Shown here: in pieces, positions 1 through 36,879 of the stretch
Numbering within the stretch: position 1 is the stretch's first letter
How the letters are laid out: every line of letters begins with the position of its first letter
NCBI GenBank assembly: GCA_036265815.1
Contig: DATAOI010000009.1
Span: 1-36,879 of the forward strand
Direction of reading: 5' to 3'
Source: Gemmatimonadales bacterium
GTDB lineage: Bacteria; Gemmatimonadota; Gemmatimonadetes; Gemmatimonadales; GWC2-71-9
DNA length: 36,879 nucleotides
Notes under the pieces: generated by a model
Databases searched by the model: none
What the model was told of the DNA's origin: nothing
Seen by the model: only the letters and a program-made list of their open reading frames with translations
Made by a program: the position numbers and the translations under genes

Positions 1-156
1 CAGAACGCCGACGTGCTTCTTCATGCCCGTGAGCGTCATGTGGAACTTCCCGGCAAGGTCCGTGATCGAAGCATCGGCTCGTCCGAGCTGCTCCAGAACG
101 CCACGCCGCGTGGCGTCCGAGAGCGCGGCGAACGAAGTATCGAGTCGGGTCGTCAT
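1..156 (-). CDS. ArsR-family HTH transcriptional regulator (N-terminal part, cut by window edge)
   Basis: The reverse strand reads 52 codons from ATG at 156 to the window edge. The protein begins MTTRLDTSFAALSDATRRGV and continues with a winged-helix DNA-binding segment containing ITDLAGKFHMT and MKKHVGVL. The pattern 'ALSDATRRxVLxxLxxxxxSITDLA' is typical of ArsR-type repressors, especially those paired with SRPBCC/AHSA1 proteins. Such proteins repress their own promoter until a ligand or metal releases them. The effector domain and any partner gene lie outside the window. A perfect 24-bp palindrome touches the start codon, so autoregulation is very likely. There is no room for a conventional ribosome-binding site outside that palindrome, so a very short 5' leader is probable. 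Confidence 0.85.
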   Translation of the reverse strand, partial: MTTRLDTSFAALSDATRRGVLEQLGRADASITDLAGKFHMTLTGMKKHVGVL

Positions 157-180
157 ATACTGAACCATATGGTTCAGTAT
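157..180. promoter_or_regulatory. Perfect 24-bp palindromic operator abutting the ArsR start codon
   Basis: The half site ATACTGAACCAT is followed directly by its exact inverse complement. On the minus strand the last base is adjacent to the ATG at 156. TATACT (minus strand, 176-181) and TATAAC (plus strand, 178-183) overlap its outer edge and could serve as divergent -10 elements. Binding here would block both promoter and start codon. Palindromes centred on GAACCATATGGTTC are familiar upstream of ArsR/SRPBCC pairs (recalled, not searched). Confidence 0.8.
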
Positions 181-198
181 AACGCAGGCGTTCGCGGC

Positions 199-576
199 AT
201 GCAAGGGGTGGCCGCGAAGCACGATGCGTCCGACGATCTCAGCAGAGCGCGCGCATCCGTGACGACGACGTCCCTGCCGAACGGCCGCATCGTGACGGCC
301 CTCTTTGCCGGCGCCCTGTTTCTCAGTGCGTTCCTGCTTTTCGTGCTCGAGCCGATGGTGGCCAAGAGCATCCTGCCCACGCTCGGCGGCACACCGATGG
401 TGTGGAACACGCGCCTCCGTGGCACTGAGGTCGTGGACCTTGTCGAGGCCGAGGCGGCGCGCGATGACCGGTTCAAGTGGGCTCTCGGCAAGATTTGGAT
501 CGTTGCGAAGGGTTTGCCGCCCGATGTCGTGGAGCGCATTGTCATCGCTAGTGGCACTGCCATTCGGCCAGCTTAG
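199..576 (+). pseudogene. 5' stump of a spermidine-synthase-like membrane protein joined to an unrelated tail
   Basis: The frame from ATG 199 encodes about 70 residues matching the start of fused MFS/spermidine-synthase-like proteins: a transmembrane helix containing GALFLSAFLLFVLEPMVAKS and then LPTLGGTPMVWNT. That family normally continues for hundreds of residues with more helices and an aminopropyltransferase fold. Here, at about position 411, the sequence switches to a soluble stretch (RLRGTEVVDLVEAEAARDDR and onward to TAIRPA) that I do not recognise, and it stops at 576. The frame stays open across the junction, so a 125-residue chimera could be made. I infer a deletion or insertion scar at the left edge of the cassette array, with the tail possibly the 3' end of the first cassette gene. 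An upstream in-frame ATG at 13 lies antisense to arsR and is unlikely to be used. Confidence 0.6.
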
Positions 577-605
577 TCCACGTAAGCGTGAATCTCGCGC
601 TTGCT

Positions 606-704
606 ACCTAACGAACGTTGCAGCTGACAAGCGATCTAGTGGTTGCGCGTGGCTGCGCCACGCGCTCTTATTGACTCGCTTGCAGCTGAACTTTGGCGTT
701 AGGT
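606..704 (+). other. attC site 1
   Basis: R'' is ACCTAAC (606-612) and R' is GTTAGGT (698-704), complementary over all seven bases. Inner arms CAGCTGACAAGCG (left) and CGCTTGCAGCTG (right) pair with one unpaired base, the extrahelical base expected in the folded bottom strand. A central GC-rich stem (GCGCGTGGC next to GCCACGCGC) forms the variable terminal structure. Length 99 bp is normal for attC. Confidence 0.85.
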
Positions 705-805
705 GGTCGCCACGACTTGCGTCGACCCCGTCAACGTCTCAGGTGCACCAAGCCGACTCTTTGAGTCCGTGTCGCAGGCCGCCTTGTTTAAGGGGAGAAC
801 TGCCT

Positions 806-1300
806 ATGCGCTGCTTCCCACCGCTCGCCGGAGCCCTCCTGATCTTCCCGGGCGCGTCCGCTCTCGGTGCCCAGGCTTCGAAGGACACCGTGCCGGTCCA
901 TGTGGTCGAACGGATGCTCGATGCCTTCGATCAAGGTAATCAAGCGGCCCGAAGCCGCCTCTATGATTCGGTCTACTACTTTCAGGAGCTGATGGTTCCT
1001 CCGCCAGGAGATCCCAAACGCCCTACGGCCATGTCGGCGGATGAGCGCGCCCGTAAATGGCAAGGCCCCATCGCGGATAGCCGCGTCGACACACTCCCGC
1101 AGCGATCCCGCAAAGTGCTGCAGCGCATGGTCGTCGGCCGGTTCGTAGTCTATCACATCGCCGTGGTTTTCAAGCCACCTCACGAGGATAACAGCTTCGA
1201 GAAGCTGGAGGTCTATGAGGTGAAGAACGGAAAAATTGTTGCTGAGTACGATGGGCAACACACCAGCAGCGGCCGTGCCACAGCCGCGGCTGGTCCCTAG
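806..1300 (+). CDS. Secreted NTF2/SnoaL-like hypothetical protein (cassette 1)
   Basis: This 164-residue protein starts at ATG 806, with AGGGGAG about 8 bp upstream. Residues 1-24 form a signal peptide (hydrophobic core LAGALLIFPGASAL ending AQA), so export is likely. The mature part begins with an amphipathic helix (VHVVERMLDAFDQGNQAA), then YDSVYYFQELM, and ends with strands including VVGRFVVYHIAVVF and FEKLEVYEVKNGKIV. That order of helix and curved sheet, ending in a strand of the type 'EVYEVKNGKI', is typical of the NTF2/SnoaL-like fold. Small ligand-binding or isomerase domains use this fold, but no catalytic residues can be assigned. It is the only gene in its cassette and is followed by attC2, so its host-genome context says nothing about function. 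Confidence 0.7.
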   Translation: MRCFPPLAGALLIFPGASALGAQASKDTVPVHVVERMLDAFDQGNQAARSRLYDSVYYFQELMVPPPGDPKRPTAMSADERARKWQGPIADSRVDTLPQRSRKVLQRMVVGRFVVYHIAVVFKPPHEDNSFEKLEVYEVKNGKIVAEYDGQHTSSGRATAAAGP

Positions 1301-1319
1301 AAGTCACTGGAACGGCGCC

Positions 1320-1458
1320 ACATAACCCGCGCATGCAGCCGACAGGCCGGAGGGGCGCGCAGGTCCGCTCGGCGGTAGGCTCCTAGAGCGCGCTGTGGAA
1401 CAAGAGTTTGCGCGGGCGCGGGCTGGGGGGCCTGCAGCTGGTGCGCATTTCGTTAGGC
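1320..1458 (+). other. attC site 2
   Basis: R' is GTTAGGC (1452-1458). R'' is the imperfect ACATAAC (1320-1326). The L'' core GCAGCCGACAGGCC pairs with the right-arm GGCCTGCAGCTG. A mismatch in the outer box is expected, because the bases after the cleavage point come from the next cassette. Length is 139 bp. Confidence 0.78.
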
Positions 1459-1483
1459 GGCAGCAGGAGGATTCAACTCTATT

Positions 1484-1954
1484 ATGGGTCAGAACGCCAG
1501 CGCCTTTGATTTCCTCCTTGGTGAATGGGACATCGCGATGCTCGTCATGCCTGAGGGGAGCACAGTCGGACGGCGCGCCAACTCCCAAGTACACTGGATC
1601 CTAGATGGCACCGCGCTCTTCGACGAACTCCGTCATGTCGACGAGTCAGGGCAGGTCAACTTCCGGGGCGCGAGCTTCCGAACCTACGTTCCCGACACTG
1701 GCGCGTGGTATGTCGTGTGGATGATGGCGACCGTTGAAGGCTACAGCGAGTTGCACGCTGAGGTCGTCGATGGGGAAGTCCGGACGAGTGGTCAGGGCAG
1801 AGATCCCGGCGGAGAGTTGATCGAGCAAGGGCGATACTATGACATCTCTGCGAATGGTTACTCGTTCACGCTCGACCGCTCGTACGACAAGGGCAAGACG
1901 TGGCTTCGTCCCTTCGTTTCGTATCGCGCAACTCGTCGCGCCGCAACGCAGTGA
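1484..1954 (+). CDS. DUF1579/lipocalin-like hypothetical protein (cassette 2)
   Basis: The 156-residue protein starts at ATG 1484. AGGAGG at 1465-1470 is 13 bp upstream, so the ribosome site sits just inside the cassette's 5' end. It opens with FDFLLGEWDIAM and follows with WILDGTALFDELR, SFRTYVPDTGAWYVVWM and a C-terminal SYDKGKTW segment. 'LxGxWxI' then 'WxLDG' and 'DxxxxxWxxxW' mark DUF1579-type, lipocalin-like eight-stranded barrels that bind small hydrophobic ligands or have no known role. There is no signal peptide, so it is probably cytosolic. The gene is promoterless in appearance and would depend on readthrough from the array or from its neighbours. Function unknown. Confidence 0.72.
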   Translation: MGQNASAFDFLLGEWDIAMLVMPEGSTVGRRANSQVHWILDGTALFDELRHVDESGQVNFRGASFRTYVPDTGAWYVVWMMATVEGYSELHAEVVDGEVRTSGQGRDPGGELIEQGRYYDISANGYSFTLDRSYDKGKTWLRPFVSYRATRRAATQ

Positions 1955-1998
1955 CGCACTGCCGCGCTTCGCAGGAGGTAGCTCCCACGTTGGCAGCC

Positions 1999-2134
1999 GC
2001 CTAACCCGCGATGCAGCCGACAAGCGCGAGCAGGCGGACCGTCGAGGCAGGTGGTAGTTCGGTGTGGAGGTAAGGAACGTTAGTTAGTGCGTGCGCGAGC
2101 GAGTCGTTTGCAGCTGATTTGCAATCCGTTAGGC
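1999..2134 (+). other. attC site 3
   Basis: R'' is GCCTAAC (1999-2005) and R' is GTTAGGC (2128-2134), complementary over all seven bases. The inner left arm GCAGCCGACAAGCGCGAGC pairs imperfectly with GCGAGCGAGTCGTTTGCAGC on the right. Length is 136 bp. The left half is nearly identical to that of site 4. Confidence 0.85.
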
Positions 2135-2190
2135 GGCAACCATCGGGCCTCGAGGACAGGACGTGGTAGAAAGGAGGGATCGGAAAGCAC

Positions 2191-2808
2191 ATGTTGAAGT
2201 TGATCATGAAGGGGGCTGATCGGCGGGCTGGTTCAACTCGCCCTGTTTGGCCTGGCCCTTGTCATTCCGGCAGGTCTCGTCTCCGGGGGCACGTGGTACT
2301 GGCGACGCGGGCTCAGCGCACCGGCCTCCAAGAAGCAGCCGGTGGCGGACCGGGTTGCTACGGGACTCCTGGTTCTATCGACGCTGGCCTGTTCGTATTT
2401 GTCCCCATCGACGTGTTTCATCTAGAACTGTTGCCCCCACCCTCTCTCGACGTATCGCTCCTAGGCGCGGCCCTGTCCCTGGTCGGCTTCGCCATCATCA
2501 TGGCCGCGATTTACCAGAACTCGTACGCCATCCCGATAGTCGAAGACCAATCGGACCGCGCCCAAGTGCTGGTCGATACGGGTCTATACGTCCGCGTCCG
2601 CCACCCGTTCTACCTCGGATTGCTACTCTTCTATGCGGGCGTCGCCCTGTGGCTGGAGAGCTACGCGAGTCTATTGACGCTCTTCGTTGTCCTGCTTGCG
2701 TTGCTCGCCAGGATCCTCGTAGAAGAGACGACGTTGCGGAAGACGCTCCCGGATTACAGCATGTATGTGAAACGCGTGCCGTACCGTCTGGTTCCTCTTG
2801 TGTGGTAG
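2191..2808 (+). CDS. Isoprenylcysteine carboxyl methyltransferase-like membrane protein with an internally shifted frame (cassette 3)
   Basis: The open frame gives 205 residues from ATG 2191, with AAGGAGG at 2171-2177. Residues about 67-205 form a convincing ICMT/PEMT-family domain: hydrophobic helices, then VDTGLYVRVRHPFYLG, and a C-terminal VEETTLRKTLPDYSMYVKRV segment. These are the S-adenosylmethionine-binding and active-site motifs of integral membrane methyltransferases. Residues about 9-65 read as low-complexity arginine-rich sequence. In the +1-shifted frame from 2216 to about 2390 the same DNA encodes a plausible N-terminus instead: MKGLIGGLVQLALFGLALVI, then TWYWRRG and VADRVATGLLVLSTLA. 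The shift begins at a run of five G (2211-2215) and must be reversed near 2385-2410. Either two compensating indels occurred in the gene, or the assembly has two errors. True substrates of bacterial members are mostly unknown. Confidence 0.65.
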   Translation: MLKLIMKGADRRAGSTRPVWPGPCHSGRSRLRGHVVLATRAQRTGLQEAAGGGPGCYGTPGSIDAGLFVFVPIDVFHLELLPPPSLDVSLLGAALSLVGFAIIMAAIYQNSYAIPIVEDQSDRAQVLVDTGLYVRVRHPFYLGLLLFYAGVALWLESYASLLTLFVVLLALLARILVEETTLRKTLPDYSMYVKRVPYRLVPLVW

Positions 2809-2817
2809 CGGGCTGCC

Positions 2818-2860
2818 GCCTAACACGCGCATGCAGCCGACAAGCGCGTCCGAGTTGGGC
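2818..2860 (+). other. attC site 4, truncated (right end of cassette array)
   Basis: R'' GCCTAAC (2818-2824) and the L'' core GCATGCAGCCGACAAGCGCG match site 3 almost perfectly. The complementary right arm is absent. A sequence fitting the R' consensus, GTTGGGC (2854-2860), follows after only 43 bp, which is too short for a normal attC. Most likely the array was cut off here by deletion. From 2861 to 2998 I see only a small GC hairpin (CCGCC/GGCGG, about 2871-2889) and no gene. Confidence 0.65.
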
Positions 2861-2998
2861 TCAGTCCCCCCGCCACCTCCCGATGGCGGGCGGCGGAACA
2901 AAAGGTTGCTGCATGGATCCGGGCGCGTGTCCCTGCTCATATGACCGGTCGCATGGGCTCCAAGCCACGCGAAGCAGTCAGTACACTCCCAGTCGTGC

Positions 2999-3922
2999 TC
3001 AGGAACCCTGCGGCCGGATCACGGGCCGTTCCTCCACCACCATCCGGATGGCACCCGTCTCGGGCTGGATACCCGCACCCCTCCGCTCGGCCCAGACCTG
3101 GGTGAACTCGGCGCCAAAGAGCACGATCATCGACGAGTAGTAGATCCACACCAGCATCACCGCCAGCGATCCCGCCGCGCCGAACGCCTGACCCGGATTG
3201 CTCCGGCCCAGATAGAAACCGATAAGGAACTTGCCGATGGTGAAGAGCAGCGCGGTCACGATCGCGCCGGGCCAGATGTCCTTCCACTGTGCCTTGGCGT
3301 CGGGCAGCACCTTGAAGATGGTGGCGAAGAGGAGGGTGATCACCGCGAAGGAAACCGCGATGTTCAGCACCTGACCGATCGTCTCGCTGAGTCCGCCGGG
3401 AAGGGCCCCGCCCAGCGCGTTCCCCAGCACGGAGACCGCGGCGCTCACCACGAGCGACACCAGAAGTAGGAAGGCAACCCCGAGCACCATGCCGAAGGAG
3501 AAGACCCGCTTGAGCACAAAGCTCCTCAAGCCGCCCTGGGCCGGATCGGGCTTCACCTCCCAGGCGCGGTTGAGCGCCGCCTGCAGCTGGCCGAACGCGC
3601 CGGCAGCGCCGAGCAGCAGGGCTCCTAACCCCAAGACGGTGGCCAGAATTCCCTTCGATCCGGGCAGGTGTGCCTGTTTCAGGATGGTGGTCACCTGCTC
3701 CCGGCCGGCGGGACCCATGAGGCCCCCGATCTGGCCTTCCAGCGCGTTCTGCACGTCGTGCTGGTCGAGCACCGCGCCGAGCAGCAGGAGAATGAGCACC
3801 AGCAGCGGTGGGAGCGAGAAGATGGTGTAATAGGAGAGCGCCGCCGCCATGGTGGGACAGTCGTCCTCGTTGAAGCCTTGCACACTCTGCTTGAGCAGTC
3901 CGAACCCTTGGCGGATACCCAT
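2999..3922 (-). CDS. YihY/BrkB-family inner-membrane protein
   Basis: This 307-residue integral membrane protein begins MGIRQGFGLLKQSVQGFNED, then MAAALSYYTIFSLPPLLVLI. The 'AAALSYYTxFSLxPLL' signature is diagnostic of the YihY/UPF0761 (formerly BrkB/RNase BN) family. About six transmembrane segments follow, with conserved stretches FKVLPDAKAQWKDIWPGAIV and LVWIYYSSMIVLFGAEFTQV. Length and topology are normal. Molecular function is not established for the family; it is not an RNase, and roles in envelope integrity or lipid transport have been proposed. It is the last gene of a five-gene operon, starting 11 bp after the dynamin-like gene ends, which supports a role in membrane remodelling or stress. 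No clear terminator follows. Confidence 0.9.
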   Translation of the reverse strand: MGIRQGFGLLKQSVQGFNEDDCPTMAAALSYYTIFSLPPLLVLILLLLGAVLDQHDVQNALEGQIGGLMGPAGREQVTTILKQAHLPGSKGILATVLGLGALLLGAAGAFGQLQAALNRAWEVKPDPAQGGLRSFVLKRVFSFGMVLGVAFLLLVSLVVSAAVSVLGNALGGALPGGLSETIGQVLNIAVSFAVITLLFATIFKVLPDAKAQWKDIWPGAIVTALLFTIGKFLIGFYLGRSNPGQAFGAAGSLAVMLVWIYYSSMIVLFGAEFTQVWAERRGAGIQPETGAIRMVVEERPVIRPQGS

Positions 3923-3933
3923 CGAAGGATCCT

Positions 3934-5703
3934 TCAGGCCGTCGAGCCGCGCTCGATCTCGGCGCGGAGCCGGAGCAGGGCATCCTCGGATGCCACCAGC
4001 TCGCCCCGGATGCCGTTGAGGCGTTGGAGCTGGCTTTCCACGAAGCGGCGGTACGGCGCGACCGCCTGGTTCACCCGCTCGGTGGATTGAGTGATCTCCA
4101 GGTGGACCTGGCCGCGCAGTCCGTCCCGAAGACGGGCGCGCAGCGCCTCGACCCGCACGCGGAAGTCGCGCTGGGCCTGGCGGCGCTTCCGGGGAATGAG
4201 ATAGAACCCGCCGATCGCGAGCGCGGTCGCGAGCAGGATCCCGGTCACGTCCGCGGCGACTCCCGTGATGACGGTGGCCACCAGGGTGCCGATGCCCAGG
4301 GCGCTGGCCTCCGCCAAGGCGGTGGTCGCGAAGGTGCCCTGCACGTCGTTGGCGATGGCCCTGGCTTCCGCCTCCCGGTCATAGGTCCCGACTACCTCTC
4401 GTGCCACCCGGCCCACCGACTCGAGCAGCGCCTGGCGGTTGAAGGTGAACCCCGCGCCGACTTCGCCCACCATCTGCTCCCGGTGCCGGGCGATCCGGCC
4501 GCGATCGATGAACTCGTTCACGTCCTGCCATACCTTGAGGTTTCGCTCGACGATCCAGTCGATGATCCGGCCGACCTCCGCCTCCACCTGCTGAGGCGTA
4601 TCGCCCACCACCTCGTGCTCGAAGGCACGGCGCACCGCCTCGCTGTCCATCAGGCTCCGGATCCGTCCGATGCGCACCGTCTCCTCGAAGAACCGGGTGC
4701 CGCGCCGCTCCATCTCGTTCAGCAGTAGATCGAGCCGGGCGAGCCGGGGCTCGAAGTCGCGTAGCATGTCCCGATGAAAGAGACCGAGCTGCTCGTCGAT
4801 GCTCCGCAACGTCTCCACGTCAGCGGCGAGCAGCGTGAGGCGCTCGAAGGCCGCGTCCTTGTACCGGGCGGCGAGCCGGAGCGCCACGTTGAGCGGGTTG
4901 AGGAGCTTGAGCCGGATCCGCTCCTCCTGGTCGAGAGTGTGCAGGAGGTACTCCTCCACCGCCTCGAAACCGCTTCTCTCCCAGAGATCCCCCGCGCCGG
5001 CGCTCCGCGCCTCCATTGCCTGCCGGGCCGAAACGCAAAGGACCCGGGGCGCCTCGCCCAGGAGCTCGGCGGCGTGGGCCTGGACGTAGGCGGCCACCTC
5101 GTCGCGCTGGGCGGGCTGCTCCAGGATGTCGATCTTGTTGATCACGAACACAATCTTCTTGCCCCACTGGCGAACCTGCTCCAGGAAGGCGCGTTCGCTC
5201 TCGGTGAACGGGCGATCGGCCGAGGTGATGAAGAGCACCAGGTCGGCGCGGGGCACGTAGTCGCGGGTGAGCTCCTCGTGCCGGCGCACCACCGCGTTGG
5301 TGCCCGGCGTATCCACCACTGTGAGCTCGCGCAGGAGCTCCGCGGGGTAGGTGCGCTCCAGCAGGAACGCTTCCGCCAACCGCTCGCTCGGGGCGGATCC
5401 ATAGCGCAGCAGGTTGATCCGGTCGGTGGTGGGGGTGACTCCCTCGGGCACCACCCGCTCCCCGAGGAGCGCGTTGATGAAGCTCGACTTGCCCGAATTG
5501 AACTCGCCGACGATGACCAAGAGGAAGAGCCCGGAGAGCTGCTCCCGGGCCTCCCGGAAACGCCGCAGGTCGTCAGCCGCGGCGTCGGGGCCAAACCGGT
5601 CAAGCGCGCCCGCGAGCCGCTCCAGCAGCTCCTGCTCGCGGGCGCGGAGATCCTGCTCCCGCTCGGACAGAATGCTCCGGCGGCGCAGCAGCTTCCCGAT
5701 CAC
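3934..5703 (-). CDS. Bacterial dynamin-like GTPase
   Basis: The 589-residue protein starts with GTG at 5703, overlapping the upstream stop as GTGA. After an N-terminal coiled coil (residues 10-55) comes a large GTPase domain: P-loop GEFNSGKSS (66-74), a switch-I threonine in VTPTTD, DTPG (131-134) and NKID (189-192). GEFNSGKSS is typical of dynamin/EngA-type membrane GTPases rather than Ras-like ones. A long helical stalk follows (about 270-460). A hydrophobic hairpin (about 466-502, rich in GTLVATVITG and LATALAIGGFYLI) should anchor it in the membrane, with a basic IPRKRRQ after it and a helical C-terminus. Bacterial dynamin-like proteins tubulate, fuse or repair membranes. The operon partners are all membrane or amphipathic-helix proteins, which suggests a shared role at the inner membrane. 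Confidence 0.88.
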   Translation of the reverse strand: MIGKLLRRRSILSEREQDLRAREQELLERLAGALDRFGPDAAADDLRRFREAREQLSGLFLLVIVGEFNSGKSSFINALLGERVVPEGVTPTTDRINLLRYGSAPSERLAEAFLLERTYPAELLRELTVVDTPGTNAVVRRHEELTRDYVPRADLVLFITSADRPFTESERAFLEQVRQWGKKIVFVINKIDILEQPAQRDEVAAYVQAHAAELLGEAPRVLCVSARQAMEARSAGAGDLWERSGFEAVEEYLLHTLDQEERIRLKLLNPLNVALRLAARYKDAAFERLTLLAADVETLRSIDEQLGLFHRDMLRDFEPRLARLDLLLNEMERRGTRFFEETVRIGRIRSLMDSEAVRRAFEHEVVGDTPQQVEAEVGRIIDWIVERNLKVWQDVNEFIDRGRIARHREQMVGEVGAGFTFNRQALLESVGRVAREVVGTYDREAEARAIANDVQGTFATTALAEASALGIGTLVATVITGVAADVTGILLATALAIGGFYLIPRKRRQAQRDFRVRVEALRARLRDGLRGQVHLEITQSTERVNQAVAPYRRFVESQLQRLNGIRGELVASEDALLRLRAEIERGSTA

Positions 5704-6671
5704 ATCGTGTCCGGCTCGCGTTTCCCCTCCTGGCGGACGGCCTGCTTGGCCTCCTGCGCCACCCGGCTGGCCGACTCCTTCACCTGCTGGCCGACCGTCG
5801 CGGCGGCGTCCTTGAGGGAGCTCTTGAGCTCCGGCGCACGGGAGGCGGCCTCGTCCTTCACCGTCTGGGTGACGTCCCGTCCGGCTTCGATCGCCGCGTC
5901 CTTCACCTGCTCGGCCGTCTCCTGCACCCGATCGACCAGTTGGTCCCGCCGGGCACCCATGAGCTGCTGCTCCCGCCGGGTCTCCGGCAGCACCAGCCCC
6001 AAGGTGAGGCCGAGAATGGCGGCGCCCGCAACGAGCGCCAGCGGATTCTCCTCCATCATCTGTTCGAGACTCCCGCGGGCCCGCTCGCCCTGCTCCCGCA
6101 CTCGCCGCTTGGCTGAGCTGCCGAGGTCATCGGCCCGCTCCTGGACCCTGTCCACCACCTCGGCGGCCCGGTCGGCCAGATCGCCGGCCCGCTCGCTGAC
6201 CTCCGCTGCGGCCCCGCTCACCTTCTCCCGCACCCGGGCAGTCCGGTCGGCGATACGCCGCCCCAGGCTGGTCCGCCCGTCGGCTGCGCGCCGCTCGGGC
6301 CCGGTGTAAGCGAACCGCGCCATGCGGTCGCCGGACACTTCGCTCCGCGTTCTGAGGGTGAAGAGCCAGGTGACGCCGAGACCGACTGCGGCCACGGGGA
6401 GCGGGTTCTCCCGGACGAAGTCCACCAGGCGAGAGCCGGTCCGGCGCGCCTGGTAGCCGACGTTCGAGACCATATCCTGCGCCTTTTCCGCCATGGCGTC
6501 CTTGGCCTGCTGCTTCAGGTTCTCCGGGCTCAGCTTCTCGCCCAACGCGTCGATGTCGCGGCCCACCCGCGCCCGGGTGCGCTGGATCTCACGCTCGATC
6601 TCCTCTGGCGATTGATCGCCGCGCGGGACACCGGCCCTGCCGGAGACGTCCCGATCCTGGTACTCGCTCAT
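5700..6671 (-). CDS. DUF3618-domain membrane protein with long amphipathic helices
   Basis: I chose ATG 6671 (323 residues) because it overlaps the upstream stop as ATGA and begins just before the conserved domain. Residues 21-50 (SPEEIEREIQRTRARVGRDI and on) are the DUF3618 motif. A transmembrane segment at about 88-106 follows the sequence VDFVRENPLPVAA. Then comes YTGPERR (122-128), a long heptad-like helical region full of VxDRVQExA and RAxDLADRA repeats, a second membrane segment (about 215-235) and another apolipoprotein-like helix to the end. The layout resembles YqjD/ElaB or LEA-like membrane-associated proteins that bind ribosomes or stabilise membranes. The exact function is unknown. 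Its stop overlaps the GTPase start, so translation is probably coupled. Confidence 0.78.
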   Translation of the reverse strand: MSEYQDRDVSGRAGVPRGDQSPEEIEREIQRTRARVGRDIDALGEKLSPENLKQQAKDAMAEKAQDMVSNVGYQARRTGSRLVDFVRENPLPVAAVGLGVTWLFTLRTRSEVSGDRMARFAYTGPERRAADGRTSLGRRIADRTARVREKVSGAAAEVSERAGDLADRAAEVVDRVQERADDLGSSAKRRVREQGERARGSLEQMMEENPLALVAGAAILGLTLGLVLPETRREQQLMGARRDQLVDRVQETAEQVKDAAIEAGRDVTQTVKDEAASRAPELKSSLKDAAATVGQQVKESASRVAQEAKQAVRQEGKREPDTM

Positions 6672-7084
6672 TGCCGGTGCTCCTTCGCCAATTGGATGTC
6701 TTCCTTGATGCTCTCCACCGTTCGGCGGGGAGTGGGATCCGTCCGCTTGAGGTCGCGCAGTCCGCGCTGCAGCATCATGTAGCCGCCCGCCGCCAGTACC
6801 GCGCCCACCAGAAGCGCTGAGAGCCATGGCGCCATCCCCACCGGTCCAGCCAGGATGAGGATCAGCGCGGCCGTCAGCGCCAGCGCGGCCAGCAGCGCGA
6901 CCGCTCCGCCGGCAGCGAGAGACACGAGATCTCGCGTCGCCCGGGTCAGCTTTTGCTGCATCTCGCTCTTGGCGAGCTGGACCTCCTGTCGCACCAGCAG
7001 CGCCATGTCCTGGGAGAGCTGCCCGAAGAGCTCACCGATAGAGCGCTCCTGGACCGAGCGATCGTGGCTAAGCTCCCGCATCAT
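6668..7084 (-). CDS. DUF1469 (YqjE / phage holin superfamily III-like) membrane protein
   Basis: The 138-residue protein starts at ATG 7084 (or the adjacent ATG 7081). The N-terminal amphipathic stretch contains SIGELFGQLSQDMALLVRQE and VQLAKSEM, the pattern of the DUF1469/YqjE family (often annotated as holin superfamily III). Two transmembrane segments follow (about 57-80 and 85-105), then a basic tail with RTVESIKEDIQLAKEHR. In enterobacteria the homologue YqjE is encoded next to YqjD, and the same pairing with helical membrane proteins is seen here. The start lies 17 bp inside the upstream gene and the stop overlaps the next start, so it is part of a tightly coupled operon. No lytic function is implied. 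Confidence 0.82.
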   Translation of the reverse strand: MMRELSHDRSVQERSIGELFGQLSQDMALLVRQEVQLAKSEMQQKLTRATRDLVSLAAGGAVALLAALALTAALILILAGPVGMAPWLSALLVGAVLAAGGYMMLQRGLRDLKRTDPTPRRTVESIKEDIQLAKEHRQ

Positions 7085-7619
7085 GGCCTCCCGCGGACTG
7101 CCGCCGCTCCGAGCTCTTGAAGAAGCGCGCCCCCAGGAGCCCGAGCGCGAACCCGACGCCGAGGACCACGGCGGGCTGACGCCGGGCCAGTCCTTCCAGG
7201 TCCTGGCGTACGGCGGCAAAGTCCCGATCCCGGAGGTAGCTCGAAGCGCGCTCGGCCTGCTCCGCCAGGGACTCGGCGAGATCCGCAACCCGGGCCTGGT
7301 TCTCGTCGCGCAGGTGCTCGCCGGTGCGCCGGAACGCCGTCGCGATCCCGCCGATCTGCTCGGCAGCCTGGAACCTGCTCTCCGTCAGGCTGGAGGTGGC
7401 CCGGTCTCGAGCTTGTCGGATCGAGCTCTTGGCCTGATCGACCACCTGGTTCTTTACCTGCCGCATCTGGGCGCGCGCCTTCCCGCTGCCGCCTTCCCCA
7501 ACCTCAGGAAAGACATCCCGCTCCTCTGCGCCGGTGGCGGCAGGGAAGGTTGTCGTGGGTTCCGGTCCAAAGTCCGCATCAATCGGCGCACGACCGGACG
7601 GGACATCTGGCATGGTCAT
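7068..7619 (-). CDS. YqjD/ElaB-like membrane-anchored helical protein (first gene of envelope operon)
   Basis: ATG 7619 is preferred because AAAGGAG lies about 7 bp upstream; the frame is open further up to 7790 but that part lacks a start with a ribosome site. The 183-residue product has a disordered acidic N-terminus (1-45). A long amphipathic helical region follows (about 47-145) with AQMRQVKNQVVDQAKSSIRQ and similar alanine/glutamine-rich repeats. A single C-terminal membrane helix comes last (about 149-167) after ARRQPAVVLGVGFALG. The 'RxxPxxxLGxxFxxGxLxG' tail anchor is the hallmark of YqjD/ElaB/DUF883-type proteins, which sit on the inner membrane in stationary phase. No close family assignment is certain. 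The 186 bp upstream (7620-7805) must hold the operon promoter, but I see no convincing one. Confidence 0.7.
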   Translation of the reverse strand: MTMPDVPSGRAPIDADFGPEPTTTFPAATGAEERDVFPEVGEGGSGKARAQMRQVKNQVVDQAKSSIRQARDRATSSLTESRFQAAEQIGGIATAFRRTGEHLRDENQARVADLAESLAEQAERASSYLRDRDFAAVRQDLEGLARRQPAVVLGVGFALGLLGARFFKSSERRQSAGGHDAGA

Positions 7620-7805
7620 GGTTTTCGCTCCTTTCCAAGGGCTCTGTCCTGCTTTGCTCGCGGGCGTGTCGCCGACGGTGACAGGCGCAGCGCTGGTCAA
7701 TGGCCTCACGGCGATGACGGTCAGGCGGCTGGGAGAGAGGACATTCACCGCCCCAACCGAGGGCCTCAGGATGGCGTCAGGGAACCGCACATGCGGTGTG
7801 CCGGA

Positions 7806-9413
7806 TCACGCAGTCGGAGTGGTCCCGCGTGGCTTTCGGAGGAGGAGGATCGCCGGGGAGACCACGACGAAGGTGATGAGGAGCAGTCGCCAGGCGTCGT
7901 TGTAGCTCAGCATCGAGGCCTGCCGCTGGACTTCCTGGTCCAGCAGGGCCAACGCGCCGTGTTGGGCCGCCACCGGGCCATAGCCCCGGGAGGCCAGACG
8001 AGCCGTCAGCAGCCGCACCCGTTCGTCCACCAGGGCGTTGCCGGCGTACACGTTGGTCAGCAGGTCGACCCGGTGGAATTGGGCGCGCACCGTCACGTAG
8101 GTGGCCAGGATGGCGATGCCGAACGACCCACCCAGCTGGCGCGCCAGGTTGATCAGACCGGACGCCTGCTGCGCCTCGCTGGGCTGGAGGCTGGCGTAGG
8201 CCACGTTGTTGATCGGGGTGAAGAGAAAGCCCAGTCCGGCACCGCGAACGATCAGGGCCAGCCGCACGTCGGGCTCGCCCGCGTCGGTGGTGAGGTGGCC
8301 GAGCCGCCACATCGCCACCACGAAGATGGCCACCCCCAGCGCGATCAGGGCCCGAGGGTCCACCATCGGCCTCCGGCCGTTGAGCAGCCGGCCGCAGACC
8401 ATGGCCGTGGCGGCGGTGGCCAGGCCGCCCGGCAGCAGCGCGAGCCCGGTCTCCGTCGGGGTGAAGTGCAGCAGATTCTGGGTGAACAGCGGGAAGATGA
8501 ATACCCCGCCGTAGAGGCCGAACCCCAGCGCCACGAACAGGAAGATGGAGGCCGCCAGCTCCCGGTTCTTGAGCACCCGGAAGTCCACCACCGGATGCCG
8601 GTTCTTCGGGGAGAGCTCCCACCAGAGCATCGTGCTCAGGCACAGACCCGCGACGATGGCCAGCCGGGTGATGGTCCTGTCGGCGAACCAATCGTCCTGG
8701 TTGCCCTCCTCGAGCACATACTGGAGCGAGCCCAGGCCAACGGTGAGGAGACTGATGCCGAACCAGTCCACCGTACCCCCGCGCCGCCTCTGCCCGGGCG
8801 GGTCGTGGAGGAACGTGCTCACCAGGAAGATGGAGACCATGGCGATGGGGATGTTGATGAAGAAGCACCAGTTCCAGGTGTAGTTGTCGGTGATCCATCC
8901 TCCCAGGGTCGGCCCCAGCGTCGGGGCCACGATGATGCCGAGCAGAAAGATGGCCTGGACCATCCCCTGCTCTTCCCGGGGAAAGATCTGCCGGATCGTG
9001 GCCTGCGCGGTGGAAAGGAGCGCCGCACCCCCCGCGCCCTGCAGCACCCGCCATACGACCAGCTCCACCAGGCTGTGAGAGGTGCCGCAGAGGAACGAGG
9101 CGATGGCGAACAGGATGATCGAGGCCACCAGATACCGACGCCGCCCGAAGGTCTCGGTGAAGAACGCCGTCATCGGAAGGACGACGACGTTGGAGAGGAT
9201 ATACCCAGTGGCCACCCAGCCGATCTCCTGCTGGGTGGCGCCCAGATTGCCGGCCATCTGGGGCAGCGCGACGTTGATGATGGTGGTGTCGAGCACCTCC
9301 ATGATCGCGGCGGTGATCAGGCCCACCAGGATGAGCCAGCGGTGGGGGTACACGTACCCGGCCGAGGGGGACGCGGCCGCGGGGCGGGCCGCGGCGGTGC
9401 TGGTGGTGGTCAT
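7806..9413 (-). CDS. DHA2-family MFS drug exporter (EmrB/QacA type)
   Basis: The 535-residue protein has about 14 predicted membrane helices. Helix 1 contains EVLDTTIINVALPQMAGNLG, the DHA2 motif D1 ('LDxTIVNVALP'). TGYILSNVVVLPMTAFFTET and FGRRRYL form motif A, and VWRVLQGAGGAALL and FLLGIIVAPTLGPTLGGWIT form motif C, diagnostic of drug:H+ antiporters. NWCFFINIPIA is also typical of EmrB. It should export hydrophobic compounds or metabolites across the inner membrane. No membrane-fusion partner (EmrA) or TetR regulator is adjacent, so it either works alone or pairs with distant subunits. The gene is divergent from the O-antigen ligase-like gene, with 97 bp between the starts. Confidence 0.9.
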   Translation of the reverse strand: MTTTSTAAARPAAASPSAGYVYPHRWLILVGLITAAIMEVLDTTIINVALPQMAGNLGATQQEIGWVATGYILSNVVVLPMTAFFTETFGRRRYLVASIILFAIASFLCGTSHSLVELVVWRVLQGAGGAALLSTAQATIRQIFPREEQGMVQAIFLLGIIVAPTLGPTLGGWITDNYTWNWCFFINIPIAMVSIFLVSTFLHDPPGQRRRGGTVDWFGISLLTVGLGSLQYVLEEGNQDDWFADRTITRLAIVAGLCLSTMLWWELSPKNRHPVVDFRVLKNRELAASIFLFVALGFGLYGGVFIFPLFTQNLLHFTPTETGLALLPGGLATAATAMVCGRLLNGRRPMVDPRALIALGVAIFVVAMWRLGHLTTDAGEPDVRLALIVRGAGLGFLFTPINNVAYASLQPSEAQQASGLINLARQLGGSFGIAILATYVTVRAQFHRVDLLTNVYAGNALVDERVRLLTARLASRGYGPVAAQHGALALLDQEVQRQASMLSYNDAWRLLLITFVVVSPAILLLRKPRGTTPTA

Positions 9414-9510
9414 GCCCGAATCCTGGGCCCCTCGTGGACGCGCGCAAGGGCGGCCCGCACACTCTCGCTGTTATACTTTGACCGCGGTCCTTCCAGCCAT
9501 CCCGAGAGGC

Positions 9511-11190
9511 ATGACCTTTCCGATCGAGCACCTCCTGCGGCAGACCCCGCCCCGGGGCTCCCGCTTCGGACTCGCCGCGGCCGCCGGGGGGCCGGGGACA
9601 GTCCGGGCGGCGCTGCTGGTGCTGCAGGCGTCCGCGGTGGCCGTGGTGCTGGCGGCGCTGCCGTACCCGCTGTTCGAGCTGGATCGCTACACCATACCCA
9701 AGGAGCTGATCCTGGAGGCTGCCGCCCTGGCTGCCGGGCTGTTGTGCCTGGCCGGGGCGCGCCGGCTCACGGTGCTGGCGGTCGACCTCCTGCTCGGCGG
9801 ATTTCTGTTGCTCTCGGTGCTCTCCACGCTCTTCGCCGCCAACGGGTGGCTGGCGTGGCGCGCCCTGGGTGTGAGCCTTGCCGGAGCGACGCTCTTCTGG
9901 TGCGCGCGCAGCGTTGCGCGGGCGGGATCGGGCGCGCCGCTGCTCCGTGGACTCGCGGCCGCGGTCGTCCTGGGGGCTCTCACCGGCCTGGCCCAGGCGT
10001 ACGGGGTGGTCAACACCAGTCTCGCCAGCCTGAACCGAGCACCCGGCGGAACCTTCGGGAACCGCAACTTCATGGCGCACCTGGTGACGGTCGGGTTTCC
10101 GGTGCTGCTCCTGGTGACCGTCGAGGCGCGAAGCCGGTGGCGGTTCGTGCTCGGATCGATGGGGGTGGGGGTGGCGGCGGCGGCGCTGGTGCTCTCGCGG
10201 TCCCGGGGCGCCTGGGTCGGCGCCGGCGTGTCCGGCGTCTTCCTGGCAGTGGAGGGACTCTGGATGGGGCGTCTGCTGGTGGAGGAGCGGCTTCGCCGGC
10301 GGACGGTGCGGCTCGCGTCGGCCGCGGTGGCCGGGCTGGTGCTGGCCCTGATGATCCCCAACCGGCTCAACTGGCGCTCCGACTCCCCCTACCTCGACTC
10401 GCTCACCGGTGTGGCCAACTACCGGGAGGGCAGCGGCCGGGGCCGTCTGATCCAGTACGGCAACACGCTCCGGATGGCGGCGGGTCATCCACTGCTCGGC
10501 GTGGGCCCCGGTAACTGGCCGGTCTTCTATCCCAAGTACATGTCCCGCGGGGACCCGTCGTTCGACGGGAACGACATCATCCCCACCAATCCGTGGCCCA
10601 GCAGCGACTGGATGGCCCTGGTGGCCGAGCGCGGGTTCCTGGCGTTCCTGCTGCTCGCGCTGGTCGGCGGCTCGGTGGCCGCGGGCGCGTGGGCCCGGGT
10701 ACGCCGGGTTTCGCCCTCCAGACCCGCCCTCAGTGACCTGACCATCGTGGCGACGCTCCTGGCCATCGCCGTGGTCGGCGCCTTCGACGCTGTCATCCTG
10801 CTGCCGGTTCCCACGCTCTTCGCCTGGATCATCATCGGCGCGCTCGCCTCCTCGGCGCGGTCGGTCCGCGAGGTCGTACTCACCAGCCGCTCGCGACGCG
10901 CGCTGATGATCGGCGGCGGGGTGATCGGTGCCCTCTTCGTGTGCCGGAGCGCCGCGCAGGTGGGGGCGATGGCGCTCTACAGCGGCGGGAAGCGCGACGC
11001 CATGGAGCTGGCGTCGCGGATGGATCCGGGCAGCTATCGGATCCAGATGCTCCTGGGGAAAGCCTGGCTGGAGCGGGGCCGGTGCGACCAGGCGCGACCG
11101 CACGCCCAGGCCGCGCGCGATCTGTTCCCCAACAACCCCTCCCCGGCACGCGTGCTTCGCGCCTGTGGAGTTGCACGCAAGCGCAAATAG
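9511..11190 (+). CDS. O-antigen ligase/polymerase-like (Wzy/WaaL superfamily) membrane protein
   Basis: The start chosen is ATG 9511 with GAGAGG just upstream, giving 559 residues; the frame is open further upstream but only antisense to the MFS gene. About 12 membrane helices surround a large periplasmic loop. GGTFGNRNFMAHLVTVGFPV, SRSRGAWVGAGVSGVF, and then RLIQYGNTLRMAAGHPLLGVG followed by GPGNWPVFYP, match the Wzy_C/O-antigen ligase superfamily. The family attaches or polymerises glycans on the periplasmic side. The last about 80 residues (AMELASRMDPGSYRIQMLLG onward) look like one or two TPR-like helices, as in 'tetratricopeptide O-antigen ligase' proteins of several phyla. TTATACT at 9471-9477 is a possible -10. 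No other glycan gene is nearby, so the polymer cannot be named. Confidence 0.82.
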   Translation: MTFPIEHLLRQTPPRGSRFGLAAAAGGPGTVRAALLVLQASAVAVVLAALPYPLFELDRYTIPKELILEAAALAAGLLCLAGARRLTVLAVDLLLGGFLLLSVLSTLFAANGWLAWRALGVSLAGATLFWCARSVARAGSGAPLLRGLAAAVVLGALTGLAQAYGVVNTSLASLNRAPGGTFGNRNFMAHLVTVGFPVLLLVTVEARSRWRFVLGSMGVGVAAAALVLSRSRGAWVGAGVSGVFLAVEGLWMGRLLVEERLRRRTVRLASAAVAGLVLALMIPNRLNWRSDSPYLDSLTGVANYREGSGRGRLIQYGNTLRMAAGHPLLGVGPGNWPVFYPKYMSRGDPSFDGNDIIPTNPWPSSDWMALVAERGFLAFLLLALVGGSVAAGAWARVRRVSPSRPALSDLTIVATLLAIAVVGAFDAVILLPVPTLFAWIIIGALASSARSVREVVLTSRSRRALMIGGGVIGALFVCRSAAQVGAMALYSGGKRDAMELASRMDPGSYRIQMLLGKAWLERGRCDQARPHAQAARDLFPNNPSPARVLRACGVARKRK

Positions 11191-11273
11191 CGCGGGCCTG
11201 TGTCGGTCGTCACCGCATCGGCATCCGACGCGGGCCATATAAACGACGAACTATGGCCCACACGGAGGAGCCC

Positions 11274-11747
11274 ATGAGGACACCGATCGCCGCTGGTTTG
11301 CTGCTATCCGTGCTCGCCGTCACCGGCTGCCACAAAGCCGTCCAGATCAACCCCTCAGCCCAGCCCGTGGGTAACCGCTGGAACGCCACGCTCTCGACGC
11401 CGGCTGGCCTGAGCGGCGCGATCCAGGTGACCGGGTCCGGCTGGATGGCGGCCAACGAGAAGGACCCGGCTACGACCCACGCCCACGTGGAGATCGCCAA
11501 CGCGGCGCCCGGCGGGATCCATCCGTGGCACGTGCACCGGGGACAGTGCGGGACCGATCAGGGGATCGTGGGTCCGCCGGACACCTACAAGCCACTCAAG
11601 GTGGGTGGCGACGGGAAGGCGAAGGACGACGTGGTGCTCGCGATGCCGGTACCGAAGGAAGGCGACTACTTCATAAACGTGCACGCGTCCGCGGCGAACA
11701 TGAATACCATCGTGGCCTGCGGCAACCTGGCGCCTCCGTCGCAGTGA
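11274..11747 (+). CDS. SodC-like (Cu/Zn superoxide dismutase fold) lipoprotein
   Basis: ATG 11274 follows GGAGGAG closely and gives 157 residues; an upstream ATG (11253) would add a non-signal extension. Residues 1-18 plus Cys19 (LAVTGC) form a lipoprotein signal, so the protein is probably membrane-anchored outside the cytoplasm. HPWHVHRGQCG (83-93) corresponds to the HVH copper-binding segment of SodC with its disulfide cysteine (C92). NVHASAAN (136-142) supplies the later copper histidine, and VACGNL (148-152) the second cysteine (C149). The bridging histidine and the usual zinc ligands are not evident in the GPPDTYKPLKVGGDG loop. It may be a copper-only or non-catalytic SOD-like protein. 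A TATAAA at 11238-11243 is a candidate -10. Confidence 0.68.
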   Translation: MRTPIAAGLLLSVLAVTGCHKAVQINPSAQPVGNRWNATLSTPAGLSGAIQVTGSGWMAANEKDPATTHAHVEIANAAPGGIHPWHVHRGQCGTDQGIVGPPDTYKPLKVGGDGKAKDDVVLAMPVPKEGDYFINVHASAANMNTIVACGNLAPPSQ

Positions 11748-11777
11748 GGATGTTCGTGTAGCAGTGAGGCCGTTCGC

Positions 11778-12656
11778 CTAGGAGGTAGGCGTCGGGTCGG
11801 CGGCTCCAGTGGCCACCGGAGTGTCCCGCCGGCCACCCCACTCGGTCCAGGCGCCGTCATAGAGCGTCGCGCGCTCATGGCCGAGCAGGTGCAGCGCGTG
11901 GATCAGGGCACACGCACTGGTGCCCGAGCCGCAGGTGGCCACCACCGGCCGGGTCAGGTCGATTCCGGCAGCCAGGATGCGCTGCCGGAGCTGAGCCGGC
12001 GGCAGCAGCGTTCCATCCGGCCCCACCAATTCGGCCACCGGAAGGCTGCGGCTCCCGGGGATATGTCCCCCGCGGAGACCGGGCCTAGGCTCCGGCTCGG
12101 TGCCGGCGAACCGGCCGGCCGACCGCATATCGGCGATCTGTATCATTCCCCGGCCCAGAGCGGAGCGCACCGCCGCCAGATCCAGAACCACGTCGGGATT
12201 CAGCCGGGCCGTGAACTGGCCCGGTGCCAGTGGGGGCGCTGCCCCTCGCTCCAGGGGCCGCCCTTCCCGGCGCCACTTTCCGCTGCCCCCGTCCAGCAGC
12301 GCCACCCGAGGGTGACCGAACGCGCGAAACATCCACCAGGCCCGCGCCGCGCTGAGGTTGATGCCGGAGCCGTCGTAGACGATCAGATCGTCCTCATCGC
12401 TCAATCCGAGCGATGCCATCCGCCGGGCAAACGCGTCCGCGTCCGGCAGCATGTGGGGCAGCGGGCTCGCCTGATCGCTGGAGGCATCGAGATCGAAGAA
12501 GGCCGCGCCGGGCAGGTGTCCTTCCAGATACTCGGCGGCGGCGTCCCGACCGCTGGTCGGCAGATAACAGGACGCATCCACCAGGCGAAGGCGGTCCGCT
12601 CCGAGATGTTCCGCGAGCCACTCGGTCGTCACCAGCGCTGGCAAGGTCCGACTCAT
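11778..12656 (-). CDS. sseA: 3-mercaptopyruvate sulfurtransferase-type tandem rhodanese
   Basis: The start ATG 12656 overlaps the upstream stop as ATGA and gives 292 residues, normal for the family. Two rhodanese domains are visible. The first is inactive (residues about 8-140, with YLEGHLPGAAFFDLD and the degenerate loop YDGSGI). The second (about 155-280) carries the catalytic loop CGSGTSA with Cys242. CGSG[VT][ST]A is the mercaptopyruvate sulfurtransferase form; thiosulfate enzymes usually have CRKGVTA. It transfers sulfane sulfur from 3-mercaptopyruvate to thiol acceptors or cyanide in the cytoplasm. Coupling to a quinone oxidoreductase suggests a sulfur or redox-stress role. The C-terminal TPTS tail is unremarkable. 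Confidence 0.88.
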   Translation of the reverse strand: MSRTLPALVTTEWLAEHLGADRLRLVDASCYLPTSGRDAAAEYLEGHLPGAAFFDLDASSDQASPLPHMLPDADAFARRMASLGLSDEDDLIVYDGSGINLSAARAWWMFRAFGHPRVALLDGGSGKWRREGRPLERGAAPPLAPGQFTARLNPDVVLDLAAVRSALGRGMIQIADMRSAGRFAGTEPEPRPGLRGGHIPGSRSLPVAELVGPDGTLLPPAQLRQRILAAGIDLTRPVVATCGSGTSACALIHALHLLGHERATLYDGAWTEWGGRRDTPVATGAADPTPTS

Positions 12657-13621
12657 GGGATGAGCAGCAGCTTGCCCATGGTGCGCCGGCTTTCCAGCTC
12701 GCGGTGCGCGGTCTGGGCTTCGGTCAGGGGGAATTCGCGGCCGATGTGCACCGCGAGGGTCCCGTCGGCCACCCCGCCCAGGACTTCGGACGAGCGCTCC
12801 AGCAGCTCGGCACGGCTGGTGATGTAGTGACCCAGAGTGGGGCGGGTGAGGAACAGCGAGCCTTTCTGGCTGAGCAGCCTCGGATCGAACGGTTCCACTG
12901 GTCCACTCGACTGTCCCATGAGCACCATCATGCCCCGGCGCGCCAGACAGTCGAGTCCCTTCATGAAGGTAGTCCGGCCCACCGAGTCGTAGATGACCTG
13001 CACGCCGGCGCCGCCGGTGATTCGCTGCAGCTCCGCCTGGAAATCGGTCTGGGTATACAGAATGACCTCGTCCGCACCTGCCTCGCGGGCGAGCTGCGCC
13101 TTCTCCGCGGTGGAGACCGTGCCAATCACGCGGGCACCTCGGTGCTTCGCCATCTGACAGAGGAGCAGTCCCAGCCCGCCCGCGGCGGCGTGGACCAGAC
13201 ACGTGGCGCCCTGGCCGAGCGGGTAGGTCGAGGACACCAGGTACTGGGCGGTCATTCCCTGGAGCATGACCGCCGCCCCGACGCGGGTGCTGACCCCCTC
13301 AGGGAGTGGCACCAGCCGGTCGGCAGCGACGAGGGTGTACTCGGCGTAGGCGCCGGTCGCATCGGTGGTGGCGACCCGGTCGCCGGTCTTGACTGCGCTC
13401 ACCCCCGGGCCGATCGCCGTCACCGTGCCAGCGACCTCCGAGCCAAGGATGAACGGCAGGTCGCGTGGGTAGAGGCCGGTCCGGTGGTAGACATCGATGA
13501 AGTTCACACCCACGGCACCGACCTGAACGAGGACCTGCCCGGGTCCGGGCGAGGGCACCGGCAGGTCATCAACGCGGAGGGCTTCCGGGCCCCCGGTAGA
13601 GTGTACGCGAACCGCTTTCAC
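12653..13621 (-). CDS. qor: NAD(P)H:quinone oxidoreductase, zinc-free MDR family
   Basis: The 322-residue protein begins MKAVRVHSTGGPEALRVDDL, typical of quinone oxidoreductase-type medium-chain dehydrogenases. GVNFIDVYHRTGLYP and PFILGSEVAGTV form the substrate domain; structural-zinc cysteines are absent. VHAAAGGLGLLLCQMAKHRG (about 143-162) is the AAGGxG nucleotide-binding motif of NADPH-dependent members. It should perform one-electron or two-electron reduction of quinones or enones in the cytosol. Its stop overlaps the start of the sulfurtransferase gene, so both are probably made from one transcript. The 5' region (13622-13713) carries the terminator of the preceding gene, so a promoter should lie in the same interval, but I cannot locate it. 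Confidence 0.9.
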   Translation of the reverse strand: MKAVRVHSTGGPEALRVDDLPVPSPGPGQVLVQVGAVGVNFIDVYHRTGLYPRDLPFILGSEVAGTVTAIGPGVSAVKTGDRVATTDATGAYAEYTLVAADRLVPLPEGVSTRVGAAVMLQGMTAQYLVSSTYPLGQGATCLVHAAAGGLGLLLCQMAKHRGARVIGTVSTAEKAQLAREAGADEVILYTQTDFQAELQRITGGAGVQVIYDSVGRTTFMKGLDCLARRGMMVLMGQSSGPVEPFDPRLLSQKGSLFLTRPTLGHYITSRAELLERSSEVLGGVADGTLAVHIGREFPLTEAQTAHRELESRRTMGKLLLIP

Positions 13622-13662
13622 CGATGCTCCTCAGTTGAGGATCGGATAATCTGGCAAGGAAA

Positions 13663-13691
13663 GGGGGGAGAGCGCCACGCGCTCTCCCCCC
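13663..13691 (-). terminator. Strong GC hairpin 3' of the YflT-like gene
   Basis: A 13-bp perfect stem, GGGGGGAGAGCGC paired with GCGCTCTCCCCCC, has a 3-base loop. It starts 22 bp after the stop at 13714 in the minus direction. On that strand it is followed by TTTCCTTG, a short weak T-tract, so it is probably a terminator, possibly assisted by Rho. It lies between that gene and the qor start at 13621. Confidence 0.72.
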
Positions 13692-13713
13692 GGACATTCC
13701 GGAGCCGACGCGC

Positions 13714-14415
13714 TCAAACGCCGACCAGCCGGCGCTCCGGCCCCGCGTAGCTGGCGTCGCTCCGGATGCGGCGCTCGCGGCTTGCGGGCATGGGGGTGGC
13801 ATCGCCATAGACGGCGCTACCCAGGTTGGCGGGACCTGCCCCGGCGGCGCTGCCGACGTCCGCCTCCCAGGCGGCGAAGCGCCGGCCGCGAGACGGGCCG
13901 AAATCGACCTCATGCCGCTGGAGGATGGCCAGCGCATCGCCGGTGCGCGAGCCCGCGTCGACCGTGATCAGCGTGCCTCCCGAGCGGAGACCCTGGTCGA
14001 AGTGCCTGGCATCTTCCTCGGGCACGCCAAGCCCGAGGAGCGCGCCGATGATACCACCGGCCGCCGCGCCCAGGCCCGCGCCGGTCAAGGTCGAGGCGAG
14101 CACGCCCCCGACGATGATCGGACCGACGCCGGGCACCAGCAGCGAGCCCAGCAACCCGATCAGCCCACCCACGACCCCGCCGCTTACCGCCCCCTTGGCG
14201 GCCCCTTCGGCGGCGTTGCTGCTGGTGGTATCCATGAGCTCCGTCTGCTCACTCTTGTCCTGCATGGCGACACCGATCTGCTCGTCCCTGAAGCCCGCCG
14301 TCTTGAGGTCACGGATGGCGGCCTCGGCGTGATGTCGGTTATTGAAGAGGCCGACGACCGTGCGCCCGGTGGTGCCTTCATGGGTCGTGGCGTCCTCGTC
14401 GCTCTGTCGCGTCAT
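13714..14415 (-). CDS. YflT/general stress protein 17M-like protein with glycine-zipper
   Basis: ATG 14415 is chosen because GAGGG lies 8 bp upstream; it gives 233 residues. Residues 18-60 (TVVGLFNNRHHAEAAIRDLK, then AGFRDEQIGVAMQDKS) match the heat-induced stress protein YflT domain. A glycine-rich hydrophobic region follows (about 71-130, with GGVVGGLIGLLGSLLVPGVG and AGLGAAAGGIIGALLGLG), a glycine-zipper likely to insert in membranes. GTLITVDAGSRTGDALAILQ repeats a ferredoxin-like strand-helix unit. The tail ends with YAGPERR (223-229), also present in the DUF3618 protein of this window. Proteins of this type are induced by general stress, but molecular activity is unknown. The gene is single, with its own terminator. 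Confidence 0.78.
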   Translation of the reverse strand: MTRQSDEDATTHEGTTGRTVVGLFNNRHHAEAAIRDLKTAGFRDEQIGVAMQDKSEQTELMDTTSSNAAEGAAKGAVSGGVVGGLIGLLGSLLVPGVGPIIVGGVLASTLTGAGLGAAAGGIIGALLGLGVPEEDARHFDQGLRSGGTLITVDAGSRTGDALAILQRHEVDFGPSRGRRFAAWEADVGSAAGAGPANLGSAVYGDATPMPASRERRIRSDASYAGPERRLVGV

Positions 14416-14572
14416 AGGTCCAATCCCTCGAAATGCTATGGTGTCATGTATGGTCAGGCGGCGCAACGGGACGCGTTTGCCATGAGTTCTCAAGCCGAAG
14501 GGGGAACCTAACGGTCCATGCGGGGGGTGTGGGTGACGACGCTCACATCCACGCGACCTTGTCCGAGGGGAG

Positions 14573-15895
14573 CTACCTCAAGACGCCGTGAATCGGCTGC
14601 GGATCCGAACCGACCCGCACCCTCGTACCGGCCGCCTGATCCCACCCCAGATTTCCTGAAGGGGCGTCGTCCGCGGGGGCACGCCCGCGCCGGGTGTACT
14701 GATCGAAGAAGGCGTGGGCGTGTTCCAGGTCGGCGGGATGGAAGTATCGCGGGCCCAGGCCGGCGCACCCGGCCAGGGCGATCTCGAACAGATCGGCGGC
14801 GGTGCGGGCCAGGGCGCTGTCGCGCAGGCCGAGTCGGCCGGCCCGCTCGAGCAGTCCAGCATCGGGGGAGCCGAGCAGATCCCGAGCGGCACGTGACGCT
14901 GCCGGATCGTAGGTGATTCCCACCGCGAGCGCGATCGGCGCCGCGTACCACCGAGGGTCCACGGCGTCGGGAGAGCGCACCTCGAGGTGACCGCGGGGCC
15001 GCACCTCGGGGAACAAGGTGCTCAGGTGATCGTGCCACTCCACCGCCGTCGGCGCCGCGCGGCCCAGCCACTCTCCGAAGCTTCGGTGCCCGCCTTCGAC
15101 CTCTGGAAGCAGCATGGCGGGCGCCGCGAGAGCGAAATCGAGATACCGATCCAGCGGCCGCTCCACGTCGCAGGGCAGTCCGGTGCGCGACGGGTCCAGC
15201 GTGCGCCACACCTGCGCCCGCGTGCTCCGGAACCCTGTCGACCTGCCCGCGTACACCGGCGAATTGGCGAAGCTGGCCACCATGCACGGTGCGGCGGCAT
15301 TGAGCAGGTGCCAGCGGAGCCACGGCTCATCGTCGACGTCGAGACTCATCTGGAAGGAGGCGGTCTGCCGCATCATGCGGGCCCCCGACTCCCCCCGCCG
15401 GGCCAGGTAATCGGCCATCGTGCCGTAGCGCTTGCCGCCGAGCAGAAGAGGCGCCTCGCCTACGGAGTTGAAGGGATCGATGCCCACCGACAACAGCGTG
15501 ATGCCTTCCCCCAGAGCCGCCTGGCAGAGCGGGAAGACCACCGACCGGAGCAGCCCGAGCAGCTCGCTGGCCGTGGCACAGGGTGGTGAGCTGTATTCGA
15601 TCTGCCCACCCGGCTCGAACGTCACCGAGCCACCGGCGGCGAGGCGAAAGCACGGCGCCCCTTTGGGAGTGCGACTCTCTCGCCATCCGTGATGAGCACC
15701 GAACCGGCGCAGGAACGGAAGGGTGGAAACGAGGCCGTCGGCCTCGATGGGACATCGCCGCCCGGTGCTGGTCTCCACCGGGATGAGCTCCGCCTCCGCG
15801 CCGATCCTGCGAGGCGACAGGCAGGCGCCGACCGGCGCCCCGAATGCGTGCTCGGCCAGGTCGACCGCGAGACCGGCGCGGGTAAGTCCGGTCAT
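14573..15895 (-). CDS. egtA: Glutamate-cysteine ligase, GCS2 family (EgtA)
   Basis: The 440-residue protein overlaps the egtD stop as ATGA. Its GCS2-type ATP-grasp-like glutamate-cysteine ligase features include IGAEAELIPVE near the N-terminus (glutamate/metal binding), GGSVTFEPGGQIEYSSPPC (about 88-106), YGTMADYLARRGE, MMRQTASFQMSLDVDDE and NSPVYAG. 'TxEPGGQxExS' and 'MxxTAS.Q' mark the EgtA/GshA plant-type ligases. It makes gamma-glutamylcysteine, the sulfur donor for EgtB-type ergothioneine synthesis. It is the last gene of the egtBDA operon. The 157 bp downstream (14416-14572) contain only a weak imperfect hairpin and the YflT promoter region. Confidence 0.88.
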   Translation of the reverse strand: MTGLTRAGLAVDLAEHAFGAPVGACLSPRRIGAEAELIPVETSTGRRCPIEADGLVSTLPFLRRFGAHHGWRESRTPKGAPCFRLAAGGSVTFEPGGQIEYSSPPCATASELLGLLRSVVFPLCQAALGEGITLLSVGIDPFNSVGEAPLLLGGKRYGTMADYLARRGESGARMMRQTASFQMSLDVDDEPWLRWHLLNAAAPCMVASFANSPVYAGRSTGFRSTRAQVWRTLDPSRTGLPCDVERPLDRYLDFALAAPAMLLPEVEGGHRSFGEWLGRAAPTAVEWHDHLSTLFPEVRPRGHLEVRSPDAVDPRWYAAPIALAVGITYDPAASRAARDLLGSPDAGLLERAGRLGLRDSALARTAADLFEIALAGCAGLGPRYFHPADLEHAHAFFDQYTRRGRAPADDAPSGNLGWDQAAGTRVRVGSDPQPIHGVLR

Positions 15896-16869
15896 GCCGC
15901 CGCGCCCACCACCAGCGCGAAGAGCGCGTCCGGATCGGTGCGCCAGGATTCGACTCTCAGGCCCGCGGCCATGAAGAGCTGGGTCACGCTCGCCCGGTCG
16001 TGCTTGGCGCTGATCTCGGTGCGGATCGACTCCCCCGCCGCGAACCGGACGATTCCCAGTCCAGGGATGAGGACGCGCTGGGGACGGAGCGACACCAGGT
16101 GCATCTCGATCCGGTCGGTGGTCGAGTCATAGAATGCCCGGTGGGCAAAGGCAGACGGATCGAAGTCGGCGCCCAGCTCGTGGTTCAGCACCCGCAGCAT
16201 GTTCCGGTTGAACTCCGCCGTGACGCCCTGGCTGTCGTTGTAGGCCGCTTCGATCCGGGCCACGTCCTTCCGCAGGTCGACCCCCATCAGGAACCGATCG
16301 CCCGGCTCCATGCCGATCCGCACCCGGTGCACCAGCTTGATGGCGGCGGCGGGATAGAAGTTGCCGATAGTGCCGCCGAGGAAGGCGAAGAGCGCCGGAC
16401 GGGGAAAGTGCCGCGGCAGATCGAAATCCCCCGAGATGTCGGCGACCGCCGGCTCCACGGCCAACCCAGGGTACTCGCGGCGGAGCCGGGCCGCGGTGAG
16501 ACTGAGAAAGGTGGCGCTCACGTCGATGGGCACGTACAAACCGGCGAAGCCGGTCGACCGCATCGCGCTCAGGATGATCCGGGTCTTCTCGGCGCTGCCG
16601 GCACCCAGCTCGATCAGGGTCCGCGAATCGAGCTGCGCCATGAGCTCGGGCATCCAGTCCTCCAGCAGCCCCCGCTCCGTCCGGGTTTGATAGTACTCCG
16701 GCAATCGGGTGATCTCCTCGAACAGCTCCGACCCGCGGTGATCGTAGAAATACTTGGGCGGCAGCTCCTTCTGCGGCCCCGAGAGGCCGGCGGCCACTTC
16801 GGCGAGCATGCGGGGATTCTCGACCCGAACGGCCGCGCTGGCCCCGCGGTCCAACAGTGGGCTAGTCAT
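15892..16869 (-). CDS. egtD: L-histidine N-alpha-methyltransferase (EgtD)
   Basis: The 325-residue protein shows the EgtD signature: LPPKYFYDHRGSELFEEITR followed by LPEYYQTRTE, which forms the histidine-binding domain. The S-adenosylmethionine motif ELGAGSAEKTR lies at about 90-100. LFAFLGGTIGNFYPAAA and FLMGVDLRKD are also conserved in the DUF2260 methyltransferase family. It trimethylates histidine to hercynine, the first step in ergothioneine synthesis, in the cytoplasm. Its start lies 8 bp inside the end of egtB and its stop overlaps egtA, so all three are translationally coupled. C-terminal residues SIRTEISAKHDRASVTQLFM are the usual substrate-lid segment. Length is normal for the family. 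Confidence 0.93.
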   Translation of the reverse strand: MTSPLLDRGASAAVRVENPRMLAEVAAGLSGPQKELPPKYFYDHRGSELFEEITRLPEYYQTRTERGLLEDWMPELMAQLDSRTLIELGAGSAEKTRIILSAMRSTGFAGLYVPIDVSATFLSLTAARLRREYPGLAVEPAVADISGDFDLPRHFPRPALFAFLGGTIGNFYPAAAIKLVHRVRIGMEPGDRFLMGVDLRKDVARIEAAYNDSQGVTAEFNRNMLRVLNHELGADFDPSAFAHRAFYDSTTDRIEMHLVSLRPQRVLIPGLGIVRFAAGESIRTEISAKHDRASVTQLFMAAGLRVESWRTDPDALFALVVGAAA

Positions 16870-18184
16870 CGCGTGCGCACCTGAAGCCGCTGAAGATCTG
16901 GCGGCGGATGGGGTAGTCCCAGTTGCGGAAAGTGTTGCGTACCGCGCCCGGGCGGGTGGCCCACGAGCCCCCGCGAAGGACCTTGTACTCGGATCCGAAA
17001 AAGACCTCGGAATATTCCCGGTAGGGAAAGCTCTGGAAGCCCGGCCACGGCAGGAAATCGCTCGCGGTCCACTCCCAGACGTCCCCGATCATGCCCCGGC
17101 AACCCAGCGGCGAAACGTTGCGCGGGTAGGAGCCGACGGGAGCCGTGCCGAAGGTGAGCTGGTCGACGTTGGCCAGTGTGCGATCGGCCGGCTGGTCGCC
17201 CCAGGGATAGGTTCGCTTGGTGCCGGCGACGGGGTCCCACGACGCGGCGGTCTCCCACTCCACTTCGGTCGGCAGCCGCTTTCCCGCGAACCGGGCGAAC
17301 GCCTCGGCCTCGTGGTAGGAGACGTGGCAGACCGGATGCCGGGGATCGACCGGGCCCGACTGGTCCATGGTGCGGGTGACCCAACCGCTGTCGGTCAGCG
17401 ACCAGTACTTGGGCGCGGTAACTCCCGACTCGGTGCGCCAGGTCCAGCCGGGCCCGGACCAGTACTCCGGAGTCTCGTAGCCGCCCGCGGCTATGAAGAC
17501 GAGGAAGTCGCGATTGGTGACCGGGTCAACGTCGATCCAGAACGGCGCCACGTCCACGCGGTGGCGCCCGCGCTCGTTGTCGTAGGCCACGGACCGGTCA
17601 TCGGTCCCGATCTCGACGCTGCCTCCGGGAAAACGGACCATGCGGCCCGGGGCACGACTTTCAGCGGTTGCAGGCGGGAGGTCCCAGCGCACCAGCGGCC
17701 GGTACGGCACGCCCTGCTTGAGCTGGAGGGTCTGCAGGATGGTCTCGTCGTGTTGATACTCGTGCTGCAACACCATCCGGTAGACGAACCCATCCCGGAG
17801 GAGCGGCTCGGCACCTTCGAGCTCGACCGAAGCGAGACGGGCCAGCACCCGCCCCCGGATCTCGTCCATGACCTCGCGGCAGCGGCGAAAGCCGGGCAGT
17901 GCCAGCCCGCCCCGGGTGCTCCGCGGATGCTCGAAGGGATTGTACAGCCCGGGCATCTCGACGAACTCGATGGGCCCGTCGAGGTTGCGGGTGAGCCACA
18001 GCTCCTCGAAATGGGCCATGTGGCCCAGGTCCCAGAGGATGGGGCTCATCAGGGGATCGTGCTGGCGGCGGAGATCGCCGTCGGTGAGCGGGGCAACCAG
18101 CAGGAGCGTGCGCTCGCGGGCCTCCAGCAGCTCGCCGGCGATGGTCCTCGGATCTATGCCCTTGGGGGCGACGGTGACCGTCAT
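16862..18184 (-). CDS. egtB: Iron(II)-dependent hercynine oxygenase/sulfoxide synthase (EgtB)
   Basis: The start chosen is ATG 18184, 8 bp after GGTGAGGAG; a TTG at 18205 would add seven residues but would include that ribosome site. The 440-residue protein has an N-terminal DinB-like domain with iron-ligand candidates H55 (WDLGH), H141 and H145 (HEYQH). A C-terminal formylglycine-generating-enzyme-like (FGE-sulfatase) domain includes FWIDVDPVTNRDFLVF, AFARFAGKRLPTEVEWE, GDVWEWTASDF and VLRGGSWATRPGAVRNTFRN. EgtB couples hercynine to gamma-glutamylcysteine or cysteine with oxygen. The presence of egtA suggests gamma-glutamylcysteine as donor. The first operon gene, it diverges from ada; the 236-bp gap contains ACAAC/GTTGT arms near 18220 that could be a regulator site. 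Confidence 0.93.
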   Translation of the reverse strand: MTVTVAPKGIDPRTIAGELLEARERTLLLVAPLTDGDLRRQHDPLMSPILWDLGHMAHFEELWLTRNLDGPIEFVEMPGLYNPFEHPRSTRGGLALPGFRRCREVMDEIRGRVLARLASVELEGAEPLLRDGFVYRMVLQHEYQHDETILQTLQLKQGVPYRPLVRWDLPPATAESRAPGRMVRFPGGSVEIGTDDRSVAYDNERGRHRVDVAPFWIDVDPVTNRDFLVFIAAGGYETPEYWSGPGWTWRTESGVTAPKYWSLTDSGWVTRTMDQSGPVDPRHPVCHVSYHEAEAFARFAGKRLPTEVEWETAASWDPVAGTKRTYPWGDQPADRTLANVDQLTFGTAPVGSYPRNVSPLGCRGMIGDVWEWTASDFLPWPGFQSFPYREYSEVFFGSEYKVLRGGSWATRPGAVRNTFRNWDYPIRRQIFSGFRCARDD

Positions 18185-18420
18185 CGGCGGCTCCTCACCG
18201 ATCAATGTTCAAGCGCTCACAACAGGTTGTCGATCCAATTATTGTCGCGCCGATGGTTCCAACCCTGTGTCCGGCGCCACAGTCGCCCGGCAGGAACTGA
18301 CCGAAGACCATTGGGGAACGAAGTCAGCCGCTCAGAGGTTCCCTCCGATCGTGTTTCCCGGCCGGTTTGAACGCAAGATCCGGATGGTGCCACGCTCCGC
18401 CGGGTGCTACCATACTGCCC

Positions 18421-19479
18421 ATGTTACTCCAAATTTCCACCGATGACGAGAGCCGCTGGGCGGCGGTGCAGAATCGTGACACATCCGCCGACGGGTGCTT
18501 CGTTTACGCGGTCGCCTCCACCCGGATCTATTGCCGCCCTTCCTGTCCTTCCAGGCGGCCCCATCGCCGGCACGTGCGGTTCTTCGGTTCGACGGTCGAG
18601 GCGGAAGCCCAAGGCTACCGGGCCTGCCGGCGCTGCCTGCCGAAGGATCCCGAGACCCGCGCTGGCCGGCGGATCCGCGCCGCCCAGAGCTACCTGGAAC
18701 AGCACCTGGACGAAACCGTGACGCTGGAGCGGCTGGGCCGGGAGGTGCGGATGAGCCCCTATCACCTGCAACGCACCTTCAAGCGGCTAACCGGCACCAC
18801 GCCCAAGGCTTATGCCACGGCGCGGCGGCTGGAGCGGATGAAGTCCCGACTCAAGGAGGGTAAGAGCGTGACCCGAGCGACCTACGATGCAGGCTATTCC
18901 TCGCCCAGCCGGGCGTACGACCACTCTCGCGCTCGGCTGGGGATGACGCCGGCCACGTACCGGCGGGGGGGTGAGGGCGTCCGCATCGCCTTCACAGTGG
19001 TCCCGACCGATGCGGGGCAGCTGCTGGTGGCGGGGACCGATCGCGGGATCTGCGCCGTCACCCTGGGCGACGACGCCCATGCGCTGGAGGCCGCGCTGCG
19101 GGGGGAATACCCGGCGGCGGAGATCGAGAGAGGCAACGGGGAGCTGGAGGCGTGGACCCGGGCGGTGGTGGATCACCTGGAGGAAGGCGGCAGCACCGAG
19201 CGGCTTCCCCTCGACCTCCGCGGGACCGCGTTCCAACGGCAGGTGTGGGAGACGCTCCAGCGGATCCCGCGAGGCGCCACCCGCTCGTACTCCGAGATCG
19301 CCCGGGAGCTGGGTCGGCCGGCTGCCGCGCGGGCCGTGGCGCAGGCGTGCGCCAGCAATCGGCTGGCGCTGGTGATCCCCTGCCATCGGGTGGTGCGGGA
19401 GGACGGAGGGCTGGGCGGCTACCGCTGGGGCATCGAGCGAAAGCGCGCGCTGCTGGAGCGGGAGCGGTCAGCCTCGTAG
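18421..19479 (+). CDS. ada: Ada: bifunctional methyl-phosphotriester/O6-methylguanine-DNA methyltransferase and AraC activator
   Basis: The 352-residue protein has the full E. coli Ada architecture and nearly the same numbering. Residues 1-80 are the Ada zinc domain with C38, C42, C69 and C72, where C38 accepts methyl groups from phosphotriesters and switches the protein to activator form. Residues about 83-185 are an AraC-type double helix-turn-helix (LERLGREVRMSPYHLQRTFK then SVTRATYDAGYSSPSRAYD). Residues about 187-350 are the MGMT domain with GTAFQRQVWETLQRIPRGAT and the acceptor motif PCHRV, Cys321. It repairs alkylated DNA and activates the adaptive response. No alkB or alkA is adjacent. 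Its 3' end overlaps the convergent cimA gene by 12 bp. Confidence 0.94.
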   Translation: MLLQISTDDESRWAAVQNRDTSADGCFVYAVASTRIYCRPSCPSRRPHRRHVRFFGSTVEAEAQGYRACRRCLPKDPETRAGRRIRAAQSYLEQHLDETVTLERLGREVRMSPYHLQRTFKRLTGTTPKAYATARRLERMKSRLKEGKSVTRATYDAGYSSPSRAYDHSRARLGMTPATYRRGGEGVRIAFTVVPTDAGQLLVAGTDRGICAVTLGDDAHALEAALRGEYPAAEIERGNGELEAWTRAVVDHLEEGGSTERLPLDLRGTAFQRQVWETLQRIPRGATRSYSEIARELGRPAAARAVAQACASNRLALVIPCHRVVREDGGLGGYRWGIERKRALLERERSAS

Positions 19480-21018
19480 CAGCGCCAGCTCCAGACCGTC
19501 GCAGAGGGCCAGCCAGCTCGCCTCGATGATGTTCTCCGAGCAGCCGACCGTGCTCCACCGCTCGGCGCCGCGGCCGGACTCGATGATCACCCGGGGGCGA
19601 GCTCCGGTGCCGAGGTGTTCGTCCACGATCCGCACCTTGTAATCCATCAGGTGGACGTCGGCCAGGGTGGGGTAATGCGGCAGGAGCGCCTTCCGCACCG
19701 CCCGGTCGAGGGCGTTGACCGGGCCGTGGCCCTCCGCGGCGGTATGCATCACCTGCTCGCCCACCCGCATCTTCACCGTGGCCTGAGACATCACCTGGTC
19801 GCCCCCGCGCTTCTCCACGATCACGGTGAAGTCCAGCAGCTCGAAGGGCGCCTGGTAGTCCGGTGAGGCGCGCCGGAGCAGCATCTCGAACGACCCCTCC
19901 GCCGCCTCGAACTGGAAGCCGAGGTGCTCCAGCTCCTTGATCCGCTGGAGCACGGGCGCCTCGCTCTCCCCAGCCGTCAAGCCCAGCGCCTCGGCGCGAA
20001 GCCGCACGTTCCGCCGGCCAGCTACCTCGCTCACCACCACCCGCATCTCGTTGCCCACCAGCGAGGGGTCGACGTGCTGGTAGCTGTCCGCCACCTTGGC
20101 GATGGCCGCGACGTGGATCCCGCCCTTGTGCGCGAAGGCGCTCCGGCCCACGTAGGGCGCGTGGGGATCGGGGTGCTGGTTGGCCACCGCCGCCACGAAG
20201 GCGGAGATCTCGGTGAGCCGGCGCAGCGCCTCGGGTGACAGGACCTCGAGGCCCAGCTTGAGCTGGAGCGTGGCGATCAAGGGCACCAGGTCGAGGTTGC
20301 CGCAGCGCTCGCCGTAGCCGTTGATGGTGCCCTGCACCTGGACGCAGCCCGCGCGTACCGCGGCCAGCGCGTTCGCCACGGCAAGACCGGCGTCGTTATG
20401 GGGATGAATGCCCAAGGGCGTCGAGAACTGCTGCCGGGCCTCCGCCACCCGCTCACCCACGACGTCGGGCAGCTCGCCGCCGTTGGTGTCGCAGAGGACC
20501 ACCACGTCGGCACCCGCATCCGCGGCCGCCGCAAGGGTGGCGAAGGCGTACCCGCCATCGAGGCGGCAGCCATCGAAGAAGTGCTCCGCGTCGTAGATCA
20601 CCTCCCGCCCCAGCCGCTTGAAGAAGGCGACGCTCTCCTCGATCATCCGGAGGTTCTCCTCCCGGCTCGTCTCCAGCACGCGGTCGACGTGAAGGGTCGA
20701 GCTCTTGCCCACCAGGGTCACCACTGGCGTGGCGGCCTCGATCAGGGCGAGCAGGTTGGGGTCGTCCTCGCAACGGATCCCCGCGCGGCGGGTACTCCCG
20801 AACGCCGCGACTCTGGCGTGGGCCAGCGGCACCTCGCCGATCCGCCGGAAGAACTCGGCGTCCTTGGGGTTCGAGCCGGGCCAGCCCCCCTCGATATAGC
20901 TCACACCCAGCCGGTCGAGTGCCCTGGCGATCTTGAGCTTGTCCTCCACCGACAGGGACAGGCCTTCGCGCTGGGTGCCGTCGCGGAGTGTGGTGTCGTA
21001 CAGGTGGAGCGTCGTCAT
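19468..21018 (-). CDS. cimA: (R)-citramalate synthase
   Basis: ATG 21018 gives 516 residues; a TTG at 21027 is less likely. The N-terminal TIM barrel begins HLYDTTLRDGTQREG (catalytic and metal-binding D8, R12, D13), with GIHPHNDAGLAVANALAAVR as the HxH metal site and QVQGTINGYGERCGN next. HKGGIHVAAIAKV and a C-terminal LeuA-type allosteric domain (about 380-510) follow. EGGWPGSNPKDAEFF and the length point to the citramalate synthase branch rather than isopropylmalate or homocitrate synthase. It condenses pyruvate and acetyl-CoA, opening a threonine-independent route to isoleucine. An upstream promoter, Leu/Ile leader ORF and terminator strongly suggest attenuation control. No other leu or ilv gene is adjacent. 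Confidence 0.9.
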   Translation of the reverse strand: MTTLHLYDTTLRDGTQREGLSLSVEDKLKIARALDRLGVSYIEGGWPGSNPKDAEFFRRIGEVPLAHARVAAFGSTRRAGIRCEDDPNLLALIEAATPVVTLVGKSSTLHVDRVLETSREENLRMIEESVAFFKRLGREVIYDAEHFFDGCRLDGGYAFATLAAAADAGADVVVLCDTNGGELPDVVGERVAEARQQFSTPLGIHPHNDAGLAVANALAAVRAGCVQVQGTINGYGERCGNLDLVPLIATLQLKLGLEVLSPEALRRLTEISAFVAAVANQHPDPHAPYVGRSAFAHKGGIHVAAIAKVADSYQHVDPSLVGNEMRVVVSEVAGRRNVRLRAEALGLTAGESEAPVLQRIKELEHLGFQFEAAEGSFEMLLRRASPDYQAPFELLDFTVIVEKRGGDQVMSQATVKMRVGEQVMHTAAEGHGPVNALDRAVRKALLPHYPTLADVHLMDYKVRIVDEHLGTGARPRVIIESGRGAERWSTVGCSENIIEASWLALCDGLELALLRG

Positions 21019-21040
21019 CGGTGCCAATCTTCGTCAGGTG

Positions 21041-21078
21041 AAAAACGACGCGGCCTCTCGATCGGGAGAGGCCGCGTC
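21041..21078 (-). terminator. Attenuator-type intrinsic terminator upstream of cimA
   Basis: On the minus strand a perfect 13-bp stem (GACGCGGCCTCTC and GAGAGGCCGCGTC, 21047-21078) with a 6-base loop is followed at once by GTTTTT. It lies between the leader ORF stop (21104) and the cimA start (21018), ending 22 bp before that ATG. No complete gene other than the leader ORF is upstream to be terminated, so it is an attenuator rather than a gene-end terminator. The 5' arm GCCTCTC is also complementary to GAGAGGC in leader codons 18-20, giving a possible antiterminator pairing. Confidence 0.88.
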
Positions 21079-21103
21079 TCGCTGCTGTCCTGGGGTGGTG
21101 CCG

Positions 21104-21184
21104 CTATCCCCGTGCTCGCGCGCCGCCTCTCGGGAGGAGTCGGAGGGAAATAATGGGGAGCCGGAGCGCGGGAGCGGTCAGCAT
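21104..21184 (-). CDS. Leu/Ile-rich leader peptide of the cimA attenuator
   Basis: From ATG 21184 the minus strand reads 26 codons to TAG, beginning MLTAPALRLPIISLRLLP and ending in an arginine/glycine-rich segment. Leucine or isoleucine occupy 8 of the first 17 residues: L2, L7, L9, I11, I12, L14, L16 and L17. Clusters of codons for the pathway's end products are the mark of attenuation leaders such as ilvL or leuL. Slow translation of Ile11-Ile12 would leave the GAGAGGC segment free to pair with the terminator's 5' arm. An upstream segment (GCTCCCGCGC, codons 4-7) can pair imperfectly with GCGCGCGAGC (codons 22-24). No ribosome site is visible; the predicted transcription start lies within a few bases of the ATG, so a leaderless mRNA is likely. 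Confidence 0.75.
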   Translation of the reverse strand: MLTAPALRLPIISLRLLPRGGARARG

Positions 21185-21192
21185 GATGGATA

Positions 21193-21222
21193 TCTATACA
21201 TTGCCGCGGGTGGGTGCGTCAA
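21193..21222 (-). promoter_or_regulatory. Sigma70-type promoter for the cimA leader
   Basis: On the minus strand TTGACG (21217-21222) and TATAGA (21193-21198) are separated by 18 bp. Transcription should start about 6-9 bp downstream, at or just before the leader ATG at 21184. This is one of the better -35/-10 pairs in the window and explains the 166-bp leader before cimA. Confidence 0.68.
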
Positions 21223-21244
21223 GCTGGCGGGCTACCGTCATCCG

Positions 21245-21268
21245 CCCTGCCCGGCGCGCCGGGCAGGG
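21245..21268. promoter_or_regulatory. Perfect 24-bp GC palindrome between divergent cimA leader and sufE-rho
   Basis: CCCTGCCCGGCG is followed by its exact inverse complement, with no spacer. It lies 23 bp upstream of the cimA -35 and 65 bp before the sufE start. It could be a shared operator or an extruding hairpin; with no loop it is a poor terminator. A weak -10 for sufE (TATTCT, 21296-21301) lies to its right. Confidence 0.5.
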
Positions 21269-21332
21269 GTACCGACAGGACCCCGACGGTGACACTATTC
21301 TCCCAATGCAGACCCTCCATTGAGCGCCGAAA

Positions 21333-21746
21333 ATGCCCACCCTCGAGACCCTCATTCCGAGATTCAAGGCCGCCGACCGCACCACCCGGCTGGAAACCCT
21401 GCTCGACTATTCCCGCAAGCTGCCGCCGCTCCCTGTCCGGTACGAGGAGGAGAAGACGCGGGGCGCCGGCCGGGTGCACGAGTGTCAGACACCGGTCTTT
21501 CTCTGGGTGGAGGTGGAGAACGGCCAGGTGCACATCCATGCCGACGTAGCGCGGGAGTCGCCGACGGTGCGCGGCTTCATCTCGCTCCTGGCGAGGACCC
21601 TCGACGGATTGCCACCGGAGAAGGTGGCCGCCATCCCGGACGACCTGCTCGACCAACTCGGCCTGAGCGAGACGCTGGGCATGACCCGGACCCAGGGGCT
21701 CTACGCCATCCTGCATCGGATCAAGCGCTCCGTGGCCGACGCCTGA
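21333..21746 (+). CDS. sufE: SufE-family cysteine desulfuration protein
   Basis: The 137-residue protein has the SufE/CsdE fold signature: YEEEKTRGAGRVHECQTPVF with the persulfide-accepting Cys51 (the same number as in E. coli SufE), then VHIHADVARESPTVRGFISL and a C-terminal helix with LSETLGMTRTQGLYAILHRI. SufE takes sulfane sulfur from the cysteine desulfurase SufS and passes it to the SufBCD scaffold for Fe-S cluster assembly. No other suf gene is in view. The stop and the start of rho share one base (TGATG), so rho translation probably depends on sufE translation. A mercaptopyruvate sulfurtransferase elsewhere in the window is the only other sulfur-transfer gene. Confidence 0.92.
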   Translation: MPTLETLIPRFKAADRTTRLETLLDYSRKLPPLPVRYEEEKTRGAGRVHECQTPVFLWVEVENGQVHIHADVARESPTVRGFISLLARTLDGLPPEKVAAIPDDLLDQLGLSETLGMTRTQGLYAILHRIKRSVADA

Positions 21747-22867
21747 TGCTCGGCATTCTGGAGCTCGCCGGGAAAGGGAGCGGCTTCCTCCGGCGTCGCG
21801 AGGCGGGCTATCTGCCGGCCAACGGGGACGTGCACGTGGGGGAGCGGGTCATTCGACAGTTCGAGCTTCGCCCCGGCGACGAGATCGACGGCACCACCCG
21901 CCCCGGTGGGAAGGGCCGCGCGCCGACCCTGGAGCGGGTGACCAGCATCAACGGGCGCCCGCCCGAGGAGGTCCGCCGGCGTCTCGATTTCAACCGGCTC
22001 GGCGCGATCCACCCGAACGAGCAGCTCCGGCTGGAGTGCGGCCTCACCCGTCAGGGACAGCCCGACTTCACCAATCGGGTCGTCGACATCCTCTGTCCCT
22101 TCGGGAAGGGTCAGCGCGCCCTCATCGTGGCGCCCGCCAAGGCGGGGAAGACGATGATCCTGGAATCGATCGCCCAGGGCGTGGCCACCAACTATCCCCA
22201 GGCGGAGTTGCTCATCCTCCTGGTGGATGAGCGGCCGGAGGAGGTGTTCGAGATGGAGGCCGCCGGCGTAGGCGAGGTGGTGGCCTCCAGCTTCGACAAC
22301 CCCGCCAGCCAGCACGTCGCCGCCGCGGAGCTCATCCTGGAGCGGGCCCGCCGGCGGGTGGAGCTGGGCGAGGACGTGGTGCTGATCGTGGACTCGCTCA
22401 CCCGCCTGGCGCGGGCGTACAACACGGTCGAGAAGGGGACGGGGCGGACGCTCTCGGGCGGGCTCGACGCCCAATCGCTGGAACGGCCGAAGCGGTTTCT
22501 GGGAAGCGCCCGGAAGATCGACCCGGCGCAAGGCGGCGGCTCGCTCACCATCATCGCCACCGCGCTGGTGGATACGGGGAGCCGGATGGACCAGGTGATC
22601 TTCGAGGAGTTCAAAGGCACCGGCAACAGCGAGCTGGTGCTGAGCCGGGAGCTGGCGGAGCGGCGGATCTATCCGGCGATCGACCTGGTGGCGAGCGCCA
22701 CCCGGCGGGAGGAGCTGCTGCTGTCCCAGGAGGCGCTGGCGGTGACCCGTCTCTTGCGCCAGCGGATCGCCGGGATGTCACCGATCAACGCCATGAACGA
22801 CCTGCTCACCGACATGCGCCGGGCCAAGACCAACGAAGAGCTGATCCAGGCCCTCGCCGCGGGGTGA
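21746..22867 (+). CDS. rho: Transcription termination factor Rho, lacking the N-terminal helical bundle
   Basis: The protein is 373 residues; E. coli Rho has 419. It begins at once with the RNA-binding cold-shock-like domain (MLGILELAGKGSGFLRRREA to DGTTRP). The usual N-terminal helix bundle of about 47 residues is missing. The ATPase domain is complete: Walker A APAKAGKT (129-136, K135), LVDERPEEVFEMEAAGVGEV, Walker B VVLIVDSLTRLARAYN, the Q-loop KGTGRTLSGGLDA and the R-loop GSLTIIATALVDTGSRMD. It should form a hexameric RNA helicase that ends untranslated transcripts. The reading frame is open upstream through sufE, but that part is just sufE read in another frame. The start lacks a ribosome site and is coupled to sufE by TGATG. 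Confidence 0.9.
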   Translation: MLGILELAGKGSGFLRRREAGYLPANGDVHVGERVIRQFELRPGDEIDGTTRPGGKGRAPTLERVTSINGRPPEEVRRRLDFNRLGAIHPNEQLRLECGLTRQGQPDFTNRVVDILCPFGKGQRALIVAPAKAGKTMILESIAQGVATNYPQAELLILLVDERPEEVFEMEAAGVGEVVASSFDNPASQHVAAAELILERARRRVELGEDVVLIVDSLTRLARAYNTVEKGTGRTLSGGLDAQSLERPKRFLGSARKIDPAQGGGSLTIIATALVDTGSRMDQVIFEEFKGTGNSELVLSRELAERRIYPAIDLVASATRREELLLSQEALAVTRLLRQRIAGMSPINAMNDLLTDMRRAKTNEELIQALAAG

Positions 22868-22873
22868 GCGTCC

Positions 22874-23983
22874 TCAGGTCCGCGCGGCCGCCGCGCGGTT
22901 GGCCGTCTCGAACTCCTTCATGAACGCCACCAGCGCCTCCACCGCGGCCGGAGGGCAGGCGTTGTAGATGCTGGCGCGCATCCCGCCTACCGAGCGGTGC
23001 CCCTTGAGACCGTCCAGCCCCCGCTTCGTGGCCTCGGCGATGAACCGGTTCTCCAGCTCCTCGGTGGGCGCGCGAAAGCAGACGTTCATCAGCGAGCGGC
23101 TGTCGGGCTGCACCGTTCCCCGGAAGAAATCGCTCGCATCGATGTACTCGTAAAGCAGCCGGGCTTTGGCCTCGTTGAGCTCGGCCATGGCGGCCAGCCC
23201 GCCCTGCGCCTGGATCCACTTGAACACCTCGCCCATGAGGTAGATGCCGAAGGTGGGCGGCGTGTTATAGAGCGAGCGCTCGGCGGCGAAGGTGCGATAC
23301 TGCAGCATGGTCGGCAGGGTCTTGGGGCCCGCCTCGACCAGATCGTCCCGAATGATGACCAGGACGACGCCGCTGGGCCCCAGGTTCTTCTGCGCGCCCG
23401 CATAGATCAGCCCGTACTTCCGGACGTCGATCGGGCGGCTGTACATGTCGCTCGAGGTGTCGGCCACGAGGGGCACGCCGGCCGGCACCGCGGGCTCGGT
23501 GCGCCACTGGGTGCCGTAGATGGTGTTGTTGGTGGTGACGTGGGCGTAGACCGGATCGGCCGACCAGCGGATCTCCTCGGGCGCGGGGATCCGGTCGAAG
23601 TTGGTGGACTCGCTGCTCGCCGCGATGTGCACCTTGGCGCCCAGGACCTTGGCCTCCTTCACCGCCTTCTGGGCCCAGACGCCGGTGAGCAGGAAATCGG
23701 CGGTGCGCCCGGCCGGGAGCAGGTTCATCGGCACCATGGAGAACTGGAGCGAGGCGCCGCCCTGGAGGAAGAGCACCCGGTAGTTGTCGGGGATGCCGGC
23801 CAGGTCGCGGCAGGCCCGCTCCGCCTCGTCCAGGATCCGGTCGAACACCTTGCCCCGGTGGCTGTGCTCCACGATCCCGATACCGCTGCCGGCCACGTTC
23901 CAGACGGCCTCCTGCGCCTTCCGGAGCACCGGTTCGGGGAGGACCGCGGGGCCGGCGCTGAAGTTGTGGATGCGGTCGGTCAT
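22874..23983 (-). CDS. serC: Phosphoserine aminotransferase
   Basis: The 369-residue class-V aminotransferase begins [20 protein letters not shown], the SerC hallmark 'NFSAGPAxLP'. [14 protein letters not shown] and [19 protein letters not shown] bind the substrate and cofactor, and [20 protein letters not shown] contains the lysine that binds pyridoxal phosphate. It converts 3-phosphohydroxypyruvate plus glutamate to phosphoserine, the second step of serine synthesis, and may serve pyridoxine synthesis as well. It is the last gene of the DUF1015-serA-serC operon, its start overlapping the serA stop as ATGA. Six bases separate its end from that of the convergent rho gene, and no terminator is visible. 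Confidence 0.95.
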
Positions 23984-25203
23984 GCTGGGTTCCTCCCGTC
24001 GATCTCGCTCAGCTCCACGCTGATGATGTCGGCATTGCCGCTGCGGATCCGTTCCAGCGCGCCGTTGGTCGGCTCGCCGTCGAGGTGGATCCGCGCCAGC
24101 GTGGCCTGCGCGCCATGATAGATGATGTTCTCGACTTCCTCGACATTGATGGTGGCCCCCGCCAGCACGCCGAACACGTGGGCCAGCACGCCGGGCCGGT
24201 TCCGGTGCCGGATCGACAGCACGTGGGTGGCCGAGCTCCGGGCCAGGCGATTCACCACGTTGGGCACCTCGCCGCTGGCCTGGAAGGTCTGCACGATGCG
24301 GATGACCTCGTGGGCGATTGCCACCTGGGCCTGCTCGGTGGAGGCGCCGACGTGGTGGGTGCCGTACACCCCGGGCTCCTGCACGATCTCATTGCCGAAC
24401 CCACCGCTGGCTCCGGCCGGCTCGCCCTGGAAGACGTCGAGGCCGGCGCGGATGCCCTTGGTCCGGATCGCCTCCCTCAGGGCGGCCTCGTCTACCACGG
24501 ATCCGCGGGAGGTGTTGATCAGGTACGCCCCCGGCCGCATCGCCGCCAGGAACTCGGCATTCACCAGGTGCTTGGTCTCCGCGTTGGCCGCGACGTTGAT
24601 GCTGACCGCGTCCGCCAGCCGCGCCACGTCGAGCGGCGTCTCCGCGTAGGCCACGCCGAGCCGCTCGGCTTCCTCGGTGGTGAGGCTCCGCGACCAGGCG
24701 ATGACCCGCATGCCGAACGCCTGCGCCCGTTTGGCAATCTCCCGACCGATCGGGCCCAGACCCACGATCCCGAGCCTGCGGCCGTGGAGACCCCGGGCCT
24801 TGCCGTACTCGCCTTTGTTCCAGCGACCCTGCCGGAGATCGAGCGCCTGGTCGGGGATCCGCCGGTCGCAGGCCAGCAGGAGCGCAAGCGCCAGCTCCGC
24901 CACGGCGATCGAGTTCTTCCCGGGGCAGTTGGAGACGAACACGCCCTGGCTCGATGCGGTGACGACGTCGATGGTGTCGATCCCCGCGCCGGCCCGGATC
25001 ACCAGAGTGAGCGCGGTGCCGGCCTTGAGTGCTTCTCCGCTCACCTTGGTGCCGCGTACGATGAGAATGTGGGGATCGACCTCCCGGATGAGCCGAGGCA
25101 GCTCCTCCGCCTTGGCGTCCGGCTGCGCCACGACGGTGCAGCCGAGCTCCTTGAGCCCGTCCACCCCGACCTTCTCGAACTTGTCCGCGATCAACACCTT
25201 CAT
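23980..25203 (-). CDS. serA: D-3-phosphoglycerate dehydrogenase with C-terminal ACT domain
   Basis: ATG 25203 gives 407 residues. The N-terminal and NAD domains show the D-isomer-specific 2-hydroxyacid dehydrogenase pattern: [13 protein letters not shown] (catalytic arginine), [20 protein letters not shown] (NAD-binding, 148-153), [24 protein letters not shown] (catalytic glutamate region) and GTHHVGAST (catalytic histidine). The last about 75 residues ([20 protein letters not shown] onward) form an ACT domain, where serine usually binds as feedback inhibitor. The extra allosteric domain of long-type enzymes is absent, as in E. coli-like SerA. It catalyses the committed step of serine synthesis. 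It starts 37 bp after the DUF1015 gene and overlaps serC. Confidence 0.95.
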
Positions 25204-25240
25204 CAGCCGATCCCGCCTGCCAGAGTCCAGAGCATCGAGC

Positions 25241-26467
25241 CTACAAGGTATGCACGAACAGCCCGCTCCGCAGCTTGGGCTCGAACCAGGTGCTCTTGGG
25301 CGGCATGATCTCCCCCGCGTCGGCCACCGCCATGAGCTGCTCCAGCGAGGTGGGATACAACGCGAAGGCGATCGCCATCTCGCCCGAGTCCACCCGGCGC
25401 TCCAGCTCGGCGGTGCCGCGGATGCCGCCGACGAAGTCGATCCGCTTGTCGGTACGCGGGTCACCCACGCCAAGGATGGGGCCGAGCACGCGGTCCTGGA
25501 GCAGGGAGACGTCGAGCGCGGCGATGGGATCGCGCCGGTCGATCGTGCTGTCGTCGAGCTCCAGCAGGTACCACCGGCGGGGCAGGTAGATGGCGAAGCT
25601 GTGGGGGTGCGGTGGCACCGGATGAGCGGTGATGCTCATCCGGCCGACCCGGGAGAGGCGGGCGAGCACTCCGCTCTCTCCCTGGTTGTTCAGATCGCGC
25701 ACCACGCGGTTGTAGGGCAGGATTCGCAGCTGCTCCGCGGGAAACAGCACGGCGAGGAACCAGTTGTACTCGCCATTGCGGCGGTGCTCCGGCGGGCGGG
25801 ACCGGATCTCCCTGCCGGCCCGCCAGGCGCCGGCGGAACGGTGGTGGCCATCGGCGACGTACGCGTCCGGGATGGTACGGAACAGCTCCACGAACCGGCC
25901 GGGATCGGGGACCCGCCAGACGAGGTGCCGCACGCCATCGGGTGCGGTGAAGTCGTACAGCGGGGCGCTCGCTCGGGTGATCTGCTGGGTCAACCGGTCG
26001 ATCTCGCGATGACCGCGATAGGTCAGGAAGACCGGCTCCGCGTGGGCGCCCAGGGCGAGGATGTGGCGGGTACGGTCATCCTCCTTGTCCTGCCGGGTCT
26101 TCTCGTGCTTCCGGATGATGTCGTGCTCGTAGTCGTCGATATGGACGCAGCCGACCACGCCGGTCTGGGCTCGGCCGTTCATCTCCTGGCGATACAGATA
26201 GAGCGACGGCTCCGGCTCGCGCAGGAGAATCCCCTCCGCCTTGAACCGGTCCAGGGCTTCGCGCGCCACCCCGTAGACCCGCGGATCGTGAGGGTCGACG
26301 CCCTCAGGCAGATCGACGTCGGACCGGCCGACATGGAGGAAGCTGTACGGATTGTCCCGCGCGAGCTCGGCGGCTTCCGCTCGGCTGACCACGTCATATG
26401 GCACGGCCGCCACGCGGGCGGCCAGCTCAGCCGGGGGCCGAAGCGCGCGGAAGGGATTGAGGCGCAT
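25241..26467 (-). CDS. DUF1015-family conserved protein (serine operon)
   Basis: ATG 26467 gives 408 residues. The protein opens MRLNPFRALRPPAELAARVA then AVPYDVVSRAEAAELARDNP, the 'P(F/Y)DV(V/I)' DUF1015 signature. Other stretches are GVVGCVHIDDYEHDIIRKHE, KTRQDKEDDRTRHI, IADGHHR-like YVADGHHRSAGAWR, PYNRVVRDLN and MPPKSTWFEPKLRSGLFVHT. The 'DGHHR' and 'PKSTxFxPK' motifs are strongly conserved in the family and suggest an enzyme, but no reaction is established. It is the first gene of an operon with serA and serC, so a role in serine or phosphoserine metabolism is inferred. In-frame sequence upstream of 26467 is only minisatellite repeat and is not part of the protein. Confidence 0.87.
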   Translation of the reverse strand: MRLNPFRALRPPAELAARVAAVPYDVVSRAEAAELARDNPYSFLHVGRSDVDLPEGVDPHDPRVYGVAREALDRFKAEGILLREPEPSLYLYRQEMNGRAQTGVVGCVHIDDYEHDIIRKHEKTRQDKEDDRTRHILALGAHAEPVFLTYRGHREIDRLTQQITRASAPLYDFTAPDGVRHLVWRVPDPGRFVELFRTIPDAYVADGHHRSAGAWRAGREIRSRPPEHRRNGEYNWFLAVLFPAEQLRILPYNRVVRDLNNQGESGVLARLSRVGRMSITAHPVPPHPHSFAIYLPRRWYLLELDDSTIDRRDPIAALDVSLLQDRVLGPILGVGDPRTDKRIDFVGGIRGTAELERRVDSGEMAIAFALYPTSLEQLMAVADAGEIMPPKSTWFEPKLRSGLFVHTL

Positions 26468-26480
26468 GGGGGCAAGGGTA

Positions 26481-26610
26481 TCAAGGTGGGGCAAGGTGGG
26501 GCAAGGTGGGGCAGGGTGAGGCAAGGTGGGGCAAGGTGGGGCAAGGTGGGGCAAGGTGAGGCAGGGTGAGGCAGGGTGAGGCAGGGTGAGGCAGGGTGAG
26601 GCAAGGTAGC
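26481..26610 (+). repeat. 10-bp tandem repeat array (minisatellite), about 13 units
   Basis: Exactly 10-bp units with consensus GCAAGGTGGG or GCAGGGTGAG run for 13 copies; the first (TCAAGGTGGG) and last (GCAAGGTAGC) are degenerate. The two unit types differ together at positions 4 and 9, except one mixed unit at 26551. The array lies just upstream of the DUF1015 start on its non-coding side, so it occupies the place of the operon's promoter. Runs of four G spaced by CAAGGT fit a G-quadruplex pattern on the plus strand. Confidence 0.95.
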
Positions 26611-26638
26611 ACGAGGTCACCGGCACCCGCCCGTCCCC

Positions 26639-26700
26639 CCACCCTGCCTCACCCTGCCCCACCTTGCCCCACCTTGCCCCACCTTCCCTCCACCCTCCCC
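26639..26700 (-). repeat. Inverted arm of the 10-bp repeat, with a G-quadruplex motif
   Basis: Read on the minus strand this contains four to five copies of the same decamer (GGGGCAAGGT, GGGGCAGGGT and GAGGCAGGGT). It faces the 13-unit array across a 28-bp spacer (26611-26638), so the two can form a hairpin of about 45 bp. The outer part (26677-26700, minus strand) has four runs of three or four G with loops of 1-5 bases. The arm also encodes the last residues and stop (26649) of the transporter gene. Confidence 0.9.
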
Positions 26701-28232
26701 AACCCCGCGTCCACCGCCAGCGCCAGCAGCGCCGCGGGGAGGGCGCCGGAGAGGATCATGCGGGTGTCCGAGAGGGCCAGCCCGGCGGCGATCGGATCGC
26801 CCAGGCCGCCGGCGCCGATGAACGCCGCGAGGGTCGCCGTGCCGACGTCGATCACGGCCGCCGTCCGGATTCCCGCCATGATCACCGGTGCGGCCAGCGG
26901 TAGCCGCACGTAGCGGAGGATCTGGCCCGGTGTCATGCCCAGCGCCAGCGCCGCACCGACCGCTTCGGGCGCGGCATTGCGGACGCCGGTGTAGGTGTTC
27001 CGCAGGATCGGGTACAACGAGTAGAGGAACAAGGCCACCAGCGCCGGCACGACGCCGATCCCCAGCAGCGGGATCATGAACGCGAGCAGCGCGATGCTCG
27101 GCACCGTCTGCAGCAGTCCGACCGCGCGGATTACCGACTCGGCACTCGCCGAGCGCCGCTCCAGCGCGAGGCCGAGCGGGAGCGCCAGGGCCACCGCCGC
27201 GGCGAGCGACACGGCAACCAGGAGCAGGTGCCTGCCGGTCAGGTCGAGGATGTGGCGGCGCTGCTCCCAGAGATAGGCCACCACGCCCGCACGCGCCTCG
27301 GGCGCCGTTCGCGGGCCGGCCCGGGTGGCGCCCGTGAGTCCCAACTCCCGCAGGGCGTCGGCGGCGACGCGGGAGACCGGCTCGCCGGTGACCTCGAGCC
27401 GGCGGTTGAGCTCCCGCATCGTCTGCTCGCGGAGACGCCCGCTCAACTCGGTCAGCGCCGCCACCGCGCCGGGCATCCGGGTGGCGAGGGCCGGACCCAC
27501 CATGGCGGCCGCCTCGTAGGGCGGGAAGAAGCCGCGGTCGTCCCGCAGCACCACCAGGTCGTAGCGCGCGATCAGGCCGTCGGTGGAGTACCCGTCGATG
27601 ACGTCGACCTCGCCCGCGGCGAGCGCCTGATACTTGATGGCGGGAAGCAGGGCGCCCACCGACGCCAGCCGGAGTCCGTACGCTTTGGCCAGGCCGGGCA
27701 ATCCATCGGACCGGCCGATGAAGTCGGCTGTGAGCCCGGCACGGAGCTGTGGACCGACCCGCGCGAGATCGCTGAGGGTGGCCAGGCCAAAGCGGCGCGC
27801 GGTCTCCCGCCTGACCGCGATGGCGTAGGTGTTCTGGAAGCCCAGGGGCGGCAACCAGCGCACGTCGTAGCGGTCGCGGAACTGGCGGGAGACCCTGTCG
27901 TAGACCTCGAGCGGGTCGGAGGTCGGACGCTCGCCCAGGATCGCGAGCAGCCCGGTGCCGGTGTACTCCGGATAGACGTCGATGGCACCGCTCCGGATGG
28001 CGCCGAACGCGATCTCGGTGGCGCCCAGCCCCAGCCGGCGGTCCACCCGGTAGCCGCGCGCCTCCAGGATCTGGGCGAACATCTCCGCCAGCACGTACGA
28101 CTCGCCGAACGGCTTGGAGGCGACGATGACAGGACGGGTCTCCCGATCCTGCGCTGCCAGGTACGGTGGGGCCACGGGCGCGGTCACGAGGGGCGACATC
28201 AACAAGAGGGCAGGCAGCACCAGGCGTCTCAT
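26649..28232 (-). CDS. OpuC/OsmF-type ABC transporter: fused substrate-binding protein and permease
   Basis: The 527-residue protein has a signal sequence (1-27). A periplasmic OpuAC-type binding domain follows (about 33-300: VIVASKPFGESYVLAEMFAQ, AIDVYPEYTGTGLLAILGE, VIDGYSTDGLIARYDLVVL). A five- to six-helix permease domain comes last (about 335-515) with the EAA motif region GMTPGQILRYVRLPLAAPVI. Fusions of binding protein and permease are known in glycine betaine/choline/carnitine uptake systems of the OpuB/OpuC/OsmF group; here the binding domain precedes the permease. Ligand-cage aromatics are few, so the substrate is uncertain. The last about 16 residues (GRVEGRWGKVGQGGAG) are encoded by the minisatellite arm and are probably a late addition after loss of the original stop. 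Its start overlaps the ATPase stop. Confidence 0.87.
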   Translation of the reverse strand: MRRLVLPALLLMSPLVTAPVAPPYLAAQDRETRPVIVASKPFGESYVLAEMFAQILEARGYRVDRRLGLGATEIAFGAIRSGAIDVYPEYTGTGLLAILGERPTSDPLEVYDRVSRQFRDRYDVRWLPPLGFQNTYAIAVRRETARRFGLATLSDLARVGPQLRAGLTADFIGRSDGLPGLAKAYGLRLASVGALLPAIKYQALAAGEVDVIDGYSTDGLIARYDLVVLRDDRGFFPPYEAAAMVGPALATRMPGAVAALTELSGRLREQTMRELNRRLEVTGEPVSRVAADALRELGLTGATRAGPRTAPEARAGVVAYLWEQRRHILDLTGRHLLLVAVSLAAAVALALPLGLALERRSASAESVIRAVGLLQTVPSIALLAFMIPLLGIGVVPALVALFLYSLYPILRNTYTGVRNAAPEAVGAALALGMTPGQILRYVRLPLAAPVIMAGIRTAAVIDVGTATLAAFIGAGGLGDPIAAGLALSDTRMILSGALPAALLALAVDAGLGRVEGRWGKVGQGGAG

Positions 28233-28969
28233 CCGGCCACTCGCGCGCGACGCAGCAGCTCCCGCACGTACTCGGTGGCCGGCGCGTCGCGCAGGGCGGC
28301 CGGCGGAGCGACCTGCTCGATCCGGCCGTCCCGCATCACCGCAATGCGGTCCGCCAGCAGCAGCGCTTCCTGCAGATCGTGCGTCACCAGGAGCAGGGTC
28401 AGGCCCAGCTCCGCGCGCAAGGCCAGGAAGCTGGTCTGGAGATCGGCGCGGGTGATGGCGTCGAGCGCACCGAACGGCTCGTCGAGCAGGACGATATCGG
28501 GACCGGCGGCGAGCGCCCGAGCCACCGCGACCCGCTGCCGCTGCCCGCCGGAGAGATCCCGAGGCCAGCGGGCACCGAAGACCTCCGGCTCAAGACCGAC
28601 GCGCCGAAGCGCGCGCTCGGCCAGCGCCGCCTGGTCCGGCAGGCCCCGGAGCCAGGGCACCAGCGCCACGTTCCGCAGTACCCGCCAATGCGGAAGCAGC
28701 CCGCCATCCTGGGGGACATAGCCCACCCGACGCCGCAGCGGTATCGGGTCCATCCGGCCGACGTCGGCGCCGTCGACCAGCACTTGTCCCTGGTCCGGAT
28801 CGGTCATCCGGTTGAAGCAGCGAAGCAGGGTACTCTTTCCGGCGCCGCTCTCGCCGATCAGGGCGACGCACTCGCCGGGGTGCACCTCGATCGAGACCCG
28901 GTCGAGTGCCGCGACCGGGCCGAACCGCTTGGAGAGCTCGATCGCCTGCAGCGCCGGGCCGTTGGGCAT
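28229..28969 (-). CDS. ABC transporter ATPase for the OpuC/OsmF-type importer
   Basis: ATG 28969 (246 residues) is preferred since the family motif starts soon after (AIELSKRFGPVAALDRVSIE); the open frame extends to 29086 without homology. Walker A GESGAGKST (39-47), Q-loop VGYVPQDGGLLPHWRV, signature LSGGQRQRVAVARAL, Walker B IVLLDEPFGALDAITR and the switch histidine in VTHDLQEALLLADRI are all intact. It resembles ProV/OpuCA but ends soon after the core, without CBS domains. So it probably lacks their ionic-strength sensor. It powers the fused permease encoded next, with which it overlaps as ATGA. No Shine-Dalgarno sequence is evident before the chosen start. Confidence 0.88.
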   Translation of the reverse strand: MPNGPALQAIELSKRFGPVAALDRVSIEVHPGECVALIGESGAGKSTLLRCFNRMTDPDQGQVLVDGADVGRMDPIPLRRRVGYVPQDGGLLPHWRVLRNVALVPWLRGLPDQAALAERALRRVGLEPEVFGARWPRDLSGGQRQRVAVARALAAGPDIVLLDEPFGALDAITRADLQTSFLALRAELGLTLLLVTHDLQEALLLADRIAVMRDGRIEQVAPPAALRDAPATEYVRELLRRARVAG

Positions 28970-29293
28970 CTGCCAAGTTACCGCCGCGCTCTCGCAAACT
29001 ACCAGAGGCTGCGCTCCGCCCGATGGCCAGGTGGCCTCGCGATGTGTCGTGCCTCGCGCACATCCCTGCACCACAGCGGATTGCACTCGGCGGAACGGCC
29101 CGCGGGTAACCGCATCATCCGGGCGTGCTTCGCGAGTACGATCGCGGCGGCCGGCTCACGCGCCGATCACTTCCGCACGGCACTGCGACTGCGACCCCGC
29201 CATGCAGAAAGATGCATCGAGAACGCGCATGAAACGCGCATGAAATTGGCGTGCTGATGGGGGTTCCACCGGCCCATATCGAGGGGACCAGCC
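28970..29293. other. Divergent intergenic region with an 11-bp tandem repeat
   Basis: These 324 bases separate the ABC operon (minus) from the Pro/Ala-rich protein gene (plus). I see no gene in either direction. The only clear structure is two adjacent copies of ACGCGCATGAA (29223-29233 and 29234-29244), about 50 bp before the downstream start; their spacing of one helical turn fits a protein-binding site. GAGGGG at 29280-29285 is the ribosome site of the downstream gene. Promoters could not be assigned. Confidence 0.6.
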
Positions 29294-30361
29294 ATGTACC
29301 GGATCGAGCTGTCGCCCGGCGAGGAAACCGTCTTCCGGACGATCGAGGAGCTGGCCATCGGGGTGCGGAACGGCGTCATCTCTCCCCGCGCGCGGATCTA
29401 CCATAACGCGTCGCAGAAGTGGCTCCCGATTGAGTTCCATCCGCACTACAAGAAGGCGATGGAAATCCTGAACTCGAAGACGGCGCCGCGCGCCATGGCC
29501 CAACCGGTGCCTGTTGGCGCGGGGTCGGGGCCCCTGCCCGCGCCGATTCTCGCCCCAGCGCCTGAGCCGACCCTCACCCCCGTGTCTGAGCCCGCCTACG
29601 CGCCGCGCCAGACGCCTGCCCCGATGTCGCGGCCGGCCCCAGTGGCCAGTCCCCGGGATACGCCGATGCCCGCACCGGCGCCAGCACCCGCGCCCGCTCC
29701 TGTGCGTGCGCCTGCGCCGATGAAGATGCCGTGGGAAGCGAAGGCGCCGGCGCCACCGGTGGATTCCCCAGTGCTCCTCCTGGCGAAGCTGAGCTATCCG
29801 GAAGTCACCCCCGCCGAAGAGCCGGTGGCGCATGCCTCGCCGGCACGGGTGCATGCGGGCGGACGGCGGATGGTGCAGGTCGCCGTCGTGGCGTCGGTCG
29901 TCGTGGCCTGCACCTTCGTGATGATGCGTGCTTCCGCGCGGCCCGCCACGCTGGTTGCGCCGCGGGCCAGGTCCATCAATCACTCGGTGCCGGCGGCCGA
30001 TCGCCCGGAGCCGCCCCCGCTCCGCGCGACCGCGCCGCGCCCGACTGCTTCGGCGTCGAGCAGCACCGGCGCCGCGATGGTCACGGTGCCGGGCCCGGCA
30101 TTCGCGCCGGGGACGATCGGCGCCAAGCCTGCCGGGGATAAGCCGGTCGTCGCCGCGAAGAACGTGGTACCCAAGAGTGGCGCGACGGATTCCACCCCAG
30201 TCATCGAGCCCGCTCCGGTCGATGTCGACATCTCGGCGCCGGTGCTCCCGGCCACCGACTCGCTCTCGGTGCTGCCCAAGTCGGCAGCCGACTCCAACGC
30301 GATCGGCCGCATTCTTCGCGCGGTCGGCGGAACCCGTCCGACGCAGAGCTCGACCCCCTGA
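29294..30361 (+). CDS. Single-pass membrane protein with N-terminal GYF-like domain and Pro/Ala-rich linker
   Basis: The 355-residue protein begins at ATG 29294, with GAGGGG 8 bp upstream. Residues 1-57 (MYRIELSPGEETVFRTIEEL, AIGVRNGVISPRARIYHNAS, WLPIEFHPHY) look like a small GYF_2-type domain, where 'G.I.P.A.IYH.....W.PI..HP.Y' recurs. Residues 64-155 are almost all proline and alanine with little charge, including a run of AP repeats. A membrane helix lies at about 193-211 (MVQVAVVASVVVACTFVMM), and a second disordered proline/serine-rich region follows to the end. The N-terminus is probably cytoplasmic and the C-terminus periplasmic. I cannot name a function. The next gene is ku, 170 bp downstream, but a shared transcript is not evident. 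Confidence 0.7.
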   Translation: MYRIELSPGEETVFRTIEELAIGVRNGVISPRARIYHNASQKWLPIEFHPHYKKAMEILNSKTAPRAMAQPVPVGAGSGPLPAPILAPAPEPTLTPVSEPAYAPRQTPAPMSRPAPVASPRDTPMPAPAPAPAPAPVRAPAPMKMPWEAKAPAPPVDSPVLLLAKLSYPEVTPAEEPVAHASPARVHAGGRRMVQVAVVASVVVACTFVMMRASARPATLVAPRARSINHSVPAADRPEPPPLRATAPRPTASASSSTGAAMVTVPGPAFAPGTIGAKPAGDKPVVAAKNVVPKSGATDSTPVIEPAPVDVDISAPVLPATDSLSVLPKSAADSNAIGRILRAVGGTRPTQSSTP

Positions 30362-30430
30362 TCTTCCCGTGAGCCGAGTCACCGCTTAGACTGTTTCCCG
30401 CCGGCATAATCCATCCACGTAAGTTGTTAT

Positions 30431-30502
30431 TTGTCAACAAGTTATGTTGACAACTCTGTGGATATCCCGTGCACGGTGTGGACAACCGTTCGGTTCTCCA
30501 CA
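30431..30502. promoter_or_regulatory. Cluster of five DnaA-box-like 9-mers in an AT-rich island upstream of ku
   Basis: Against the consensus TTRTCCACA the matches are TTGTCAACA (30431, 8/9), TGTTGACAA (30445, minus, 8/9), TGTGGATAT (30457, minus, 8/9), TGTGGACAA (30477, minus, 9/9) and TTCTCCACA (30494, 8/9). All lie within 72 bp. The first two form an inverted repeat of 9-bp arms around AGTTA. The preceding 40 bases (from about 30417) are strikingly AT-rich for this GC-rich DNA. Known meaning: such clusters occur at oriC and at DnaA-regulated or DnaA-titrating sites. The first pair alone could instead be an operator for a dimeric repressor. Confidence 0.6.
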
Positions 30503-30531
30503 CGGGTGCCTCCATTTGCGGGGGGAGCGCT

Positions 30532-31368
30532 ATGGCGAGGGCGATCTGGAGCGGGTCGATCAGCTTCGGGATGGTCAGCATCCCGGTCAAGCTTCACGGG
30601 GCCACGGAGAGTAAGGACATCTCCTTTCACCTGCTCCACTCCACCTGTGGCACCCGGCTCAAACAAGTGCGCTGGTGTCCTACTGACGAGGTGGAGGTGC
30701 CCTGGGGCGAGACGGTGCGGGGCTACGAGTACGCCAAGGACCAGTACGTCACCCTCACGGACGAAGACTTCGAGAAGCTGCCGCTCCCGAGCAAACACGT
30801 GATCGAGCTGAGCGGGTTCGTGGAGGAGCAGGAGATCGATCCCGTCTTCTACGAGAAGAGCTATTACCTCTCTCCCGACGAGCGCGCGGAGAAGCCGTAC
30901 GCCCTCCTGCTCCGCGCGCTGGAGAAGAAGAAGCTCACGGCACTCGCCACCATCACCATCCGGAAGAAAGAGCAGCTCTGCGCGCTGCGGCCGCGCGACG
31001 AGGTGCTGATGCTGGAGACGCTCTTCTATCCCGACGAGGTGCGCAAGGAATCGGGCGTGGACCTGTCGGCGGCACGGGTGAGCGACCGTGAGCTGGACAT
31101 GGCGTTCACTCTCATCGAGCTGCTGCGGAAGCCGTTCGATCCGGGGGAGTATCAGGACCACTACCGGGAGGCGCTGGCGCAGCTGATCGAGGCCAAGCTC
31201 GAGGGCCGCCAGGTGGTGAAGGCCCCGCCGGCGCGCGAGACCCGGGTCATCGACCTGGCGGACGCGCTCCGGAAGAGCGTCGAGGCGGCGCGGAAAGGCA
31301 AGCCCAAGCCGGCCGCACGTGCCCGCAAGCCGGTGCGGGCGCAGCGGCGCACGAGGAAGGTGGGGTGA
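30532..31368 (+). CDS. ku: Ku DNA end-binding protein (NHEJ)
   Basis: ATG 30532 follows GGGGGAG at 5 bp and opens MARAIWSGSISFGMVSIPVK, the invariable bacterial Ku start. The 278-residue protein has the Ku core beta-barrel/ring (1-235, with FHLLHSTCGTRLKQVRWCPT, VIELSGFVEEQEIDPVFYEK and MLETLFYPDEVR). A lysine/arginine-rich C-terminal tail follows (about 255-278), which in bacterial Ku proteins binds DNA and helps threading. It forms a homodimeric ring on double-strand breaks and recruits LigD. Its stop overlaps the GTG start of the LigD polymerase gene, so the three NHEJ genes form one operon. An upstream ATG at 30469 is inside the DnaA-box-like cluster and is not favoured. Confidence 0.95.
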   Translation: MARAIWSGSISFGMVSIPVKLHGATESKDISFHLLHSTCGTRLKQVRWCPTDEVEVPWGETVRGYEYAKDQYVTLTDEDFEKLPLPSKHVIELSGFVEEQEIDPVFYEKSYYLSPDERAEKPYALLLRALEKKKLTALATITIRKKEQLCALRPRDEVLMLETLFYPDEVRKESGVDLSAARVSDRELDMAFTLIELLRKPFDPGEYQDHYREALAQLIEAKLEGRQVVKAPPARETRVIDLADALRKSVEAARKGKPKPAARARKPVRAQRRTRKVG

Positions 31369-32438
31369 GCCGTCGGACGGCCGTGCCGGTGCTCGAGCAG
31401 CTCGCGGCTCCGGCCGCGAGTCTCACCCTCTCGGTCGACGGCTACGAGCTTCCCGTCACCAACCTGGAGAAGGCGCTCTGGCCCAAGGTGGGGCGCGGGC
31501 GGCCGCACACCAAGCGCGATCTGCTGCGCTACTTCGCGCGGGTCTCGCCGTGGATGCTGCCGCATCTGGCGGACCGGCCGATCTTCCTCACCCGTTTTCC
31601 CGGCGGCGTCAACGGCAAGAGCTTCTTCCAGAAGCACTGGGAGCCCGCGCCGCCGTTCGCCCGCACCGTGCGGATCTACTCCGCCCACGGCGACCGCGAC
31701 GGCGACTACCTCCTCTGCGAGAACCTGGTGACGCTCCTCTGGCTGGGGCAGATGGCGGGGCTCGAGCTGCACGGCTGGTTCTCCCGCACCAATCCGGAGC
31801 CGGACGCCCGCGGAAAGAGCCGTCGCTTCACCGGCTCGGAGGCGGCGCTGGAGCGCTCGATCCTCAACTACCCCGACTTCGTGGTCTTCGATCTCGACCC
31901 GTATCTCTACTCCGGCAAGGAGGGACGCGGCGAGGAGCCCGAGCTCCATAGGCGGGCGTTCGTCCGCACGCGGCAGCTCGCGCTGCACATCCGCGAGGTA
32001 CTCGAGGGCCTTGGTCTCACCACCTTCGTCAAGACGTCGGGCCGGACCGGGCTGCACCTCTATCTGCCGATCGTGCGCAACCTCGACTTCGACGCGGCCC
32101 GGCGGGTGGCCGAGACCATCGCGCAGCACGTGCAGCGGGATCGGCCGCGTGAGGTCACCACCGAATGGACGGTGAAGCTCCGCACCGGGAAGATCTTCTT
32201 CGACTACAACCAGAACAGCCGGGGGAAGTCGCTGGCGGTGCCATTCTCGCCTCGACGGCACGCGGCGGCGACGGTCTCGATGCCGGTGAGCTGGGACGAG
32301 CTTGAGGAGATCTATCCGACCGACTTCACGCTCGACACCGCGTCCGACCGGCTCGAAGCGGGTGGCGACCCCTGGACCGGCATGCTCGAGGCGCGACAGG
32401 ATCTGGCCGAGGTGCTCGGGTTGAGGAGGGCGGGATGA
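31365..32438 (+). CDS. ligD: LigD-type NHEJ primase-polymerase (stand-alone PolDom)
   Basis: The start is GTG 31365, overlapping the ku stop as GTGA; the protein has 357 residues. It matches the archaeo-eukaryotic primase-like polymerase domain of LigD. LTNLEKALWP-like VTNLEKALWPKVG, DRPIFLTRFPGGVNGKSFFQ and VVFDLDP (catalytic D176 and D178) are present, together with KTSGRTGLHLYLPI (metal and nucleotide binding) and TVKLRTGKIFFDYNQNSRGK. It fills gaps and adds ribonucleotides at break ends. In many bacteria this domain is fused to ligase and phosphoesterase domains; here it is separate. The C-terminus overlaps the ligase gene by 4 bp. No phosphoesterase (PE) domain is found in this operon. 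Confidence 0.92.
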   Translation: MSRRTAVPVLEQLAAPAASLTLSVDGYELPVTNLEKALWPKVGRGRPHTKRDLLRYFARVSPWMLPHLADRPIFLTRFPGGVNGKSFFQKHWEPAPPFARTVRIYSAHGDRDGDYLLCENLVTLLWLGQMAGLELHGWFSRTNPEPDARGKSRRFTGSEAALERSILNYPDFVVFDLDPYLYSGKEGRGEEPELHRRAFVRTRQLALHIREVLEGLGLTTFVKTSGRTGLHLYLPIVRNLDFDAARRVAETIAQHVQRDRPREVTTEWTVKLRTGKIFFDYNQNSRGKSLAVPFSPRRHAAATVSMPVSWDELEEIYPTDFTLDTASDRLEAGGDPWTGMLEARQDLAEVLGLRRAG

Positions 32439-33439
32439 GCGGGCGGCTGGAGTCGCTGGCGAGAGACGGCCGACACCGGCTGCGCTACCGCGCGCAGGCC
32501 GCCTGGATGGCCCCTATGCTGGCAACCCTCACCGAGGCGCTGCCGCGGGGTGGCGAGTGGGTCTACGAGCCCAAGCTCGACGGTGTCCGGGTGCTGGTCT
32601 ACGCCCAGGGTGGGGCGATCAAGCTCTTCTCCCGCAACCGGAAACCGCTGGAGTCCGCGTACCCCGAGCTGGTCGACGCGCTTACCCACTCTGTCAGGGG
32701 TGACGCGGTGCTCGATGGCGAGGTGGTCGCGGTGGATCCGGCCACCGGCCTGAGCAGCTTCGCCCGGCTGCAGCGCCGGATGCAGCTCCGGGATGCCACC
32801 CGCGCGCGGCGCACCGGCGTGGGGGTCGAGCTTTATCTCTTCGACTGTCTCTTCTACGAGGGGGTCGATCTCACCGCCCTGCCGCTGATCGACCGGAAGG
32901 CGGTGCTGCGCGACGTCGTCTGGTTCGACGCGCCGATCCGCTTCACTCCGTACAAGACCACCGGCTCGGCGGCGATGTTTCGGGAGGCGTGCGCCAAGGG
33001 CGCGGAAGGCATCATCGCCAAGCGGGCGGAGAGCCGCTACGTGAGCGCCCGATCGCTCGACTGGCTCAAGGTCAAGTGCGTGCACCAGCAGGAGTTCGTG
33101 ATCGGCGGGTACACGGCGCCCAAAGGCTCGCGCGAGAACCTCGGCGCGCTCCTGGTGGGGTATTACGAAAACGGCTCGCTCAAGTACGCCGGCAAGGTGG
33201 GCACCGGATACGACCGGTCGACTCTCGAGCTGCTTCACCGGCGGCTCACGCCGCTGCACCGGCGGACGTCACCATTCGCGCCAGGGCCCGCGCCCGCGGG
33301 CGAGGTGCGGTGGGTGACGCCGCGGCTGGTGGCACAGATCGGCTTCGCGGAGTGGACGCCGGCGGGGCTGCTCCGGCATCCGCGCTTCCTCGGGCTCCGG
33401 GAGGACAAGGCGGCGGCCGAGGTGGGACGGGAGGAGTAG
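32435..33439 (+). CDS. ligD: LigD-type ATP-dependent DNA ligase (stand-alone ligase domain)
   Basis: The 334-residue protein has the covalent nucleotidyltransferase motif I EPKLDGVR with adenylated Lys47. Motif III-type segments are LDGEVVAVDPATGLSSFARL and VELYLFDCLFYEG, motif IV is EGIIAKRAESRYVSARS, and motif V is WLKVKCVHQQEFVIGGYTAP. An OB-fold domain follows (about 215-315). It closes DNA nicks after Ku-dependent end joining. Size and sequence fit the ligase domain of LigD rather than replicative or repair ligases of other types. It overlaps the polymerase gene as ATGA and is the last gene of the NHEJ operon. The 98 bp to the next gene show no clear terminator. Confidence 0.93.
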   Translation: MSGRLESLARDGRHRLRYRAQAAWMAPMLATLTEALPRGGEWVYEPKLDGVRVLVYAQGGAIKLFSRNRKPLESAYPELVDALTHSVRGDAVLDGEVVAVDPATGLSSFARLQRRMQLRDATRARRTGVGVELYLFDCLFYEGVDLTALPLIDRKAVLRDVVWFDAPIRFTPYKTTGSAAMFREACAKGAEGIIAKRAESRYVSARSLDWLKVKCVHQQEFVIGGYTAPKGSRENLGALLVGYYENGSLKYAGKVGTGYDRSTLELLHRRLTPLHRRTSPFAPGPAPAGEVRWVTPRLVAQIGFAEWTPAGLLRHPRFLGLREDKAAAEVGREE

Positions 33440-33537
33440 GGTTGGTGCCCCTCGCTTGCCTCCGGGCTTCACGGTAGGTTTCGAACACTCCAGCACAACC
33501 AAGGTTTCCCAAAGGTTTCCCCCATCGGGGCTCGCCC

Positions 33538-36219
33538 ATGGGCACCGCCGAGCCGCTCAACCGATTGCGCCAGGCGTTAGCGGATCGCTATCGGATCGAG
33601 CGAGAGCTTGGCCGTGGTGGCATGGCCACGGTGTACCTGGCGCACGATCTCCGGCATGACCGGCCGGTCGCCCTCAAAGTGCTCGAGCCCGATCTCGCCG
33701 CCGCGTTGGGCCCCGAGCGCTTCCAGCGGGAGATCCGAGTGGCGGCACGGCTGCAGCATCCCCATATCCTCACGGTTTACGACTCAGGCGAGGTGGCACC
33801 CGACCATGAGGGGCCGAGACTCCTCTGGTTCACCATGCCCTACGTGGAGGGGGAGTCCTTGCGCGACCGGCTCCGGCGCGAGCACCAGCTCTCGATCGAC
33901 GACGCCATCCGCATTACCCGCGAGGCAGCGTCCGGCCTGGACTACGCCCACCGGCACGGCATCGTCCACCGCGACGTGAAGCCGGAGAATGTGCTCCTCA
34001 CCAGCGACGGCGACGTTCTGGTGGCCGACTTCGGCATCGCCCGGGCGCTCGGGAGCGCGGACGAGGCGCTGACCCAGACCGGCCTCGCGGTGGGCACGCC
34101 TGCGTACATGAGTCCCGAGCAGGCCGCGGGGGAACGGGAGCTGGATCCGCGGACGGACGTCTATAGCCTCGGCTGTGTGCTCTACGAGATGCTCGCGGGC
34201 GAGCCACCGTACACCGGTCCCACCGCCCAGGCGGTCTTGGCCAAGCGCTTTCACGAGCCGATCCCGAGCGTGCGGCGCGGACGTCCCGGCGTGCCGGAGA
34301 CTGTGGATCTGGCGATCCAGCGCGCGCTCGCGACGGTGCCAGCAGACCGATTCCGGACCCCCGCGGAGTTGGCGCAGGCACTGTCCTCGGTGTCCTCCTC
34401 GGCCAGGACGGCGGTGCTGGCTCCCCCGACCACCATTGCTACTCCCACCGCTGGTCCGAGTGCTGCGGGGCGACGGCGGCTCCCGATCGGCGCCGCCACC
34501 CTGGCGCTCGGCTTCCTGCTGGGCCTGGGCGTGCTGTTCGCCTGGCGCAAGAGCCACCGAGGGACGGAGGAGACCGGCGGCGCGGTCCGCTTGGTAGTGC
34601 TGCCCTTTGAGAACATGGGCGACTCGGCGCAGGGCTACTTCGCCGACGGTATCACCGACGAGATCCGCACCAAGCTGACCGGACTTCAGGGCGTGTCGGT
34701 GATCGCCCGGGAGAGCGCCGACCAGTACCGCCGGCTGCACAAGCCGCTTCAGCAACTGGGCGAGGAGCTGGGCGTGCAGTACGTCCTCCAGGGCACCATC
34801 CGATGGGAGAAGACGGGGGATGGCCCGGGCCGGGTACGGGTGAGCCCCGAGCTGGTGCGAGTGAGCGATGGGACCAACGTCTGGGCCCAGCGCTACGACG
34901 CCGTCCTCTCCCAGGTGTTCGAGGTTCAGGCGCAGATCGCGGAGGCGGTCGCGGCGGGCCTTGGCGTCGCATTGTCTCCCCATCAGCAGCAGGAGCTGGC
35001 GACCCGGCCGACCGAGAACCTCGAAGCGTACGACGTATATCTTCGGGCCGGGGCCGTGAATACGGAGGCTGGATTCCGGGAGAGCCAGGCCCTGCTGGAG
35101 CGTGCCGTGGCACTGGACTCCAACTTTGCCAAGGCCTGGGCCGAGCTCGCCAACGCTCGTCTGAGCGGCTACTGGTTTGGGTACGACAAGAGCGAGAAGC
35201 TGCTGGCCGCCGCCAAGGTGGCGGTCGATCGCGCGCTGAGCCTGGCACCGAAGGATCCGGACTCCTACGCCGCGCTGGGCTATTACCACTATTGGGGGCA
35301 CCGGGACTACACCAAGGCGCTGGCCGCGTTTCAGCAGGCGCTGGCCCTGTCACCGGCCCACAACGGCTCCCTCTATGGCGTCGCACTCGTGTCCCGGCGG
35401 CTGGGACACTGGGATGCGGCCGTCCAAAGCCTGCGGCGCGCCGTCGCCGACAATCCCCGGGATGTAGGGATTCAGGCGGGGTTAGGCGAGACCCTCTTCC
35501 TGATGAAGCGATACCAGGAGGCACTCGCCGAGCTGGACAAGGCCTTGAGTATCGACCCAGCGAACTACTTCAGCTGGAATTACCGCGCGTATATCCGCCT
35601 TGCGCTGACGGGTGACTTCGCGGCCGCCCGTGCTGAATTCGCCCGTGCTCCCGAGGAGATCCGACAGAGGAGTCTCTCGAATTTCCAGATGGTTGTGGTC
35701 GGGCCGGTCGGGGCGCGGCTCCTGAGCCCCGAGAGCGAAGACTCCCTCCTGCGGGTCCCGATGAGTCCACTCGATGCCGATTCGGCGACCTACTACCTCG
35801 CCCGGGCAACCGGGTATCAGTACCTCGAACGACCGGCCGTGGCCCGAGCGTACTTCGATTCCGCCGCGGCCCGACTTCGCCGGGTGGTGGCCCAGCAGCC
35901 TGACGATCCGGAGGTGCACGCGAACCTGGGGGTCGCCTTGGCCGGGCTGGGTCAGGCGGAAGCGGGACTGCAGGAAGCCCGCCGGGCCGTCGAGCTGCTG
36001 CCGTTCGACCGGGATCAGCTTGCCAACGCCGGCCTCGTCCTCGTGCAAACGCGGATCGAGGTCCTGGCGGGGCATCACGACGAGGCGGTGGCGCACCTGC
36101 GAAGCCTGCTGGCGCAGCCGGGGCTGGTGTCGGTGGGGTACCTCAAGGCCTCGCCCGAGTGGGCGCCACTCCGGTCGAGGGCGGATTTCCAACAGCTCCT
36201 CGGTGCCGCCGGGACGTGA
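33538..36219 (+). CDS. Membrane PknB-type Ser/Thr kinase with TolB-like and TPR sensor domain
   Basis: The 893-residue protein has a cytoplasmic kinase domain (about 17-275): G-loop GRGGMATV, Lys47 in VALKVLE, catalytic HRDVKPEN (144-151), DFG (164-166) and SPE (182-184). A single membrane helix follows (about 306-326). Residues about 340-460 (VRLVVLPFENMGDSAQGYFA, DGITDEIRTKLTGLQGVSVI) form the TolB-N-like domain often seen with TPR kinases and adenylate cyclases. The rest (480-890) is a TPR array with motifs such as FAKAWAELANARLSG, DYTKALAAFQQALALSP and EALAELDKALSIDPANYFSW. All catalytic residues are present, so it should be active. The TPR part is probably extracytoplasmic. Partners are unknown. 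Confidence 0.93.
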   Translation: MGTAEPLNRLRQALADRYRIERELGRGGMATVYLAHDLRHDRPVALKVLEPDLAAALGPERFQREIRVAARLQHPHILTVYDSGEVAPDHEGPRLLWFTMPYVEGESLRDRLRREHQLSIDDAIRITREAASGLDYAHRHGIVHRDVKPENVLLTSDGDVLVADFGIARALGSADEALTQTGLAVGTPAYMSPEQAAGERELDPRTDVYSLGCVLYEMLAGEPPYTGPTAQAVLAKRFHEPIPSVRRGRPGVPETVDLAIQRALATVPADRFRTPAELAQALSSVSSSARTAVLAPPTTIATPTAGPSAAGRRRLPIGAATLALGFLLGLGVLFAWRKSHRGTEETGGAVRLVVLPFENMGDSAQGYFADGITDEIRTKLTGLQGVSVIARESADQYRRLHKPLQQLGEELGVQYVLQGTIRWEKTGDGPGRVRVSPELVRVSDGTNVWAQRYDAVLSQVFEVQAQIAEAVAAGLGVALSPHQQQELATRPTENLEAYDVYLRAGAVNTEAGFRESQALLERAVALDSNFAKAWAELANARLSGYWFGYDKSEKLLAAAKVAVDRALSLAPKDPDSYAALGYYHYWGHRDYTKALAAFQQALALSPAHNGSLYGVALVSRRLGHWDAAVQSLRRAVADNPRDVGIQAGLGETLFLMKRYQEALAELDKALSIDPANYFSWNYRAYIRLALTGDFAAARAEFARAPEEIRQRSLSNFQMVVVGPVGARLLSPESEDSLLRVPMSPLDADSATYYLARATGYQYLERPAVARAYFDSAAARLRRVVAQQPDDPEVHANLGVALAGLGQAEAGLQEARRAVELLPFDRDQLANAGLVLVQTRIEVLAGHHDEAVAHLRSLLAQPGLVSVGYLKASPEWAPLRSRADFQQLLGAAGT

Positions 36220-36344
36220 TCCGCCAGCTGGGGGCGCTCCCTCGGCTTCCCGGTCCCGGTCCGGGCCGTTACCCACTTCGTTCCCGCGGGTTACTTTTCT
36301 CTACCCAATAGCCTTCACAATCTCTCCAGCCCCAGCTGGAACCT

Positions 36345-36476
36345 ATGGACCTGCCTGGCCAACTGCAGGTGGCGCTGGCGATGTTCAGCATCAGCGGCTA
36401 CCTCCAGCGCGAGCCCGACCGCGCCTTCAACCGGATGGCCCGCGGGCTTCATCTCGACGTCCTCATCGGCTCATGA
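36345..36476 (+). CDS. Small ORF or kinase-TPR remnant, 43 residues
   Basis: ATG 36345 to TGA 36476 encodes 43 residues (MDLPGQLQVALAMFSISGYL, ending GLHLDVLIGS). The stretch looks like one TPR-type helix pair. The stop overlaps the next start as ATGA, but the two ORFs are in different frames. It may be a decayed piece of a kinase gene like its neighbours rather than a functional gene. The gap 36220-36344 holds nothing I can recognise. Confidence 0.3.
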   Translation: MDLPGQLQVALAMFSISGYLQREPDRAFNRMARGLHLDVLIGS

Positions 36477-36658
36477 GCGCCGAACTGCGCACCCGGCTAC
36501 TACTCCTGGCGCTCGGGGACACCGACTCCGCCCTGGCGGTTCTCAAGACCTCTGCCAACCAGCACAAGTGGTGGTTCGGCTTCAACTACCGCTGGGCGCC
36601 ACTGCAGAACGACCCGCGCTATCAGGCGCTGCTGCGGCAGATCGGTGCAGTCCAGTGA
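36473..36658 (+). pseudogene. C-terminal remnant of a TPR-kinase gene
   Basis: The 61-residue ORF contains LGDTDSALAVLKTSANQHKW and ends with YRWAPLQNDPRYQALLRQIG. That ending parallels the C-terminus of the upstream kinase (EWAPLRSRADFQQLLGAAG) and the common 'DPLFxxLRxDPRFxxLLxxxG' ending of TPR kinases. There is no kinase domain, so it is most likely the surviving tail of a deleted paralogue in a tandem array. It overlaps the GTG start of the next kinase (GTGA), so it could still be translated or couple translation. Confidence 0.62.
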
Positions 36659-36879
36659 CCGCGAGCTCCTCGTCCCTCGCCGCGGCATTGGCCGAGCGCT
36701 ACGTGCTGGAGCGGGAGCTGGGGGCGGGGGGCATGGCGACGGTGTATCTGGCCGAGGACGTGCGGCATCGGCGCAAGGTGGCGGTCAAGGTGCTCCGCCC
36801 CGAGCTGGCGGCCAGCATGGGCCCGGACCGCTTTCTCCGGGAGATCGAGATCGCGGCCCAGCTGCAGCACCCCCACATC
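36655..36879 (+). CDS. PknB-type Ser/Thr kinase (N-terminal part, cut by window edge)
   Basis: GTG 36655 starts a frame of 75 codons running off the window. It opens with a short linker and then LAERYVLERELGAGGMATVY (G-loop), VAVKVLRPELAASMG (lysine in beta-3) and REIEIAAQLQHPHI (alpha-C helix). It is clearly paralogous to the kinase at 33538, sharing most residues in this segment. The start overlaps the preceding remnant's stop. Downstream domains are not visible, but a TPR sensor is likely by analogy. Confidence 0.9.
   Translation, partial: MTASSSSLAAALAERYVLERELGAGGMATVYLAEDVRHRRKVAVKVLRPELAASMGPDRFLREIEIAAQLQHPHI

Follow-up and report, generated by a model that had tools for sequence, protein, structure and literature searches.

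A compact group of 9-mers resembling DnaA boxes lies just upstream of a ku operon in a Gemmatimonadales genome, and the question is whether these sites form a chromosomal origin, a site of DnaA titration or a control element of the operon, all of which were put forward in a preliminary description of this DNA. In our view the cluster is real, conserved and regulatory, and control by DnaA is plausible. Positions are those of the window, by which we mean the whole 36,879-nt stretch that was analysed; the genome of the window (G000) is an assembly of 119 contigs. The operon comprises ku (30532..31368, + strand), which encodes a Ku subtype with an SKDISF motif (Pfam PF02735, E=2e-52), a LigD primase-polymerase gene (31365..32438, +; PF21686, E=2.5e-77) and an ATP-dependent DNA ligase gene (32435..33439, +; PF01068 and PF04679). 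This Ku has its nearest public homologues in Gemmatimonadales MAGs (best-segment identity 63-83%) and the next nearest in Chloroflexota.

The box cluster

Scanning the whole window for TTRTCCACA with at most one mismatch gave eight matches, five of which fall within 72 bp (30431-30502). In order, these are TTGTCAACA (+), TTGTCAACA (-), ATATCCACA (-), TTGTCCACA (-) and TTCTCCACA (+); the site at 30477-30485 is the sole 9/9 match and the other four are 8/9. The GC content of the 49 bp from 30417 to 30465 is 32.7%, compared with 68.6% window-wide, and the 50-mer beginning at 30417 has the second lowest GC content among all 50-mers of the window. In simulations of 3 million bases, whether the background was fitted to the window as a whole or to its AT-rich leader, no 72-bp segment contained three or more matches. 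The preliminary description had claimed five such 9-mers (8/9 or 9/9) in 72 bp, an adjoining AT-rich stretch and a density improbable by chance, and the scan, the base composition and the simulation confirm these claims.

Genome-wide, the same motif at the same tolerance occurs 391 times in 4.59 Mb, or about once per 12 kb. There are five further perfect DnaA boxes in the genome; the four inspected are isolated single sites, two of them within coding sequence, and a scan of the contig that holds the fifth (C52:136177) found no cluster of three.

The five matches of the cluster are not equivalent. The first and second are the arms of a single inverted repeat and hence are not independent, and the fifth (30494-30502) lies within a hairpin that is peculiar to G000 and has no conserved copy in relatives. 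An RNA hairpin was considered as an explanation of the cluster and rejected, as the strong hairpin at 30476-30503 is present only in G000 and the dyad formed by TTGTCAACA and TGTTGACAA is lost in other genera, where the boxes are retained. The fold of the leader RNA is stronger than that of shuffled controls (z -2.7).

Architecture of the promoter and leader

The most upstream element on the + strand is a CRP-like dyad, CGTGA-GCCGAG-TCACC (30368..30383), which is conserved at 8-10 of 10 positions across 15 leaders. The relatives have the form TGTGA-N6-CCACA, and the consensus across the aligned leaders is TGTGA-N6-YCACA. The centre of the dyad is 29 nt before an aligned NATNAT hexamer, which corresponds to -41.5 if the start lies 7 nt past the hexamer. 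In the window this hexamer is the putative -10 element CATAAT (30405..30410, +), part of a (C/G)ATNAT block conserved in the genus alignment; the result of an automatic hexamer scan differs from the aligned hexamer, being 2 nt upstream in four leaders and 3 nt downstream in three. From the 7-nt distance to the -10 element and the -41.5 spacing, we infer an approximate transcription start at 30417 (+).

Next to this position is a 25-bp palindromic operator, TAAGTTGTTATTTGTCAACAAGTTA (30420..30444), with the family consensus TAAGTYRTT-N7-AAYRASTTA. The first DnaA-box-like 9-mer, TTGTCAACA (30431..30439, +), lies within the palindrome and is retained, as TTRTCAACA, in the genus only. A phased array follows, consisting of TTGTCAACA at 30445..30453 (-; TGTTGACAA on the + strand), ATATCCACA at 30457..30465 (-; TGTGGATAT on the + strand), which is 12 bp past the preceding box, and the perfect match TTGTCCACA at 30477..30485 (-; TGTGGACAA on the + strand), a further 20 bp on. 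The last 9-mer, TTCTCCACA (30494..30502, +), is oriented the other way, forms part of an inverted repeat of 13 nt and is unconserved.

The array boxes share the same-strand form TGTKGANAA, with offsets from the TAAG of 25, 36-37, (48) and 57-60, and the spacing from TAAG to TTATGTKGA is fixed at 22 nt in 15 of 15 leaders. Successive boxes are 12 and 20-21 bp apart in the genus and 11-12 bp apart in two other genera, spacings that place the array boxes on one face of the helix. Taken together, 50 boxes give TGT(G/T)GA-N-A-(A), i.e. TTNTC(C/A)ACA, in which the GA core is invariant and the seventh position is free. Judged by promoter geometry and conservation, both of which are seen in the sequence, the succession of CRP-like dyad, -10 element, palindrome at the putative start and phased boxes in the leader is a conserved cis-regulatory module.

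Conservation and distribution

Ku scores in the family are bimodal, with at least 453 bits for the subtype of the window (17 genomes) and at most 237 bits for all other Ku proteins. Sixteen of these 17 genomes have readable upstream DNA and the full module is present in 15 of the 16; in the remaining one, G014, the boxes are kept at ku and the palindrome is missing. The carriers, a group of soil Gemmatimonadales bacteria, comprise the full set of ten genomes in the genus together with five from four other genera. Conservation upstream of ku in relatives, which the preliminary description had named as a check, extends for the boxes to every congener and to four further genera.

Across the family the module is found at ku in 15 of 102 genomes, always before the one Ku subtype. 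A search for the core pattern in 288 genomes of the order gave 15 positives, 14 of them at ku, the other being a weak match with two mismatches in a genome outside the family. A 48-nt core profile applied to the 102 genomes returned 17 full matches (the 15 ku leaders and two unlinked ligase-like genes), below which the scores drop from 27.6 to 20 bits with nothing else above 20 bits; the profile was trained on those 17 sites, so that their high scores arise by construction and it is the absence of others that is informative. Partial matches of 12-20 bits elsewhere are about as numerous as expected at E<=1, and they were used only if they recurred at the same gene (parA). The second, different ku of G000 has neither boxes nor module in its upstream region, and the module is absent from the Chloroflexota loci examined, which carry close homologues of the window's Ku. 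On this distribution, the module is the property of one Ku lineage within the Gemmatimonadales.

The palindrome and boxes at other genes

In six genomes from four genera (L213, L218, L220, L292, L294, L300), the 25-bp palindrome also occurs alone, no more than about 16 nt from the start codon of parA. The G000 copy (C52:139133-139157; L220:2134) is 13 nt upstream of parA. Genus-wide, matches to the palindrome pattern outnumber those to a reversed-pattern control by about 50 to 1. These sites suggest that one regulator serves both chromosome segregation and NHEJ genes. Some sigma-factor genes and M23-peptidase genes also have the palindrome upstream, each case being confined to one genome or a pair; in G086 it lies ahead of a primary-like sigma-factor gene and is followed by two GTGGACAAA repeats (L274, L214).

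Two complete extra copies of the module, found by way of a sequence pattern and a pattern for box pairs, precede an unlinked ligase-like gene of G032 and its G014 counterpart. In the encoded paralogues (L257:1036-1944, + strand; L258:1062-1952, - strand), motif I of ATP-dependent ligases is without its lysine, reading EPRLDGVR and EPLLRGRR, and the proteins may be catalytically dead.

Candidates for the protein that binds the boxes

The foremost candidate is DnaA, and we consider it somewhat probable that it binds these boxes. The DnaA of the lineage matches PF08299 and has a canonical helix-turn-helix with GGRDHSTVIH. Six of the seven readable genomes of the genus conserve a site of the same 9-mer form, TTTTCCACA, between the -35 and -10 elements of dnaA, a placement like that in dnaA autoregulation. 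DnaA is documented as both an activator and a repressor, of DNA repair genes among others (PMC8203912). Where the preliminary description offered DnaA control of ku/ligD, the regulatory part holds, with boxes conserved upstream of ku, and DnaA as the binder is what we infer.

The strongest competing interpretation, to which we give a real chance, if not quite an even one, keeps the same promoter module and has the TGTKGANAA boxes bound by another protein, for instance a response regulator of the OmpR/PhoB type or a dedicated repressor with the palindrome as a second target, so that the boxes would resemble DnaA boxes only by chance. Direct repeats with an 11-12 bp period fit OmpR/PhoB-type regulators, and the invariant GA core and free seventh position also favour another protein. 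In the genus, the first array box, TGTTGACAA, departs from the DnaA core in having T in place of the G of the CCACA core (TGTTGA), as do 12 of the 50 boxes, and boxes and palindrome occur together at the two ligase-like genes and one sigma-factor gene (L274). On the other hand, the 9-mer is identical to the high-GC DnaA box TTNTCCACA, the conservation of TTTTCCACA in the dnaA promoter is seen in the same genus, and an oriC box of G013 has the same G-to-T change (TGTTGGCAA). It counts against the DnaA reading that the oriC boxes of the lineage match TTRTCCACA poorly, so that the box preference of the lineage is not fixed independently. Further points against it are that part of the conservation could reflect the regulator of the palindrome alone and that G014 retains boxes but no palindrome at ku.

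Several other DnaA-type features were noted in the lineage. G000 encodes a 658-residue protein in which two DnaA-type AAA+ domains stand in tandem and the DnaA DNA-binding domain is lacking (G000:C90; L323:1058-3034); two DnaA-type domains are found on one contig in eight of the ten genomes of the genus and on two contigs in a ninth (G013). In two other genera, tandem GTGGATAA-type boxes come immediately after sites that we take to resemble dif, the Xer recombination site (L267, L268, L269, L273). Adjacent TTTTCCACA and TTGTCCACA boxes lie upstream of recA in one genus (L265, L266). In one genome, the leader of nrdJ, which encodes an adenosylcobalamin-type ribonucleotide reductase, has a DnaA-box-like cluster (G000:C22:93332-93368; L041:9333-9369), comparable to the situation at nrdAB of E. 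coli, which DnaA controls.

Titration and origin of replication

That the cluster is a DnaA-titration site (datA/DARS-like), beside ku by happenstance, is improbable. In favour of this reading, it is closer to the DnaA consensus than the boxes at oriC, but it is found without exception in the leader of a single Ku subtype, at fixed distances from the promoter elements, which points to local control, and the module is repeated at the two unlinked ligase-like genes. A titration locus has no need to track a gene.

The dnaA and dnaN genes sit on a contig other than that of the window. In G000 and seven congeners the gap between them contains, in conserved form, TGTGGGAAC, CCACATTTCCAGA, a GC spacer, CTACTACTGCTGCTA and an AT-rich tract, where CTACTACTGCTGCTA represents DnaA-trios (3'-GAT-5' on the other strand); this order of box, spacer and trio has been described for most bacterial origins (PMC8287927). 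GC skew is weak both across the 36.9-kb window and along the 303-kb contig carrying dnaA, too weak for a minimum to be located. It is very improbable that the ku cluster, despite its dense boxes and adjoining AT-rich tract, is the oriC of G000, since a textbook origin is conserved between dnaA and dnaN in eight genomes and most genomes of the family lack the ku element, and a search for the trio repeat beside the ku boxes found none. The origin option of the preliminary description is not borne out. That description had set a clear oriC elsewhere, combined with a lack of conservation at ku, against its own reading; the former is what we find, but the latter is not.

Proposed mechanism

We lean towards a model, built from the sequence comparisons, in which CRP-type activation and repression by DnaA and the palindrome-binding regulator would together govern the operon of ku, LigD polymerase and ligase. 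An activator of the CRP/FNR family at the -41.5 site would switch the ku promoter on. DnaA, probably as DnaA-ATP, would bind the phased boxes cooperatively and, with the palindrome-binding protein, would repress by blocking the start or the passage of RNA polymerase. The position of the boxes downstream of the putative start makes repression or a roadblock a better fit than activation. On this model, end joining would be kept low while cells replicate and a sister chromosome allows recombination, and would rise as DnaA falls and starvation signals rise.

A broader proposal is more tentative, and we regard it as possible rather than probable: that NHEJ in the Gemmatimonadales is gated by the cell cycle, with the DnaA array repressing, a regulator shared with parA (and perhaps with sigma-factor genes) acting where transcription starts and starvation bringing in a CRP-type activator that overrides both, such that end joining occurs only without a sister chromosome. 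NHEJ genes are expressed in non-replicating stages of Bacillus and Streptomyces, and NHEJ is used when the sister chromosome is absent (PMC5124664). How error-prone end joining is controlled by the availability of a sister chromosome is poorly explained outside the spore-formers, and a promoter responding directly to the replication initiator would, if true, be a simple answer. The module also reveals a palindromic operator common to NHEJ genes and parA in several genera of a little-studied phylum.

Comparison with known systems

Class II CRP/FNR promoters have a TGTGA-N6-YCACA dyad centred at -41.5 and no good -35 element. The ku promoter resembles them in its dyad, in the placement of that dyad at -41.5 as judged from the aligned hexamer, and in having no good -35 element.

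As in the DnaA-regulated promoters (dnaA autoregulation, nrdAB, uvrB/recN and polA; PMC8203912), 9-mers of the DnaA-box type are found here at a promoter of DNA metabolism or repair genes. Repression or activation by DnaA is known in those cases, whereas at the ku module DnaA is the presumed binder. The ku module differs further in that its target is an NHEJ operon and in having three to four same-strand phased boxes that lie wholly in the leader, downstream of a CRP-like site and of a palindromic operator with which they are combined. A literature search on DnaA with NHEJ, ku or ligD found no report linking DnaA to ku/ligD. The ku element shares with bacterial oriC and its basal unwinding system (PMC8287927) the occurrence of DnaA-box-like sites beside AT-rich DNA, but unlike oriC it has no DnaA-trio repeat, is away from dnaA/dnaN and is absent from most relatives.

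Known control of NHEJ includes the action of sigma-G on ykoU/ykoV in B. subtilis and the growth-phase rise of kuA in Streptomyces (PMC5124664). These systems and the one proposed here agree in that NHEJ would be on when replication stops. They differ in the means, which are a developmental sigma factor or unidentified factors in B. subtilis and Streptomyces, whereas the sequence of the ku module points to an activator of the CRP type, a regulator that binds the palindrome, and DnaA-like boxes.
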